This document shows positions 1-64,000 of a stretch of 64,000 nucleotides of DNA, piece by piece. The DNA lies in contig CP030158.1 of assembly GCA_003285105.1 (NCBI GenBank), positions 496,001-560,000 of the forward strand, given 5' to 3'. The DNA is from Roseithermus sacchariphilus. Lineage in GTDB: Bacteria > Bacteroidota > Rhodothermia > Rhodothermales > MEBIC09517. A model generated the notes under the pieces. It did no database searches, had not been told where the DNA came from, and saw only the letters and a list, made by a program, of their open reading frames with translations. How positions within the stretch are numbered: the stretch's first letter is position 1; the number at the start of each line of letters is the position of its first letter. Made by a program: the position numbers and the translations under genes.

Positions 1-435
1 CGTGTCGGCCGCCTCGTCCAGCAGCCGCGGCAGGTCGCGGTAGGCATCGGGGCCCACGACGAGGTCCACCAGGTGCTCCTGCTCCAGCAGCTTGTGGCGC
101 AGCCGCTCGGCCATGCAGCCCAGCACGCCGAGCGTCAGCGCCCGGCCGCGCTTGGTGATGTCCGCCCGGAAGACATCGAGGCGGCGCCGGACTTTCTGCT
201 CGGCGTTCTCGCGAATGGCACAGGTGTTCAGCAGGATGACGTCGGCCGCCTCCGGGTCCTGCGTCAGGCCATAGCCGTGTTCCCGCAACACCGCCGCCAC
301 GATCTCGGAATCCGAGACGTTCATCTGGCAGCCGTACGTCTCGATGTAGACCCGGCGCGTGCCGCCGGCATCTCCGGCCGCTACCTTCGGCGCATCCAGG
401 TCATCGAGCAGGGTCAGGTCGGAAATCAACTGCAT
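1..435 (-). CDS. miaB: MiaB, tRNA 2-methylthio-N6-isopentenyladenosine synthase (N-terminal part)
   Basis: The gene runs off the left edge of the window, so only the first 145 codons are seen. The product starts [10 protein letters not shown] and contains the UPF0004 domain with its three cysteines at C36 (YGCQMN), C72 (LLNTC) and C107 (VLGCM), which bind the auxiliary Fe-S cluster. The motifs [10 protein letters not shown] and GPDAYRDLP are characteristic of MiaB rather than RimO or MtaB. MiaB methylthiolates i6A37 of tRNAs by radical SAM chemistry; the radical SAM and TRAM domains lie outside the window. The ATG at 433-435 is the first in frame and gives a normal MiaB N-terminus. Confidence 0.93.
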
Positions 436-618
436 GGGCGGAAGGGGCTACGGGAGTGATCGGGGCCTGGCAGAACGGGGTTAAACGCAGCGAATCGGAC
501 AGGAGTTCAGGCAGGTGCCCCTACCCGACGGCCCATGCCTCGATCTTCATCATGGAGGTTCCCCCGTCGAGAGCGGCACAGGGAGAGGCGCGACACCGCC
601 CCTTCGCATGGGGCAGGG

Positions 619-670
619 CTGCTGGCTGACGGCTGCTGGCTGACGGCTGTGGGCTGAAAGCTGACGGCTT
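619..670. repeat. Short GCTGACGGCT-type tandem repeat
   Basis: Two adjacent copies of GCTGCTGGCTGACG are followed by decayed copies ending GCTGACGGCT. The same decamer family makes up the much longer array at 17516-17724. It is noncoding and lies between miaB and the foldback repeats. Confidence 0.6.
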
Positions 671-684
671 CGTGTGGCGCCAAG

Positions 685-1733
685 CCCTTCCCCCTGGCCG
701 CAGACCACACAGGGGGAAGTCCCCGAAGGGGGAAGGGGGGCAACCCCGTCGCTGTGCCGCCATCGCCCGGGGGCTACCCCTCCGGCCCTGCGGGCCACCT
801 CCCCTTCGCAAGGGGAGGATCTGGATGGCGCTATCGGATCGGGCCACGCCCTTCCCCCTGGCCGCAGACCACACAGGGGGAAGTCCCCGAAGGGGGAAGG
901 GGGTCAACACCCGCTGTTGCGCCGCCATCATCCGGGGGGCTACCCCTCCGGCCCTGCGGGCCACCTCCCCTTCGCAAGGGGAGGATCTGGATGGCGCTAT
1001 CGGATCGGGCCACGCCCTTCCCCCTGGCCGCAGGCCATGCAGGGGGAAGTCCCCGAAGGGGGAAGGGGGTCAACAATACACAGAAACCAGCAAGGATTAC
1101 GATTTATGAAAACACTGAGCAATGGCCTGTAAAACCATTTCGCGCTGTTCCATCACCCGACGGTTTTCAAAACGCAGGATGCGGATTCCGTGCCTCTCTA
1201 GATACCGCGAGCGCTGTGCATCATAGTCGCGCCGTGCCGGATCGTCATGAACTGAACCATCGAGTTCAATCGCCAAGCTCTCCTCCGGGCAATAGAAATC
1301 CACTACGTACGGTCCTATGCTATATTGTCTGCGGAAGCGACGACCTTCGAGTTGGCGTTTGCGCAGGCCTTGCCAGAGTACGATTTCTGCCGGTGTGGAC
1401 TGCTTGCGAAGCGTTTTACGTCGATCTTTCATACTTCTGTGATTCCGCAAGAAGCGTCCCATGTGATCGCCCGTTGTAGAGTTCGGCCAACTCATCTACA
1501 TACGATACCGCGTTCTTGCTCTTGCGAAAGTAGCCTGTCGCTCCATCGCCCGGGGGCTACCCCTCCGGCCCTGCGGGCCACCTCCCCTTCGCAAGGGGAG
1601 GATCTGGATGGCGCTATCGGATCGGGCCAGGCCCTTCCCCCTGGCCGCAGGCCGTATAGGGGGAAGTCCCCGCAGGGGGAAGGGGGTCAACACCCGTCGC
1701 TGTGCCGCCGGCGCCCCGGGGCTACCCCTCCGT
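685..1733. repeat. Foldback repeat array (A and B units) surrounding a DUF559 gene
   Basis: Two unit types alternate. Unit A (about 55 bp) is at 685-739, 849-903, 1015-1069 and 1632-1686. It contains the 10-bp inverted repeat CTTCCCCCTG/CAGGGGGAAG and G/C-rich tracts. Unit B (about 82 bp) is at roughly 767-848, 932-1014 and 1549-1631, with a truncated copy at 1717-1733. It contains CCTCCCCTT-CGC-AAGGGGAGG, a perfect 9-bp stem with a 3-nt loop, and GGCCC-TGC-GGGCC. Successive A units are 164 and 166 bp apart, joined by spacers of about 27-31 bp between A and B. Between the third A and the next B the spacer is expanded to about 480 bp and holds the DUF559 gene. Open frames across the array are translated repeats and are not called as genes. 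Confidence 0.85.
1097..1495 (-). CDS. DUF559 family Vsr-like PD-(D/E)XK endonuclease
   Basis: A protein of up to 132 residues, related to very-short-patch-repair (Vsr) endonucleases (DUF559/PF04480). The conserved body starts at STPAEIVLWQGLR and continues with the RRFRRQYSIGPYVVDFYC strand, where the Asp is the likely catalytic acid, and LAIELDGSVH, which carries the E-x-D pair. It ends with GIRILRFEN, another family signature. Possible starts are the ATGs at 1495, 1462 and 1432; the last (MKDRRKTLRK) gives the usual family N-terminus. The gene sits inside the A-B spacer of a foldback repeat array, with repeat units in the same orientation on both sides. Its biological role is not established; nicking or repair nuclease activity is inferred from the fold. 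Confidence 0.8.
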   Translation of the reverse strand: MSWPNSTTGDHMGRFLRNHRSMKDRRKTLRKQSTPAEIVLWQGLRKRQLEGRRFRRQYSIGPYVVDFYCPEESLAIELDGSVHDDPARRDYDAQRSRYLERHGIRILRFENRRVMEQREMVLQAIAQCFHKS

Positions 1734-1756
1734 CGACTACGGAGTAACACCCCTCG

Positions 1757-2413
1757 TCATTCCCCGAACCCCTGCGCCTTCAGCCAGTCCGCGGTGAGGC
1801 CGGCGGACGCAGCCGGCGCGTCCAGGCCGCGAGTCGCCAGCGCACGGAGCACGTACTTGCCGATCATATCGAACTCCAGGTTTACCTTTTTTCCGACCCG
1901 CCAGGTGGAGACGTTCGTGTGCTCGTAGGTGTGCGGGATGATGGACACGGTAAATTCGGCTTCGTGCAGCCGGGCGACGGTCAGGCTGATCCCGTCGACG
2001 GTGACGGAGCCGACCGGGATCAAGTATGGCGCGAAGCTTGCCTCGAACCGGATCCGAAAGAGCCAGCTGCTTGCCCGGGCTTCCACCCCGGAGACCACAC
2101 CCGTGGCATCGACGTGCCCCAGCACCAGGTGGCCGTCGAGCCGGCCGTCCGGGCGCAGCGCGCGCTCCAGGTTGACGGGGTCGCCCACGGCCAGATCGCC
2201 GAGTGTGGTCTTGCGCAGCGTCTCCTCGACCGCGACGACGTCGAACGTGTGATCCTTGACCTGTACCACCGTCTGGCACGCGCCGTTGACCGCGATGCTC
2301 TGATCGGGCCGCAGTTCGGGGGCCAGACGGGCCTCCAGGGTGAGCCGCCGCCCGCCGCCCAGCTCGCGCACCCCGGCGACACGCCCGACTTCTTCGATGA
2401 TCCCGGTAAACAT
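1757..2413 (-). CDS. ribE: Riboflavin synthase, alpha chain
   Basis: A 218-residue protein with two tandem lumazine-binding domains. It begins MFTGIIEEVG, the hallmark N-terminus of riboflavin synthase. The first repeat carries SIAVNGACQTV and the second SVTVDGISLTV, and HLVLGHVDATG lies between. It dismutates two 6,7-dimethyl-8-ribityllumazine molecules to riboflavin. The ATG at 2411-2413 was chosen because the family starts at this motif; the longer open frame upstream runs through a palindrome and is not coding. ribD lies 1.4 kb away on the same strand beyond an opposing HDOD gene. I looked for an FMN riboswitch upstream and did not find one. Confidence 0.95.
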   Translation of the reverse strand: MFTGIIEEVGRVAGVRELGGGRRLTLEARLAPELRPDQSIAVNGACQTVVQVKDHTFDVVAVEETLRKTTLGDLAVGDPVNLERALRPDGRLDGHLVLGHVDATGVVSGVEARASSWLFRIRFEASFAPYLIPVGSVTVDGISLTVARLHEAEFTVSIIPHTYEHTNVSTWRVGKKVNLEFDMIGKYVLRALATRGLDAPAASAGLTADWLKAQGFGE

Positions 2414-2448
2414 GATGGCATCCGCTTGCAGGGAGAACCGACGCGTTG

Positions 2449-2487
2449 GCACCCCGTGCCGGCCCGGTCCGGGCCGGCACGGGGTGC
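2449..2487. repeat. Perfect 39-bp palindrome upstream of ribE
   Basis: Two 19-bp arms beginning GCACCCCGTGCC are exact inverted copies around a single central base. It lies 36 bp upstream of the ribE start, in the divergent region shared with the HDOD gene. In RNA it would form an extremely stable GC hairpin in the ribE leader. No U-tract follows on either strand, so it is not a standard terminator. It could be a regulatory hairpin or a small dispersed palindromic element. Confidence 0.75.
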
Positions 2488-2561
2488 GCTCGGTACAGCA
2501 GCCCCTGTGAGATGTTTCCCCGGCAGCGCCCGCAGCCGGCCGCCGCCATCCGTTCCTCACG

Positions 2562-3794
2562 ATGTTGATGAGCACCGTCATGGAGCCCCCCATTCCCGAC
2601 TACATTCTCGAAAGCGTTCGGTCCCTGCCGCCCCTCCCGGCGGCGGTACAGCGCCTGCTCACGCTCGCCCGCGACGCCGAGGCCGACTTCGGCGAGGTCA
2701 GCCGCGTCATCGAATCGGACCAGACCCTCACCGCCCGGACGCTCCGTGCGGCCAACTCGGCCTTCTACGGCGTGCCGCGCCGGGTGGAGACGGTCCGCCA
2801 GGCCACCGTGCTGCTGGGCAGCGACACGATCGTCAACCTGGCGCTGGGCATCTCGGTGCTCGGGCTGCAGGAGCACATGGACCGGCAGTGGCCGCTCGAC
2901 GCCGAGGCGTTCTGGCGGCACAGCCTGGCCGTGGCCACCGCCGCACGCCTCCTGGCGCGGGCGCTGCCGTTCGACGACGCCGACAGCGCCTTCGTCGCCG
3001 GCCTGCTGCACGACATCGGCAAGCTGGTGATGCTCAACCACTTCGGCGAAGTCTACGGCCAGGTGCTCCTGGCCGCCCAGGACGGTACCCGCCCGTTGCC
3101 CGAACTGGAGCGGGAGATCCTGGGGGTGGACCACGCGGCGGTGGGGCAGGCGCTCTGCCTGCACTGGAACCTCCCGGCACACCTGACCCGGGCCGTCGCC
3201 GAGCACCACGACGACGCGGCCCCCGGCGCCCGGGCCATCCCGGATCTGGTCCGGGATGCAAACCGGCTGGTCAAGCTGGCGCACCTCGGCACCAGCGGCA
3301 ACCCGTTCGTGCCGGTGGCGACGGACCCCCTAGCCCCGCACCGCCAGATCCATCCGTCGGCGCTGCATCGGCTCCTGGACGCGCTACCGGCCCAGGTGCA
3401 GGAGGCCGAAGCCGTCTTCGGACGCGCCACGGCCGCCGCGCCGCCCCCGGAGGCCCCGCCGCAGCTCGTCCACCTGGAGGTCACGCAGCCGGCCGAGCGC
3501 GCGTTGCTGGCCCTGACCCTGCGGACGATGGGCTACGAACCGCGCCTGCTCGATGAGGACCCGCCCGACGCGGAGGGTCCCGGGGACTGCACCCTGGCCG
3601 GGTTGATCACGGACCTCCCGATCACGCCGGCCCGCGCCTTCGCGTATCAGAAGTACAACGTCCCCATGCTGGACTATGCCGCCTGGCGTGCCGGCCAGAA
3701 CCTGCCGGAGACGACGGCCCTCAACGTGGAGCAGCTCCGCGCGTGGCTCCAGACGGAACTGGACGCGCCCCACGCGGCGGCCCGGGCCGCCTGA
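2562..3794 (+). CDS. HDOD domain signalling protein with a C-terminal receiver-like region
   Basis: A 410-residue cytoplasmic protein. Residues about 10-215 form an HDOD domain: the segment SLPPLPAAVQRLLTLA opens it, RTLRAANSAFYGV follows, and LLHDIGKLVML near residue 150 is the HD-like motif. HDOD proteins are signalling modules related to HD phosphohydrolases; many lack catalysis. After a Pro/Ala-rich linker (about 288-300), the last 110 residues (from LVHLEVTQPAERALL to NVPMLDYAAW) look like a degenerate receiver domain, which is an inference. The start may be the ATG at 2562 or at 2580; neither has a clear ribosome binding site. It is transcribed away from ribE. Confidence 0.8.
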   Translation: MLMSTVMEPPIPDYILESVRSLPPLPAAVQRLLTLARDAEADFGEVSRVIESDQTLTARTLRAANSAFYGVPRRVETVRQATVLLGSDTIVNLALGISVLGLQEHMDRQWPLDAEAFWRHSLAVATAARLLARALPFDDADSAFVAGLLHDIGKLVMLNHFGEVYGQVLLAAQDGTRPLPELEREILGVDHAAVGQALCLHWNLPAHLTRAVAEHHDDAAPGARAIPDLVRDANRLVKLAHLGTSGNPFVPVATDPLAPHRQIHPSALHRLLDALPAQVQEAEAVFGRATAAAPPPEAPPQLVHLEVTQPAERALLALTLRTMGYEPRLLDEDPPDAEGPGDCTLAGLITDLPITPARAFAYQKYNVPMLDYAAWRAGQNLPETTALNVEQLRAWLQTELDAPHAAARAA

Positions 3795-3864
3795 TCCCGA
3801 CCGCACCTGCCCACGTGGACGCATCGGACCACGAGGCGGCGGATGATTCGTCGCTACTCCGTCG

Positions 3865-5061
3865 CTACGCGGTGCGGCGCCCGGGCGCGGCCCGGCGATA
3901 GCCGCGAAACAGCAGGTCCTCGCCAACCGGCTCCCAGGCGGACTCCGCAAAGCCCAGGGCCTCGCGCATCCGTTCGATGCCCAGCGCACCGAACGCCGGG
4001 CGGCCGTCTCCCACGAGCTTCGGTGCGATGAAAAGGTAGAGCCGGTCGACCAGGTCCTGGCGCATGAGCGCCGTGGCCAGCCCGGGGCCGGCCTCGACCA
4101 GCAGCGACTGCAACGGGAGGCCGTCACGCCCGCCCTCGCGCCCCAGATACGCCAACAGAGCCGGCAGGTCGAGGTGGCCCCCGACCTCCGGCACGGTCAG
4201 CAGGCGGCCGCCGGCAGCCTGCAACGCTTCGGCGTAGGCCGGTGCCGCACCCGGCGCCACGACGGCCGTGGTGTGCCGGACCCAGGCGTCGGTAAACACC
4301 TGCAGACCCGGCGGCAGCGTCCCGGTGCGGTCCAGCACCAGCCGGACCGGCTGGCGGCCCCCGACGTGGCGCACCGTCAGGGCCGGATCATCCATACGGG
4401 CCGTGCCGCTGCCGACGAGCACCCCGTCGAGCCGGGCACGCCAGCGGTGCACGAGCGCCCGCGCCTCCGGCCCGGAAACCCACCGGCTGTCCCCCGTCGC
4501 CGTGGCGATCCGCCCGTCCAGCGTCTGCGCGATCTTCAGCGTCACCAGCGGCCGCCCCGTCGTGACGTGGTGCACGAACGCCTCGTTCAGCCGCCAGCAG
4601 GCGGCCTCCAGCACCCCGACCGTCACCGCCACCCCGTGCTCGCGCAGCCGCGCGATGCCGCCGCCGGCCACCGCCGGAAACGGATCCACCATCCCCACGA
4701 CCACCCGGGGGATGGCCTTCTCCAGAATCAGATCCGTACACGGGGGTTGCTTACCGTGGTGGTTGCAGGGCTCCAGGTTGACGTAGAGCGTCGCCTCGCG
4801 GAGCACCGAGGCGCCGTACCGCCGTTCCACCTCGGCGACTGCCTGCCGCTCGGCGTGTGGCCCGCCGTAGCGCTCGTGCCAGCCCTCGCCCAGCACCTCT
4901 CCGCCGGGTCCGACCACCACGGCCCCCACCATCGGGTTCGGGCTGACGGCCCCCGCACCGCGCGCGGCCAGCTCCAGGCAGCGCTGCATCCAGCGCTCGT
5001 GCAGGCTCTCGCGCTCCCGAACCTGGGAGCGAGACGACGACGTGGACGGATCGGCAGGCAT
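3865..5061 (-). CDS. ribD: Bifunctional riboflavin biosynthesis deaminase/reductase RibD
   Basis: A protein of about 398 residues with an N-terminal cytidine-deaminase-like domain and a C-terminal RibD reductase domain. Zinc ligands are visible in PHAE (about residues 68-71, with the catalytic Glu) and in EPCNHHGKQPPC (cysteines near 99 and 108). The reductase half begins around RPLVTLKIAQTLDGRIA and includes SRWVSGPEAR and LLVEAGPGL. It converts the pyrimidinone product of GTP cyclohydrolase II to the ribityl-amino intermediate. The start is uncertain: in-frame ATGs occur at 5079, 5061 and 4989 and a TTG at 5094. I used 5061. The other early riboflavin genes are not in the window. Confidence 0.92.
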   Translation of the reverse strand: MPADPSTSSSRSQVRERESLHERWMQRCLELAARGAGAVSPNPMVGAVVVGPGGEVLGEGWHERYGGPHAERQAVAEVERRYGASVLREATLYVNLEPCNHHGKQPPCTDLILEKAIPRVVVGMVDPFPAVAGGGIARLREHGVAVTVGVLEAACWRLNEAFVHHVTTGRPLVTLKIAQTLDGRIATATGDSRWVSGPEARALVHRWRARLDGVLVGSGTARMDDPALTVRHVGGRQPVRLVLDRTGTLPPGLQVFTDAWVRHTTAVVAPGAAPAYAEALQAAGGRLLTVPEVGGHLDLPALLAYLGREGGRDGLPLQSLLVEAGPGLATALMRQDLVDRLYLFIAPKLVGDGRPAFGALGIERMREALGFAESAWEPVGEDLLFRGYRRAAPGRRTA

Positions 5062-5694
5062 ACGGCTACGAGTCGGCATCAGGCGCGACGCCAAACGCCC
5101 CGGCCCGGCAAGGGGTTCTGCCCGACTCGAAGGCCCCGGTCTCTGCTTCCCTCACGGCTGATGGAAACTCGTCCCGATGAAGGCCAGCGCGTCGATCAGC
5201 CCGGAGCGCCAGTACGACCACTGATGCCCTCCATCCCGCACGCGATACTCGTGAGGAATCCCGAGATCACGCAGCACGATGTGCAAGGTGCTGTTCCCCT
5301 TATAGAGGAAGTCGTCATCGCCACAGTCGAGGTAGAGCCGCACCCGCTTGATGGCTTCCAGAGCCTCCCCTTCGGCGCGCTGCACGATCTGGATCGGGTT
5401 ATAGGAACGCCAGTGCTCCGTCAGCCGGGCCGGGCCTTCGAGGCCGGGCCCATAGAGGGCACCCTCCAGGCGTTGCCAGCGCTCCTCGCTGATGGCCAGC
5501 ACCTCCTCCTCGGTGTAGACGGCCGCACTGAGCGCGGCCGCGGCGGCAAACAGATCTGGATGCCGCAAGGCATACACGAGCGTCCCGAAGCCTCCCATCG
5601 ACAACCCGGCCACGCCCCGGTAGCGCCGCTCGGCCCGGATGCGATACTGCGCCTCGACGTGCGGGATCAACTCCTCGATGAAGAAATCCTCATA

Positions 5695-6732
5695 TAGCGT
5701 AGGTCAATAATGTTGAGGCAGGAAGCCGCAGTGCTGGAACCATCCCGCGGCATCCGCCGCCGTCACCTGCTCGGTGGCATACTCCACGGCCTCCAGCAGC
5801 GCTTCCGCCGTGTCCGCACAGGCCTTCTTGATCAGATGCTTCAACTTCGACCACAGCAGTTCGATCGGATTGAACTCCGGACTGTAGCGCGGCAGCGGCC
5901 GGACGCAGGCGCCCCGCGCCTCGATCTGTTCGACCAGGTCCGGTGCCTCGTGGATGCGCGCGTTGTCCCACAGCACGATGTCGCCCGGCTTGAGTACCGG
6001 CAGCAGGTGCTGCTGGATGAACCCGCGGAAGTGCCAGCGCCGCACCGTGCCGGTATGCATGGCCACCGTGCCGGCTCCATCAAAGCCCAGCCAGCCCAGC
6101 AAGCTGACGCGTTTTCCCTGCCGCAGCGGGGCCTGACAGACCAGGCGCTCGCCCCGAGGCGCATAGCCGTAGGCCAGGCGCATGCCCTGGATGACTCCGC
6201 TTTCATCAACGGCTTTGATCCTGGTCGCATCGACCGTACCGAGCCAGTCGCGGAAGGCGGCCCGCTCGGCTACGACGTCGGGGCGCTGTTGCTGCGCGGC
6301 CTGCATCGTCTTTTTTTTCGCGTCAGGCCCAGTCGCGCCCGGACCCGGCCCATCGTGCGGCGGCTGACCCGACGCCCGGTGTGCTCGGTGAAGCGCTGGG
6401 CCAGTTCATCCTGTGTCAGGTCGGGCTGGGCCTCAATCCAGGAGCGGACGAGGGCCTCGTCGGCCTCAGTTAGCAGCCGTCGGGACCCGCCGGGTTTTTT
6501 CGGCTCGAGCGAGCCGCTCTGCCGGGCCTGGCGAATGACGCGGTCGACGGAAGCCTTGCCGACGGCAAAGCGCTGGGCCAGGTCGGCCCGGGAGCCTTCG
6601 CCGCGCTCATAGGCACGGGCGATGCGCCACCGTAGATCGGTGGAAAGGGGAGCGGGCATCAGAGTAGCCAGAGCAAAAGGAATGGATACAGAGTCAGACT
6701 GAAGATAACATCAACCGCGATGACCTACGCTA
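5695..6732. mobile_element. IS630-family insertion sequence
   Basis: A 1,038-bp element bounded by the 12-bp perfect terminal inverted repeats TAGCGTAGGTCA and TGACCTACGCTA. It is flanked by TA on each side (5693-5694 and 6733-6734), the target duplication typical of IS630/Tc1-mariner elements. It carries one transposase encoded in two overlapping frames on the minus strand. The insertion splits an esterase gene, and exact excision would restore it, which fixes the boundaries to the base. Confidence 0.92.
5704..6659 (-). CDS. IS630 family transposase (two frames joined by a -1 frameshift)
   Basis: The first frame (6659 to 6270, 129 residues) encodes a helix-turn-helix and winged-helix DNA-binding region (RIARAYERGEGSRADLAQRF, DLTQDELAQRF). 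The second frame (ending at 5704) encodes the DDE domain: IKAVDESG has the first Asp, IVLWDNARIHEA the second Asp, and FNPIELLWSKLKH the Glu. The frames overlap at a run of eight A residues in the sense strand (about 6307-6314). A -1 slip there joins LGLTRKK to KTMQAAQQQ. Slippery A-runs producing full transposase are known in this family. The stop codon lies inside the terminal inverted repeat. Confidence 0.9.
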
Positions 6733-7275
6733 TACCTCTCCGACCCGTCGTAGTTGTTGATGTACCACGAAACCCCGGCATCAGGCATGACGATGATCAT
6801 GGGCGGTATCGTACGGTGGGCAATGGCCTCATCGGCCAGCAGATGCGCCTCACCGAACTGGATCCACCCCACGTCGTTGTCCGTGTAGCCATGCAACAGA
6901 TACACGACCGGATAGAAGCGGGTCGAGGTATCGTAGTCGTAGGGCAGATAGACCGTATAGCGAACCTCCTTACCCAGGATCTCGCTGTAGATCGTATGAC
7001 CTTCCTGCACCGTCCCCCGCGCCACCTGTGCGGCGGCCGGACGAACGAGCCCCGTCAGCATCAACAGGGTGAAAAAACCGATACAACGGCGTACCATGGG
7101 AAACCCGGGCTGGTCCGTAAAACGTTGACGTTGCAATATAACAGGATATGGCCTTCCGGCCATAACGTCATGGCCCATTGCGCTTGCTCCCCTCCGTCCG
7201 GGGCTACAACCGCCCCGGGGTAGCGTGGCCTCTCCCATGGTTTCCGCACTCATCCCATCCCTGGCAGACAACCCT

Positions 7276-9666
7276 ATGAAGCATTCCGCCCTGATGCTTG
7301 CCGTGCTCGCGCTGGCAAGCCTCCTTCCCGCACAGGCGCAGACCTATCGCAGCGAGGCAACGGCATCCTCGTTCCTGAACGGCTTCGGTGAGGCCCTTAC
7401 CATCGGCGCTGACGCCATCTTCGTCGGCGAATCCCAGACCCCGGCACAGCCCGGCGTCGTCTACGTCTACCGCCGCACCGACGGCGGCGCGTGGGCGGAG
7501 CAGGCCCGGCTGGCGGCCTCGGACGGAACCCCCGGCGATGCCTTCGGGCACGCCCTGAGCCTGGACGGCACGCGGCTGCTCGTCGGCGCGCCCAACCGGG
7601 CCGACGGGCAGGGTGGCGCCTACGTCTTCGAATGGGACGAAGCCACCGGCGCCTGGCTGGAAACGGCCCGGCTCGCCCTCCCGGCCGACACTACCGCCGC
7701 ACGGATGGGCACGGCCGTCGCCCTCAGCGGCGACGTCGCCCTCGTCGGCGCGGCGGGGGATGGCGATGGCACCGGCGCCGTCTACGCCTTCCGGTACGAC
7801 GCCGGCGGGACCTGGCTGGCCGACGGCATGCTGGTCGGCAGCGGGGTGCAGCCGGGAGATCGCTTCGGCGCCGCGCTGGCGCTGGAGGACGGCACCGCGC
7901 TCATCGGCGCCCCGGACCAGGGCAGCGGCGCCGTGTACGTCTTCCGCCACGATGCCACCGCCGGCGCGTGGACGGAAACGGCGCTGCTCTTCGGCAACGG
8001 CACGGAAGACGGCGACCGCTTCGGCGAAGCCATCGCGCTGCACGACGGCCTGGCGCTCGTCGGCGCGCCCCGGCACGGCACCGGCGCGGCGTTCGCCTTC
8101 GCCCATGACCCCGACACCGACGGATGGACCGGGCAGGGCATCCTCCGCCCCTTCGACGGCACCCGCCAGGATCGCTTCGGGGTCGCCGTGGCGCTCACGG
8201 ACGATGAAGCCTGGGTCGGCGCGCCCTACGCAGCCCGCATGGAAGGACGGGTCTACCGCTTCACCCGGGACGACACCGGCTGGACCGGCTCGACCAAGCT
8301 GATGCACCAGACCGACGCCCGCCGCCAGCGCTTCGGCGGGCAACTCGCCGTGCGCGGCGCCCTGGCCGCCATCACCCTCCCCGGCGCCGACTACGGCGCC
8401 GGCCGGGTCGCCGTCTTCGAACGCACCGCCGACGGCTGGACGGAGCAGACCGTGCTGGCCGGTCCGATCCGCGGCTTCGACCCCATCACCGGCACCCGCA
8501 TCAACTGCCTCGACGGCGAGGCCGCCCAGTTTGCCTGCCAGCGCGTCGACCTCGTCGCCTTCCTCCCCGTCTCGGCCATCGGCGGCGGCCGCGGCGTCAT
8601 GGTCAATGACATCTGGGGCTGGACCGACCCCGAAACCGGCAAAGAGTACGCCCTCGTCGGCCGCATGGACGGCACCTCTTTCGTCGACGTCACCGACCCG
8701 GCCAACCCGGTCTACATCGGCAACCTGCCCAAGACGGAAGGCTCGCCCGGTGCCGTCTGGCGAGACATCAAGGTCTACCAGAACCACGCCTTCATCGTCG
8801 CCGACGCCTCCGGCGCCCACGGCATGCAGGTCTTCGACCTGACGCAGCTCCGCGACTTCGACGGCACGCCGAAGACGTTCGCGCCGGTGACGACCTACGA
8901 CCGCATCCACAGCGCGCACAACATCGTCATCAACGAAGAGAGCGGCTTCGCCTACACCGTGGGCAACAGCTCCGGCGGTGAAACCTGCGGCGGCGGCCTG
9001 CACATGATCGACATCCGCGACCCGAAGAACCCGACCTTCGCCGGCTGCTTCGCCGACGCGGAGACGGGGCGCGCCGGGACGGGCTACACGCACGACGCCC
9101 AGTGCGTCATCTACCGCGGCCCGGACGCCGACCACCAGGGCAAGGAGATCTGCTTCGGCGCCAACGAGACGGCCCTCAGCATCGCCGACGTGACGGACAA
9201 GGCCAACCCCGTCGCCCTCTCGCGGGCCGCTTACCCCAACGTCGCCTACACCCACCAGGGCTGGCTGACCGAAGACCATCGCTACTTCTTCGTCAATGAC
9301 GAACTGGACGAGATCGGCGGTAACGTGACCAACACGCGCACGCTGATCTGGGACGTCTCGGACCTGGACGATCCCCAGCTCGTCAAGGAGTACCTGCTCT
9401 CGACCCAGGCCAGCGACCACAACCTGTACATCCGGGGCAACCTGATGTACCAGTCGAACTACCTCACCGGCCTGCGGGTGCTCGACGTCACGGACCCGGC
9501 CAACCCGGTCGAGGTGGGCTACTTCGACACGGTCCCCTACGGCTCCGACGGCCCCGGCTTCGGCGGCTCGTGGAGCAACTACCCGTTCTTCCCGAGCGGC
9601 ACCATCGCCGTCACCAGCATGAGTGAAGGCCTGTTCCTGCTGAAGAAGAACGACGTGGACATCTAG
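7276..9666 (+). CDS. Secreted choice-of-anchor B family protein (FG-GAP plus LVIVD propeller)
   Basis: A 796-residue exported protein. MKHSALMLAVLALASLLPAQA is a signal peptide; the ATG at 7276 was chosen over an upstream ATG because it gives this clean signal. Residues about 20-385 hold repeated FG-GAP-like units (GDRFGAALALEDGTALIGAP and similar). The second half has LVIVD-type repeats such as SFVDVTDPANPVYIGNLP and RVLDVTDPANPVEVGYFD, plus conserved DVSDLDDPQLV. This arrangement matches the choice-of-anchor B family of surface proteins. The C-terminus (LFLLKKND) has no Por sorting domain. It is the first of three codirectional propeller genes; a hairpin follows it. Confidence 0.82.
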   Translation: MKHSALMLAVLALASLLPAQAQTYRSEATASSFLNGFGEALTIGADAIFVGESQTPAQPGVVYVYRRTDGGAWAEQARLAASDGTPGDAFGHALSLDGTRLLVGAPNRADGQGGAYVFEWDEATGAWLETARLALPADTTAARMGTAVALSGDVALVGAAGDGDGTGAVYAFRYDAGGTWLADGMLVGSGVQPGDRFGAALALEDGTALIGAPDQGSGAVYVFRHDATAGAWTETALLFGNGTEDGDRFGEAIALHDGLALVGAPRHGTGAAFAFAHDPDTDGWTGQGILRPFDGTRQDRFGVAVALTDDEAWVGAPYAARMEGRVYRFTRDDTGWTGSTKLMHQTDARRQRFGGQLAVRGALAAITLPGADYGAGRVAVFERTADGWTEQTVLAGPIRGFDPITGTRINCLDGEAAQFACQRVDLVAFLPVSAIGGGRGVMVNDIWGWTDPETGKEYALVGRMDGTSFVDVTDPANPVYIGNLPKTEGSPGAVWRDIKVYQNHAFIVADASGAHGMQVFDLTQLRDFDGTPKTFAPVTTYDRIHSAHNIVINEESGFAYTVGNSSGGETCGGGLHMIDIRDPKNPTFAGCFADAETGRAGTGYTHDAQCVIYRGPDADHQGKEICFGANETALSIADVTDKANPVALSRAAYPNVAYTHQGWLTEDHRYFFVNDELDEIGGNVTNTRTLIWDVSDLDDPQLVKEYLLSTQASDHNLYIRGNLMYQSNYLTGLRVLDVTDPANPVEVGYFDTVPYGSDGPGFGGSWSNYPFFPSGTIAVTSMSEGLFLLKKNDVDI

Positions 9667-9682
9667 GCTAAGGTCGAAGGGG

Positions 9683-9735
9683 GCCGGTCGACGGGCGGGA
9701 GAGCGAGACGTTTTGCCGTCCGCCCGTCGACCGGC
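9683..9735. terminator. Strong hairpin after the choice-of-anchor B gene
   Basis: Perfect 16-bp arms (GCCGGTCGACGGGCGG and its inverse) with a 21-nt loop, 16 nt after the stop codon at 9666. There is no U-tract after it, so it may act as an RNA-stabilising 3' hairpin or an inefficient terminator before the next gene at 9792. Confidence 0.55.
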
Positions 9736-9791
9736 GTCCTCGCCCTTCACCCCACCGCCCCGTCTCCTTTCTCTCACGCTCCTGCCGACCC

Positions 9792-11288
9792 ATGCGCTAT
9801 CTCGCTGCCCTGTTCCTCGCCGTGGTGCTCCTCGCACCGGCCGGCCGGGCCGGCGCGGCCCCGCCGCCCGAACCCCCGGCGGAGATCCGCTTCTCCGAGC
9901 AGATCCTCCCCATCCTGCAGCAGGAGCTGGCCCCCGTGCTGGACCGCCTCCCGGGGCTGACCTACGACTCGTGGGACGGCCTCGTCGCCGGAGCCGACTT
10001 CGGGCAGGTGCTCGTCCCGTTCGACGCCGAGCACAGCCTCCTGGTGCAACTCGCCGACCACACCGACGGCGTCTCGGAGGCGAGCCGCGCGCAGCTCCGG
10101 CAATGGATCGACGAAGGCGCGCGCAGCGACGACGGGACGGTCCCGTACGCCGACGTGGCAGATCGGCCGCTGCTCTACGTCGCCAACCAGGGAGCGGCCA
10201 TGGTGTCGGTGATCGACATGGCGCGCAACGTCGTGGTGCGGAACGTGAAGCTACAGGCCCTGGGCTTCGACGCCAACGCCAAACCCCACCACACCGCCGT
10301 CGAGCCGGACGGCTCGCACTGGTACGTCTCGCTGATCGGCGCCAGCCAGGTGCTGAAGTTCGACCGGGACAACCGCCTCGTCGGCCAGGTGGCCTTCGAG
10401 ACGCCGGGCATGCTGGCCCTCCACCCGACGGAGGACCTGCTCTACGTGGCCCGCTCGATGATGGCCGTCAACCCGCCCACACGCATCGGCGCCATCCGGC
10501 GGTCGGACCTGGCGCTGACGGAGATCGACGTCTTCTTCCCCCGTCCGCACGCGCTCGCGCTGAACCCGGCCGCCGGCTACGTCTACACCGCCAGCCTCGC
10601 GGAGAATCGCATCGCCAGCGTCCCCGTGGGCGAGGAAGACGTGGCCGAGCTGATCGGCCTCGACGGCCCCGTGCACACCCTCGTGCAGTTCGCCGTCTCG
10701 CCCGACGGGCAGACGATGGTGGCCGGCGGCCAGCTGACGGGGGCGTTCTTCCTCTTCGACCTGAGCGACCCTGCCACCCCCACGCCCGTCGCCCGCCTCG
10801 ACCTCGGCGCGATGCCGTGGCACCCGGTCTTCACCCCGGACGGCCGCTTCGTCTACATCGGCAACCAGGGGGCCAACACCGTCACCGTCGTGGACGTAGC
10901 CCGGCGCGAGGTCGCCGCCGTCATCACCGGCGACGGCCTGGCCGAGCCGCATGGCATCGCCGTCTCGCCGGACGGGCGCTTCGTCTACGTCTCCAACCGC
11001 AACCTCAAGAGCGCCTACACGCCGCGCTGGGTCCGGTTTACGCAGGAGATGGCGGAAGAAGGCCCGGCGCATGAGGGGACGGATCATGCCGGCATGGGAC
11101 ATGACGGCCATGGCATGGCGAATCCCCCGGAGCCGACTGCGAACCACGACATGGACCACGGCATGATGATGGACATGGAGGCCGAATACGGCGGTACGGT
11201 GGTCGTGATCGACACGGCCACGCAGGAGATCGTGCGCGTGCTGGAACTGGGCGCCTACCCCTCCGGCATGAGTACCCGCCCCTTCTGA
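9792..11288 (+). CDS. Exported YncE-like beta-propeller protein with a His/Met-rich insert
   Basis: A 498-residue protein with the signal peptide MRYLAALFLAVVLLAPAGRAGA. Residues about 25-120 resemble a c-type-cytochrome-associated N-terminal region (IRFSEQILPILQQEL, QLRQWIDEGAR) but no CxxCH is present. From about residue 125 it has YVTN/NHL blades: LLYVANQGAAMVSVIDMARN, FVYIGNQGANTVTVVDVARR, IAVSPDGRFVYVSNRN. Between the last two blades (about residues 415-465) is an insert dense in His and Met (DHAGMGHDGHGM, NHDMDHGMMMDME), which suggests copper or another soft metal ligand; this is inference. The neighbouring propeller genes on both sides are also exported. Confidence 0.82.
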   Translation: MRYLAALFLAVVLLAPAGRAGAAPPPEPPAEIRFSEQILPILQQELAPVLDRLPGLTYDSWDGLVAGADFGQVLVPFDAEHSLLVQLADHTDGVSEASRAQLRQWIDEGARSDDGTVPYADVADRPLLYVANQGAAMVSVIDMARNVVVRNVKLQALGFDANAKPHHTAVEPDGSHWYVSLIGASQVLKFDRDNRLVGQVAFETPGMLALHPTEDLLYVARSMMAVNPPTRIGAIRRSDLALTEIDVFFPRPHALALNPAAGYVYTASLAENRIASVPVGEEDVAELIGLDGPVHTLVQFAVSPDGQTMVAGGQLTGAFFLFDLSDPATPTPVARLDLGAMPWHPVFTPDGRFVYIGNQGANTVTVVDVARREVAAVITGDGLAEPHGIAVSPDGRFVYVSNRNLKSAYTPRWVRFTQEMAEEGPAHEGTDHAGMGHDGHGMANPPEPTANHDMDHGMMMDMEAEYGGTVVVIDTATQEIVRVLELGAYPSGMSTRPF

Positions 11289-11318
11289 GCCCCCTTACCG
11301 ATCCTCTCGCTCGTGCCC

Positions 11319-13187
11319 ATGACCCCGGCTCTGCCGCCCCCGGCTTCCGGCCGCTCCGTGCTCCTGACGCTGGGGCTCCTGCTGTCCCTCCTCTCCGGAT
11401 GCACCGGGACGCGCCGCACCCTGCCGCAGACACCGACAGCGGCGGCCCCCTTCCCGCCCCGGCTGGAACGCGTCGTGACGCCGTTCGAGGTGCGCCGGGC
11501 CGACGGCACCCCGTACGCCTTCCCATTCCTCGGCGGCCTCGACGTCCCCCGCCCTCAATGGGTCGACATCGACGGCGACGGGGACCTCGACCTGTTCGTG
11601 CAGGAAGTCACCAATGCCGTCCTGTTCTTCGAGAACGTCGGCACCGCCACCGCGCCCGAACTCGTCTGGCGCAGCGACCGGTTCCAGGACCTGGACGTCG
11701 GCGAATGGTACCGGTTCGTGGACCTCGACGCCGACGGCGACCCGGACCTGCTCGCCGAGCAGCCTTTCAGCTACATCCGCTACTACCGCAACGACGGCGA
11801 CCGGCCCGGCCCTCCCCGGTTCGTCCTCGCCGCAGACACCCTCCGCGACGTCACCGGCGCCCCGATCTTCTCCGACCGGCAGAACATCCCCAACGTCACC
11901 GACATCGACTGCGACGGACAGCCCGACCTGTTCATCGGCCGTGTCGACGGCACGGTGATGCGCTATGAACAGGGCAGCACCGACGCCGCCGGCATCCCGC
12001 GCTTCCGGCTCGTCACCGATCGGTTCGAGAACATCGAGATCATCGGACAGATAGTCGGCAGCCTCCACGGAGCCAACACGATGGCCTTCGGGGACGTCGA
12101 CGGCGACGGCGACGAGGATCTGTTCTGGGGCGATTTCTTCGAGCCGGGGCTGCTGCTGATCGAGAACACCGGCACGTGCGGCACCCCCAGCCTGCGGGGT
12201 GAGCCCGTCGGCTTCCCGCCCGGCAACCCGCTGCGCACGAGCGGCTACAACGCCCCCACCCTCGGGGACCCCGACGGCGACGGCGACCTCGACCTGCTCG
12301 TCGGCGTCCTCGGCGGCGCCTTCAACGCCAACGCCACCGCCGCCGATAACCTCTACTTCCTGGAACAGACCCCCGACGGCTTCCCCGTCCGCACCCGCCG
12401 CTTCCTCGACGGCATCGACGTGGGCAGCGAAAGCGTGCCGGCCCTGGCCGACCTCGACGCCGACGGCGACCTCGACCTGCTCGTGGCGAACAAGATCGTG
12501 CCGGGCGAGCCGAACACGTCACGCATCTATCTCTTCGAGAACCAGGGCACGCCCCGGCAGCCCGCCTTCCACCTCACCGACTCGCTCGCGCTGGCCCCGG
12601 CCTTCCACTACGCCCCGGCCCTGGGCGACCTCGACGCCGACGGGGACCTCGACCTGCTCGTGGGGACCTGGAACGAGGGCATCGCCTTCTACCGCAACGA
12701 GGGCACCCCGCAGCAGCCCGACTTCCGCCTCGAAGCCCCCGGCTACGTCGAACTGACGCGCGGCAGCAACAGCATGCCCGCCCTGGCCGACCTCGACGCC
12801 GACGGCGACCTCGACCTGCTCGTCGGCGAAGCCTCCGGGACGCTCAACCTCTACCGCAACGAGGGCACCCCACAGCAACCCGCCTTCCGCCTCGTCTCGG
12901 ACGCCTACCTCGACCTGGACGTCGGCCGCCGCAGCGCCCCCACCCTCGCCGACCTCGACGGCGACGGCGACCTCGACCTGTTCGTCGGCGCCGAGAGCGG
13001 AGGCGGCGTCTTCCTCCGCAACGACGGCACCCCGCAGGCGCCGCACTTCGTGCCGAACGCCTCCTTCGCCCCGCCCCTGCCGTTCTTCGCCACCCCCGTC
13101 TTCGCCGACCTCGACGCCGACGGCGACCTCGACCTGCTCGTCGGCACAGCCAGCGGGGGGCTGATGTACTTCCGGAACGAGCGGTGA
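11319..13187 (+). CDS. FG-GAP/VCBS repeat lipoprotein
   Basis: A 622-residue lipoprotein: the signal segment VLLTLGLLLSLLSGC ends in a lipobox cysteine. The rest is a run of VCBS/FG-GAP blades with the calcium-loop core DLDADGDLDLLVG or DGDGDLDLFVG, alternating with FRNEGTPQQPAFRL-type linkers. This gives a seven-bladed integrin-like propeller, probably cell-surface exposed and calcium-binding. The codons of the repeats are nearly identical at the DNA level in the C-terminal half. The frame also opens at a GTG at 11313, but the ATG at 11319 fits the signal peptide. Ligand unknown. Confidence 0.85.
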   Translation: MTPALPPPASGRSVLLTLGLLLSLLSGCTGTRRTLPQTPTAAAPFPPRLERVVTPFEVRRADGTPYAFPFLGGLDVPRPQWVDIDGDGDLDLFVQEVTNAVLFFENVGTATAPELVWRSDRFQDLDVGEWYRFVDLDADGDPDLLAEQPFSYIRYYRNDGDRPGPPRFVLAADTLRDVTGAPIFSDRQNIPNVTDIDCDGQPDLFIGRVDGTVMRYEQGSTDAAGIPRFRLVTDRFENIEIIGQIVGSLHGANTMAFGDVDGDGDEDLFWGDFFEPGLLLIENTGTCGTPSLRGEPVGFPPGNPLRTSGYNAPTLGDPDGDGDLDLLVGVLGGAFNANATAADNLYFLEQTPDGFPVRTRRFLDGIDVGSESVPALADLDADGDLDLLVANKIVPGEPNTSRIYLFENQGTPRQPAFHLTDSLALAPAFHYAPALGDLDADGDLDLLVGTWNEGIAFYRNEGTPQQPDFRLEAPGYVELTRGSNSMPALADLDADGDLDLLVGEASGTLNLYRNEGTPQQPAFRLVSDAYLDLDVGRRSAPTLADLDGDGDLDLFVGAESGGGVFLRNDGTPQAPHFVPNASFAPPLPFFATPVFADLDADGDLDLLVGTASGGLMYFRNER

Positions 13188-13230
13188 GGAAACGCACCGG
13201 TCCGGCCTCGCCGCCCCCGGATGCGCTTCC

Positions 13231-14826
13231 TCACCCCTGCACCGGATGCGCTGTGCGGACGGGGTCGATCGGCGGTGTCGACGCCGGGCCGGGATGCTTG
13301 ACGACGATCTCGTAGAGGTCGGTGCGCCGGTCGTTCCAGGTGCGGACCGTCCCGGCCAGGCGGTTGTGACGCAACACCTCCAGGTCCACGTCCGCGATCA
13401 CCACCGTTTCCAGGTTCGCCTGGCACTCCCCTGCGATGCCGTCCCGCGCGAACGGGAAGTCCGAGGGCGTGAAGATCCCGGACTGCGCGTAGTTGATGTC
13501 CATGTTCTCGACCGAGGGCAGGTTGCCCGTGCAGCCGGAGGTGACGACGTAGACCTGGTTTTCGATGGCACGCGCCTGCGCACAGGTGCGCACGCGGAGG
13601 TAGCCCTGGCGGTTGTCCGTGCAGAACGGGACGAAGAACAGCTGCGCCCCGGCCGCCGTGGCGATGCGCCCCAGCTCGGGGAATTCGACGTCGTAGCAGA
13701 TCTGGATGGACACCTTGCCGCGGTCCGTGTCGAACACGCGCAGTTCGTGGCCCGGCTGTACTCCCCACCAGTGCCGCTCGTTCGGAGTGATGTGGAGCTT
13801 GTACTGCTTCTCGATCCCGCCGTCGCGCTTGAACAGGTAGGCGATGTTGTAGATCTTCCCCCCTTCCTCCGTGTAGTGCGACCCGCCGACGACGTTGACG
13901 GCGTATTTGATGGCGAGGTGCTGGAAGAGGTCCAGGTACTGCGGAGTGAACTCGGCCAGCTTCCGCACGGCCAGCCCCGGCCGCTGATTCGGCAGGAAGG
14001 AGAGGAGTTGGAGCGTAAAGATCTCGGGGAAGACGACGAAGTCCGACTTGTACCCCGAGGCCACGTCCACGAAATACTCGCACTGCTCGGCGAACTCATC
14101 GAAGCCGCTGATCTTGCGCATGCGGTACTGCACCGTGCAGATGCGCACGGGGAAGGTCGTCCGCGTCTGGCGCACCGGGTTGGGCGTGTAGTGCAGGTTG
14201 ACCCACTCCAGCAGCAGCGCGTGCCCCTGCGATTCGGCATCCTCGCCGAGGTAATCCGCCAGGATGCGCTTGAGCGTGAAGCCGTTGGCGATCTGGAACG
14301 TCAGCACCGGGTCGTAGATCTGCTTGGTGCGCACCTGCTCCACGTACTCGTGGATCGTCATGCGGTCCGCATAGCGATGGTAGTTGGGCACGCGCCCGCC
14401 CACGACGATGCGCTTCAGGTTGAGCCGGCGCGCCAGGTCCTTCCGGGCATCGTAGAGCCGCCGCCCGATCTTCATCCCCCGGAAGGCCGGGTCCACCAGC
14501 ACCTCGATGCCGTAGAGCGTGTCCCCTTCGGGGTCGTGGTTGGTGATGTGCCCGTCCGAGGAGATCTCCTCCCAGGTGTGGGCATCGCCGTACTCGTCCA
14601 GGTCCACGATCAGGCTGCTGGCCGAACCGATGAGCTGCCCCTCGTACTCGACGCCGAACTGCCCTTCGGGGAAGTGCGTGAGCTGGCTCTCGAACTCGGA
14701 CCGCCGCCACGGGGTCATGCCGGGAAAGCAGGCCTGCTGCAACCGCACGAGCGCCTCGAAGTCGTCCGGGACGAGGGGGCGGATGCGGATGGACTTCTGC
14801 AGGGTGTCGAGGTCGATGGAGGGCAT
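13231..14826 (-). CDS. Bifunctional GNAT acetyltransferase / carbon-nitrogen hydrolase
   Basis: A 531-residue cytoplasmic fusion. Residues about 15-200 form a GNAT domain (IRIRPLVPDDFEALVRLQQACFPGM; VDPAFRGMKIGRRLYDARK is the acetyl-CoA loop). Residues about 230-500 form a nitrilase-superfamily domain with the catalytic triad visible as Glu in VVFPEIFTLQL, Lys in YKLHITPNERHWWG and Cys in IQICYDVEFPELGR. This fusion is an established family of unknown substrate. The ATG at 14826 gives MPSIDLDTLQKSIRIRPL; the longer upstream frame is noncoding and would overlap the divergent kinase gene. Confidence 0.92.
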   Translation of the reverse strand: MPSIDLDTLQKSIRIRPLVPDDFEALVRLQQACFPGMTPWRRSEFESQLTHFPEGQFGVEYEGQLIGSASSLIVDLDEYGDAHTWEEISSDGHITNHDPEGDTLYGIEVLVDPAFRGMKIGRRLYDARKDLARRLNLKRIVVGGRVPNYHRYADRMTIHEYVEQVRTKQIYDPVLTFQIANGFTLKRILADYLGEDAESQGHALLLEWVNLHYTPNPVRQTRTTFPVRICTVQYRMRKISGFDEFAEQCEYFVDVASGYKSDFVVFPEIFTLQLLSFLPNQRPGLAVRKLAEFTPQYLDLFQHLAIKYAVNVVGGSHYTEEGGKIYNIAYLFKRDGGIEKQYKLHITPNERHWWGVQPGHELRVFDTDRGKVSIQICYDVEFPELGRIATAAGAQLFFVPFCTDNRQGYLRVRTCAQARAIENQVYVVTSGCTGNLPSVENMDINYAQSGIFTPSDFPFARDGIAGECQANLETVVIADVDLEVLRHNRLAGTVRTWNDRRTDLYEIVVKHPGPASTPPIDPVRTAHPVQG

Positions 14827-15070
14827 GGCGATCGGGGCCGGTGGCGGAGGGTACGAGGGTCCCTGCAGAAACGGCCGGCCCGGGCCGGCTGATCCCGACG
14901 AGGGGGACGAACTCCCGACGAGGGGAAGGCCGGTCTGCGAAACGGCGTCGGTAACCCGGCCTTCCCACTTCCACGCTCGCGCTTCGTATGTTTTCCTCCG
15001 GCCCCGGCTGTCCCCCCTGGCGCCGGTTTGTCGCCAATGACTCTGGTACCTCCTCGACCCCGCACCCTGC

Positions 15071-17515
<2,445 letters not shown>

Positions 17516-17724
17516 GCCGTCAGCCGTCAGCCGTGAGCCGTCAGCCGTGAGCCGTCAGCCGTCAGCCGTGAGCCGTGAGCCGTCAGCCGTGAGCCGTGAG
17601 CCGTCAGCCGTCAGCCGTGAGCCGTCAGCCGTGAGCCGTCAGCCGTGAGCCGTCAGCCGAAGCGGTTCGACGAGCATCCTCGTGTCAGTCCTGAATGCTG
17701 ACGGCTGACGGCTGACCGCTGACA
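17516..17724. repeat. AGCCGTCAGCCGTG tandem array with an inverted right arm
   Basis: From 17516 to about 17660 the sequence alternates AGCCGTC and AGCCGTG units in irregular order directly after the kinase stop codon. About 40 bp later, at 17698-17724, the complementary form CTGACGGCTGACGGCTG appears. The two arms could pair into a long hairpin between the convergent kinase and DUF1080 genes. The array reads open in one frame but is not a gene. Confidence 0.85.
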
Positions 17725-17725
17725 C

Positions 17726-18481
17726 TCACAGCTCCTTGATCCGGATGTTGCGGAACTGGACGAGGCTGGAGGCGGGGTGCGGCTTACCGTGGCCGTGGTG
17801 TTGCAGGGCAATGGGGCCGCGCTCGGGGATGCCGGGGAGCCGGGCGTCCTCGATCACCGTCTGCCCGTTCAGCACCACCGTCAGCCGCTCGCCGATCATC
17901 GTGATCTCGAACGTGTTCCACTCGCCCACGGGCCGGTCGGCGTTGACGCGCGGGGTGACGCCGGCACGTACCTCCGGCGGCATGCTCTCGTCGGTGCGGT
18001 AGCCGTAGACCTCGCCCGAGCCGATGGGCCACATCCAGATGTTGACCTGCGCCTTCGACGTGCCGCGCAGGTAAATGCCGGAATCGGCATTGGGGCGGGA
18101 TTCGGTGATGACCTCGCCGTGCTCGTCGCGCTCGAGCGAGCCGTCGGGCAGCACGATGGGCATGTCGTACAGCCCCGAGGGCTCCTTGATGCGCCAGTCG
18201 ATCTGCAGCACGAAGTCCCCGAATTCGCGCTCGGTCCAGAGGTTCTTGTCGCCCTCGGCCTCGCTGAGCGCGTCGTAGTCGATCACCCCGTCGACGACGC
18301 GCCAGTGGCCGCCGTCGCCCTCCGGCACGCGCCAGCCGGTGAGGTCCTGCCCGTTGAAGAGCGACACCCACCCGGTATCGACGGCCGACGGCTCGGGCGA
18401 GGAGGCGACATCGGGGGCGGAAGCGTGGTCGGGGCGGTCACAACCGAAGCACAGCAACAGAAAAACAGCCAGGTAGCGCAT
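17726..18481 (-). CDS. DUF1080 lipoprotein (3-keto-disaccharide hydrolase family)
   Basis: A 251-residue lipoprotein: MRYLAVFLLLCFGC ends in a lipobox cysteine. The remainder is one DUF1080 concanavalin-like domain with FNGQDLTGW, GDFVLQIDWRI, NADSGIYLRG, WNTFEITMIGERLTVVLNGQTV and GPIALQHHG, all family hallmarks. Members of DUF1080 have been shown to act on 3-keto-glycosides; others are uncharacterised. It could therefore work with the Gfo/Idh/MocA dehydrogenase and ThuA-type protein at 58-64 kb, though it is not linked to them. The ATG at 18481 was chosen because it gives the lipoprotein signal. Confidence 0.9.
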   Translation of the reverse strand: MRYLAVFLLLCFGCDRPDHASAPDVASSPEPSAVDTGWVSLFNGQDLTGWRVPEGDGGHWRVVDGVIDYDALSEAEGDKNLWTEREFGDFVLQIDWRIKEPSGLYDMPIVLPDGSLERDEHGEVITESRPNADSGIYLRGTSKAQVNIWMWPIGSGEVYGYRTDESMPPEVRAGVTPRVNADRPVGEWNTFEITMIGERLTVVLNGQTVIEDARLPGIPERGPIALQHHGHGKPHPASSLVQFRNIRIKEL

Positions 18482-18620
18482 GGTCACGGGCGAGCAGGCG
18501 AGACAGGAACGGAGGTCGGCAAAATGCGTCCCGGCCAGGCAGAAGCGCAACAGCCGGAGGAACGCCGACCGCCCGGCTCCGTGAGCATCCTTCCTTTTCC
18601 CCTTTCCGACCCGCACGACC

Positions 18621-19157
18621 ATGCTTGACTGGACCTGGATCACGACCACCACCACCGCTGCCGTGATGGCAATGCTCTCTGCCACCGGCATCTACCTCGG
18701 CATCATTCTGTACACGCGCCTGGGCGGGCTGCGCAGCTTTTCCAAGATGTCCAGCTTCGACTTCGCCATCACGGTGGCCTTCGGGTCCATCATCGCCGCG
18801 ACCGTGCTGAGCGAGGATCCGCCGCTCCTGCAAGCCCTGGTGGCCCTGGGCAGCCTCTACGTCCTCCAGTTCGGCCTGGCCTCCGCCCGGCAGCGGTTCA
18901 GACGTGTGAGCCACCTGGTGGACAACCAGCCGCTGCTGCTGGACGGCGCGACGATGCTGCACGAGAACATGCGGGCGGCCCGGGTGACGGAGGATGACCT
19001 GTGGGCCAAGCTGCGCGAGGCCAACGTGCTGCACCTCGACCAGGTCCGGGCCGTCGTCATGGAAACGACCGGCGACATCTCGGTGCTGCACGGCGACGAG
19101 AACGCCCCGGCCCTCGACGACGTGCTTCTGACCGGCGTGCGGCGCGGTGCAGCCTGA
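18621..19157 (+). CDS. YetF-domain (DUF421) membrane protein
   Basis: A 178-residue protein. Three hydrophobic segments occupy about residues 8-80 (VMAMLSATGIYLGIILYTRL, FDFAITVAFGSIIAATVLS, LLQALVALGSLYVLQFGLA). The cytoplasmic YetF domain follows, with VDNQPLLLDGATMLHENMRAARVTEDDLWAKLRE and VRAVVMETTGDISVL, both typical. The biochemical role of the family is not known. It is divergent from the DUF1080 gene. Confidence 0.88.
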   Translation: MLDWTWITTTTTAAVMAMLSATGIYLGIILYTRLGGLRSFSKMSSFDFAITVAFGSIIAATVLSEDPPLLQALVALGSLYVLQFGLASARQRFRRVSHLVDNQPLLLDGATMLHENMRAARVTEDDLWAKLREANVLHLDQVRAVVMETTGDISVLHGDENAPALDDVLLTGVRRGAA

Positions 19158-19169
19158 AACGAGGTCGTC

Positions 19170-20540
19170 CTATTTCCCTTCTTCCACGTACCGGCGCACG
19201 CGCTTCTCGATGCTCTCGGCTTCGTCGCGCTCGCGCAGGTGAGCCAGGCGGGCGGCGATCTGCCGCTCGTAGCCCACGTCGCGGGGCTGGTAGAAGTAAA
19301 GGCCCTGCATCTCGGGCGGGAGGTACTGCTCGGGCACGTACCCTTCGCGGTAGGCGTGCGGATACTTGTAGCCGACGCCATGGCCCAGCCCGGCCCCGTC
19401 GCGGCTGGCGTCCTTCAGATGGTTCGGCACGTCGGCCGTCTGCTCCTGCTCCACGTGCTTGAGCGCGTCGAAGTAGCTGATGGCCGAGTTGCTCTTGGGC
19501 GCGGTGGCCAGGTACAGGCAGCACTCGCTCAGCAGGTACTGGCCCTCGGGCATGCCCACGTACTCGAACCCGGTGGCGGCGGCCTGCGCCACCAGCAGCG
19601 CCCGCGGGTCGGCCAGGCCGATGTCTTCGGCCGCGAAGATGAGCATCCGGCGGAGGATGAAGCGCGGATTCTCGCCGGCGTAGATCATCCGCGCCATCCA
19701 GTAGAGCGCCGCGTCGGGGTCGGAGCCGCGCAGGCTCTTGATGAAGGCGCTGATGGTGTCGAAGTGCGCATCGCCCTCCTTGTCGTAGAGCACCGCCCGC
19801 TGCTGGATCGAATCCTCGGCCACGGCCAGGTCGATGTGCACCACCCCGTCGGGCCCCGGCTCCGTGGTCTCCACGGCCAGCTCCAGCGCGTTCAACAGCG
19901 ACCGCGCATCGCCGTTGGCGACGTCAACGAGGTGCTCGAGCGCATCCTCGTCGATCCGCACCTTCCGGCGGCCGTAGCCGCGTTCCGGGTCGGCGAGGGC
20001 CTGAAGGGCGACAGTGCGGAGGTCCGTCCCGGTGAGCGAGCGCAGTTCGAACACGCGGCTGCGGCTGACGAGCGCGCGGATGACCTCGAAGTAGGGATTC
20101 TCGGTCGTGGCTCCGATGAAGGTGACCGTGCCGTTCTCGACGTGCGGCAGCAGCGCGTCCTGCTGGGCCTTGTTGAAGCGGTGCACCTCGTCGACGAACA
20201 GGATCGTCCGCTGCCGGTGCAGCCGCAGCCGCTCCTGCGCCGCCTCGATGGCCGCGCGGATGTCCTTCACGCCGGAGAGCACGGCGTTCATCGAGGTGAA
20301 GTGCGAGGCGGTCGTGCCGGCGATGATGCGGGCGAGGGTGGTCTTGCCGGTGCCGGGGGGACCGTAGAAGAGGACGGAGGTGACCCGGTCGGCCTCGATG
20401 GCGCGGCGCAGCAGCTTACCGGGGCCGAGGATGTGGTCCTGGCCGACGAACTCGTCCAGCGTGCGCGGGCGCATCCGGTCGGCCAGCGGAGCCCGCTCGG
20501 CGCGGTACGCCTCGGCAGCGTCTTCGAAGAGGTCAGGCAT
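19170..20540 (-). CDS. rarA: Replication-associated recombination protein A (RarA/MgsA AAA+ ATPase)
   Basis: A 456-residue AAA+ ATPase of the clamp-loader clade that acts at stalled replication forks. Visible motifs: RPRTLDEFVGQDHILG, Walker A FYGPPGTGKTTLA, Walker B ILFVDEVHRFNKAQQDALLP, sensor 1 TFIGATTENPYFEV and SRSRVFEL (arginine finger region). The C-terminal MgsA domain includes DPDAALYWMARMIYAGE, DIGLADPRAL and YKYPHAY. Length is normal. The ATG at 20540 gives MPDLFEDAAEAYRAERAPLADRMRP; the upstream frame is noncoding. Confidence 0.95.
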   Translation of the reverse strand: MPDLFEDAAEAYRAERAPLADRMRPRTLDEFVGQDHILGPGKLLRRAIEADRVTSVLFYGPPGTGKTTLARIIAGTTASHFTSMNAVLSGVKDIRAAIEAAQERLRLHRQRTILFVDEVHRFNKAQQDALLPHVENGTVTFIGATTENPYFEVIRALVSRSRVFELRSLTGTDLRTVALQALADPERGYGRRKVRIDEDALEHLVDVANGDARSLLNALELAVETTEPGPDGVVHIDLAVAEDSIQQRAVLYDKEGDAHFDTISAFIKSLRGSDPDAALYWMARMIYAGENPRFILRRMLIFAAEDIGLADPRALLVAQAAATGFEYVGMPEGQYLLSECCLYLATAPKSNSAISYFDALKHVEQEQTADVPNHLKDASRDGAGLGHGVGYKYPHAYREGYVPEQYLPPEMQGLYFYQPRDVGYERQIAARLAHLRERDEAESIEKRVRRYVEEGK

Positions 20541-20713
20541 GGGCAGAGCCGGGAACGTGAGCAGCGTGCGGGACCAGTACGCCCGTGCCGCGCCGAAGAT
20601 GCCGCCTCCGGGCCGGCCGGCAGCCGGGGGGACCCGCTCCGTCCCGGCGGATGGTGGCATTCGTCCCCGGCAGGCCCGACCTTGCCGTATCGTCACGCTC
20701 ACTCGCTCTGCCC

Positions 20714-21238
20714 ATGTCCGACGACCTGCGTTACCCGATTGGCCGGCCGGAGCCCGTCACGCACCTGCACCCGAGGCAGCGGCAGCGCTGCATCGCCGAC
20801 CTGGCGGCCGCCCCCACCCAGCTGCGGCATGCCGTCCACGGCCTGGCCGTCGAAAAGCTCGACATCCCCTACCGCCCCGGCGGCTGGACGGTGCGCCAGG
20901 TCGTGCACCACCTGCCGGACAGCCACCTCAACGGCTACCTGCGGTTTCGCCTGGGACTGACGGAGGACACGCCGACGATCAAGCCCTATGACCAGGACGG
21001 CTGGTCGGCCCTGCCCGATGCCCGGACGGCCCCGCTGGAGCCCTCGCTGGCGTTGCTCGACGCGCTACACGCCCGCTGGGTCGGGCTCCTCGAAGCGCTG
21101 CCGCCGGAGGCGTTCCGGCGCACCGTGCGCCACCCCGAACAGGGGCTGCTGACCCTCGACGGGCTGCTGGCCCTCTACGCCTGGCACGGCCGGCACCACA
21201 TCGCCCACATCACCGCCGCCCGCGCACGCATCGCCTGA
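20714..21238 (+). CDS. DinB-fold YfiT/BstA-like metal-dependent transferase
   Basis: A 174-residue DinB/YfiT four-helix-bundle protein. The conserved N-terminus RYPIGRPEP, the segment LDIPYRPGGWTVRQVVHHLPDSHLNGYLRFRL and the late HGRHHIAHI supply the three metal-binding histidines. Related YfiT/BstA proteins use Zn or Ni, and some transfer bacillithiol. The exact substrate here is unknown. The ATG at 20714 starts MSDDLRYPIG, as in relatives. Confidence 0.88.
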   Translation: MSDDLRYPIGRPEPVTHLHPRQRQRCIADLAAAPTQLRHAVHGLAVEKLDIPYRPGGWTVRQVVHHLPDSHLNGYLRFRLGLTEDTPTIKPYDQDGWSALPDARTAPLEPSLALLDALHARWVGLLEALPPEAFRRTVRHPEQGLLTLDGLLALYAWHGRHHIAHITAARARIA

Positions 21239-21307
21239 GCCGCCCGCGGCATCGCCCCGGCATCGCCCCGGCATCGATTGCCCGCGGCTCGCCCGCCCCG
21301 GCCCTCA

Positions 21308-21392
21308 GCGCCCTTCGCCGATCAGCGCCCTTCGCCGGTCAGAGCCCTTCGCCGGTCAGAGCCCTTCGCCGATCAGAGCCCTTCGCCGATCA
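21308..21392. repeat. 17-bp tandem repeat, five copies, overlapping the 3' end of pcm
   Basis: Five contiguous units (21308, 21325, 21342, 21359, 21376) of consensus GAGCCCTTCGCCGATCA, with single-base variants at positions 2 and 13. The rightmost unit encodes the pcm C-terminus IGEGL, and the pcm stop lies in the next unit. The array thus seems to have grown from the gene's own 3' end into the intergenic region. Seventeen is not a multiple of three, so extra copies lie out of frame beyond the stop. Confidence 0.9.
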
Positions 21393-22041
21393 GCGGCACG
21401 AAGCGAAACACGTGCGTCTCCTCCCGCTCGTAGCGGTCGGGTCCGGTGCGGGTGATGCGCGTCATCCGCTGCCCCTCGGCATCGCCGACCGGGATCACGA
21501 GGCGCCCGCCCGGGTGGTGCTCGTCCGGTTCGCGGAGTTGCTCCAGCAACGCCTTCGGGACCTCCGGCGCCCCGGCGGTTACGAGGATGCCGTCGAACGG
21601 CGCAAACGCCGGCCAGCCGAGCGTGCCGTCGCCGTGGCGCGCCACGACGCGGTAGCCGAGGCGTTCCAGGCGCTGCACGGCCCGGTCCAGAAGCGGCTTG
21701 TGACGCTCGATGGTGAACACCCGCGCGCCCATCTCGCACAGCACGGCGGCCTGGTACCCGCTCCCCGTGCCGATCTCCAGGATGCGGTCGTCCTTCCGGG
21801 GATCCAGCATCATGGTCTGATAGGCCACCGTGAACGGCTGCGAGATGGTCTGCTGCAGCCCGATGGGCAGCGCCTCGTCCCGATACGCCCGATGCCGGAG
21901 CGCCGGGTCGACGAAGGCGTGCCGCGGCACCGCCCCGATGGCGGCCAGCACGCGCTCGTCCGTGATGCCTTTCTCTCGCAGTTCGTCGACGAGCGCAGCC
22001 CGGCGGCGTTGGAAGAGTCGTTCCTGGGAATCAGCGTTCAT
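21373..22041 (-). CDS. pcm: Protein-L-isoaspartate O-methyltransferase
   Basis: A 222-residue SAM-dependent repair methyltransferase that methylates L-isoaspartyl residues in damaged proteins. VPRHAFVDPALRHRAYRDEALPIG and QQTISQPFTVAYQTMML are family signatures; motif I (LEIGTGSGYQAAVL) is at about residues 88-99, and FDGILVTAGAPEVP follows. The ATG at 22041 gives MNADSQERLF. It lies 47 bp downstream of cdaA on the same strand and probably shares its transcript. Its last codons are part of a 17-bp tandem repeat. Confidence 0.94.
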   Translation of the reverse strand: MNADSQERLFQRRRAALVDELREKGITDERVLAAIGAVPRHAFVDPALRHRAYRDEALPIGLQQTISQPFTVAYQTMMLDPRKDDRILEIGTGSGYQAAVLCEMGARVFTIERHKPLLDRAVQRLERLGYRVVARHGDGTLGWPAFAPFDGILVTAGAPEVPKALLEQLREPDEHHPGGRLVIPVGDAEGQRMTRITRTGPDRYEREETHVFRFVPLIGEGL

Positions 22042-22088
22042 GCAACAGGGGGATGGGCCCGACCCCGTGCCGGTGGCCGGCACGCGCG

Positions 22089-22889
22089 TCAGGCGTCACG
22101 CAACGCGGGTTTGTCTTCCTCCGAGGATTGCAGCGTGAGCGCCTCGGTCAGGTACGTCTGCAACTCGCTGACCGTCAGGTTAGAGATCAGATCCCCGTTC
22201 TTGGCCACCGAGATGCTGCCGGTTTCCTCGGACACCACGATGACGAAGGCGTCGGTCTGCTCGGTCAGGCCCACGGCCGCCCGGTGGCGCAGGCCGAGCC
22301 CCGGGCTCAGCTTCATGCTGGTGGACACCGGCAGGATGCACCGCGCCGCCTCGATGCGCTGGTTGCGGATGATGACGGCACCGTCGTGCAGCGGGTTCTG
22401 CCCGTAAAAGATGGTGATGAGCAGATCGCGGCTGACCCGTGCGTTGAGCAGGGCGCCCGTCTCGATGTAGCTGCGCAGGCCGGTCGACCGCTCGAAGACC
22501 AGCAGCGCCCCGATGCGGTTCTTGCTCATCTCCCCGACGGCAGCCAGCACCTCGCTGATCATCTCCTCCTGTGCCGACGAGGTCACGAAGCGCCGCACGA
22601 GGGGATTGCGTCCGAGCAACAACAGAAGCCGCCGGATCTCCGGCTGGAACAGGATGATGACGGCCAGCACGAACACGTCGCTCACCATCCCGAAGAGGGC
22701 ACGCAGCATCGTCATGTCCAGCCAGGTGACGGCGCCCTGCACGAGCAGCAGCGCCAGCAACCCCAGCGAGATCTGCACGGCGATGGTGCCGCGCATCAGC
22801 GCGTACAGCTTGTACAGGATGTACGTGACGATGCCGATCTCCAGGAGATCGACCAGCCGTATCGGTATGATCCACTCAAACAGGGTCAA
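22089..22889 (-). CDS. cdaA: Diadenylate cyclase CdaA
   Basis: A 266-residue membrane-bound cyclic di-AMP synthase. Three hydrophobic segments occupy the first 85 residues (LLEIGIVTYILYKLYALM, IAVQISLGLLALLLVQGAV, MVSDVFVLAVIILF). The DAC domain follows with GQNPLHDGAVIIRNQRI (DGA motif, about residue 167) and LGLRHRAAVGL (RHR motif, about 196); both are intact. The only plausible start is a TTG at 22889 (reading TLFEWIIPIRLVDLLEI); no in-frame ATG precedes the first membrane segment. It is preceded by folP by 54 bp and followed by pcm, consistent with one operon. Confidence 0.93.
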   Translation of the reverse strand: MTLFEWIIPIRLVDLLEIGIVTYILYKLYALMRGTIAVQISLGLLALLLVQGAVTWLDMTMLRALFGMVSDVFVLAVIILFQPEIRRLLLLLGRNPLVRRFVTSSAQEEMISEVLAAVGEMSKNRIGALLVFERSTGLRSYIETGALLNARVSRDLLITIFYGQNPLHDGAVIIRNQRIEAARCILPVSTSMKLSPGLGLRHRAAVGLTEQTDAFVIVVSEETGSISVAKNGDLISNLTVSELQTYLTEALTLQSSEEDKPALRDA

Positions 22890-22943
22890 CGCGGTGGTGC
22901 CGGGTTGTACGCTCGCGCGAAAGGGACGGAGAGGGGGCGGTCG

Positions 22944-23822
22944 TCATACGGCCTGCAGGGTCGCCGCCAGCACCTTCAGGCATTCAACCGTGGGACGCAC
23001 GTCGTGGGTCCGCACGAGCGTGGCGCCGCGGAGGACGGCCACGGCCGTGGCGCCGAGCGAGCCGTACAGCCGCGCATCCGCCGGAGCCGGGGCGTCCGGT
23101 GTGCCCAGCACGGCCCCGATGCTGCTCTTGCGCGAGACGCCCACCAGCACGGGCCACCGCAACGCCAGCAACGCATCGACGCGGTTGAGCAGCCGGAGGT
23201 TGTCCGTCACCGTCTTGCCAAACCCGAAGCCGGGGTCCGTGACGACGTGCGCCACCCCGGCGGCCTCGGCCGTCGCGACGGCGGCGGCCAGCGCGGCCCG
23301 CACCTCGGCCACGACGTCCGCGTACGTGTGCTCGTGCGGTGCATCTCCGGGGCGGCCCAGCGCGTGCATCACGATCAGCGGGGCCCCGGCCGCGGCGGCC
23401 AGCGCGGCCGTCTCCGGGTGGTAGCGCAGCCCCGTGACGTCGTTGATCAGATGAGCCCCCGCCTCCAGCGCCGCGCGGACCACCTCCGGCTTGTACGTGT
23501 CCACCGAGATCAGGGCCTCCGGGAAACGCCGGCGGATGGCCTCGATCACCGGCACGACGCGGCGGCGCTCCTCGTCGGCCGGCACGGCGGCAGCCCCGGT
23601 GCCGTAGACTGCCCCGGCCGGGCGCGACGACTCGCCGCCGACGTCGATGATGGCCGCGCCTTCCTCCAGCATCGCCTCGGCCCGCCGCAACGCCGCGTCC
23701 AGGTGCTGGTACCGCCCGCCGTCCCAGAACGAGTCCGGCGTCACGTTGAGGATGCCCATGACGTGGGCGCCCCCGGGAATCCCCGGCCGGCAATCGAGCG
23801 CACGCCCCCGGCAGTCCAGCAC
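22944..23822 (-). CDS. folP: Dihydropteroate synthase
   Basis: A TIM-barrel enzyme of about 292 residues joining p-aminobenzoate to dihydropterin pyrophosphate in folate synthesis. Diagnostic motifs are VMGILNVTPDSFWDGG, IIDVGGESSRPAG, LISVDTYKPEVVRAAL, HLINDVTGL, VTDPGFGFGKT and LVGVSRKSSIG. The start is uncertain. I used the GTG at 23822 (reading LDCRGRALDC), which matches the usual family N-terminus; a GTG at 23882 would add 20 Pro/Ala/Ser-rich residues. It lies 54 bp upstream of cdaA on the same strand. Confidence 0.92.
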   Translation of the reverse strand: MLDCRGRALDCRPGIPGGAHVMGILNVTPDSFWDGGRYQHLDAALRRAEAMLEEGAAIIDVGGESSRPAGAVYGTGAAAVPADEERRRVVPVIEAIRRRFPEALISVDTYKPEVVRAALEAGAHLINDVTGLRYHPETAALAAAAGAPLIVMHALGRPGDAPHEHTYADVVAEVRAALAAAVATAEAAGVAHVVTDPGFGFGKTVTDNLRLLNRVDALLALRWPVLVGVSRKSSIGAVLGTPDAPAPADARLYGSLGATAVAVLRGATLVRTHDVRPTVECLKVLAATLQAV

Positions 23823-24122
23823 GAACCGATCCGGGTCGACGGGTGCGAAGGCGGGCGAGGGCGCGGAGGCAGACGAGGGCACGGGAGGCGACGTACCGGC
23901 ACGGCGTGGAACGAGGGGGACCGCCGGAAGGTACGGTGCAGCGGCCCGGCCGCGCACGGCAGCCCGCCCCTTTTGTTGAAAAATTGCGCGAAATCGACGT
24001 CCGTACCCGGCGGCCGGAGCAAACGCCCCCGCTGCCCGGTTGTGTGGCGCCTCCCTCATCCCCCGGCACGCGCCGGCGCCCCGGCACGCGCCGCCCGCGT
24101 ACCCGTTCCCGACGGTTCCGCC
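23823..24122. other. Divergent intergenic region, folP / GH3-like gene
   Basis: About 300 bp between two divergent genes. The only AT-rich stretch is at about 23972-23995 and is the best candidate promoter zone for folP. A duplicated GCCCCGGCACGCGCCG motif lies near 24072-24098. I see no further gene. Confidence 0.4.
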
Positions 24123-25688
24123 ATGCCCACCGTCCTCGGCTCCATCCTCGGCTCCATCCTGCACCGCCTGCCCTTCGGGCCGTTGCACACCGTGCGCGGC
24201 TTCCGGCAGGACCCGCTCGGCACGCAGGAGCGGCTGCTGCGCGACCTGCTGACCCGCGCCGCCGCCACCGAGTGGGGCCGGCGCTACGGCTTCGCCGAGA
24301 TCGCCCGGGCCCGCGACGTCGTGCACGCCTTCCGCCAACGGGTGCCCCTGCACCGCTACGAAGACCTGCACGCCGACGCCGTGCGCATCCGGCAGGGGGC
24401 GGCCGACGTCACCTGGCCGGGGCGGATCCGGCACTTCGCCGTCTCCAGCGGCACCGCCTCGCAGGGCAAAGTGCTGCCCGTCAGCCGGGAGATGCTGCTG
24501 AAAAACCGCGCCTTCAGCATCGGCGTCGGGCTGAACTACCTCGCCGTCAGCGGCCGCCCGGGGTTCCTCCTGGGCAAGCACCTGACGCTGCCCGGCCGCA
24601 TCGAAGAGGACCCGCAGTATCCCGGCACCCTCGTCGGCGAGGTGAGCGGGCTGCTGGCCGACCACGCACCCGCCTTCACGCGGCTGCTCTATCAGGCCGT
24701 CCCCAACGAGATCGCCTTCCTGCCCCACTGGGAGCGCAAGCTGGCCGCCATCGTCGACCGCACGCTCGACCAGGACATTCGCATGCTGGTGATGGTGCCC
24801 TCCTGGGCGCTGGTGCTGCTGCGGCAGGTGATCGACCGCTACAACGAGCGGCACGGCACCCGCGTCGATACCGTGAGCGCGGTCTGGCCCAACCTCCAGG
24901 TGTTCATCTCCGGCGGCGTGGCCCTCAGCTCCTACCGCCACCTGCTCGAAGAACTGATCGGCCGGCCCGACCTGGACTTCGTCGAAACCTACGGCGCTTC
25001 GGAGGGCTTCTTCTCGTTCCAGGACGATCTGGCCGACCCGGCGATGCTGCTGCATCTGGACAATGGCGTGTTCTTCGAGTTCGTCGACCTGCGCGACCTG
25101 CACCGGCCCGATCCGCCCCGCTACGGCCTGGCCGAGGTGGAACCCGGCGTCCGATACGCCCCGTTCATCTCCACGTGCAGCGGGCTGTGGGCCTACGGCG
25201 TCGGCGACGTGCTGCGCTTCACCAGCACCGACCCCTACAAGATCGTGGTGGCCGGGCGAACGAGCGAGATGATCGACAAATACGGCGAGGCCGTGTTCGG
25301 CGAGGAAGCCCGGGCGGCCCTGCAGGAAGCCTGCCGCCAGACCGGCGCCCGCGTGCGCGACTACCACGTCGCCCCCCGGCCGGCCTCGCTCGGGCACCTG
25401 CCCACCCACCAGTGGCTCATCGAATTCGAACGGCCGCCTTCAGACCTGCGCCGCTTTGCCGATGTCATGGACAGGTACCTGCAAGACGTCAACCGCCATT
25501 ACCAGATCCGCCGGGAGGCGCGCGCCTTCGACCGCCCCGAGATCGTGCCGCTGCCCCGCGGGACCTTCTACGCCTGGCTCAAACAGACGAAGGACCGCGT
25601 CAGCGGCCAGACGAAAGTGCCCCGTATGAGCGAGGAACGACACATTGCCGACGCCGTATTGACGTTGGCCGGAAACAAACAGGGATGA
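24123..25688 (+). CDS. GH3-like acyl-adenylate-forming enzyme
   Basis: A 521-residue member of the ANL superfamily in the GH3 auxin-responsive promoter family. The ATP-binding motifs are visible: SSGTASQGKVLPVS (motif 1), FVETYGASEGFFSFQ (motif 2) and YGVGDVLRFTSTDPYKIVVAGRTSEMIDKYGE (motif 3). Plant GH3 proteins conjugate amino acids to jasmonate or auxin; bacterial homologues form acyl adenylates for unknown acceptors. The ATG at 24123 gives MPTVLGSILGSILHRLPFG. It is divergent from folP and has no obvious pathway partner nearby. Confidence 0.9.
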   Translation: MPTVLGSILGSILHRLPFGPLHTVRGFRQDPLGTQERLLRDLLTRAAATEWGRRYGFAEIARARDVVHAFRQRVPLHRYEDLHADAVRIRQGAADVTWPGRIRHFAVSSGTASQGKVLPVSREMLLKNRAFSIGVGLNYLAVSGRPGFLLGKHLTLPGRIEEDPQYPGTLVGEVSGLLADHAPAFTRLLYQAVPNEIAFLPHWERKLAAIVDRTLDQDIRMLVMVPSWALVLLRQVIDRYNERHGTRVDTVSAVWPNLQVFISGGVALSSYRHLLEELIGRPDLDFVETYGASEGFFSFQDDLADPAMLLHLDNGVFFEFVDLRDLHRPDPPRYGLAEVEPGVRYAPFISTCSGLWAYGVGDVLRFTSTDPYKIVVAGRTSEMIDKYGEAVFGEEARAALQEACRQTGARVRDYHVAPRPASLGHLPTHQWLIEFERPPSDLRRFADVMDRYLQDVNRHYQIRREARAFDRPEIVPLPRGTFYAWLKQTKDRVSGQTKVPRMSEERHIADAVLTLAGNKQG

Positions 25689-25896
25689 GGTTGTATAACG
25701 GGTGTCCCATGACGAAGCGCCCCATCGCCTCTTCGCTCTGCGGAACGCTGACGGTCCTCGCAGCGTCCCTAGCGCGCCCCCGAGTTGATTGCCCCGCGTT
25801 CGTGTTGACCGCTCCGAGTTGACGAGGTACGCCCACGAACGACTCCTCACCTTGCGCATCGCATCACCGCTACACGCCACAATCGCATAGAGGCCT

Positions 25897-26736
25897 ATGT
25901 ACGTCCCCCGCCAGCAACGGATGCTGGATCAGTACCTCCAGGAGATCGGGCAGATTCCCCTGCTGACGCCCGAAGAGGAGGTCGATCTGGCCCGGCGCAT
26001 CAAGCAAGGAGATCAGGAAGCCCTGCACAAGCTGACGCGGGCGAACCTGCGGTTCGTCGTGTCGGTGGCCAAGAAATACCAGGGACAGGGGCTCAGCCTG
26101 GCCGACCTGATCAACGAAGGCAATTACGGCCTGATCAAAGCGGCGCAGCGCTTCGACGAAACCCGCGGCTTCAAGTTCATATCCTACGCGGTGTGGTGGA
26201 TCCGGCAGGCCATCCTGCAGGCCCTCGCCGAGCAGAGCCGTGTGGTGCGCCTGCCGCTCAACCGGATCGGGACGATCTCGAAGATCCGCAAGACGAGCGC
26301 CCGGCTGGCCCAGCAACACGAGCGGCAACCCAACATCGAAGAGCTGGCCCGTGAACTGGACGTGGACGTCGAGAAGGTCCGCGAGGCGATGCAGCACACC
26401 AGCCGCCACCTCTCGATGGACGCCCCGTTCAACGAGGACGACGACAACAGCCTGCTGGACGTCCTGCCCGACGACGAGGACTCGCGGCCGGACGAGTCGA
26501 TGATGGACGAGTCGCTCAAGATCGACATCGAGCGGGCGCTGAGCCTCTTGCACCCGCGCGAGGCGGAGATCACGCGCCTCTACTTCGGCATCGGGCGGGA
26601 GCATCCGCTGACGCTGGAGGAGATCGGGCAGCGCTTCGGGCTGACGCGCGAGCGCGTGCGCCAGATCAAGGAGAAGGCGCTGCGCAAGCTCCGCCAGAAG
26701 CACCGCCGCGAGGAACTGCAGATGCACATCGGCTGA
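25897..26736 (+). CDS. rpoD: Primary sigma factor RpoD/SigA (short Bacteroidota type)
   Basis: A 279-residue sigma-70 protein. Region 1.2 ([27 protein letters not shown]) is present but regions 1.1 and the non-conserved domain are absent, as in Bacteroidota primary sigmas. Region 2 reads [58 protein letters not shown]. Region 3 ([14 protein letters not shown]) and region 4 ([29 protein letters not shown]) complete it. It directs transcription from the main promoters. The ATG at 25897 follows AGAGGCCT. A strong terminator follows. Confidence 0.95.
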
Positions 26737-26763
26737 CACCCCTCCTCGGAAGACACCCCCCGC

Positions 26764-26796
26764 AAAGGCACAGCCCACCCCCGGGCTGTGCCTTTT
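26764..26796 (+). terminator. Rho-independent terminator after rpoD
   Basis: AAAGGCACAGCCC and GGGCTGTGCCTTTT form a 13-bp stem with a short C-rich loop, 27 nt after the rpoD stop codon. The A-rich 5' side could also make it work for the opposite strand, downstream of the convergent NTPase gene. Confidence 0.9.
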
Positions 26797-26907
26797 GCAT
26801 GGGCACACCCCGCCGGACGAAACCGCCGGGACCGCCCCTGGCGCCGGGGCCGCCCCTGGCACCGGCGCCACCCCTGATGGATCCGGGACGCTCACCCCTG
26901 GGGACGC

Positions 26908-29900
26908 TCAACCCTGATAGATGATGTGCCGCAGGCGCAGATGCTCGGTGACGGGGTGCACCAGCAGCGGGCTGATGCGGTAGCGCACGCCGGGCAGGAT
27001 GGGTCCGTGCGGATCGACGGCCTGCGCCGGGGCGGTCGGGGCCGGCCGGATGATGCGCTGGTTCAGCAGGGACTCCAGCAGAAACGTGCCCTGCTCCTCA
27101 CTCAGGCGAAAGATGAGATCGTGCTCCTCCAGCGTCAGCGTGTTGTGGATGAGGAAAGCCTTCAGCGTGAAGGCCCGTGCCAGGTCGAAGGCCTTGAGGA
27201 AGCCAAAGTCCAGCGCCTGCGGAGGATGGATCACGAGGGCTCCCTGTTCGACCTCGAAATCGGTGGAGCGGAGCCAGTAGTACAGGGCCAGCATGACGTT
27301 CTGGCCGCTGAGCCGGTAGAGGCGGTCGAAGTACTCCTCCCGCAGGACGGCCTGCTGCTCCTCGGGCGTTCGGGCGCGGCGCAGACGCTGCCGCAGCAAG
27401 GGCGCCGGGTCCCGGGGCGGGGCAAAGCGCAGCGGCATCCCGCTGCGCCGGTGCCGGTTGATGAGGATGGCCTGCAGCGACTCGCGGTTCAGCGGCGCCG
27501 GGCGGTAGGCCGTCACCAGCCCGGACGCGGCAGAGGCCGTCCGCTCCAGAAAGTGCCACGCGTGGCCGGCGACGGTCGCCACCCAGTAGACGTGCCGGTC
27601 GGTCCGGGAGAAGAAGATGAGCGCACGCTCGATGAGGTGGCTGCCGCCGGGCCGTTGTAGCAACAGATGCTCCAGGTTGTCGATCATGCAGACCAGCGGG
27701 CGGTCGCCGGCGGGCCGGTTGCGCAGGTAGCGCTCCAACCCCTCCAGGGTCGGCCGCGTCACGTCGACGCCCAGCACCTCGGCCAGGCGCACGGCGAGTT
27801 GATCGGGATGCGAGAGCCGCTCGTCCAGGGAGAGCGCCCGCACATCCGCCTCCTCGAAGACCGTCTGACGAAGCACGTTCAGGAGGCTGGTACGCCCGCT
27901 GCCCAGCGGCAGGGCCAGCACCAGCGCCCCGGCCTGCTGCTCCCGCCACCGGGTGTAATGCGCCCGCACCCGGACCAGATCGCGCCCTCGTCCCTCCATC
28001 AACGACGGCACCTGCACGGGCTCGAAGGCAAACAGCTTGCGATAGACCAGCGGCAGGCCGGCCAGCAGGTCCTCCAGGTTGGAGATGGCGTTGATGGTAT
28101 CGAGTTGCGCCTCTTCCGTCTGCGACAGCACGCCCACGACCGACTGCCCCCGCTGGATGAGCCGCCGGGCCTGACGACGGCCGAGGTGCAGATAGCGCCC
28201 GGCTTCGCTGAGGCGCTGCCCCCATTGCTCCCGGGCCTCCTGCCAGAACACACGCAGGCGCCGGGCCATCTGCACGCGCATCCCGGCCCAGCGCTGCTCC
28301 ATCAGGTCGGTCGACTGGATGCGGAGCCGCAGCACATCCCACTCGCCGCTGAACGCCGCAAACGCCGCCTCGCAGAGCGCCGTCCAGGGGGCATAGAGTC
28401 CCTGCGGCAGCTCGCCCAGCAGCTGCGCGGCCCGCTGCAACCCGTCGCGGCCCAGCTCTCGCACCGATGCCAGCCGGTCCGGCCCGCTAGCCTCCGCGCC
28501 GGCGGCGGGAGTCTCGGCGGCCGGCGCCTCGGCGGCCGGCGCCTCGGCCTTCCCGCCGTCGAGGTGCGCCAGTTCGTCCAGCGCCGCCTCCAGGTTGTAC
28601 TGCACGATGTGCTGCAACTGCTCGGTCTCGCCCCAGACGCCCAGCAGGGCGGCCCGGAACGCCTGCGCCGGCTCGCGGAGTTGCTGCGGCAACGGCACCG
28701 CCAGCGCCTCGGCAGCCATCGTCCGCACTTCGAGGCGCAGCACCGGCCCGCGCGGGTCGACGCTCGTGATGGGCGGCTTCGGCGGGACGTGCAGGGTCAG
28801 CCGCTCGGGCAGCTGCTCCACGTAGCGATGGATACGGGCTTCTTCTTCCTCGCCCGGCTGGTCGAGCACCCGATCGGCCTGCACGAGCGCCGTCACGCTG
28901 TCCAGCGTCTGCTGCAGATACCGGACGGTGCCGGCCTGTACCCGGCGGATGGTGTCCCGAAGCACCCCGACCGCCCCCCCCGCCGCCACCGCGTCGCAGG
29001 CGGCCTCCACCTCCTTCGTCGCCTGCTGCAACCGCTCGATGACGGGGGCGAAGCGCTGAAAGACGGGCTGGAGCGTCAGAGCCGCCGTGCGCTTCAGCAG
29101 GCCGGCCTCTTCCTTTTCGAGGACCTGCCGCAGGGCGATGAGGATCTGCATGAGATCCAGCCGGTGCACCACCTGCTCGTGCCAGGTGGCCCAGCGCTGC
29201 CGTCGCTCCTCGATCCGCGTGCGCACGGGCGGGTGGCCCTCCGGTAGCCGCCGCGCACGCAGATCCAGCAGAAACGTATCCCCGCGCCGGACGTCCTCGG
29301 CCAGGTGCTCGGCGGCCTCCTGCAGCGGCCCGGCCAGCTCCGGCGGGGCTACCTCCCCCGGCGCCGTCTCCAGCACCTCCTGGAACGCACGGGCCGCCGC
29401 CCCGAGGGCCTCCGCCTGCTCGACGATCGACAGCGTCGCGGCGCGCGCCCGGGCCTCGTCCGGCGCCGGGGCCGTCTCCTCGCCCTTCCCCCCCGCCGCA
29501 GCCCCCTCCGTGGACGGCCCGGCCGATGTCGGCTCGGCAGGGGTCGGCTCGGCAGGGGTCGGCTCGGCAGGGGTCGACCTGGCGGGGCCGAAGCCGGGCC
29601 AGTCCGGCAGCGGCGGCTGGTGGAACGCGGCGCGGTCCAGCTTTCGCTCGGCCTTCAGGAAGTCCCGTCCCCAGGCCACGATCCCGGCCTCCAGGCGCGC
29701 CGCCACACACGCCGCCTGATGTTGCACCGCCTCGTGCACCGGCTCCAGCAGCGCGGGCAGCCGCACCTGCACGTGGTAGGCGACGAGCCGTTGCAGCGGC
29801 ACGTCGATGGACCGGGCCGGCAACGGCTGAGGCGGGCGCCGGACGAGGCGGCGGACCCCGTTGGACAGACGACGCAGGCGCCGCCGGGCCTCACGCTGCC

Positions 29901-30459
29901 CCAGCACCCAGCGCTTGCGCACCCGGTGCAGCGGGAGGTCGTCCGGCTGCGGCCGGAACAGCCCGGGCGGCTCCGGCACCGTCATCGCCGCGGGCAAGGC
30001 CTCCGGCAGCGCGGCCCATTCGTCGAGCAGATCCGCAACGACCTGCCCGACCGCCTCGCCGAGCACCGACGTGGCGAGGTGCTCACGCAGCGGCCGCAGG
30101 ACGGACTCGCGGACCCCCGCGCGGTAGGCGACGGTACGCTGCCACAGCGCCGCGGGGTCGCCGGCGTCGTCGAAGCGCGCCGCCTCCAGCAGCGCCCGAT
30201 GCCGGGCCGCCGCCTGCTCCACGGCCTCCCGGAGCCGGTCCAGCCGCTGGTGCAGGCGGCCCCGCACCACGTCCCACCGCGCCTCGACGGTGGCGCGCAC
30301 GTGCGCCAGGTGGTCCTGCAACGCCCCGGCCGCCTCGACCCAGGCGGGATCCGGCGGCCTTTCGGGGACGGTGTCCGGCGGCGGCCCAGAGCCGTCTCGC
30401 ACACCGGCCTCCGGGGCCACGGCGTCCGGCGCGCGGGTGGAGGATGGATGCGCGCTCAT
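26908..30459 (-). CDS. Large helical protein with C-terminal P-loop NTPase, coupled to an MscS channel gene
   Basis: A 1,183-residue protein not recognised as a named family. Residues 1 to about 800 are Ala/Arg/Glu/Gln-rich and mostly helical, with a Pro/Thr/Ala-rich low-complexity linker near 295-330 (repeats of PAEPT). A P-loop NTPase starts near 845: ALPLGSGRTSLLNVLRQ resembles a Walker A motif with Arg in place of the invariant Lys. PLVCMIDNLEHLLL near 920 fits Walker B, and VYWVATVAGHAWHFLERT fits sensor 1. The C-terminal 200 residues look like winged-helix regions. No signal peptide or membrane segment is seen, so it is probably cytoplasmic. Its ATG overlaps the TGA of the upstream MscS gene by 4 bp (ATGA). 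Confidence 0.65.
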   Translation of the reverse strand: MSAHPSSTRAPDAVAPEAGVRDGSGPPPDTVPERPPDPAWVEAAGALQDHLAHVRATVEARWDVVRGRLHQRLDRLREAVEQAAARHRALLEAARFDDAGDPAALWQRTVAYRAGVRESVLRPLREHLATSVLGEAVGQVVADLLDEWAALPEALPAAMTVPEPPGLFRPQPDDLPLHRVRKRWVLGQREARRRLRRLSNGVRRLVRRPPQPLPARSIDVPLQRLVAYHVQVRLPALLEPVHEAVQHQAACVAARLEAGIVAWGRDFLKAERKLDRAAFHQPPLPDWPGFGPARSTPAEPTPAEPTPAEPTSAGPSTEGAAAGGKGEETAPAPDEARARAATLSIVEQAEALGAAARAFQEVLETAPGEVAPPELAGPLQEAAEHLAEDVRRGDTFLLDLRARRLPEGHPPVRTRIEERRQRWATWHEQVVHRLDLMQILIALRQVLEKEEAGLLKRTAALTLQPVFQRFAPVIERLQQATKEVEAACDAVAAGGAVGVLRDTIRRVQAGTVRYLQQTLDSVTALVQADRVLDQPGEEEEARIHRYVEQLPERLTLHVPPKPPITSVDPRGPVLRLEVRTMAAEALAVPLPQQLREPAQAFRAALLGVWGETEQLQHIVQYNLEAALDELAHLDGGKAEAPAAEAPAAETPAAGAEASGPDRLASVRELGRDGLQRAAQLLGELPQGLYAPWTALCEAAFAAFSGEWDVLRLRIQSTDLMEQRWAGMRVQMARRLRVFWQEAREQWGQRLSEAGRYLHLGRRQARRLIQRGQSVVGVLSQTEEAQLDTINAISNLEDLLAGLPLVYRKLFAFEPVQVPSLMEGRGRDLVRVRAHYTRWREQQAGALVLALPLGSGRTSLLNVLRQTVFEEADVRALSLDERLSHPDQLAVRLAEVLGVDVTRPTLEGLERYLRNRPAGDRPLVCMIDNLEHLLLQRPGGSHLIERALIFFSRTDRHVYWVATVAGHAWHFLERTASAASGLVTAYRPAPLNRESLQAILINRHRRSGMPLRFAPPRDPAPLLRQRLRRARTPEEQQAVLREEYFDRLYRLSGQNVMLALYYWLRSTDFEVEQGALVIHPPQALDFGFLKAFDLARAFTLKAFLIHNTLTLEEHDLIFRLSEEQGTFLLESLLNQRIIRPAPTAPAQAVDPHGPILPGVRYRISPLLVHPVTEHLRLRHIIYQG

Positions 30460-31736
30460 GGACGCTCGGAGGGTGTGCCGGCGCCACGCCGACCGTTGGC
30501 CGGCTCCGGGATCAGCGGCGGGGTGAAGGGGACCAGCAAACCGTGCTTGATGAACTCCGCCTTGGCCATCTCCGTCACGTCGCTCACGAGCGCATTCTCG
30601 TAGCGGGTGTCCAGCACGTACGCCTTGACGATCAGGTGCGTCAGAAACGTCTCCTTGAACTCGTCCTTGACGATCACCACGATGGGTTTTTCGAGATAGA
30701 CGTACTTCGAACTGGCGGCCGCGGCATAGGCAATCGCTTTGGCCCGGGCCGGATCTACCCAGCCGGGCAGGTACAGATGCGTGACCACCTGGCAATCCAG
30801 CGCCCCGGCATTGGCGTTCGAGACCTGGCCGTCGACGACCTGCGCGTTGGGCACGGAGACGAGGTTGTCGTCCGGCGTGACGATGCGCGTCGACCGCAGG
30901 CCGATGGACACCACCTCGCCGTACGTCCCGCCGACGTCGATCTTATCACCCACCTGAAACGGCTGGTCGAAGATGATGATGATCCCGCCGAAGATGTTCT
31001 TGAGCACGTCCTGCGCGGCAAAGCCGATGGCGACGCCGAGCGCCGCCGAGGCCGCCAGGAGTTGCTGCTGGTCGATCTGGTAGACGCCCGCGACGACGTA
31101 GTAGATGGCGATGATCCAGATCAGCAGCCGGACGATGGGGACGAGCTTCTTGAAGAAGAGCCGCCGGGCGGCATTCCGCTCGGCCAGAGTCTCCAGGATC
31201 CAGACGCTGCCTTTGACGACGAGGAAGAAAAAGACGAGCACGAGCACGGCCCAGGCCGTCCGGAGCCCGATGTTGCGCACGTCCTGGGCCGTTTCCCGCA
31301 GCCGGGTGCCCGTGTCGAGTGCGGCCGCAGGGCCCACGGTATCGGGCCGCGCGGCCGCGAGCGAGTCGGCATCGGGGCTCCGGGCAGCGAGCGCCGCCAC
31401 GGCCGCACTCAGGCGGGCGACCTCTTCGCGCAGGGCGGCGATCTGCGCCGCCGCGTCGGTGGGCACCGGCACCGCCGACGTGTCCGGCCGCTCCGGAGAA
31501 TCGTCCGGCGTGCCCGGCATCGAAGCCGGTGGCGTCTCCGGCGCTACCGCCATGAGCGGCGGGCGAACATACCTCACCGCCGGCATCGCCCCGGCGGTGT
31601 CCGGAGGGGCCGAGACGAACACCGCGGTGTCGACCCGTGTGGCCTCCGGGGCGGCGGGCTCCGGCGCATCGGCCGAGCACGCGGCCAGCCACATCCCCCC
31701 GGCCAGCACGCACACCCAGCGAAATGGAGAGCTCAT
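30456..31736 (-). CDS. MscS-family mechanosensitive channel with a lipoprotein-like N-terminus
   Basis: A 426-residue protein. The N-terminus has a signal segment ending in a lipobox (GGMWLAAC, Cys20), then about 75 Pro/Ala/Thr-rich residues and a short coiled coil (AAQIAALREEVARLSAAVAALAAR). Membrane segments follow (AWAVLVLVFFFLVVKGSVWIL; LLIWIIAIYYVVAGVY) and the pore-lining helix AASAALGVAIGFAAQDVLKN. The beta domain reads VGDKIDVGGTYGEVVSIGLRSTRIVTPDDNLVSVPNA, the core MscS signature. A lipobox on an inner-membrane channel is unusual. The gene overlaps the downstream NTPase gene by 4 bp, pointing to translational coupling. Confidence 0.9.
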   Translation of the reverse strand: MSSPFRWVCVLAGGMWLAACSADAPEPAAPEATRVDTAVFVSAPPDTAGAMPAVRYVRPPLMAVAPETPPASMPGTPDDSPERPDTSAVPVPTDAAAQIAALREEVARLSAAVAALAARSPDADSLAAARPDTVGPAAALDTGTRLRETAQDVRNIGLRTAWAVLVLVFFFLVVKGSVWILETLAERNAARRLFFKKLVPIVRLLIWIIAIYYVVAGVYQIDQQQLLAASAALGVAIGFAAQDVLKNIFGGIIIIFDQPFQVGDKIDVGGTYGEVVSIGLRSTRIVTPDDNLVSVPNAQVVDGQVSNANAGALDCQVVTHLYLPGWVDPARAKAIAYAAAASSKYVYLEKPIVVIVKDEFKETFLTHLIVKAYVLDTRYENALVSDVTEMAKAEFIKHGLLVPFTPPLIPEPANGRRGAGTPSERP

Positions 31737-32263
31737 GGCGCAGCACAGCGATCGAGGAAACCGAACGGCCCCAATGTAGCATGCCCGCGCACAAAGACCA
31801 ATCGACCCGAAGACCGGCCGGCCTCACCGAACAGAAAGCAGCGCGCTCTCGCATAAACACCACGGACGTATCCGCACGGCGTGTCTTTCGCGCACTCAGC
31901 CCTGCGCTTCTGGCGCACCCCCTCTTCCGGTATTTCCCACACCTCACCGAAAAGATGGCGTATCCGTCAAGGTGGTCATTCTACCCGCCCATCCACGCCA
32001 CTCTGTCTTGACCTCCCCTCGAACGTATGGCTAGCATGAAGCAAGCATTTCGACCATGCTCTTTCCCCCCTGTTTTTCCCCCCTTGCTTCTTCCTGCTTA
32101 GCGCCGACTGCTTAGCGCCGAGGCGCCCGTCTCCAGTCTGCTCCGCTCCTCATACCGGGTCCTTCCGGCCCCTGTAGGGCCCGGCGCTGTCAGGCGGCGC
32201 CCTGGCTCATCCACTACTCATCCACTCGCTGCTCCTCACAAAACCTTAAACCGTACCGCTACT
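31737..32263. other. Intergenic region between divergent MscS and T9SS cargo genes
   Basis: No gene is seen in these 527 bp. The stretch near 31960-32060 is less GC-rich than its surroundings and contains C- and T-runs. A 14-bp unit CTGCTTAGCGCCGA is tandemly duplicated at 32094-32121. Promoters for both flanking genes should lie here, but I could not assign them with confidence. Confidence 0.4.
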
Positions 32264-33838
32264 ATGCAACACCAACGTACTACGCTTCTGTTGCTTCTGG
32301 CATGCGGCCTGCTGTTGCTCACGGCGGGGCCCGTCCAGGCGCAAGACCTTCCAGACACGATTCATCCGATGAACCGGGCGGCTCTGGAAGCCGGCCCGAC
32401 GGTCGGCAAGGCCATGACCGGCGGGGCTTTCATCGACAACGGCACCATCCAGCTCGGCGTCCACGACGAGGGTCACCTCAATGTCCGCGGCGGCCCACGG
32501 TCGCTCGGCGGCACGACCACCGTCGGCCTGCGCTACCTGCCAACGGGGGCGGAGGCCACGGCCCCCGGCTGCCTCTGCGAAGGCTGGGGGGTGGCGGACG
32601 TGACCAGCGGCGTCTGGGGCGGTGCCGATGAGGCCGCCGGAGGTGTCACCAACCTGATCGTCGAGAGCGCGACGTTCACGGCCTCCACGGCGACGTCCGT
32701 CGTCCGGGTCGGCTCCACGTTCCGCGTCACGCACGCCTACCGCCCCTCACCGGCCACACCGTACCTCTACGAGGTAGAGGTCACCATCGAGAACATATCG
32801 GGCGCCCCGACAGACGTGCGCTACCGCCGCGAGATGGACTGGGACATCGAGCCCACGGCCTTTTCCGAGCGGGTGACGATCGTCGGGGCCGCGGCCTCGA
32901 CCGAGGTGATCCAGGCCACCAACGACGGCTTCGAAAGTCCCAATCCCCTGCTCGTTTCCACCCCGATTGGTGCAGGCGGTGATGCCTCTGCCGCCGACAT
33001 CATCGACTACGGCCCCCTTGATCACGGCGCCAACTTCACGTTCGGCTTCGGCGTGCTCGCCCCGGGCGAGTCCAAGACCTTCAAGACGTACTACGGCGCC
33101 GCCGGGAACGAAGCCGATGCCCTGGCGGCCCTGGCGGCCGTCAGCGCCGAGGTGTATTCGCTGGGCCAGACGCGCACGGCTTCCACTCCCATCGATGGTG
33201 CGCCGAACACGTTCATCTTCGGCTTCGGCGGGGTGGGTGGCACGGCCGTCTGCGACCCGATCGAGTACGAGAACCTCGGCCTCATTGCAGACCGCGTGGC
33301 GGGCCTGCGCCTGACGCATCCCGACGGCATCGCGGAGGTCCAGTTCACCAACCTGGTCAACTTCACCGAGACCAACACGGTCGGCGGCGGCACGGAAGGC
33401 CCGGCGGACACCTGGACCTTCGCCGGCACGCCGGGCCTCGTCGAGTTCGAACTGACGGCCCCGCCGAGCGCCACGTCGGCCACGTATGCCCTCCGGGCCG
33501 TGAGCGAATGCGGCAGCGTGCTCGTGGTCGATCCGCCGTTCGACTTCACCGAAACGGTCGACGCGTTCGCGCTGGACCAGAACTATCCGAACCCGTTCAA
33601 CCCGACCACGCAGATCAGCTTCACGCTGCCCGAAGCCACGTCCGTGCGCCTGGCCGTCTACGACCTGATGGGCCGCGAGGTGAAGACCCTCGTGTCGCAG
33701 ACGATGGAAGCCGGCCAGCACACGGTGACGTGGAACGGCCGCGATGCGGCGGGCCAGCCCGTGGCCAGCGGTACGTACTTCTACCGCATCGAAGCGGGTG
33801 ACTTCGTCGCCATGAAGCAGATGATGCTGCTCAAGTAG
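32264..33838 (+). CDS. Secreted protein with C-terminal T9SS sorting domain
   Basis: A 524-residue exported protein. The signal peptide [21 protein letters not shown] ends before QDLPDT. The body has beta-rich, surface-type sequence ([49 protein letters not shown]) without a recognised enzyme motif. The last 90 residues are a type A Por sorting domain: [57 protein letters not shown] and [21 protein letters not shown]. It is therefore probably secreted and anchored by the type IX system. A stable hairpin follows the stop codon. Confidence 0.87.
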
Positions 33839-33845
33839 CAGGCGT

Positions 33846-33885
33846 GTGCCCGGGCAACGGGAGGCCCCTTCCCGTTGCCCGGCAC
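33846..33885 (+). terminator. Stem-loop after the T9SS cargo gene
   Basis: The arms GTGCCCGGGCAACGGG and CCCGTTGCCCGGCAC pair over 15 bp with one bulged C. The structure ends 40 bp before the small RiPP-like gene. No long U-tract follows, so termination may be partial. Confidence 0.6.
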
Positions 33886-33924
33886 ACATCCTTTGAAGTC
33901 CTCTAACGTCGAGCAAAGAAAGGA

Positions 33925-34086
33925 ATGACCATGCAACCCCAGAAGAATCAACAGATCGACCGGACGCCTTCGCATATCGAAGCCTCTCGGAAGGTCTTTG
34001 CCGCTCCTGCACTCGCGCGCCTCGGAGATGTGCGCGAGATCACGGGCGATGTCACCTTCACCTTCGGCACTGCCCCGATGAGCTGA
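33925..34086 (+). CDS. Candidate RiPP precursor with lasso-type leader peptide
   Basis: A 53-residue peptide. Residues 25-40, FAAPALARLGDVREIT, match the lasso leader motif Y/F-x2-P-x-L-x3-G-x5-T exactly (F25, P28, L30, G34, T40); this motif binds the PqqD-like RRE protein in lasso peptide maturation. After T40 comes GDVTFTFGTAPMS. That tail lacks an Asp or Glu at the expected ring position (7-9), so a classical lasso ring is unlikely and another modification or a decayed core is possible. The ATG at 33925 or 33931 follows AAAGAAAGGA, a good ribosome binding site. No maturation protease, RRE or cyclase gene is in the window. A strong terminator follows, so it is its own transcription unit. 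Confidence 0.65.
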   Translation: MTMQPQKNQQIDRTPSHIEASRKVFAAPALARLGDVREITGDVTFTFGTAPMS

Positions 34087-34133
34087 GCCCTGGACACGGG
34101 CCTGCCCAGGTATGTACCGCAGCGAGTGTTTAA

Positions 34134-34170
34134 AGCGTCGGCGTTCCCCGAGAGCGCCGACGCTTTTTTT
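34134..34170 (+). terminator. Strong Rho-independent terminator after the RiPP-like gene
   Basis: AGCGTCGGCG and CGCCGACGCT form a perfect 10-bp stem with an 11-nt loop, followed by seven or more T residues. It lies 48 bp after the precursor stop codon and isolates that gene from the next one. Confidence 0.93.
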
Positions 34171-34297
34171 GGCCCCCTCCCGACGTCACCGTATCCTTCC
34201 GGTCCATATGGCACCAGACTCAGGTGCTCTCTTGCCCTCCTCCCGTCGTATCTTTTCCACGCTGTGCACCGCCAGACTCACTTTTCGGCTCCTCCTG

Positions 34298-35968
34298 ATG
34301 AAGAAGATGTCCACCGTGCTGAGGCTCCTGTCCCTTCTCTTGCTCCCGCTTCCCTCGGTCGCTCAGGGACTCCAGGTCGTTTCTTCCATCCCTGAACCGG
34401 GTAACGCCGGCGTGGCCCTGGAGGATACCGTCATTTTTGAGTTCAACCAGATCCTCAACCTGAACACCTCGTCCTGGAACACGGCGGTCGTATTCCCACG
34501 GTCTGCCCTTTCCATACAGAGTGCAGAGGCCTGCGTGGCACCGGATCGATGCATTGCCGGTGATGAACCCCGGTTCATCCGCTACGTCGTAACGCACAAC
34601 GCCGATGTCGATTACACATGGATCTATTTCTTCGCACGCTCCTCTGACGGCCACGTCCTGTCCGAGCCTTATGTCCTCACGTACACGACCGCCGCGACCA
34701 TCAGCCCACATCGCGTCTCCGGTGTGCTTTCGTCCGGCACGCCGGCTTCGCTCCACGCCGGTAACCGCTCGCTGCTGCGCCACCTCGCCCGCTCGATGCA
34801 GGACAACGGCCTCGGCGTCCCTGTTTTTGCGGCAGATTCGATGAAGGCCGCCAAAGCATTCCCGTCCTCCCACGCGCTCCAGGGCGAAGGGGCGCACACC
34901 CGCGTATTGCTGCTCGACGATTTCTGGCTGGACGAACGCTTCTGGGACATCCGCTATGCGACGGCCACCCTGAGTGACTCAGGACCCTTCGAAATCCGGC
35001 ATGTCCGCGATGGCACGTACTGGCCGCTGGCGGTGCGCTACACCGATGCCTCCAGCACAGAGATCGAGGCACTCGGCTTCTACGATGCCAACGCCGATGG
35101 CGAACCGGACCCGATCACCGTATCCGGGGGCCACGTCTCCGGTGTGGACCTCACCCTGGTGCCCTTCACCCTGAGCGATGCCCGGACCCACGTCGACGAA
35201 GCCTATACCGAAGCGGCTGCCGTCGTGGACGATCCTTCCCTGTACATCATCTATTCGATCAGTGGCGCACGCCCCAGCGGCGAAGCGTACACCTGGGGTT
35301 ACCGCTTCCTGTCCGGCACGACGGGCGAGATGGTGACCGTCGTCATCGACCCTCTCGGCCCTACCATCGACACAACGCAGTTACTCAGCTTGATCGAAGA
35401 GGGGATGTCACCCATCCCTGGTGACTTCATCGACTCTCGAACGGCCCTGGAGATCTATAAAACCCACGGTGGTGCGGACTTCCTCGCTCCGTTCCGGCCC
35501 AACAATCTCACCACGACCATCCAGGGAGGCAATTTTCGCTCGCGGACGAAAGATCACAAGGACCGGGTCTTCTGGTGGATCGACGTGGTCGCCCGAACCG
35601 GGTCCCGCACCGAGGCGCTGACGCAACGCATCGACATGACGACGGGGGAGGTGCTCGTGGACACCGACGACTCACCCACAGCCATCCAACCCTCGGAGCA
35701 GCCGCAGATCCACCAGCTGGGTCGGAGCTACCCGAACCCGTTCACCACCCACACAACGATTCCCTTCGTCTTGAACCGGGCCGCCCCCGTACGCCTGGAG
35801 GTCTTCGATCTCCTGGGGCGCCGCATCGACGTGCTCATCGACCAGGTCCTCCCCCCGGGATCTCACGAAGCCACCTGGCACGCTCTCGACCAACCCGCCG
35901 GGCTGTACTACTACCGGCTGAGCGTTGATCAGGAGCCGGCCCTGAACCGGCCCATGATCCGGCGCTGA
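34298..35968 (+). CDS. Secreted Big-like domain protein with T9SS sorting domain
   Basis: A 556-residue exported protein with the signal peptide LRLLSLLLLPLPSVAQG; the ATG at 34298 was chosen for it. Residues about 25-120 resemble a bacterial Ig-like (Big_5) domain (VVSSIPEPGNAGVALEDTVI, WIYFFARSSDGHVL). The middle has DANADGEPDPITVSGGHVSGVDLTL and a region of unknown fold. The C-terminus is a type A Por sorting domain (RSYPNPFTTHTTIPFVL, VRLEVFDLLGRRIDVLI, YYYRLSVDQ). It is probably a cell-surface product of type IX secretion. Function unknown. Confidence 0.83.
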   Translation: MKKMSTVLRLLSLLLLPLPSVAQGLQVVSSIPEPGNAGVALEDTVIFEFNQILNLNTSSWNTAVVFPRSALSIQSAEACVAPDRCIAGDEPRFIRYVVTHNADVDYTWIYFFARSSDGHVLSEPYVLTYTTAATISPHRVSGVLSSGTPASLHAGNRSLLRHLARSMQDNGLGVPVFAADSMKAAKAFPSSHALQGEGAHTRVLLLDDFWLDERFWDIRYATATLSDSGPFEIRHVRDGTYWPLAVRYTDASSTEIEALGFYDANADGEPDPITVSGGHVSGVDLTLVPFTLSDARTHVDEAYTEAAAVVDDPSLYIIYSISGARPSGEAYTWGYRFLSGTTGEMVTVVIDPLGPTIDTTQLLSLIEEGMSPIPGDFIDSRTALEIYKTHGGADFLAPFRPNNLTTTIQGGNFRSRTKDHKDRVFWWIDVVARTGSRTEALTQRIDMTTGEVLVDTDDSPTAIQPSEQPQIHQLGRSYPNPFTTHTTIPFVLNRAAPVRLEVFDLLGRRIDVLIDQVLPPGSHEATWHALDQPAGLYYYRLSVDQEPALNRPMIRR

Positions 35969-35998
35969 CCTACCTCCAGGCGCACGCCCTTCCGAAAC

Positions 35999-36039
35999 GC
36001 AGGAAAGGCGGCTCCTGGATCAGGAGCCGCCTTTCCTGC
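35999..36039. terminator. Bidirectional terminator hairpin
   Basis: The arms AGGAAAGGCGGCTCCTG and CAGGAGCCGCCTTTCCT pair over their full length with a tiny loop. It ends the gene at 34298-35968. It would also have served the minus-strand tRNA-Ser before the integrative element separated them, since it abuts the displaced tRNA 3' fragment. Confidence 0.8.
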
Positions 36040-36044
36040 ATGCG

Positions 36045-36068
36045 GCGGAGAGGGAGGCTCTCGAACCC
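36045..36068. other. Putative attL (displaced tRNA-Ser 3' fragment)
   Basis: GCGGAGAGGGAGG and TCGAACCC, separated by three bases, align with the acceptor and T-arm of the intact tRNA-Ser at 41838-41861. The mismatches fall in the T-loop/T-stem bases, as expected once selection on the fragment is lost. Confidence 0.7.
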
Positions 36069-36172
36069 GGCAAACAAGGGCAAACAACGACGGACGACAA
36101 AACACAGTTTTTGAGGCTTTAGGGCCGTTTTTGTTGTGCAACCTTGTCCGCCGTTGTGCGTCAAAGTGTGGC

Positions 36173-36197
36173 AAAACCTTGCGGATAACTTGCGGAG
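36173..36197. repeat. Left copy of a 25-bp direct repeat (candidate integrase arm site)
   Basis: The segment AAAACCTTGCGGATAAC followed by TTGCGGAG is repeated exactly at 41756-41780. Each copy itself contains TTGCGGA twice, 4 bp apart. The left copy ends 8 bp before the integrase start codon. Position near both element ends suggests arm-type binding sites for the integrase or its directionality factor. Confidence 0.7.
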
Positions 36198-36205
36198 GCC
36201 CTCGG

Positions 36206-37387
36206 ATGGCAGCGAAATACTACCTGGACCGGCCCGGTCCTGACGGCCGTGCAACGGTGCGTCTGGCCCTGCTGCGGGGGCGACAGCAGAAGTGGGTCAA
36301 CCTTCCCGTGCGTGTGGCGCCGCGGGACTGGAACAAGCGCCGGGGCCGCCTGCGTGCCTCGGCCGCCGGCGCCGTGGAGGTCAACGCCCGGCTGGAGCGC
36401 ATCCAGCACCGGGCCGAGGCCCTGCTGCTCGACGGCCTGCCGCTCGACGACGTGGCCGGCGCGATCCGGGAGGACCTGGGCCTTCAAGGGGCGACGCACG
36501 ACCTGATGGGGTTGTTTGAGGAGTGGCTGGAGGTGAAGGCCGTCCGCGTCCGCCCGTCGAGCCTGGAGGTGCTGCGACGCATTCGCCTTCACCTGGAGGC
36601 GTTCCTGCCGCGTGGGGCCACCGTGGCCGTGGTGGATCGCGCCTTCCTCGAACGCTATCAAGCCTTTCTCGCACAGCACGCGGGCCTGTCGCACGCGACG
36701 GCAAACCGGCACGTGAGTTACACCAAGAACTTCCTCAAGTGGCTGCACGGGCGGGGGCTGATCCCGGAGATCCCGGAGGTTGCGCCGCTGCCGGAGAGCC
36801 GCCGCGACGCCGTCTTCCTGACGCCGCACGAGATCAAAGCCTTCGAGGCCGTCGACCTGGCGGACCTGCCGGAGGGCTACGAGCGGGCCCGCTTTCTGCT
36901 GCTGCTGGCCTGCTTCACGGGCCTTCGCGTCTCGGACCTGAAGGAGGGGATGAAGCCGGAGTCGTGGCAGGCGATCGGCCTGGGGGAAGGCGTCTGGTTG
37001 TTGCGGGAGCAAAAAACGGGCGTGTTCCACCGCTGGCCGCTGGTGACGCCCGCCCGCCGGATGCTGCGGGAGCGCCGGGAGGCGGGGGCCCGCACGCCCG
37101 TGCCGCGCATCAGCGAGCAGCGGGCCAACCGGTACCTGAAGGAGATCGCCCGCCGTGCCGGGATCGAGGCGCCCGTCCGCCTGCCCGGCGGCGAGACGCG
37201 CCCGAAGTGGCAGGTGCTGACCCTGCACAGCGGCCGGCGCACCTTCATTACCACCGTCGTTCACGAGGCCGGCACCGGGGCCCTGCTGGGATTGACGCAC
37301 GCCGACCTGGACACCTTGCAGAAGTACGTTGGGAGCTGGGACGATGCCCGCCGCCGGCGCATCGAGCAAGCCTTCAAGGGGATGTGA
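36206..37387 (+). CDS. int: Tyrosine recombinase / integrase
   Basis: A 393-residue phage-type integrase of the Bacteroidota class. Residues 1-75 form an arm-binding domain (KYYLDRPGPDGRATVRLALL, WNKRRGRLRA), about 100-190 a SAM-like core-binding domain (FLERYQAFLAQHAGLSHATANRHVSYTKNFLKWLHG), and the rest the catalytic domain. Active-site residues are visible as Arg in TGLRVSDL (about 241), His and Arg in LHSGRRTF (about 340) and Tyr in LQKYVGS (about 374). All look intact, so the element may still be mobile. The ATG at 36206 follows GGAGGCCC. It lies beside the left attachment site. Confidence 0.94.
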   Translation: MAAKYYLDRPGPDGRATVRLALLRGRQQKWVNLPVRVAPRDWNKRRGRLRASAAGAVEVNARLERIQHRAEALLLDGLPLDDVAGAIREDLGLQGATHDLMGLFEEWLEVKAVRVRPSSLEVLRRIRLHLEAFLPRGATVAVVDRAFLERYQAFLAQHAGLSHATANRHVSYTKNFLKWLHGRGLIPEIPEVAPLPESRRDAVFLTPHEIKAFEAVDLADLPEGYERARFLLLLACFTGLRVSDLKEGMKPESWQAIGLGEGVWLLREQKTGVFHRWPLVTPARRMLRERREAGARTPVPRISEQRANRYLKEIARRAGIEAPVRLPGGETRPKWQVLTLHSGRRTFITTVVHEAGTGALLGLTHADLDTLQKYVGSWDDARRRRIEQAFKGM

Positions 37388-37723
37388 GTTGCCGTTATTA
37401 CCCCGCTAGAGGCGGCTGTTATTGCCCCTCCGTTGTGGATACCTGTTGCCCCACAGGGTGAAAATGTGGTCTTAAGTGCTGAAAGCCGCGTTGGGGTAGT
37501 GCGTGGGTGTGTGGAGAACTGCGCGGGGCGCACCCCTTGTGTGTACGCGACCGAACACGTATTTTATCTGTGTCGCCCCGGCGGCTGGTTGGCAGGCATA
37601 TCGGGGTGGCGAAAAACGAGGTGACAGCGATGCCACAGGGATTTTTAATCGCCTGGGCCGGTCACCTTGTCTGTCTCTTGTTTTGGGGCTACTGGGGGTC
37701 GGCCCAGCCCAGACAAGGGACAC
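37388..37723. other. Intergenic region between integrase and HTH gene
   Basis: About 336 bp, containing one small candidate gene at its right end (37630-37731) and otherwise no coding signal. It is less GC-rich than the flanking genes and probably holds the promoter of the replication operon. Confidence 0.4.
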
Positions 37724-37731
37724 ATGTCTGA
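37630..37731 (+). CDS. Candidate small membrane or leader peptide
   Basis: A 33-codon frame, MPQGFLIAWAGHLVCLLFWG and 13 more residues, preceded by GAGGTG 7 nt upstream. Residues 5-24 are hydrophobic enough for a single membrane span. Its stop codon lies 5 bp past the start of the HTH gene, so translation may be coupled. It could also be a chance frame. Confidence 0.3.
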   Translation: MPQGFLIAWAGHLVCLLFWGYWGSAQPRQGTHV

Positions 37732-37945
37732 GCACATCTCCCGGGCGCCTGCCGCGCCCGCCATCCGTGACCGGCTCCTGACCACCGACGAGGTCTGCCG
37801 GCTGCTCGCCATCTCCCGCTCGACACTCCACCAGCTCCGCCGCCGGGGCGTGATCGAGGCCGTCATCGTCGGAACCCGAACGGTCCGTTTTCGCGCCAGC
37901 GACATCGAGCGTCTGATCGAGCACGGCGCGGAGGTGGAGCGATGA
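37724..37945 (+). CDS. Excisionase-like helix-turn-helix (MerR/HTH_17) protein
   Basis: A 73-residue DNA-binding protein. LLTTDEVCRLLAISRSTLHQLRRRGVIEAVIVGTRTVRFRASDIERLI is the HTH_17 domain found in excisionases and small phage regulators. The ATG at 37724 has AAGGGA 5 nt upstream. Its stop overlaps the start of the primase-helicase gene (ATGA), so the two are translated as a unit. It could be the directionality factor of the integrase or the regulator of replication. Confidence 0.85.
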   Translation: MSEHISRAPAAPAIRDRLLTTDEVCRLLAISRSTLHQLRRRGVIEAVIVGTRTVRFRASDIERLIEHGAEVER

Positions 37946-39924
37946 CCGTCGAGGACCTGCTGCGCCGTCTCCACGGCGTGCGTCGATCCGGGAGCGGCTA
38001 CGTGGCCCACTGCCCGGCGCACAGGGACCGCCGGCCGTCGCTATCCGTATCGGAGGGCGAGGACGGCCGGGTCCTGCTCCATTGTCACGCCGGCTGCTCC
38101 ACGGAGGCCGTCGTGGGGGCCCTGGGGCTGCGTCTGGCCGACCTGATGCCGGAGCCGGCCGGTGACGGACGATCCGGCCGGGAGCCCGCACCGCCGCCCG
38201 TCGAGGTCGCCCGCTACACCTACCGCGACGAGGAGGGCCGGCCGCTCTATCAGGTGCGCCGCTACCAGCCCAAAACGTTCCGCCAGTACCGCCGCGAGGG
38301 CGACCGCTGGGTGCCGGGCCTGGGGGAGACGCGCCGCGTGCTCTACCGGCTGCCCGAGGTCATCGAGGCCGCCCGCGAGGGGCGCGTCGTCATCGTCGTC
38401 GAGGGCGAGAAGGACGCCGACGTCCTGGCCGACCTTGACTTCGTGGCCACGACCTGCGCGATGGGCGCGGGGGCCTGGCGGCCGGAGTACACCGAGGTCC
38501 TGCGCGGGGCGCACGTTGTCATCCTGCCCGACAACGACGAGCCCGGCCGCCGGCACGCCGCCGAGGTGGCCCGGGCCGTCTACGACGTGGCCCGGAGTGT
38601 CCGCATCGTCGAGCTACCCGGCCTGCCCGAGAAAGGCGATGTCTCCGACTGGCTCGGTGCCGGCCACCTGCCGGCGGACCTGCGCCGCGTCATCCGAAAT
38701 ACGCCGCCGCTGGAGGCGCCACCAGAGCCGCCGTCTGAGCCGCCTGAGCGGCCACAGGAGACGCGATCTCCAGAGAGCCGACCCGATACCCGGGCGGTGG
38801 CCGTGCGCGTCGCTGACGTCGAGCGAGAGGCCATCCGCTGGCTCTGGCCGGGGCGTCTGGCCCTGGGGAAGCTCGCCATCCTCGACGGCGATCCCGGCCT
38901 CGGCAAATCGACCTTGTACTGCGACCTGGCCGCCCGCATCACGACGGGGCGGACGTGGCCTGACGCACCCGACGCACCGCCCGGTGAGCCGGCCGCTGTC
39001 GTCATCGTCACCTGCGAGGACGGCATCGCCGACACCATCCGCCCGCGCCTGGAGGAGGCCGGGGCCGACCTGACCCGCGTCCACGTCATCCAGGCCGTCC
39101 GGGAGGGCGAGGACCTGACCGTGCCGCGCCTGCCCGACCACATCGACGCCATCGAGGCCGTGGTCCGGGAGACGGGCGCCGCCCTGCTCGTCGTCGATCC
39201 GATCATGGCCCACCTGGGCGACCGCATCAACGCCCACCGGGACGCCGACGTCCGCCGCGCCCTGACGCCGCTTGCCCTGCTCTGTGAACGCTGCGGCTGC
39301 GCCGGTCTGGTCGTCCGCCATCTCAACAAGATGCCCGGCGGGGACCCGCTCTATCGTGGCGGTGGCTCCATCGGCATCATCGGGCAGGCCCGCATCGGGC
39401 TCCTGCTCGCATCGCACCCGGAGCACGAGACGGCCGACGGCGTGCGCGTGCTGGCCACGACAAAGGCGAATGTGGGGGCGTGGCGCCCGTCGCTGGTGCT
39501 GCGCCTGGCCGGCAGCGAGCGCGACCCGGATACTGCGGTGATCCGCTGGGAGGGGACGACGCCGCTCACGGCCCGCGCCCTGCTGGCCCGCCCGAAGGCG
39601 GAGCGACCGCGTGACGAGGCCGCCGACTGGCTCCGGGAGCGCCTGACATCGGCCGCCGACCCGGTGCCGGCCCGCGACCTGTTCGCCGAGGCCGAGGCCC
39701 GGGGCATCAGCGAGATCACACTACGCCGCGCCAGGAAAAGTCTCGGTGTTGTCGTCGAGCAGGTGCCGCCGAGGCCCGGGGGGACGTGGTACTGGAGCCT
39801 GCCGGGAGCCGGTGCGTCACACATATGTTCGGACAATGTGTTCGACGTCCCGGAGGCCCCAGATGATCAGTTTTACCAAAGTGATCATCTGGGAGACGGC
39901 GCAGACGACGAAGTGCCCTTCTAG
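37942..39924 (+). CDS. Primase-helicase replication protein (CHC2-like zinc finger, Toprim, RepA-type ATPase)
   Basis: A 660-residue protein. The N-terminus has a CHC2-like zinc-binding module: Cys24 and His27 in AHCPAHRDRRPSL, with Cys48 and Cys52 in LLHCHAGC. A Toprim-like domain follows (VVIVVEGEKDADVLADL, VVILPDNDEPGRRHA). After a Pro/Glu-rich linker (about 255-280) an AAA_25/RepA helicase domain starts: Walker A GDPGLGKSTL near 316-325, Walker B ALLVVDPIMAHLGD near 415, and LVVRHLNKMPGGDPLYRGGGSIGI. Such fusions initiate replication of satellites, phages and plasmids. Its last 70 bp carry part of the GATC-rich repeat cluster. Confidence 0.9.
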   Translation: MTVEDLLRRLHGVRRSGSGYVAHCPAHRDRRPSLSVSEGEDGRVLLHCHAGCSTEAVVGALGLRLADLMPEPAGDGRSGREPAPPPVEVARYTYRDEEGRPLYQVRRYQPKTFRQYRREGDRWVPGLGETRRVLYRLPEVIEAAREGRVVIVVEGEKDADVLADLDFVATTCAMGAGAWRPEYTEVLRGAHVVILPDNDEPGRRHAAEVARAVYDVARSVRIVELPGLPEKGDVSDWLGAGHLPADLRRVIRNTPPLEAPPEPPSEPPERPQETRSPESRPDTRAVAVRVADVEREAIRWLWPGRLALGKLAILDGDPGLGKSTLYCDLAARITTGRTWPDAPDAPPGEPAAVVIVTCEDGIADTIRPRLEEAGADLTRVHVIQAVREGEDLTVPRLPDHIDAIEAVVRETGAALLVVDPIMAHLGDRINAHRDADVRRALTPLALLCERCGCAGLVVRHLNKMPGGDPLYRGGGSIGIIGQARIGLLLASHPEHETADGVRVLATTKANVGAWRPSLVLRLAGSERDPDTAVIRWEGTTPLTARALLARPKAERPRDEAADWLRERLTSAADPVPARDLFAEAEARGISEITLRRARKSLGVVVEQVPPRPGGTWYWSLPGAGASHICSDNVFDVPEAPDDQFYQSDHLGDGADDEVPF

Positions 39925-40016
39925 GCATCAAAAACGCCGATTTTGCCAGGTGATCACCAGATGATCACCTGAATGATCATCTGGGAGGTGATCATCTGGC
40001 ACATATCACATATGTG
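39858..40016. repeat. GATC-rich iteron cluster, candidate replication origin of the element
   Basis: The motif TGATCATCTGG or its variant TGATCACC recurs six times in alternating orientation. A perfect 12-bp inverted repeat (CCCAGATGATCA, 12-nt spacer) is at 39858-39893 inside the end of the primase gene. Two overlapping perfect inverted repeats, CAGGTGATCA/TGATCACCTG (39947-39971) and CCAGATGATCA/TGATCATCTGG (39957-39984), follow the stop codon, then one more copy and the palindromic CACATATGTG at 40008-40017. Repeats next to a replication gene are the usual layout of a replicon origin, which is the inferred role. Confidence 0.75.
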
Positions 40017-40040
40017 TAAGCGCTGGTAAGGAGGGGTGAC

Positions 40041-40589
40041 ATGACCCTGACACAGACCCTTGACGAGGTGCAGCGGCGCCGCCTGCGTATGTGGCGGGCC
40101 CGCTCCGGGGCCGGGGATCGCCTGCTGGTCGAGCCGCGCCGCGAGATCACGCCCGACCTGGCCCGGGCCCTGATCCGGCACCGCCGCCTGATCCTGGACC
40201 GGCTCCTGCTCCAGGAGGTCCTCGATGCCATGCTCGACGCCGTGCCGGAGGGCGCGGACCCGGAGCGGTGGCGGGCCTGCATCGAGCCGCTGGAGTACTT
40301 CGACGACGCCTTCGGCGGCAACCTGGAGGAGGGTTTCCTGTGCGCCTGGTACTGGTACGCATCGGTCTACCTGCCGCGTGCGCCCTTCGACCTGGAGGGC
40401 TGGGGGCCGGTGGAGGAGCCCGTCGAGTTTTACCACAGCATCGCGGAGGTCTTGCGGGAGGCCGACCGTGGGCCGTCGCTAAGCGTCGCCTTCGACCTGG
40501 TGCGCGAGCTTTACCGCGCCTTTGGCCGGGAGACGCTCCACGCCCTGAGCCGCCGTTACCTGCAAACGGAGGAGGGAGCCGATGCCTGA
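40041..40589 (+). CDS. Hypothetical protein of the integrative element
   Basis: A 182-residue soluble protein, not recognised. It begins MTLTQTLDEVQRRRLRMWRA and has a charged N-terminal 65 residues (LLVEPRREITPDLARALIRHRRLILDRLL) resembling small helical phage proteins. An acidic and aromatic-rich second half follows (EYFDDAFGGNLEEGFLCAWYWYASVYLP). AAGGAGGGG lies 5 nt upstream of the ATG, a very strong ribosome binding site. The gene follows the iteron cluster and overlaps the nuclease-like gene by 8 bp, so it belongs to the same operon. Confidence 0.75.
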   Translation: MTLTQTLDEVQRRRLRMWRARSGAGDRLLVEPRREITPDLARALIRHRRLILDRLLLQEVLDAMLDAVPEGADPERWRACIEPLEYFDDAFGGNLEEGFLCAWYWYASVYLPRAPFDLEGWGPVEEPVEFYHSIAEVLREADRGPSLSVAFDLVRELYRAFGRETLHALSRRYLQTEEGADA

Positions 40590-40884
40590 AAAGCCCTGGA
40601 AGCGCACCGAGCGCAAGGTGGCCGCCCGCCTGGGAGGGCGCCGCGTGCCCGTCACCGGCCGGAGCCGGGGCGACGCGCCCGACGTGGCCCACGACTGGCT
40701 GAGTGTCGAGGTCAAGCACCGCCGCCGCCTGCCCGCCTGGATCGAGGATGCTCTGCGCCAGGCCGAGGCCGCCGCACGGGACGGGCAGCTACCCGTGGCC
40801 GTGCTGCACCAGCGGGGGCGACGGCACGCCGAGGACCTGGTGGTGCTGCGGCTGCGGGACTTCGAGGCGTGGTTCGGGGGCTGA
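40582..40884 (+). CDS. Small PD-(D/E)XK nuclease-like protein (phage resolvase type)
   Basis: A 100-residue protein. RKVAARLGGRRVPVTGRSRGDAPDVAHDWLSVEVKHR is the pattern of small phage endonucleases and Holliday-junction-resolvase-like proteins: Asp in APDV and E-V-K fit the PD-(D/E)XK triad, and the basic Gly-rich start fits DNA binding. LPVAVLHQRGRRHAEDLVVLRL follows as the next core strands. It probably processes replication intermediates of the element; no activity is shown. It overlaps the previous gene by 8 bp. Confidence 0.78.
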   Translation: MPEKPWKRTERKVAARLGGRRVPVTGRSRGDAPDVAHDWLSVEVKHRRRLPAWIEDALRQAEAAARDGQLPVAVLHQRGRRHAEDLVVLRLRDFEAWFGG

Positions 40885-40989
40885 TAATGCGAGTTTTTAC
40901 ACTCCTGCCCGAGCGGCGGCGACGTGCCCGAAATCTCTTACCATTGCTAACCCGCCGACAGGCCCTTCGCCCGCTACGACCGGGAGACG

Positions 40990-41136
40990 GTGCCCGTGGG
41001 CCGCGGTGCGGCCTACGACTGGCCGCACCGGCCCGGCGGTGGCCGTTGCCGGTGGCCGGCCCCGCCGGAGGGCCACACGGAGCCGCCGCCGCCCGTGGAG
41101 GTCATCCGCCGCCGGAGCCGCCCGTGGTGGCGGTGA
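40990..41136 (+). CDS. Weak candidate: small Pro/Arg-rich frame or gene remnant
   Basis: The frame is open from 40951, and the first usable start is a GTG at 40990 (reading PVGRGAAYDWPHRPGG). The 48-residue product ends EVIRRRSRPWWR. It has no ribosome binding site and no recognised domain. It may be the tail of a decayed gene between the nuclease-like and HGG-motif genes. Confidence 0.25.
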   Translation: MPVGRGAAYDWPHRPGGGRCRWPAPPEGHTEPPPPVEVIRRRSRPWWR

Positions 41137-41181
41137 CTGTTTGCGCGCAAACATTGGGAGCCGCGCAACGTCAAAACCCTC

Positions 41182-41613
41182 ATGGCAAAACCCCGAGGTC
41201 CTGGTCTAGACGATAACCCCATGCGCCGTTGTGGTGCCCGCACACGGGCCGGGACGCCCTGCCGCGCACCGGCCATGAAGGGGCGGACGCGGTGCCGCCT
41301 GCACGGGGGCAAGGCCACCGGGCGCCCCTGCGTGCACGGGCTCTACAGCAAGGACCCGGCCCGGCGTGCCGCCGCCTACCGCCGCCTGGCCGCAGAGATC
41401 GCGGACGTGCTGGAGGAGCTGGACCGCCGAGGATCGGAGCGCGTGGCCGCAGAGATCGCGAAGGACTACGCCGCCGGCGGCTGGCGACGTGACTATGCCC
41501 TGCAGCAGGTGGCCGCGTGGCAGACGCGGTGGGCCTGGGGCGACGACCTGGCCGTGCTGATCCGCATCGAGCGCCGCATCCGCCGCCGGCAGAGACGACG
41601 CACGCGCACGTGA
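41182..41613 (+). CDS. HGG-motif small phage-type protein
   Basis: A 143-residue basic protein. The segment MRRCGARTRAGTPCRAPAM followed by KGRTRCRLHGGKATGRPCVHGLYS is the HGGxxxG/Cys-rich motif common in small phage proteins found near terminase small subunits and in satellites; its cysteines and histidines may bind zinc. A helical arginine-rich C-terminus follows. Starts at 41182 and at 41221 are both possible. It is the last gene of the element before the right attachment site. Confidence 0.75.
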   Translation: MAKPRGPGLDDNPMRRCGARTRAGTPCRAPAMKGRTRCRLHGGKATGRPCVHGLYSKDPARRAAAYRRLAAEIADVLEELDRRGSERVAAEIAKDYAAGGWRRDYALQQVAAWQTRWAWGDDLAVLIRIERRIRRRQRRRTRT

Positions 41614-41711
41614 GGGGTAGGGGGTGCAAAATCCCTGCGACCCATGCCCGGGGACCGGCGCGGGGGCAGCACGCACACGCATCCACATCAGGGGGGGGTG
41701 GGGGTAGACGC

Positions 41712-41748
41712 AAAAGGCCGCCCTGGCTGGTGCCGGAGCGGCCGTTTT
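41712..41748 (+). terminator. Terminator at the right end of the integrative element
   Basis: AAAAGGCCGC and GCGGCCGTTTT pair with one bulged base around a 17-nt loop and end in a T-run. It follows the last element gene by 98 bp. Confidence 0.65.
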
Positions 41749-41755
41749 GCAGGTA

Positions 41756-41780
41756 AAAACCTTGCGGATAACTTGCGGAG
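41756..41780. repeat. Right copy of the 25-bp direct repeat
   Basis: Identical over 25 bp to 36173-36197 and in the same orientation. It lies 58 bp inside the right attachment site. Confidence 0.75.
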
Positions 41781-41838
41781 CCGCTTCGGGCTTTCGTCGC
41801 AAGTGCCTGTTTTTGCAGGACTTTGAGGTAAGGGGTTG

Positions 41839-41928
41839 CGGAGAGGGAGGGATTCGAACCCTCGATACGGGTTTTGCCCGTATACTCCCTTAGCAGGGGA
41901 GCGCCTTCAGCCACTCGGCCACCTCTCC
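41839..41928 (-). tRNA. tRNA-Ser (anticodon GCT)
   Basis: A complete 90-nt class II tRNA. The acceptor arms GGAGAGG and CCTCTCC pair, with G as discriminator. The anticodon loop CTGCTAA gives GCT, flanked by CTCCC/GGGAG. The long variable arm (TACGGG-CAAAA-CCCGTA) is typical of tRNA-Ser, and the T-arm GAGGG-TTCGAAT-CCCTC is intact. The terminal CCA is not encoded. Its 3' end is the integration site of the neighbouring element. Confidence 0.97.
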
Positions 41929-41980
41929 TCGCTGCCCGTGAGGGACGCCAAATATAACCGCCTCTGGGACGCCGCGCAAC

Positions 41981-42107
41981 CGCCCGGCGTTCCGACGCGC
42001 CGCCCGGCGTTCCGACGCGCCGCCCGGCGTTCCGACGCGCCCCCCGGCGTTCCGACGCGCCCCCCGGCGTTCCGACGCGCCGCCCGGCGTTCCGACGCGC
42101 CCCCCGG
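41981..42107. repeat. 20-bp tandem repeat downstream of atpG
   Basis: Six full units of CGCCCGGCGTTCCGACGCGC (variant: CCCCCGGCGTTCCGACGCGC) start at 41981, 42001, 42021, 42041, 42061 and 42081, with a 7-bp partial seventh. The array ends just after the atpG stop codon and separates it from tRNA-Ser. Units containing GGCGTTCCGACGC can form small hairpins. Confidence 0.93.
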
Positions 42108-42111
42108 AGGC

Positions 42112-43035
42112 TCAGCCGGCCTCCAGGGCGTTGGCCCCGCTCACGATCTCGATCAACTCGGTCGTGATGGCGTCCTGCCGGGCCCGGTTGTATTGCAGCT
42201 TCAACGTGCGCAACAGCTCCTCGGCGTTCGACGTCGCGTTGTCCATCGCCACCATCCGGGCACCCTGCTCGGCGGCGTTGGACTCCAGCAGCACACGCCA
42301 GAGCTGGTAATTCAGGTACCGGGGCACCAGCGCCTCCAGGATCGTCGCCGCGTCGGGCTCGAAGATGTAATCCACCTCCTGCCCCGGCTTCACCTCGGCC
42401 TGGTGCTCGATCTCCTGACGCATCACCGGCGTCAGGAACTGCTCCGCCCGGATCGGCAGGAGCGGCTCGACGATGCGGTTCTGCGCGATCGTGTTGCGGA
42501 ATTCGTTGTAGACGACGGCCACCTCACCCCAGCGATCCTCCAGATACCCGTCGATGGCCAGCTTCATGACGGCCTGCACGGTGTCGAACGAGAGGTCGTT
42601 GAAGACCCCGCGGAAATCCCCGACGAGCTGATAGCCCCGCTTCCGGAAGTGGTCGTGTCCTTTCCGGCCGACGCAGATCAGGTACAGGTCGCCGCGCTCG
42701 TGCGCCCCGGCATACTGCTCCTGGATCGCCGTCTCTGCCAGCTTGATGATGTTCGTGTTGAAAGCCCCGGCCAGCCCGCGGTCGGCCGTGACGATGATGA
42801 GCAGGACGCCCGTGGCCTCCGGGCGCGGCATGAAGAGCGGATGCGTGGCGGGATCGACCTGTCCTTTCAGATGGCTGATGATCTCGCCGATCTTGAAGGC
42901 ATAGGGCCGCGTCCGGAAGATCCGCTCCTGCGCCTTGCGCAGCTTGGCAGCCGCCACCATCTTCATCGCCCGCGTCACCTGCTGGGTGTTTCGGACGGAG
43001 GTGATCCGATTGCGTATGTCGCGCAGACTTGCCAT
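42112..43035 (-). CDS. atpG: ATP synthase F1 gamma subunit
   Basis: A 307-residue central-stalk subunit. The N-terminal helix MASLRDIRNRITSVRNTQQVTRAMKMVAAAKLRKAQ and the C-terminal helix NATSNAEELLRTLKLQYNRARQDAITTELIEIVSGANAL are the coiled-coil shaft; VTADRGLAGAFNTNI is the family signature. Length is normal. It is the last gene of the atp operon, 71 bp after atpA. The genes for beta and epsilon (atpD, atpC) do not follow; in Bacteroidota they usually sit elsewhere. Confidence 0.97.
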   Translation of the reverse strand: MASLRDIRNRITSVRNTQQVTRAMKMVAAAKLRKAQERIFRTRPYAFKIGEIISHLKGQVDPATHPLFMPRPEATGVLLIIVTADRGLAGAFNTNIIKLAETAIQEQYAGAHERGDLYLICVGRKGHDHFRKRGYQLVGDFRGVFNDLSFDTVQAVMKLAIDGYLEDRWGEVAVVYNEFRNTIAQNRIVEPLLPIRAEQFLTPVMRQEIEHQAEVKPGQEVDYIFEPDAATILEALVPRYLNYQLWRVLLESNAAEQGARMVAMDNATSNAEELLRTLKLQYNRARQDAITTELIEIVSGANALEAG

Positions 43036-43106
43036 CGAAAGGTCGAGTTACGAATGTCGGGGGTCGAAGGGGGGCCGGTGAACGCCTGCCGGGACGGCAG
43101 CACGCA

Positions 43107-44696
43107 TCACGCCGCGTACAGATCAGCCAGGTCCTCGGCTTCCTTGCGGATCGTCGCGGCGACCTCGTCGCTCATCACCCCGGTGGTCCGGATGGAGGCC
43201 AGCGCCTCGCCGTGCTGGAGCGTCAGCCGCTCGATGAGCTCCTTCTCGAACTGACGCACCTTCCCGGCCGGCACACGATCCAGCAACCCCTGCGTGGCGA
43301 CGTAGATGATCGCCACCTGCTGCTCGACCGGCACGGGCTGGTACTGGCCCTGCTTCAGCACTTCCACCAGGCGCTCGCCGCGGCGCAGCTGCCGCTGCGT
43401 GGCCGGGTCCAGGTCGGAGCCGAACTTGGAGAAGGCCTCCAGTTCGCGGTACTGGGCCAGGTCGAGGCGGAGCGTGCCGGAGACCTTCTTCATGGCCTTG
43501 ATCTGCGCGTTGCCGCCCACACGGGAGACGGAGATGCCGACGTTGATGGCCGGGCGCACGCCGGCGTTGAAGAGGTCGGCTTCCAGGTAGATCTGACCGT
43601 CCGTGATCGAGATCACGTTGGTCGGGATGTAGGCAGAGACGTCGCCGGCCTGCGTCTCGATCACCGGCAGTGCCGTGAGCGAACCGCCGCCCCGGACCTT
43701 GCCCTGGAGTGAGGCCGGCAGGTCGTTCATCTGCGCGGCCACCTCGTCGTTGTCGATGATCTTCGCCGCGCGCTCGAGCAGGCGGCTGTGCAGGTAGAAG
43801 ACGTCGCCCGGGTAGGCTTCGCGCCCCGGGGGGCGGCGCAGCAGCAGCGACACCTGGCGATAGGCAACGGCCTGCTTCGAGAGGTCGTCGTAGACCACCA
43901 GAGCATGACGCCCCGTATCCCGGAAGAACTCCCCGATGCAGGCCCCCGCGAACGGCGCGATGAACTGCTGCGGGGCCGGCAGCGAGGCCGAGGCGTTGAT
44001 GATGACCGTGTAGTCCATGGCGCCGTTCTCCTCGAGAGCGCGCTGGACCTGCGCCACCGTAGACGCCTTCTGCCCGACGGCCACGTAGACGCAGAAGACG
44101 GGCTTGTCTGTCTCATGCGTCTGCTTCTGGTTGATGATCGTGTCGATGAGCACGGCCGTCTTGCCCGTCTGCCGGTCGCCGATGACGAGTTCGCGCTGGC
44201 CGCGCCCGATGGGGATCATCGAGTCGATGGCCTTGATGCCGGTCTGCAGCGGCTCCTTCACGGGCTCGCGGTAGATCACGCCCGGCGCCTTGCGCTCCAG
44301 CGGCATCTCGTAGGCCTCCCCGGTGATCGGCCCCTTGCCGTCGATCGGGTTGCCGAGGGCGTCGATGACGCGGCCCAGCATGCCTTCGGAGACGCGGATG
44401 GAGGCGATGCGGTTGGTGCGGCGGGCCTCGTCGCCCTCCTTGACCTTGTCCACCTCGCCGAAGAGCACGGCCCCGACGTTGTCTTCTTCGAGGTTGAGCA
44501 CCATCCCGGTCACGCCGCTGCCGGGAAACTCGATCAGCTCGCCGGCGCGCACCTGGGTCAGGCCGTAGAGGCGGGCGATGCCGTCGCCCACCTGGAGCAC
44601 GGTCCCCACTTCGTAGACGTCGGTCCCGGCCTCGAAGCCGCCCAGTTCGCGCTTCAGGACGGAGGTTACCTCATCGGGTCGAATCGCCGTTGCCAT
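43107..44696 (-). CDS. atpA: ATP synthase F1 alpha subunit
   Basis: A 529-residue subunit of the F1 hexamer. The P-loop is [10 protein letters not shown]; other family segments are [66 protein letters not shown] and the signature [13 protein letters not shown]. The ATG at 44696 starts [20 protein letters not shown]. It lies 71 bp after atpH and before atpG in the operon. Confidence 0.98.
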
Positions 44697-44767
44697 GGTC
44701 TTTCTCGTCGGTTCAGGATGGGCGCCCGGCGCGTGAGCCTGCCTGGCCGGGCGCAATCACAATCGGA

Positions 44768-45322
44768 TCAGTTGGTTACGAATGCGCCCTGCTCCAGCTT
44801 CTCGCGCAGGGTGCTCAGTTGGTGCCGCACGCTGCCGTCGTAGACCGTATCGCCCACCCGGATGACGACGCCGCCGAGCAGCGACGGGTCCTGCTCCGTC
44901 TGCAGGCGGATACGCCGGCCGGTGAGGGCCTCCAGCGCCTCGCGCAGCTTTTTTTCTTCGTCCTCGGTCAGCGGATGCGCCACGCGGGCCCGGGCCTCCA
45001 CGATGCCCTGCTGCTCGTCGCGCAGCCGGCGGTAAGCCCGGACGATGGCCGGGAAGAGGCCTTCCCGCTCCTTCTCGATCAGCAGGGTGAGGAACCGCAG
45101 CGTGAGCGGCTGGACCCGGGGCCCGAAGAGCTGGTCCACGACGGCCTGCTTCTTCTCCCGGGGGATGACGGGGCTCTCGAACAACCGCACCAGCTCCCGG
45201 GAGTCGGCCAGCGCCTGACGGATGAGTTCGACGTCCGCGTCGATCTGCTCTACCTGTCGGGTTTCCCGGGCCTGCTCGTAGAGCGCCTGGGCGTATCGCC
45301 GTGCTACGATGGTGTCGCTCAT
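44768..45322 (-). CDS. atpH: ATP synthase F1 delta subunit (OSCP)
   Basis: A 184-residue peripheral-stalk subunit. The N-terminus SDTIVARRYAQALYEQARE and the C-terminal DPSLLGGVVIRVGDTVYDGSVRHQLSTLREKL are the two OSCP signatures. It connects the b subunits to the top of F1. The gene follows atpF by 77 bp. Confidence 0.96.
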   Translation of the reverse strand: MSDTIVARRYAQALYEQARETRQVEQIDADVELIRQALADSRELVRLFESPVIPREKKQAVVDQLFGPRVQPLTLRFLTLLIEKEREGLFPAIVRAYRRLRDEQQGIVEARARVAHPLTEDEEKKLREALEALTGRRIRLQTEQDPSLLGGVVIRVGDTVYDGSVRHQLSTLREKLEQGAFVTN

Positions 45323-45399
45323 GGGTCGGGGAGGAACGCGAGGGGCGCGGACGCACGGAGCCGCCGGTGCGGCGCCGCACGCCGGTCACGCCGCCCGGG

Positions 45400-45909
45400 T
45401 CAGTTCCTGGGAAGCTGGTTGATGAAGTCGTCCACGAGGCGGCGCTGACGGGCGGGATCCAGGTTCTCGGCCAGGATCTTCTCGGCGGCCTGGATGGCCA
45501 GGTCGGCCACCTCGGCGCGCAGGGCCTGGAGGGCACCCTGCTTCTCGCGCTCGATCTCGGCCTGGGCCTGCTCCTGCATCTGGCGGATCTGCGCGCGGGT
45601 GCGCTCGATCTCCTCGGTGCGCAGCTTCTCGGCGGCTTCACGGGCCTCCCGCAGGATGCGCTGCGCGTCCTGCTCCGCCTCGCGGCGCGCCCGGGCATTG
45701 TCGGCCTGGATCTGCCTGGCCTCGGCCAGGGCCTCCTCGGCCTTCCGGAGCGACATGTCGATGTTCTGCTCGCGCTCGGTCAGGGCTTTCGTGATCGGCC
45801 CCCAGGCGAAGCGATACAGGATGAACAACAACAGGCCGAAGGCAATGGCCTTCCAGAAGATGAGCCCGGCGTAAGGCTCCAGCAGGCCTGCGGCGACGAC
45901 GAAGGACAT
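45400..45909 (-). CDS. atpF: ATP synthase F0 b subunit
   Basis: A 169-residue stator subunit. One N-terminal membrane segment (LIFWKAIAFGLLLFILYRFAW) is followed by a long charged coiled coil rich in Ala, Glu, Arg and Gln, ending VDDFINQLPRN. Length is normal. It is separated from atpE by a 183-bp gap containing a strong hairpin. Confidence 0.96.
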   Translation of the reverse strand: MSFVVAAGLLEPYAGLIFWKAIAFGLLLFILYRFAWGPITKALTEREQNIDMSLRKAEEALAEARQIQADNARARREAEQDAQRILREAREAAEKLRTEEIERTRAQIRQMQEQAQAEIEREKQGALQALRAEVADLAIQAAEKILAENLDPARQRRLVDDFINQLPRN

Positions 45910-45982
45910 AATAACCGGTACCCTGGCTGATGATGAATCGAGGTCACGACGACCCCCGGCACGTGGGAAGCCGAGGCTGGAC

Positions 45983-46024
45983 AGCTCCCTGGCAGATGGC
46001 CCGGCGGCGATCTGCCAGGGAGCT
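45983..46024 (-). other. 15-bp perfect hairpin between atpE and atpF
   Basis: AGCTCCCTGGCAGAT and its exact inverse are separated by 12 nt. There is no U-tract, so an RNA stability or processing role that sets the higher expression of atpE relative to downstream genes is more likely than full termination. That role is an inference. Confidence 0.6.
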
Positions 46025-46092
46025 ACCCGACCCGTAACGGGCGGTAGCTCCTCCCACCCCGGATGGGGCGCAGGGACGTCTCCTCGCCGATC

Positions 46093-46320
46093 TTACTTGA
46101 TCGCGAGCAGAATGCAGATGACGAGGCCGAAGAGCGCCACACCTTCGATGAGGGCGGCCGCAATGATCATCGACGTCCGGATGTCGCCCGCGGCTTCAGG
46201 CTGCCGGGCGCTTCCTTCCATCGCGGAGGCCGCCAGGCGGCCGATGCCGACGCCAGCACCCAGCGCGACGAGCCCGGCACCGATGCCGGCTGCGAAAAAG
46301 GCCAGTCCAGTAGGTTCCAT
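46093..46320 (-). CDS. atpE: ATP synthase F0 c subunit
   Basis: A 75-residue proteolipid with two membrane helices joined by the polar loop ARQPEA. The ion-binding carboxylate is Glu in AAALIEGVALFGLVICILLA. The residue after Glu is Gly, not the Ser or Thr of sodium-type rings, which favours proton coupling. Length is normal. Confidence 0.96.
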   Translation of the reverse strand: MEPTGLAFFAAGIGAGLVALGAGVGIGRLAASAMEGSARQPEAAGDIRTSMIIAAALIEGVALFGLVICILLAIK

Positions 46321-46413
46321 AGTAAGCGTTGCGTTTGCAGTTACGAGAGGTACGTGTGAGCTAAGGGTACAAACCAGACCCGTCGCCGCGGCGGCGGGCC
46401 CGCGTGGATGTGC

Positions 46414-47628
46414 TTAACCGGCCATGGCCGGCTCGGCAGGTTTCGAAGAGCCGGCGATCGACGCCCCGTCTCCACTCAGAGGCAACGACGGCGCCGCCGC
46501 GGCATCATGATCCAGGGTCTCGTGCCACTCGGGCGTGTGACCTTCGTGCGCGTGATGCTCTTCGACGGCCATGCCAATGAACAGCGCCGAGAGCGCCGTG
46601 AAGACGTACGCCTGAATGAAGGCCACCAGCACCTTCAGCAGGTAGATGAAGACGGCCAGCGCCACGCTGACTGGCGAGACGAGCACGCCCACCACGCTGC
46701 CGAACAGCGCCGTGAAGATGAAAATCAGCCCGATCAGGCTCAGGATCACCAGATACCCGGCGGACATGTTGGCAAACAGACGCACCGCCAGCGCAAACGG
46801 CTTGGTGAACAACCCGAGCACCTCGACGGGAATCAGAATGAACTTGATGGGCACGGGCACACCCGGCGGCCAGAACACGTGCGCCCAGTAATCGCGCGAA
46901 CCACTGAACTGGGTGACAAAAAACGTGAACATCGCCAGCACGCCGGTGACGGCAATGTTGGCCGTGGCGGCCGCCCCGAACGGCACCAGCCCGATCAGGT
47001 TGCAGAACAGGATGAAGAAGAAGGCCGTCAGCAGATACGGCAGGAAGCGCGCGTATTTGTCGCCCAGGTTCGGCCGCGCGATGTCGTCGCGCACGAACAC
47101 GATCAGGGCTTCGAACAGATTCTGGAAGATCCCGCGCGGAGCCGAATCGCGCCCGATACCGCGTGCGTAGCGCCGCGCCAGGCTGACGAAGATGATCACA
47201 CAGAGCACCGCCGCCAGCAGCCCGAAGACGAGGTGCCGGGTGATCGAGAAGTCGACGACGATGCGCCCGCCGTCGGCCGGGACCAACTCGGCATAGACGT
47301 GCTCGTGCGACGCGATCAGTTCCTCGATACCGGCCACATCGTCGCTCGGCAGATGCACGTCTTCCCCGGTGACCACATCGTATTGCCCCGACGCGAGGGC
47401 GCTCGCCGTGCTGGCGTAGGCCCGGACGTCCCAGTTTCCATCGCCGTCCTGGATCAGAAAGATGCGGGGGAGTTCGACCTTGCCGAAGGGCGCGAAGTCG
47501 AGGTACACCCCGTCCGAGGCGTGCCCGATCAGGTCGAGCTGCCCGCCTTCGTCGGCCGCCCGGGCCGCAGGCGCCCCCAGCCCGATCAACAGGGCCATGG
47601 CCACGATGAGTCTACCGGAAGTAACCAT
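46414..47628 (-). CDS. atpB: ATP synthase F0 a subunit (long Bacteroidota form)
   Basis: A 404-residue protein. An N-terminal signal-like segment (LIVAMALLIGLGAPAARA) and about 130 extra periplasmic residues precede the usual a-subunit core, as in other Bacteroidota. The core has VFGLLAAVLCVIIFVSLARR, FCNLIGLVPFGAAATANIAVTG, and the essential Arg in PFALAVRLFANMSAGY. The C-terminal tail is unusual: VEEHHAHEGHTPEWHETLDHD is His-rich and is followed by a low-complexity end. The ATG at 47628 was chosen for the signal segment. Confidence 0.95.
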   Translation of the reverse strand: MVTSGRLIVAMALLIGLGAPAARAADEGGQLDLIGHASDGVYLDFAPFGKVELPRIFLIQDGDGNWDVRAYASTASALASGQYDVVTGEDVHLPSDDVAGIEELIASHEHVYAELVPADGGRIVVDFSITRHLVFGLLAAVLCVIIFVSLARRYARGIGRDSAPRGIFQNLFEALIVFVRDDIARPNLGDKYARFLPYLLTAFFFILFCNLIGLVPFGAAATANIAVTGVLAMFTFFVTQFSGSRDYWAHVFWPPGVPVPIKFILIPVEVLGLFTKPFALAVRLFANMSAGYLVILSLIGLIFIFTALFGSVVGVLVSPVSVALAVFIYLLKVLVAFIQAYVFTALSALFIGMAVEEHHAHEGHTPEWHETLDHDAAAAPSLPLSGDGASIAGSSKPAEPAMAG

Positions 47629-47704
47629 GCGATGGATCGTTCGTGAGGCTGTACCCGGCCGGCGCGTGGGGAAGCGGCCAGGACGACCGCCGGCACCGAC
47701 CGCG

Positions 47705-48010
47705 TCACGGCGTCGAGCGTGACGGCAGGCCCCGGTGCAGCCGGGATATTTCAACAATCAGTCCGATGATAAATACGACCAGAAACGAGCCGACGAACAC
47801 CCCGGCCTGCACGGCCAGCAGCGCCAGCACCAGCCCGACCAGCACGAGCGCCAGCACGAGGCGCACCAGCATCCCTCCGAAGAAGACCAGCATGAACGCC
47901 GGAGCGCGGTCGAAGCGGGCCGCCAGCCGCAGCGAGACCAGACTGGCCAGGACATACGACAACCCGATACCGACCCCCAGGGCAACGCTCAGCGAGAAGA
48001 TTCCTTCCAT
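47705..48010 (-). CDS. atpI: AtpI-like ATP synthase assembly protein
   Basis: A 101-residue, very hydrophobic protein with about three or four membrane spans (FSLSVALGVGIGLSYVLASL, FMLVFFGGMLVRLVLALVLVGLVLALLAVQAGVFVGSFLVVFIIGL). Its position directly upstream of atpB, together with atpZ, identifies it as the AtpI-type partner that helps assemble the c-ring. Sequence motifs are weak, so the name rests partly on context. The ATG at 48010 was chosen over an upstream start in noncoding sequence. Confidence 0.75.
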   Translation of the reverse strand: MEGIFSLSVALGVGIGLSYVLASLVSLRLAARFDRAPAFMLVFFGGMLVRLVLALVLVGLVLALLAVQAGVFVGSFLVVFIIGLIVEISRLHRGLPSRSTP

Positions 48011-48162
48011 GATGCGGCCGCCCTGCGCGGGGTGCCTCGGGTCGTCGTGCGAAAGCGGTGCGTGCAACGCGAAACTACGCAGAAAGGCTCCGCAGCCGTG
48101 GCAAATAGCGGTGAATAATGAATGAAAGGGCCGCTAATTGCTGGGACCCGCCTCGCCGCGCC

Positions 48163-48516
48163 TCACCCTGGCCCGGGAGTTCCCTCAGAGGTCTCTCCAG
48201 ACGGGCGTCCCGGCCGATCCCCGGCCGGTGGGCCGGAACGAGGCAGCGATCCTCCCGGAGGCCGGCGCGCGCGGCGGCTCAGCGTCTGGCTCAGCCGCAC
48301 GAGTTGCACGATCACCGACGCCATCCCCAGCATGGCCCCGCCCACGAGGAACCACGGCAGCGTGCCCAGCCACTGATCCAGGAGATACCCGCCCCCGATG
48401 GCGACGAGCATCGTGGCGGCCAGTTGCACCCCGAGGCTCAGATACGGCGCCGCCTCCCGGAACCCCGTCTGCCAGGACGACCGCGCCGGCGGCCGGTCGC
48501 CGGAATCCGCGGACAC
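48163..48516 (-). CDS. atpZ: AtpZ/AtpI family F0F1 accessory protein
   Basis: A 117-residue protein with two membrane segments, LGVQLAATMLVAIGGGYLLDQWLG and WFLVGGAMLGMASVIVQLVRL. The GGGYLLDQWLGTLPWF pattern is the AtpZ signature. It starts with GTG at 48516, 5 bp after the bactofilin stop codon, so it is probably coupled to it. The C-terminal 35 residues are Pro/Arg/Gly-rich and disordered. Confidence 0.88.
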   Translation of the reverse strand: MSADSGDRPPARSSWQTGFREAAPYLSLGVQLAATMLVAIGGGYLLDQWLGTLPWFLVGGAMLGMASVIVQLVRLSQTLSRRARRPPGGSLPRSGPPAGDRPGRPSGETSEGTPGPG

Positions 48517-48521
48517 GTCGG

Positions 48522-49013
48522 TCAGCGGGCGGCTTTCGGCGAAGCCGGCGTCTCGCTCGGAGACGCCTCACCGTTCGCCTTCGGCACGGGAGCCACCCCG
48601 GCGCGCGCATCCGGCCCCGCCTCCTTTTTCTGCATCTCGCACTGACCGTCGAACGCCGCCCCTTCTTCCATGATCAGGCGCCGGGTGCGGATGTTGCCCT
48701 CGACCCGTGCCGTGCTGCGCAGCAGCAGCCGCTCCTCGACGATCAGGTCCCCCTGCACGCGGCCGGAGACGTCGGCGCTGGCTGCCACCACCTCCCCTTC
48801 GATGGCGCCTTCCGGGGCGACGCTCACCTTGCCACCCACCTTCAGCTTGCCGATCACCCGACCGCTGACGCGTACATCACCGTCGGATTGCAGCGTGCCT
48901 TCCAGCACCGTACCCTCGCCCACCATGTTCACATGGGCCGGGCCTGCCCCATTGCCTTTCGTCTGTCTGGTCATCTCGTGCTCCTTGCCGTTACCGTTGC
49001 TGAAGAGTGCCAT
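48522..49013 (-). CDS. Bactofilin
   Basis: A 163-residue cytoskeletal polymer-forming protein. The core (about residues 30-125) is a right-handed beta-helix of hexapeptide-like turns: MVGEGTVLEGTLQSDGDVRVSGRVIGKLKVGGKVSV is split over several rungs, followed by GAIEGEVVAASADVSGRVQGDLIV and STARVEGNIRTRRLIMEEGA. The C-terminal tail is Pro/Ala-rich. It lies between an M23 peptidase gene and atpZ; bactofilin plus M23 peptidase pairs shape the cell in other bacteria. The ATG at 49013 gives MALFSNGNGK. Confidence 0.93.
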   Translation of the reverse strand: MALFSNGNGKEHEMTRQTKGNGAGPAHVNMVGEGTVLEGTLQSDGDVRVSGRVIGKLKVGGKVSVAPEGAIEGEVVAASADVSGRVQGDLIVEERLLLRSTARVEGNIRTRRLIMEEGAAFDGQCEMQKKEAGPDARAGVAPVPKANGEASPSETPASPKAAR

Positions 49014-49096
49014 CGTCTTGTTCGTGTGATAGGAGGATATCGAAACGTGAACAAGGGGCCGACGACGCACCGCCGGCCTCATGAACGCCGTCGTGC

Positions 49097-49999
49097 TCAG
49101 GGGCCAATGAAATACGTTTGCGGATCCTGTGCCAGGCCGTCCCGCCAGAGCTCGAAGTGGAGGTGCGGGCCGGTGGTCACCTCTCCGGTGTTGCCGCTGA
49201 CCGCGATGGCCTCGCGATCCCGCACCCGGTCCCCGATGCGCTTGAGCAGGCGCTGGTTGTGTTTGTAGACGGATACGTAGCCGTCGGCGTGGTGGACGGC
49301 GATGACATAGCCGCCTTCGTGGGTCCAGTCGGCAAAGATCACGTACCCGTCGCCGATGGAACGGACGACCGTGCCTTCCTCGGCGGCAATATCGACCGCG
49401 AAGTGGCCGGTGCGAGCGTCGAAGCCGCGCGTAAAGTAGCCGCTGACGGGCGGCAGCGCCGGCAGACGCAGGCTGGGCAGGAATCGCCGGGGGGCGTCCG
49501 AGGCCGGCATCACCGCCGCCTTCGCCGAGGGGAGCCGCGTGAGCGGGAGTGCCGGCTGCTGGTGGTCCTGCCAGTCGCCGGAGGGCTCGGCGGCCAGGCC
49601 GGCGAGTTCCCCCGTGACGACGGCCTCGCCCTCGGGGGCTTCTGTGCCTGCCCACATCTCGGAATCGAGCTCGCCCATGACGAGCTGCTGCAATTGCACC
49701 ATGTACTGCCGCTGCATGTCGAGCGAGTCCTGAAGCGCCGCCAGGCGCAACGCGTTCAGGCGCGCATCCCGGCGGATCTCGCTGGTCCCGTAGCCGGGGA
49801 TCAGCTCGCGCACGGGCGTGAAGACGATCAGGCAGACCATCAGCACCGCCGCCCCCAGCGCCACCCCGCCCAGCCCGAGCCAGAGCGTTCGCGGCCGCAG
49901 ATGATACTGCCGGGGCGGATCGGTGGCCTGCTCGTCGACGACGATGACCGTGTAGACCCGATCCAGATGACGCGTGAATTCCAGGAGAAAGGATAGCAT
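49097..49999 (-). CDS. M23 family (LytM) peptidoglycan endopeptidase, membrane-anchored
   Basis: A 300-residue protein with a single membrane segment near residues 40-60 (LGLGGVALGAAVLMVCLIVFTP), a short coiled coil (RRDARLNALRLAALQDSLDMQRQYMVQLQQL) and a C-terminal M23 domain. The zinc ligands are seen in RTGHFAVDIAA (His and Asp) and TGPHLHFELW (last His), with VHHADGYVSVYKHN between. It should cleave peptidoglycan crosslinks. It is 83 bp upstream of the bactofilin gene, which suggests a joint role in cell shape. Confidence 0.93.
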   Translation of the reverse strand: MLSFLLEFTRHLDRVYTVIVVDEQATDPPRQYHLRPRTLWLGLGGVALGAAVLMVCLIVFTPVRELIPGYGTSEIRRDARLNALRLAALQDSLDMQRQYMVQLQQLVMGELDSEMWAGTEAPEGEAVVTGELAGLAAEPSGDWQDHQQPALPLTRLPSAKAAVMPASDAPRRFLPSLRLPALPPVSGYFTRGFDARTGHFAVDIAAEEGTVVRSIGDGYVIFADWTHEGGYVIAVHHADGYVSVYKHNQRLLKRIGDRVRDREAIAVSGNTGEVTTGPHLHFELWRDGLAQDPQTYFIGP

Positions 50000-50149
50000 G
50001 GCAGGCCGCAGGCTGGCGTCGTCACGGAAAGCCTCGTAGCGCGCTCAACGAGGGCTTACCGAGGCGGTTCCTCGAATCGAGCGAGAAGACCTTGCCGCCC
50101 GAACAGCCCGGCACGCCCCGGCTCCACGCACCCTTCACACCGGCCCATC

Positions 50150-50180
50150 TTGACATTTCCGGCGTACTCTCGTACTTTTG
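50150..50180 (+). promoter_or_regulatory. Candidate rpsT promoter
   Basis: TTGACA at 50150-50155 and TACTTTTG at 50173-50180 are 17 bp apart. The second box fits the Bacteroidota TAnnTTTG consensus at -7. It lies 65 bp upstream of the rpsT start, in the region shared with the divergent M23 gene. Confidence 0.65.
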
Positions 50181-50244
50181 CGGGCTAATTGCAGGCAATG
50201 ACGCCCGATCCGAAGCTACTCCATCATCGCGTTCAACATATTCC

Positions 50245-50499
50245 ATGCCACAGCACAAATCCGCGAAGAAACGCGTTCGGCAGAACGAGAAGCGCCGGCT
50301 CCACAACCGCCAGCTTCGCAGCCGGATGCGCACGATGATCAAGAAGCTGCAGACGACCGAGGATCCCGCCGAGGCCCAGACGCTGCTGAACGCCGTCAAG
50401 GCCTACGTGGACCGGCTGGCCACCAAGCGGATCATCCATCCGAACAAGGCGGCCCATTACAAGAGCCGGCTGGAAAAGCACGTGAACACCCTCGGGTGA
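50245..50499 (+). CDS. rpsT: 30S ribosomal protein S20
   Basis: An 84-residue highly basic protein with the S20 hallmarks: PQHKSAKKRVRQNEKRRLHNRQLRSRMRTMIKKL at the N-terminus and LIHPN-like RIIHPNKAAHYKSRLEKHVN at the end. The ATG at 50245 was chosen because the upstream frame is noncoding and S20 starts at this point. A terminator follows 33 bp downstream, so it is monocistronic. Confidence 0.97.
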   Translation: MPQHKSAKKRVRQNEKRRLHNRQLRSRMRTMIKKLQTTEDPAEAQTLLNAVKAYVDRLATKRIIHPNKAAHYKSRLEKHVNTLG

Positions 50500-50531
50500 C
50501 GCTGACATCCCTTCGGTCTCGCCCCCGCTAC

Positions 50532-50565
50532 AAAAGCCTGTCTCCGCGCCGGGAGACAGGCTTTT
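50532..50565 (+). terminator. Rho-independent terminator after rpsT
   Basis: AAAAGCCTGTCTCC and GGAGACAGGCTTTT form a perfect 14-bp stem with a short loop (GCGCCG) and a T-run. Confidence 0.93.
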
Positions 50566-50643
50566 CTCATACCTGCCTCCGGCGCCGGGCCCGTGCCGGC
50601 GGCCATTTTTTACCCGGCCCCTACCCTTTTCGTCCGGATCGTG

Positions 50644-50651
50644 TAATTTTG
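50644..50651 (+). promoter_or_regulatory. TAATTTTG -7 promoter element upstream of the PKD/OmpA gene
   Basis: TAATTTTG fits the TAnnTTTG consensus of Bacteroidota promoters and lies 84 bp upstream of the start codon. The matching upstream box is not clear. Confidence 0.5.
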
Positions 50652-50735
50652 GGCGTTCTTCGCTAGTTTGTGCCGCACCTTGCCCCCAGCCCCAGACCCA
50701 TCGTCAACCCAACCCATCTCCAAGGAGGCTTTCCT

Positions 50736-51668
50736 ATGACCAAGCACCCCTCCATCGTCTATCCCCTCGCGCTCCTCGTCGGCGTGCTGGCCCTGGCCGG
50801 TTGTGGTAAACCGGTGCGTACCCTGACGGTCACCGGCCCGGATACCCTGCGCGTGGAACAGACGGGGACGTTCACCGCATCCGTGAACGAAGACGCCAAA
50901 CCTCCCATCGAGTATACCTGGACGTTCAGCAACCAGGAGACGGCTTCGGGCAGCACGGTGACCCACACGTTCTACGCCCCCGGCACCTACACCGTCAACG
51001 TGACGGCCTCGAACAAGAAAGGCAAGCGCAGCGTCTCGCAGCAGAAGCAGGTGTACGTCTACCGGCCGCCGGTGCCGGCCGCGATCGTCTCGGCCACGGC
51101 CAACCCGATGAGCCCGGACACCCGCACCGCCGTCAACTTCAGCGGCAGCGCCCAGGGCGATGCGCCCATCACCTACCGCTGGGACTTCGGCGACGGCAGC
51201 ACGGCATCGGGGGCGTCGGCCTCGCACACGTACAGCCGCCCCGGCACCTACACGGCCACCTTCACGGCCTCGAACGAAGCCGGCTCGGACAGCCGCACGC
51301 TGACGATCAACGTGCGCATCTACGAGGCGCCCTACTGCGCCACCGTCACGGAGATGAACTCGGCCTTCTTCGAGCGCAACTCCAGCACGCTCACGGCCGA
51401 CGCCCGGGCCGCCCTCAACGAGAACGTGCAGGTGCTGCGCGACTGCCCGAACACGAACGTGCGGGTGGAAGCCTTCGCCGCGCCGGGTGAACGCAACGCC
51501 CAGCAGCTCTCGGACGACCGCGCCCGGGCCGTGCAGGAGTTCTACACCGGCGCCGGCATCACCGCCAGCCGCATCACGGCCATGGGCATGGGCCGCGTCC
51601 AGGGCGTGACGAGCAAGAAGGAGGGCGCCGACCAGTACCGCCGCGCCGACTCGATCCCGATCCGGTAA
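50736..51668 (+). CDS. PKD-domain / OmpA-like lipoprotein
   Basis: A 310-residue lipoprotein: the signal segment YPLALLVGVLALAGC ends in a lipobox cysteine. Two PKD domains follow (YTWTFSNQETASGSTVTHTFYAPGTYTVNVTASN and YRWDFGDGSTASGASASHTYSRPGTYTATFTASN). Residues about 205-310 are OmpA-like: EMNSAFFERNSSTLTADARAALNENVQVLRDCPNTNVRVEAFA, NAQQLSDDRARAVQEFYTGAGI and RITAMGMGRVQG. It probably tethers the outer membrane to peptidoglycan. The ATG at 50736 has the strong site CAAGGAGG 8 nt upstream. A terminator follows. Confidence 0.9.
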   Translation: MTKHPSIVYPLALLVGVLALAGCGKPVRTLTVTGPDTLRVEQTGTFTASVNEDAKPPIEYTWTFSNQETASGSTVTHTFYAPGTYTVNVTASNKKGKRSVSQQKQVYVYRPPVPAAIVSATANPMSPDTRTAVNFSGSAQGDAPITYRWDFGDGSTASGASASHTYSRPGTYTATFTASNEAGSDSRTLTINVRIYEAPYCATVTEMNSAFFERNSSTLTADARAALNENVQVLRDCPNTNVRVEAFAAPGERNAQQLSDDRARAVQEFYTGAGITASRITAMGMGRVQGVTSKKEGADQYRRADSIPIR

Positions 51669-51711
51669 TCCGGCATCCCGGCCCGTCCAATCCCCATCCA
51701 ACCAAGGCACG

Positions 51712-51748
51712 CGGGGGAGGGAGCGTAGCTCCTTCCCCCGTTTTTTTT
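51712..51748 (+). terminator. Rho-independent terminator after the PKD/OmpA gene
   Basis: CGGGGGAGGGAGC and GCTCCTTCCCCCG pair around a small loop and are followed by eight T residues. It ends 20 bp before the stop codon of the convergent AraC gene. Confidence 0.93.
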
Positions 51749-51767
51749 GGGCCGGACCGGCGGGCCA

Positions 51768-52649
51768 TCAGGCGGGCGGCACATCCACGAGGGCGGCTGC
51801 ATACTTCCGCCGGTAGTCGCTCGGCGTCAGGCCCGAGATGGCTTTGAACTGGCGGTTGAAGTTGGAGAGGGTGCGGTACCCGCATTCGAAACTGACCTGG
51901 CTGATGCTCAGGTCCTCTTCCACCAGCAACTTGCACGCATAGCCGATGCGCAATTCCGCGATGAACTGCGTGAGCGTCTTGTTGGTGCGCTCCTTGAAGT
52001 AGCGGCAGAAGGCCGTCGGGGTCATGCTGGCCACGGCGGCGACGTCGGCCAGGCGAAGCGGTTCGGTAAAGCGCCCCATGACATAGCTCAGCACCCGCTC
52101 CATCCGCTCGCCGTCGGTGGACGTAAGGGCCACGCCCAGCCCTTCCCGGGACAGCACCTGCACATCGTCGGACAGGGCCAGCGTGTGCAGGATCTGCAGC
52201 AAACCGAGCATGCGCGCGAAGCCTTCCGCCTGGACGAGCGCCCGCAGCAGCGGAATCACCTGATCGCGCGTCGGCCCCGTAAAGGCCAGCCCGTGCGCCG
52301 ACCGATCCAGCAAGTGCTTGATCATGATCCCTTCCTGCGTCTCCAGCACCGGATCGGCCAGCAGATCATCCCGGAAGTAGACGACGATGCCGTGGGTCAT
52401 CAGATCCGAGTCCCGCGCAAAGTAGGCTTCGTCGCTACGCCAGACGTGCGGCAGGTTGGGGCCGGTCAGCACCAGATCCCCCGGGCCAAAGCGTTCCACC
52501 TGATCGCCCACGAACCGCGTCCCCGTTCCTTCCAGCACGACGAAGAGCTGGTATTCCGGGTGGAAGTGCCAGTGCGGGTCGAAATAGGGATCGCGCAGGT
52601 CTCGCACCAGCAGCGCATGGAACGACGGAATCGCGGCTTTGGAGATCAT
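51768..52649 (-). CDS. AraC family transcriptional regulator
   Basis: A 293-residue regulator. An N-terminal cupin sensor domain (PHWHFHPEYQLFVVLEGTGTRFVGDQVERFGPGDLVLTGPNLPHVW) is followed by a C-terminal pair of AraC helix-turn-helices: PLRLADVAAVASMTPTAFCRYFKERTNKTLTQFIAELRIGYACKLL and ISQVSFECGYRTLSNFNRQFKAISGLTPSDYRRKY. The cupin suggests a small sugar-like ligand. It is transcribed divergently from the SusC/SusD operon, 509 bp away, and is the likely regulator of that locus. Confidence 0.93.
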   Translation of the reverse strand: MISKAAIPSFHALLVRDLRDPYFDPHWHFHPEYQLFVVLEGTGTRFVGDQVERFGPGDLVLTGPNLPHVWRSDEAYFARDSDLMTHGIVVYFRDDLLADPVLETQEGIMIKHLLDRSAHGLAFTGPTRDQVIPLLRALVQAEGFARMLGLLQILHTLALSDDVQVLSREGLGVALTSTDGERMERVLSYVMGRFTEPLRLADVAAVASMTPTAFCRYFKERTNKTLTQFIAELRIGYACKLLVEEDLSISQVSFECGYRTLSNFNRQFKAISGLTPSDYRRKYAAALVDVPPA

Positions 52650-53158
52650 CAGCCTTCCAGTTAACCACAGCCGGACGAATACTCGCTAAAATACAGTCAT
52701 ATTTAGGAAAACGAAGAAAAGACGGCAAGACAACGCTCGCTTTTATTGACATATACCGGGGCGCTGTATAAGGCACGCGCTCTCGCCGACATAGAGACCG
52801 TATCCTGGCGTTTTCCTGTCGGTCCGCCAGGCTCACCGGCCCGCCGTACGCACCGACGCGGCCCGATTCGCACGGGACCCTTCCTATCCAGTTGGTGCAT
52901 AACCCGCCTCGTGCCCGGGCAGCCCCCGGTGCATACCGGTACCGGCACGCCGAATCGAACCGACCGGGGCCCGGATACCACACGGGGCACCGGAATCATA
53001 CGCCGCACCGGCGCCATCTACGGCCATCACCGGCGCCACCGGACGCCCTGCCGTTCCGGCGTCCTTTCCGATGGCGCATCGCCAGGATGCCCCGTCGCGG
53101 CCTCATTCGTTGCCTCAACGGCTCATACCCGTACCATCCACCTCACCCTACAGGAGCC
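52650..53158. other. Regulatory intergenic region, araC-type gene / susC
   Basis: No gene is seen in these 509 bp. Its left 120 bp are AT-richer than the surroundings. TTGACA at 52746 and TATAAG at 52767 are 15 bp apart and could be a rightward promoter, giving susC a leader of nearly 400 nt. The right part is rich in repeated ACCGG motifs of irregular spacing, and one frame stays open into susC, but it lacks a signal peptide and is not part of it. Confidence 0.45.
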
Positions 53159-56100
53159 ATGTCGAACTCAGCTACAGTATGGCATCGCACGGGCGCATCA
53201 CGGGCTCTGAAAGCGCTACCAGTTGCCATCCTCCTTCTGTTGATGACGGCGGGGGCCGCGCTGGCCCAGACCCGGCATCGGGTTGCGGGCCAGGTCACCT
53301 CGGCCGAAGAAGGCCTTCCCCTGCCGGCCGTGAACGTAACCGTCAAGGGCACCACGATCGGGACCACGACCGATCTGGAGGGCCGCTATAGCCTGGAGGT
53401 GCCCACCCCGGCCGACACGCTCGTCTTCTCGTTCATCGGGTACGAAACGCAGGAAATCCCGATTGCCAGTCGGTCCGTCATTGACGTGGTTCTGGCAACG
53501 GATGTAGCGGCCCTGGCCGAGGTCGTCGTCGTCGGCTACGGGACGCAACGCAAGATCAACCTCACCGGCGCCGTGGCCTCCGTCTCGGCCGAGGAGATGT
53601 CCGAACTGCCCGTCCCCACCGTGACGCACGCCCTCCAGGGTATGGCTCCCGGTATTCAGTTGCTGGACGGGGGAAACCGCCCCGGGCGCAACGCGCTGGA
53701 CCTGCTGGTCCGCGGGCAGGGCACCCTGGGCCGGAGCAATGCCGGTGACAAAGGCGCCTCCCGGCCGCTGATCCTGATCGACGGCCTGGAAGGCGACCTC
53801 GCCACCGTGGACATCGACGACGTGGAAAGCATCTCGGTCCTGAAAGATGCCGCCTCCGCAGCGATCTACGGATCTCGTGCGGCCAACGGCGTCATCCTCG
53901 TCACCACCAAACGGGGAACGGCTCAGGCCCGCCCCCAGATTACCTACAACGGGTACATGGGGATTCAGGACATCACCGCCTGGCCCAGGCGGGTCGATAC
54001 GGAGACCCATATGCGGCTGGCCAACCTGGCCCGCTCGAACCTCCTGCAATGGTGCCTCGATGGACGCGACCCCAGTGCCCAGACGGAAGCGGACTGCTAC
54101 AACAACCCCAGCTACGCCCCCCGCTACAGCGAGGAGTACATTCAGAACACCGTAGCCGGGACGGACCCGGATGCCTACCCGGACAACGAGTGGGTCGATG
54201 CCATCTTCAGCCCGGCGCCCATCCAGGACCACTCGCTGCGGGTTTCCGGGGGGCACCCGTCGGCCCGGTACGCCCTGTCCCTCAACTACATGGAGGAGGG
54301 CGGCCTCATGGCCAATACCGGCATGAACCGCTACGGCGTCCGCCTCAACACGGACTTCCAGCCGACGGACAGGCTGAGCGCCGGCGTGGACCTTTCCGGC
54401 AGCCGTCGGTGGGACATCATCCCCGCCGAGAACTGGGCGTCCACCTTCTACATCGTCCACGACACCCCGCCGACCCGCCGCACCCGCTATTCCGACGGCA
54501 CCTACGGGCTGAACCTGTTCGGCCGGAGCCCCCTGGCCTCGGCCGAGATCAGCGGCAACGAACAGCGCGTGTTCTGGCAGGGCACGGTCACCGGCCGCCT
54601 GAACTATGACCTCTTCCCCGGATGGGCCGAAATCCAGACGCTGGCCGCCTTCAACTACGGCAGCATGGACTGGGAGCTCTTCCGCACGGACCCCAACTAC
54701 ATCGAGGCCTATCCCGCGGAAGGATACTACTGGGGGCCGAGCTTCGGGGAGAACCGCGCCAACACCGAGCATCAGGTCACGCTCCGCGCCCTGGTCGACT
54801 ACGGCCACACCTTCCAGGACAACCGGCACGACGTCTCCGGCGTGCTCGGGTATGAGCAGATTGCCTACGAGTTCGAGGAGTTCCGGGCCTGGCGCGATCA
54901 GTTCTACAACAACGAGCTGCGCCAGCTGAACATGGGCAACTCCGCGAACGACGGCAACCTGGGATACGGCAGTGAATGGGCGTTGCGGTCGGTCTTCGGA
55001 CGGCTCAACTACACCCTGCTGGGTCGCTACCTGTTCGAATTCAACGCGCGCTACGACGGGTCGAGCCGCTTCGCCGAAGGCCACCGCTACGGCTTCTTCC
55101 CCTCCGTCTCGGCCGGCTGGCGCCTCTCCGAAGAGCCCTTCTTCAACATCGACGGGGTGGACGACCTCAAGCTGCGCGGCTCCTGGGGGCAGCTGGGCAA
55201 CCAGGACGTTCCGCTGTACTCGTACTATGCCTCCATCAGCCTCGGTATTCCCTACTTCCTCGGCAACGCCAGCGGCCCGCAGGCCGTCGGCGGCGCCGCC
55301 ACGGAGCTCGTCAACGAAGCGCTTACCTGGGAAACCACCACCGTGATGGACCTGGGCTTCGACGCCGTCCTGCTCGACAACCGCCTGACGCTGAGCGGCG
55401 ACGTCTACAAACGACGCACCGAAGACATCCTCCTGCGTCTGCCGATCCCCGCCATGATCGGCCTGGCCGCCCCCTTCCAGAACGCGGGCGTCGTCGAAAA
55501 CCGCGGATGGGAACTGGCCGTCGGGTGGCAGGACGAGGTGGGCGCCTTCAGCTATGGCATCGACTTCAACCTGTCCGACAACCGCAACGAAGTCATCGAC
55601 CTGGTCGATACCGGCCCTTACATCCTCGGAGGCGGCCTCGATGGCCGGGTCGTGCAGGAAGGCGCCCCCATCAACGCGTGGTATGGCTGGGAGGCCGAGG
55701 GCCTGTTCACCTCCTACGAGCAGATCGACGCACACGCGCAGCCCGAGGGCTGGGAAGCACGCCTGGGAGACATCATCTTCAAGGACCAGAACGGAGACGG
55801 CATCATCAACGATGCGGACCGGGTGGTGATCGGCGACCCGAACCCGCGCTACGTCTTCGGCCTGAACATCAACCTCGGCTGGAAAAACTTCGATGCCAGC
55901 CTGTTCCTCCAGGGCGTAGGCAAACGCGACCAGTACCTCGCCCTCGGCTTCGTTCAGGGACCGGTCTGGGAGAACTACACCTCGGAGTGGCACCTGGATT
56001 ACTGGACACCCGACAACCCGGACGCCCGGCATCCGGCCTACTACTCCAACTATAACCGGAACTACTATTCCATGAACTCCTGGTGGATCCTGGACGGCAG

Positions 56101-56317
56101 CTTCGTCAAGCTGCGCAACGTCCAGCTCGGCTATACGCTACCGGATCGCCTGACGGACCGGGTGGGCGTGCAGCGCCTGCGCCTCTACGTCTCCGGCAAA
56201 AACCTGTGGATGCACCAGAACCTGGGCATCCACCTGGACCCGGAATATCCGTGGACCGTCGCCGACTACTATCCGCAGACGAAGGTCATCAGCCTCGGCG
56301 CCCACATCAGCTTCTAA
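53159..56317 (+). CDS. SusC/RagA family TonB-linked outer membrane protein
   Basis: A 1,052-residue TonB-dependent transporter. The signal peptide ALKALPVAILLLLMTAGAALA is followed by a carboxypeptidase-D regulatory-like domain (VAGQVTSAEEGLPLPAVNVTVKGTTIGTTTDLEGRYSL). The SusC junction motif EVVVVGYGTQRKINLTGAVASV leads into the plug domain (DVESISVLKDAASAAIYGSRAANGVILVTTKRG). A 22-stranded beta-barrel fills the rest and ends ISLGAHISF with a terminal aromatic. It imports oligosaccharide or other large substrates with SusD. The ATG at 53159 follows CAGGAGCC. SusD follows 13 bp later. Confidence 0.95.
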   Translation: MSNSATVWHRTGASRALKALPVAILLLLMTAGAALAQTRHRVAGQVTSAEEGLPLPAVNVTVKGTTIGTTTDLEGRYSLEVPTPADTLVFSFIGYETQEIPIASRSVIDVVLATDVAALAEVVVVGYGTQRKINLTGAVASVSAEEMSELPVPTVTHALQGMAPGIQLLDGGNRPGRNALDLLVRGQGTLGRSNAGDKGASRPLILIDGLEGDLATVDIDDVESISVLKDAASAAIYGSRAANGVILVTTKRGTAQARPQITYNGYMGIQDITAWPRRVDTETHMRLANLARSNLLQWCLDGRDPSAQTEADCYNNPSYAPRYSEEYIQNTVAGTDPDAYPDNEWVDAIFSPAPIQDHSLRVSGGHPSARYALSLNYMEEGGLMANTGMNRYGVRLNTDFQPTDRLSAGVDLSGSRRWDIIPAENWASTFYIVHDTPPTRRTRYSDGTYGLNLFGRSPLASAEISGNEQRVFWQGTVTGRLNYDLFPGWAEIQTLAAFNYGSMDWELFRTDPNYIEAYPAEGYYWGPSFGENRANTEHQVTLRALVDYGHTFQDNRHDVSGVLGYEQIAYEFEEFRAWRDQFYNNELRQLNMGNSANDGNLGYGSEWALRSVFGRLNYTLLGRYLFEFNARYDGSSRFAEGHRYGFFPSVSAGWRLSEEPFFNIDGVDDLKLRGSWGQLGNQDVPLYSYYASISLGIPYFLGNASGPQAVGGAATELVNEALTWETTTVMDLGFDAVLLDNRLTLSGDVYKRRTEDILLRLPIPAMIGLAAPFQNAGVVENRGWELAVGWQDEVGAFSYGIDFNLSDNRNEVIDLVDTGPYILGGGLDGRVVQEGAPINAWYGWEAEGLFTSYEQIDAHAQPEGWEARLGDIIFKDQNGDGIINDADRVVIGDPNPRYVFGLNINLGWKNFDASLFLQGVGKRDQYLALGFVQGPVWENYTSEWHLDYWTPDNPDARHPAYYSNYNRNYYSMNSWWILDGSFVKLRNVQLGYTLPDRLTDRVGVQRLRLYVSGKNLWMHQNLGIHLDPEYPWTVADYYPQTKVISLGAHISF

Positions 56318-56330
56318 GACCGCTACGACC

Positions 56331-58043
56331 ATGACCAGACGATTCGCCCGGATCTTGCTCCTCGTTGCTGCCCTTGCCGCAACCGGGTGCGACGATGCCC
56401 TGCTGACTACGGTACCGACCGATCGGCTCTCCTCCGGAACCTTCTGGACGTCCGAACGGGACTTCAACACCGCGCTCAATGCCGCCTACGAGCGGATGAT
56501 GGGCGCCAACCTCAACCCCATGTACTTTGACGGCGCCACCGAGATCGGCTATTCCCATGCCGACTGGATGCGCCAGCACGAGTACGTCATGGGCCGCGCC
56601 GATGCGTTGTCCGGCTGGTCCAGCGGCATCTGGGGGCAACTCTTCACCGGCATCAGCCGCACCAACGAAATCCTCACCCAGCTGGAGGCCGTCGGGGCCG
56701 ACGTGCTCTCGGCCGACGCAGCCGACCGCATCCGCGGACAGGCCCTGTTTCTGCGCGGCTACTACTATCACGAGTTGCTGTGGATGTTCGGTGGCGTCCC
56801 CGTCCTGACGAGCGTGCCGGCCGTGCAGGAAGCGCGCGAAATCGCGCGATCCTCCCGCGAGGAGGTCTACAACCGCATCATGGTGGACCTGTCCGAAGCC
56901 GCCACCCTCCTGCCCACCCGGTGGCCGGACAACCAGACCGGCCGGGCGACGCGCGGAGCCGCCCTCGGCTACCAGGCCCGAACCGCTCTGTACGAAGCCA
57001 GCTGGCAGAAATACCATGAAGGCAATGCCTCCCGCGCCACCGAGCTCTACCGTACCGCGGCCGTCATGGCCCGGGACGTCATGGATCTGAACCAGTACAG
57101 CCTGCACCCGGACTTCCGCGAGCTCTTTACCTATGCCGGGGAAGGCAGCCCGGAAATCATCTTCGCCTACCAGAAGGTCTCCGGCCAGAACGGCTGGTGG
57201 GCGTGGCTGGGATTCGCCCCCAAATCCATGGGCAGCAACGTCGACGTGGCTCCAACGCGGGAACTGGTAGACCGCTTTCCCATGGCCGACGGCCTCCCCA
57301 TCGACCAGTCCCCGCTCTACGACCCCTCGCCGCCACGCATCACGTACGATGCCGACGGCCAGCCTACCGTCGAAACGCTGGGCATGTATGCCAACCGGGA
57401 CCCCCGCCTCTACGGCACGGTCCTCTTCCCGGGCGGCGCCTTCAACGGGGCCATCTACAACTCCTACCCCCCGTGCAGCGGAGGAGCCCCGGCCGGCTAC
57501 TGCAGCCCGACGCCCGACCGCATCCTGCTGACGGACTACAACAATACGTATACCGGCTACATTGCCATGAAATACGTCGATCCGCAGGACCAGGCCACCC
57601 CCACCAACAGCGGCCTCAACCTCATCAAACTGCGCTATGCCGACGTGTTGCTGATGTACGCCGAGGCCAAAGCGGAACTGGGTGAACTGGACGCTTCCGT
57701 GCAGGCGGCCGTCAAAGAGCTCCGGGACCGGGTGGCCCTCCCGCTCCCCGTCGACCTCACCGCGATGTCTCAGCAGGACGCCATCGACTTCATCCGCAAC
57801 GAACGCACGATCGAGCTGGCCTGGGAAGGCCTGCACCTGGCGGACATCCGCCGGTGGGCCACGGCCGAAACCGCACTCAACGGCCCGGTGCATGGCATCG
57901 ACATCCACGTGGGCGCGGGCACGTTCGAACCGGTCCCGGGCCAGCATGTGCGGTCGTTCTCGGCCCCCCGGGACTACCTCTGGCCCATCCCGGCCAGTGA
58001 ACGCAACCTGAACCCCACGCTGACCCAGAACCCGGGCTACTGA
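56331..58043 (+). CDS. RagB/SusD family nutrient-binding lipoprotein
   Basis: A 570-residue outer-membrane lipoprotein. ILLLVAALAATGC gives the lipobox cysteine. The SusD N-terminal domain has LSSGTFWTSERDFNTALNAAYERM and later GQALFLRGYYYHELLWMFGGVPVLT. The C-terminal part has NLIKLRYADVLLMYAEAKAELG, VKELRDRVALPLPV, DAIDFIRNERTIELAWEGLHLADIRRW and LWPIPASERNLNPTLTQNPGY, all standard for SusD. It caps the SusC barrel and binds the substrate. It is cotranscribed with susC. Confidence 0.95.
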   Translation: MTRRFARILLLVAALAATGCDDALLTTVPTDRLSSGTFWTSERDFNTALNAAYERMMGANLNPMYFDGATEIGYSHADWMRQHEYVMGRADALSGWSSGIWGQLFTGISRTNEILTQLEAVGADVLSADAADRIRGQALFLRGYYYHELLWMFGGVPVLTSVPAVQEAREIARSSREEVYNRIMVDLSEAATLLPTRWPDNQTGRATRGAALGYQARTALYEASWQKYHEGNASRATELYRTAAVMARDVMDLNQYSLHPDFRELFTYAGEGSPEIIFAYQKVSGQNGWWAWLGFAPKSMGSNVDVAPTRELVDRFPMADGLPIDQSPLYDPSPPRITYDADGQPTVETLGMYANRDPRLYGTVLFPGGAFNGAIYNSYPPCSGGAPAGYCSPTPDRILLTDYNNTYTGYIAMKYVDPQDQATPTNSGLNLIKLRYADVLLMYAEAKAELGELDASVQAAVKELRDRVALPLPVDLTAMSQQDAIDFIRNERTIELAWEGLHLADIRRWATAETALNGPVHGIDIHVGAGTFEPVPGQHVRSFSAPRDYLWPIPASERNLNPTLTQNPGY

Positions 58044-58053
58044 CATCGCGGGA

Positions 58054-58154
58054 CCGCGCCCCATGGCCGCGCCCCATGGCCGCGCCCCATGGCCGCGCCC
58101 CATGGCCGCGCCCCATGGCCGGTACAGACACCATGGCCGGTACAGACACCATGC
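58054..58154. repeat. Compound tandem repeat after susD
   Basis: Five copies of the 13-bp unit CCGCGCCCCATGG (58054-58118) are followed by two copies of the 18-bp unit CCGGTACAGACACCATGG (58119-58154, the last base changed). All units end in the palindrome CCATGG. It starts 10 bp after the susD stop codon and is followed by 180 bp before the next gene. Confidence 0.93.
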
Positions 58155-58334
58155 AGTTCTTCACCCTGCACCGTGCCTCCATGGGCAAAATAAAGTCAGA
58201 ACCGGAAAAAGCATGCAAAGACGCTCCGGATCGCAGACTTTATCATCGCAGGTCGAAGCGCTTCCGCCGACCGGGCCGGGGCCTCGACCGCGCTACCCAT
58301 CCAGCAGGTTCATCACCATCCAGATCGTCGCATC

Positions 58335-59441
58335 ATGGCTGACACGCTCAAGGTTGCCCTCGTCGGGCTTGGTTTCGGAGCCGAATTCATCCCCATCTAC
58401 CAGCGCCATCCGAACGCGGAGATGTGGGCCATCTGCCAGCGCACCGCGTCGAGTTTGAACGAGATCGGCGACCAGTTCGGGGTCGATCGGCGCTTCACGA
58501 GCTACGAGGATCTGCTGAAGGAGCCGGACCTCGACGCCGTCCACATCAACACGCCCATTGCCGCCCACGCCCCGATGGCGCTGGCGGCGCTGGAAGCCGG
58601 CAAGCACGTGGCCTGCACCGTCCCCATGGCCACGACCGTCGACGAATGCCTGCGCCTGGTCGAGGCCGAGCGCGAGAGCGGCAAGACGTACATGATGATG
58701 GAGACGGCCGTCTTCACGCGTGAATTCCTCTATGCCCAGGAGCTTCACCAGCAGGGCAAGCTGGGCAAGCTTCAGTTTCTGCGCGGGTCGCATCAGCAGA
58801 ACATGAGCCTGCCGGGCTGGCCGGACTACTGGTACGGCCTGCCGCCGATGCATTACGCCACGCACGCCGTCAGCCCGCTGCTCCACCTGGCCGGCAAGCG
58901 CGCCCGGTCGGTGGTCTGCTTCGGGTCCGGCCGCATCCGCGATGCCTACGTCGAGCGCTACGGGTCCCCCTTCGCCGTCGAGACGGCGCTGGTGGAACTG
59001 GCGGATTCCGACCTGGCCTGTGAGGTCACCCGCTCGCTGTTCGACACGATCCGGCAGTACCGGGAAAGCTTCGACGTCTACGGCTCGGAGCGGTCGTTCG
59101 AGTGGGAACAGACCATCGGAGACGGCCCGGTGATCTATTCCGGCTTCGAAGACGCCGAACGCGTGGAGGTGCCGGATTACGGCCATCGCCTGCCGCCCGA
59201 GATCGCGCCGTTCACGCAGGCCGGGGTGTATGACGAGGAACACGAACACACCTCGTTCATCCAGGGCGGCGGCCACGGCGGCTCGCACCCCCACCTCGTC
59301 CACGAGTTCGTCACCGCCGTCCTCGAAGGCCGCAAGCCCGTCGGCCACGCGGCCGAGGCGGCCAACTGGACCATGACCGGCATCTGTGCGCACACCTCGG
59401 CCATGAAAGGGGGCGAGCGCATCGTGATCCCGGAAACCTGA
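58335..59441 (+). CDS. Gfo/Idh/MocA family NAD(P)-dependent oxidoreductase
   Basis: A 368-residue cytoplasmic dehydrogenase (no signal peptide). The Rossmann fold begins LKVALVGLGFGAEFIPIYQRHP, followed by DLDAVHINTPIAAHAPMALAALEAGKHVACTVPMATTVDECLRLV; here the usual E-K-P motif is replaced by T-V-P, so the catalytic Lys of the classic family is missing. The C-terminal domain has GSHQQNMSLPGWPDYWYGLPPMHYATHAVSPLLHL, with the family His in PMHYATHAV. It probably oxidises or epimerises a sugar imported by SusC/D. It is followed by a TIM-barrel isomerase. Confidence 0.9.
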   Translation: MADTLKVALVGLGFGAEFIPIYQRHPNAEMWAICQRTASSLNEIGDQFGVDRRFTSYEDLLKEPDLDAVHINTPIAAHAPMALAALEAGKHVACTVPMATTVDECLRLVEAERESGKTYMMMETAVFTREFLYAQELHQQGKLGKLQFLRGSHQQNMSLPGWPDYWYGLPPMHYATHAVSPLLHLAGKRARSVVCFGSGRIRDAYVERYGSPFAVETALVELADSDLACEVTRSLFDTIRQYRESFDVYGSERSFEWEQTIGDGPVIYSGFEDAERVEVPDYGHRLPPEIAPFTQAGVYDEEHEHTSFIQGGGHGGSHPHLVHEFVTAVLEGRKPVGHAAEAANWTMTGICAHTSAMKGGERIVIPET

Positions 59442-59470
59442 GACGCCCCGGCGGGCCTGCCACCGTGGCC

Positions 59471-59512
59471 CGCCGGCTCACCCGCCGGCTCACCCGCCGG
59501 CTCACCCGCCGG
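59471..59512. repeat. 12-bp tandem repeat upstream of the isomerase gene
   Basis: Three and a half copies of CGCCGGCTCACC. The frame is open through it and would add Arg/Leu/Thr repeats to the isomerase, but the real start is downstream at 59555. Confidence 0.85.
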
Positions 59513-59554
59513 CATCGCACACCGGCATCGCACACCGCCCATACGACTCCTCTC

Positions 59555-60394
59555 ATGCAGATCGGCATCAGCACCTGGGTGTGGACGTCCCCGGCCACGA
59601 CGGACGTACTGACGTGGTTGATCCCGCACGTCGCCCGGCTGGGCTTCGACGTCGTCGAGCTCCCGGTGGAACAGCCCGGCCAGTTCGATGCCGGGCGGGC
59701 GCGGGCGCTGGCCGAAACCCACGGACTGGGGGTGTCGGTCTGTGCCGTCATCGGAGCCGGGCGGGACCTGCTGCGGCCCGAGGAGCGCGAGGCCGGGGTC
59801 GCCTATCTGCGCACGTGCATCGACATCGCCGAGCAGGTGGGCTCCCCGACGGTGGCCGGGCCGTTCTACTCGGCGGTGGGGCGCTGCTGGCGCCAGACGC
59901 CCGCCGAGCGCGAACGAGACCTCGACGCGCTGGCGGCGACGCTGCGGCCGCTGGGCGACGAAGCCGGGGCGCGCGGCATCTCGCTGGGCATCGAGCCGCT
60001 CAACCGGTTCGAGACGAGCTTCCTCAACACCACCGAGCAAGCCCTGGACCTCGTCCGCCGCATCGACCATCCGGCGGTCGGGCTGGCGCTCGACCTGTTC
60101 CACCTGGGCATCGAAGAGAAACGACCGGGGGATGCCATCCGGGCGGCCGGCGCGCACCTGAAGCACGTGCAGGTGGCCGAGAACGACCGGGGCACCCCGG
60201 GCACCGGCCATCTGCCGTGGTCGGACGTGGCGGCGGCGCTGCGGGAGGTGGGCTACGACGGGCGCGTCGTCATCGAGACGTTCTCGGACCGCGTCGAAGC
60301 CATTGCCCGGGCCGCGGCCATCTGGCGCCCCCTCGCCCCCGACGCCGACACCCTGGCCCGCGAGGGCCTGCGCTTCCTGCGCACCCTCCTCTGA
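59555..60394 (+). CDS. Sugar phosphate isomerase/epimerase (xylose isomerase-like TIM barrel)
   Basis: A 279-residue AP-endonuclease-2-type barrel. It begins QIGISTWVWTSPATTDVL. The metal- and substrate-binding acids are seen in SLGIEPLNRFETSFLNTTEQAL (Glu), VGLALDLFHLGIEE (Asp, His), LKHVQVAENDRGTPGTGHLPW (His) and YDGRVVIETFSD (Glu), as in D-psicose/tagatose 3-epimerases. The exact sugar is unknown. The ATG at 59555 gives the normal N-terminus. It sits between the Gfo/Idh/MocA gene and the ThuA-domain gene on the same strand, so a shared sugar pathway is likely. Confidence 0.9.
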   Translation: MQIGISTWVWTSPATTDVLTWLIPHVARLGFDVVELPVEQPGQFDAGRARALAETHGLGVSVCAVIGAGRDLLRPEEREAGVAYLRTCIDIAEQVGSPTVAGPFYSAVGRCWRQTPAERERDLDALAATLRPLGDEAGARGISLGIEPLNRFETSFLNTTEQALDLVRRIDHPAVGLALDLFHLGIEEKRPGDAIRAAGAHLKHVQVAENDRGTPGTGHLPWSDVAAALREVGYDGRVVIETFSDRVEAIARAAAIWRPLAPDADTLAREGLRFLRTLL

Positions 60395-60438
60395 GGCCGC
60401 CGCCCCCTCCGCCGGGTGGGCCCCAACCTTCTGCTGCC

Positions 60439-63400
60439 ATGAAACGCCGTGGTTCCATGCCTGACGCCGTCCGCTTCCGCTCCCTGCTGCTGGCCGCCCT
60501 GATCCTGGGCGGTGGGCTGGCCGCGTGCCGCCCCCCGGCCGATCCCCGCCCGCAGGCCGGGCCGGAGGGCCGCCCGATCGAAGTGCTCTTCCTCGGCCAT
60601 GCCAGCGAACACCACAACTCGGCGGCCTTCATGCCGCTGCTGGCCGGGCCCCTGGCGCAACGCGGCATCCAGATCACCTACGTGCAGGATCCCGCCGAGG
60701 CCCTGAACCCCGAGACGCTGGCCTACTACGACGCCCTGCTGCTCTATGCCAACCACGATTCCATCACCGCCGACCAGGAAAAGGCCCTCCTCGACTTCGT
60801 AGCCAGCGGGCGCGGCTTCATCCCCGTCCACTCGGCCTCCTGGTGCTTCCGCAACTCCGACGCCTTCGTCGACCTCGTCGGCGGGCAGTTCGCCTCGCAC
60901 GAGACGGGGACCTTCACCGCGGAGATCGTCCGGCCGGACCACCCGGCGATGGCGGGCGTGGAACCCTTCGAGACGTGGGACGAGACGTACGTCCATGCCC
61001 ATCACAACCCGGACCGCATCGTATTGATGGAGCGCGTCGAGGGCGATCACCGGGAGCCTTATACCTGGGTGCGCACCCACGGCGAGGGCCGGGTCTTCTA
61101 CACCGCCCTGGGGCACGACGAGCGCACGTGGAGCCAGCCGGCCTTCCACAACCTGCTGGCCGCCGGCATCCTGTGGGCCGTGGGGGACGCCGTGCGCGCG
61201 CAATGGGAACGCTTCGAGGTGCCCACGCTGACCTACGAGGACGCCCGGCTGCCCAACTACGAGCGCCGCGACCCGCCGCCGAAGATGCAACGGCCGCTGA
61301 CGCCCGAGCAGTCCCAGAAGCTGATCCAGGTCCACCCCGAGTTCCGGCTGGAGCTGTTCGCGGCCGAACCCGACATCGTCAACCCGGTCACCATGGCCTT
61401 CGACGAGCGGGGCCGCCTCTGGGTCGTCGAAACCGTCGATTACCCCAATGAGGTCCGCCCCGCCGGCGAAGCCGGAGACGACCGCATCAAGATCCTCGAG
61501 GACACCGACGGCGATGGCCGGGCCGACCGGATCACCGTTTTCGCCGACTCGCTCAACATCCCCACGAGCCTCGTCTTCGCCAACGACGGCGTCATCGTGG
61601 CCCAGGCCCCGCACTTCCTCTTCCTCCAGGACACCGACGGCGACGACCGGGCGGACGTGCGCCGGGTGCTCATGACCGGCTGGGGCACGTTCGACACCCA
61701 CGCCGGCCCGTCGAACCTCCAGTACGGCCCCGACAACCGCATCTGGGGCGCCGTCGGCTACGCGGGCTTCGAGGGGACCATCGACGGGCAGCCCTTCCGC
61801 TTCGGGCAGGGCTTCTACCGCTTCCGGCCGGACGGCACCGACTTCGAGTTCCTCACGCGGACGAGCAACAACACCTGGGGGCTCGGCTTCTCGGAGACGT
61901 TCGACGTCTTCGGCTCTACCGCCAACAATGCCCCGAGCTGGTACATGGCCATCCCGGACCGGGCCTTCGAGGGCGTCCGCGGCCTGCCCTCGCCCATCGG
62001 CTCCACCGGCATCGCGCAGTTCTACCGCATGCACCCGATCACGCCGAACGTGCGCCAGGTGGACGTCTTCAACGGCTACACGGCGGCGGCCGGGCATTTC
62101 CTCTACACGGCCCGCGCCTTCCCCCGGGCCTACTGGAACCGCGCCGCCCTCATCAACGAACCCACCGGCCACCTGCTCGCACGCGCCTGGCTGGAGGCCG
62201 ACGGCGCCGGCTTCCGCGCCGAGGACGGCGGCTCGCTGCTCGCCAGCGCCGACGAGTGGGTCTCCCCGGTCCATGCGCAGGTGGGGCCCGACGGGGCCGT
62301 GTGGGTGCTGGACTGGTACAACTTCATCGTCCAGCACAACCCCACCCCGGAGGGCTTCGAGACGGGCGAGGGCAATGCCTACGTGACGGACCTGCGCGAC
62401 CGCTCGCACGGCCGCATCTACCGCATCGTCTACCGGGAGGCACCGCCCTACCAGCCGCGCTCGCTCAGCAAGGACGACCCCGAGGGGCTGCTGGATGCAC
62501 TCGATGCGGACAATATGTTCTGGCGGCTCACGGCGCAGCGTCTGCTCGTCGAACGTGGCGAGACCGACGTGGCCGAAGCCCTCATCGAGCGGGTCGGCGC
62601 GCGGCGCATGGATGCGCTGGGCCTCGACGGCGGGGCCCTGCACGCCCTCTGGACGCTGCACGGACTGGGTTTGCTGGACGGATCGCACCCGGACGCCCTG
62701 GAGACGGCCATCCGGGCCCTGCGCCACCCCGCCGCCGGCGTACGCAAGGCGGCCGCCCAGGTGCTGCCTCGCACCGCCGAAGCGCGGGATGCCCTGCTCG
62801 ACGCCGGCCTCCTCCGCGACCCGGACCTCCACACCCGCCTTGCCGCGCTGCTGGTCCTGGCGGAGATGCCGGCCTCCACCGAAGCCGGCGAGCAACTCTA
62901 CGCCGCCAGCACCGACGCCGACGTCTATGGCGACCGCTGGCTCGCCCAGGCGCTCTACATCGCCGCAGCGGCCCACCCCGACGGGTTCCTCGCCGCCTAC
63001 CGGGCCGACCCCCGCGCCCTCCCGCCCGACGCCCTGCCGCCGGCCCTGCGTGGCTCGTCCGGGCCGGCCGCCTGGCAGGACCTGCCGCGCTCACAGGTCG
63101 AAACGTGGCCGACGATGCCGCTGCCCGGCCGCTGGGAGGGCCAGGGCCTGCCGGATCTGGACGGCTATGTCTGGTTCATCCGCACCGTGGACGGCACGGC
63201 CGCCGGCACCGCCACACTCCACCTCGGCATGATCGACGACAATGAGACGACCTGGGTCAACGGCGTGCAGGTCGGCGCAACCGACGGCTGGGGCGAATCG
63301 CGCTCCTACACCATCCCCGCCTCGGTCTGGCGCACCGGCACGAACGTCATTGCCGTGCGGGTACACGACCGCAGCGGTGGAGGCGGCTTCCACGGCGACC

Positions 63401-63978
63401 CGGCCGCGATGCGCGTCGTGCAGGCGGACGGCTCGGCGCTGCCGCTGGCCGGCCCCTGGCACTACCGGGTCGAACGCCAGACCAACGCGCCCGTCGAGTA
63501 CACCCGCCCCGGCGAACTCGCGGCGCACGTGGCGTACCACTACGGCGGACCGGCTCGCCCCCTCGCCGACACCGCCGAAGCCGAAACGCCTGACCAGACC
63601 ATCACCCTGCGGGCCGTCCGCCAGCAGATCGCCTTCGACCAGACCGAGCTGACCGTCCAGGCCGGGGCGCTCGTGGAGATCGTCTTCGTCAACGACGACC
63701 TGATGCAACACAACGTCGTGATCGCCCGCCCGGGTATGCTGGACGAGGTGGGCGCAGCCGCCGACGCCCTGGCGCAGTCACCGGGCGGCGCCGAGCAGCA
63801 GTACGTGCCGCGCATTCCCGGTGTGATCGCCGCGTCGGACCTGGTGGATCCCGGCCAGACCGTGCGCATTCGCTTCCGCGTGCCGGAAGAACCCGGAGCG
63901 TACGTCTACGTCTGCACCTTCCCCGGTCACTGGCGCACCATGAACGGCGTCCTCAACGTCATACCGGCCACATCCTGA
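60439..63978 (+). CDS. Multidomain lipoprotein: ThuA, PVC-type dehydrogenase propeller, HEAT repeats, beta-sandwich and cupredoxin
   Basis: A 1,179-residue exported protein with a lipobox at Cys30 (LGGGLAAC). Residues about 45-260 form a ThuA-like domain (VLFLGHASEHHNSAAFMPLL, GRGFIPVHSASWCFRNSDAF, GEGRVFYTALGHDERTW). About 290-680 is the membrane-bound-dehydrogenase propeller common in Planctomycetes and Bacteroidota (FRLELFAAEPDIVNPVTMAFDERGRLWVVE, WVLDWYNFIVQHNPTP). HEAT-like helices follow, then a galactose-binding-type beta-sandwich (about 880-1010). The last 110 residues are an azurin-like cupredoxin: His in DLMQHNVVIARPG near 1089, and Cys, His and Met in YVCTFPGHWRTMNG near 1158-1167, a complete type 1 copper set. 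No haem motif is present. It could oxidise a sugar and pass electrons to copper. Confidence 0.87.
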   Translation: MKRRGSMPDAVRFRSLLLAALILGGGLAACRPPADPRPQAGPEGRPIEVLFLGHASEHHNSAAFMPLLAGPLAQRGIQITYVQDPAEALNPETLAYYDALLLYANHDSITADQEKALLDFVASGRGFIPVHSASWCFRNSDAFVDLVGGQFASHETGTFTAEIVRPDHPAMAGVEPFETWDETYVHAHHNPDRIVLMERVEGDHREPYTWVRTHGEGRVFYTALGHDERTWSQPAFHNLLAAGILWAVGDAVRAQWERFEVPTLTYEDARLPNYERRDPPPKMQRPLTPEQSQKLIQVHPEFRLELFAAEPDIVNPVTMAFDERGRLWVVETVDYPNEVRPAGEAGDDRIKILEDTDGDGRADRITVFADSLNIPTSLVFANDGVIVAQAPHFLFLQDTDGDDRADVRRVLMTGWGTFDTHAGPSNLQYGPDNRIWGAVGYAGFEGTIDGQPFRFGQGFYRFRPDGTDFEFLTRTSNNTWGLGFSETFDVFGSTANNAPSWYMAIPDRAFEGVRGLPSPIGSTGIAQFYRMHPITPNVRQVDVFNGYTAAAGHFLYTARAFPRAYWNRAALINEPTGHLLARAWLEADGAGFRAEDGGSLLASADEWVSPVHAQVGPDGAVWVLDWYNFIVQHNPTPEGFETGEGNAYVTDLRDRSHGRIYRIVYREAPPYQPRSLSKDDPEGLLDALDADNMFWRLTAQRLLVERGETDVAEALIERVGARRMDALGLDGGALHALWTLHGLGLLDGSHPDALETAIRALRHPAAGVRKAAAQVLPRTAEARDALLDAGLLRDPDLHTRLAALLVLAEMPASTEAGEQLYAASTDADVYGDRWLAQALYIAAAAHPDGFLAAYRADPRALPPDALPPALRGSSGPAAWQDLPRSQVETWPTMPLPGRWEGQGLPDLDGYVWFIRTVDGTAAGTATLHLGMIDDNETTWVNGVQVGATDGWGESRSYTIPASVWRTGTNVIAVRVHDRSGGGGFHGDPAAMRVVQADGSALPLAGPWHYRVERQTNAPVEYTRPGELAAHVAYHYGGPARPLADTAEAETPDQTITLRAVRQQIAFDQTELTVQAGALVEIVFVNDDLMQHNVVIARPGMLDEVGAAADALAQSPGGAEQQYVPRIPGVIAASDLVDPGQTVRIRFRVPEEPGAYVYVCTFPGHWRTMNGVLNVIPATS

Positions 63979-64000
63979 CGCGGGAGGTCTGAGACGGGAG
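63979..64000. other. Right edge of the window
   Basis: Twenty-two bases after the last stop codon with no feature visible. Confidence 0.5.

Follow-up and report, generated by a model that had tools for sequence, protein, structure and literature searches.

The closest described counterparts of the peptide considered here are lasso precursors, with which it shares the leader pattern Y/F..P.L...G.....T (NCBIfam NF033521, lasso_leader_L3, and NF033528, lasso_cyano), an expected cut one residue after T(-2) and the predicted use of an RRE and a B2 protease. In contrast to these precursors, the peptide family lacks the ring-forming D/E, carries conserved rather than variable cores of 6-12 residues that feature F-x-F and often end in Ser, and occurs in linked loci that contain no cyclase and adjoin T9SS cargo genes; judged by these features, the peptide falls outside the lasso peptides. 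Phosphorylated lasso systems of the paeninodin/pseudomycoidin type (PadeK, ThcoK, PsmK, PsmN) likewise place an HprK-like kinase and a nucleotidyltransferase-like protein beside the RRE and B2, and their precursors also often end in Ser, but the systems around the present peptide have neither a lasso cyclase nor a cyclisable core. In phosphorylated lasso peptides, the kinases work on the linear precursor, PadeK modifying the C-terminal Ser of paeninodin whereas the site in BsfA is Ser3, the B1/RRE speeds phosphorylation and assists B2 cleavage, and PsmN, a nucleotidyltransferase homologue, acts on the phosphorylated Ser (PMC9266682, PMC10368454). The HPr-rel-A system (NCBIfam TIGR04352/TIGR04353) similarly brings together a PqqD-like protein and an HprK-related kinase, yet the proteins found here score below its cut-offs (31.9 against 35, and 31.8-40.6 against 200), and the B2 protease and the linkage to T9SS cargo are additional. 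T9SS type A cargo (TIGR04183) furnishes a further comparison: both proteins flanking the peptide belong to it, and the 51-residue peptide itself is without the C-terminal sorting domain (CTD). A search of a literature collection with few subscription journals returned no link between a T9SS cargo and a RiPP precursor, and no paper describing systems of this kind from either Rhodothermus or Salinibacter.

The window, a stretch of 64,000 nucleotides, comes from the complete 4.81 Mb chromosome of Roseithermus sacchariphilus. It contains a small gene that probably encodes the precursor from which a short, linear RiPP-like peptide is made, as part of a cyclase-free offshoot of the lasso pathways tied to T9SS cargo. 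As delineated from the sequence, the open reading frame list and HMM searches, the peptide gene occupies 33931..34086 on the forward strand and encodes 51 residues, or 53 if translation begins at the ATG at 33925. The Shine-Dalgarno element AAAGGA (33919..33924, forward strand) lies 6 nt before the second ATG at 33931, a spacing that fits this start and makes the 51-residue form the likely product, so the good ribosome binding site of an earlier, sequence-only reading stands but suits the second start codon. The predicted layout of this product is MQPQKNQQIDRTPSHIEASRKV-FAAPALARLGDVREIT-G/DVTFTFGTAPMS. Downstream, an intrinsic terminator (34132..34170, forward strand) combines a hairpin at 34132-34166 (-27.3 kcal/mol, z -6.1) with a following T run, in agreement with the strong terminator previously proposed for the gene, and is absent from the list of a simple terminator scan. 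A second strong hairpin, which has no T run, lies between the stop codon of the upstream cargo gene and the peptide (about 33840..33890, forward strand; -41 kcal/mol, z -6.9). The peptide has no Pfam match, and a plain protein search across the order returns no close relative, its second match (in G106) sitting within a long open frame. This result and the small size of the gene might suggest a chance reading frame, an explanation with negligible probability that is ruled out by profile matches in several genera, purifying selection, the ribosome site and the terminator.

The upstream flanking gene (32264..33838, forward strand) encodes a T9SS type A cargo of 524 residues that matches TIGR04183 with 39.6 bits against a cut-off of 23. 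Its CTD is preceded by a domain of about 105 residues with two Cys (33242..33553, forward strand), which also occurs in cargos preceding such peptides in other genera. Order-wide, an alignment of this pre-CTD domain (A4), built partly from the window's own sequence and therefore matching here with E 1.6e-35, retrieves 18 genes from 12 genomes; 14 of these genes are followed by a peptide, and four have none downstream. The downstream gene (34298..35968, forward strand) encodes a second cargo, with 27.7 bits against the same cut-off, which bears out the placement between two T9SS cargo genes. It belongs to the family of the third gene of the corresponding cargo-peptide-cargo triads in Salinibacter, in G018 and in its own paralogous locus, with 35-37% identity to these homologues over its length, and its Rhodothermus homologue lies upstream of a cargo-peptide pair. 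Scanning contigs with this protein yields four loci, namely one in Salinibacter altiplanensis (G061), two in Rhodothermus MAGs and one weak match. The label 'SbsA-like' reflects only its Ig-like start, and its AlphaFold model is unusable (pLDDT 43). Immediately downstream of the triad, the interval 36131-39924 looks, when read by eye only, like an integrated element, with an ORF resembling a tyrosine recombinase, a small helix-turn-helix-like ORF and a primase/AAA-like ORF.

The leader motif FAAPALARLGDVREIT (33997..34044, forward strand) presents F-17, P-14, L-12, G-8 and T-2, with F at 33997 and T at 34042-34044, and thus reproduces in sequence the exact lasso spacing F..P.L...G.....T. Against lasso_leader_L3 the peptide scores 18.8-19.0 bits (hmmscan / six-frame) at a cut-off of 19, and its ORF is the top six-frame match of the genome to this model (E 0.013). 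Moreover, a 24-row leader HMM finds exactly three matches in the genome (E 2e-8, 6.5e-7 and 7.7e-7, the next being 1.05); as all three leaders are rows of the HMM, these E-values are flattering and it is the gap to the next match that counts. The three correspond to the precursor of the genome's lasso cluster, the peptide ORF, and FLAPRIESLGSLDRIT/ANTPGFSGFGVLPAPTP at 4,087 kb, again immediately downstream of a T9SS cargo gene and at a distance of 5 kb from the genome's second RRE. As a bare DNA pattern, the motif occurs 9 times against 6 in the reversed control, which is chance level, so the significance of the leader rests on the HMMs and on context. The lasso-type leader claimed by the sequence-only reading is thereby confirmed, and the suggested search for further precursors of this kind has yielded three leaders with this HMM.

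Cleavage between T-G and D would release the predicted core DVTFTFGTAPMS (34048..34083, forward strand), as aligned with the cores of its relatives. With T at -2, this core has no D/E at positions 7-9, as previously stated, and the other register, GDVTFTFGTAPMS, has none at 7, 8 or 9 either; a C-terminal Ser is present in DVTFTFGTAPMS. The Rhodothermus cores are AGGFVFS (two), GGGFRFS, GGSFNFS (two), TGVFVFS, TGVFSFS and SGSFDFS, those of Salinibacter are GDRHHFESTAS and GDRHFFESTAS, and further family cores read AERMFTFGIPSS and QDVEISGFTVQGTGT, in addition to AGTFTFGVAAAS in the paralogous triad of the same genome (213 kb). Leader and core are both conserved across the family, the core following the pattern x-G/D-x-F-x-F...S. 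The last residue varies, however, with some relatives ending in LPAPTP, GTGT, APSR or LWDKK, so that phosphorylation may not be the common step.

Elsewhere on the chromosome, the search for RRE/PqqD, B2 and asparagine-synthetase-like genes proposed earlier finds all three types. Two PqqD-like RREs score 88 and 72 bits, so a genome devoid of RRE-containing proteins, the case that the earlier reading had set against itself, is not what is encountered here. The type-1 RRE lies in a lasso cluster (L008 6820-13724; about 2,004.8-2,011.7 kb) together with a cyclase (2,006 kb; NF033535, 584 bits, cut-off 525), a precursor, an HprK-like kinase whose gene carries LHGG, GAGKST and SDD, an ABC transporter and an NTP_transf_5 gene, and no B2 gene is seen among the genes of this cluster at 2,005 kb. 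Among the loci examined, the lasso cluster is the only one of this genome in which HprK-like kinase and NTP-transferase genes are seen. The second RRE (RRE2) is located at 4,082 kb, and a stand-alone B2 protease at 3,727 kb (NF033537, 58.7 bits, cut-off 33) retains the Cys and the His/Asp of GHAWVD. The peptide, RRE2 and B2 are therefore megabases apart, and no asparagine-synthetase-like cyclase is present at the peptide locus, in line with the earlier statement that maturation genes are not nearby. The description of the precursor as an orphan holds in so far as the locus is free of enzymes, but not otherwise, as the peptide is a member of a conserved family with a paralogous triad in the same genome. 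The lasso-cluster precursor, MKQYDTPRLIEYGEVHSLTFAYGINGAED..., has two acids, E8 and D9, in a core that is unusually long at about 55 residues after the leader.

The presence of a cyclase and a type-1 RRE in the genome, together with the exact leader, would be compatible with a true lasso precursor located outside its cluster and cyclised in trans by the enzymes at 2,005 kb, and some T9SS-adjacent precursors elsewhere do have D/E at core positions 7-9 (e.g., L166 and L169). The missing acid in the present core argues against such a product, as do the cores of its relatives, which at 6-7 residues (GGFVFS) are too short for a ring and a tail, and the linked enzyme sets without a cyclase. Given the missing acid and the short core, we reject a true lasso product, which by sequence is already nearly excluded and to which we assign only a very small probability.

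Applied to 114 genomes from the order, the leader HMM identifies 72 places in 36 genomes. When the 63 leaders within the fetched loci of other genomes are considered, eight lie no more than 210 nt downstream of a gene with a T9SS sorting domain, compared with 0.28 expected from the density of T9SS genes. These T9SS-adjacent leaders, with those of the own genome included, are enriched for the absence of a cyclase within 9 kb (p 2e-4), for cores of at most 17 residues (p 2e-6) and for F at the first motif position (p 5e-6). The cargo-peptide-cargo triad occurs twice in the own genome (the second at 212-215 kb), in two Salinibacter species and in G018, and the cargo-peptide pair is present in six Rhodothermus genomes; the T9SS neighbours that the sequence-only reading had mentioned in passing are the constant partner of the family. 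In 245 genomes of the class, a peptide HMM of 14 rows (A5) returns the family members with E <1e-11 and, beyond its own rows, one more strong match (G076, E 7e-6) that also follows a pre-CTD cargo. Some of the counts are not independent, since peptide and cargo searches partly share seed sequences and close species are non-independent samples. As a separate observation, near-identical lasso precursors with the core ATLGDPFTGDQSFDVDGN... are scattered singly, with no enzymes nearby, in G032 and G033 (L129, L136, L144, L147, L151, L172), and PqqD was not found in G033.

The Rhodothermus copies of the peptide are under purifying selection, with pN/pS in five species of 0.09 in the leader region and 0.44 in the core, and the core AGGFVFS is identical in two species, whose codons for it differ only synonymously. 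The most conserved positions of the family are the F..P.L part, whose spacing is kept across genera, and T(-2); some relatives have lost Gly(-8), and T(-2) is also not universal. Conservation had been expected for the leader motif only, and this expectation stands for the F..P.L part and T(-2), which are indeed the most constrained, but fails for the core, which is conserved too. Such whole-peptide conservation weakens the view that this is an ordinary orphan precursor whose core is variable. It does not weaken an RRE-dependent reading, because conservation peaks at F..P.L and T(-2) and a dedicated RRE/B2/kinase set accompanies the family.

The stronger constraint on the leader than on the core, the inconstancy of T(-2) and Gly(-8), the gene's own terminator and the strong hairpin that separates it from the cargo gene could all be accommodated by an unprocessed peptide, acting through its RRE-binding motif as a decoy or regulator that titrates RRE, B2 and kinase, or as a peptide that feeds back on the expression of T9SS cargo. 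The conserved core (F-x-F, the C-terminal Ser and the identical AGGFVFS of two species) and the B2 protease genes within the same loci in G018, G055, G056 and G095 make such a role unlikely.

Linked enzyme loci occur in other genomes. Rhodothermus genomes carry, besides their lasso cluster, a separate operon of NTP_transf_5, B2, HprK-like and RRE genes in this order and without a cyclase. The G018 locus runs cargo, peptide, SbsA-like cargo, B2 and the start of a kinase gene at the contig end, with the RRE upstream on the other strand; in G055 and G056 the order is cargo, peptide, HprK, RRE, B2 and NTP; in G095 it is cargo, peptide, HprK, NTP, RRE and B2; and in G061 and G062 HprK and RRE genes come after the triad. 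A cyclase is absent from the linked loci of G018, G051, G052, G055, G056 and G095 and from the Rhodothermus operons. Phylogenetically, the RRE2 of the own genome falls in a clade of 13 (support 100/99), 12 of which have no cyclase nearby, the thirteenth (G062) having both its triad and a lasso cluster as neighbours, and the stand-alone B2 falls in a clade of nine (100/100) that are all cyclase-less. In the Rhodothermus genome G038, which has neither peptide nor cargo, the HprK gene is lost and the NTP gene broken; RRE2 and B2 are kept and may still be needed by its B2-less lasso cluster.

Type-2 RREs, called by HMM contrast against cluster RREs with G035 and G061 outside the training set, are found in 19 of the 114 genomes, in a survey that covered most of the formerly unclassified RREs. 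All 14 peptide-family genomes are among these, the peptides of G018 and G051 being weak matches read in context, and the co-occurrence has p 4e-14 by genome, 1e-6 by genus and 8e-5 among RRE-bearing genera, with phylogeny ignored. In the peptide genomes these RREs typically lie in B2/HprK-kinase/nucleotidyltransferase loci without a cyclase. The retention of a type-2 RRE in all 14 genomes, usually with the kinase and often with B2, and of the F-P-L spacing across genera, bears on the idea that the product is a small protein tied to T9SS cargo, chaperone-like or an assembly factor, whose lasso-leader likeness is a disused mark of common descent. The cargo gene is the most constant partner in every genus, as this idea would predict, but the retained enzymes and spacing render it improbable.

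Several neighbouring systems were observed alongside the family. In G095 and G091, cyclase-less sets (L142, L158, L260) accompany a different conserved core, (Q/K)AEYGGLD...SLFAMASPG..... In G034, a type-2-like RRE and HprK stand beside a weak leader peptide, KVFVVPRIQRHQKLSTLT/FAASMPVDPCSPLSISSTLCAYTP (L287 5374-5433), and in G021 (L281, L299) two contigs bear arrays of weak PqqD-like domains, at least eight altogether, which on one of the contigs have HprK-like neighbours.

What the DNA itself shows is a conserved family of precursors that is recurrently linked to T9SS cargo, together with the presence of the enzymes and the co-occurrence with one RRE clade; from this we infer how these enzymes may act on the peptide, where it may be cut, whether it is phosphorylated and exported, and what role it may serve. 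The type-2 PqqD-like RRE, encoded in this genome at 4,082 kb, would bind F(-17)-P(-14)-L(-12), after which an HprK-like kinase would phosphorylate the core, most likely at the C-terminal Ser, and in some relatives the nucleotidyltransferase-like protein would add to that phosphate. The B2 cysteine protease (stand-alone, 3,727 kb) would then cut one residue after T(-2), to give DVTFTFGTAPMS, perhaps phosphorylated, in the present case and G-x-F-x-F-S in Rhodothermus. Ring formation would be impossible and the product linear, which fits the occurrence of the same enzyme types without a cyclase and of precursors without a ring acid. Counting against this path, the Y-P-L motif of BsfA is dispensable for phosphorylation and largely so for cleavage, and the BsfA kinase targets Ser3 rather than a C-terminal Ser; the wide separation of peptide, RRE2 and B2 on this chromosome and the variable last residue of the relatives weigh in the same direction. 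The peptide would probably be exported and act with or on the T9SS-exported neighbour proteins, the steady gene order suggesting that the mature peptide meets the cargo at the cell surface.

Collectively, the original proposal of a RiPP-type precursor that has a lasso leader, yields a non-lasso product and relies on maturation enzymes acting in trans is supported. We advance more tentatively, at somewhat less than an even chance, the wider proposal that the type-2 RRE, B2, the HprK-like kinase and the nucleotidyltransferase constitute a cyclase-free lasso branch whose products are short, linear, aromatic peptides, decorated at the C-terminal Ser and dedicated to T9SS surface proteins. In that case a RiPP-type system would for the first time be seen coupled to type IX secretion. 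Genome mining for lasso peptides generally takes the cyclase and the ring acid as its point of departure and would miss such precursors and cyclase-less enzyme sets, and the cyclase-free reading may explain stand-alone lasso B2, RRE and HprK-like genes. If true, RRE, B2 and kinase would form a reusable module for linear products, physically linked to outer-surface proteins, and would provide a testable first clue to the role of such peptides in Rhodothermales.
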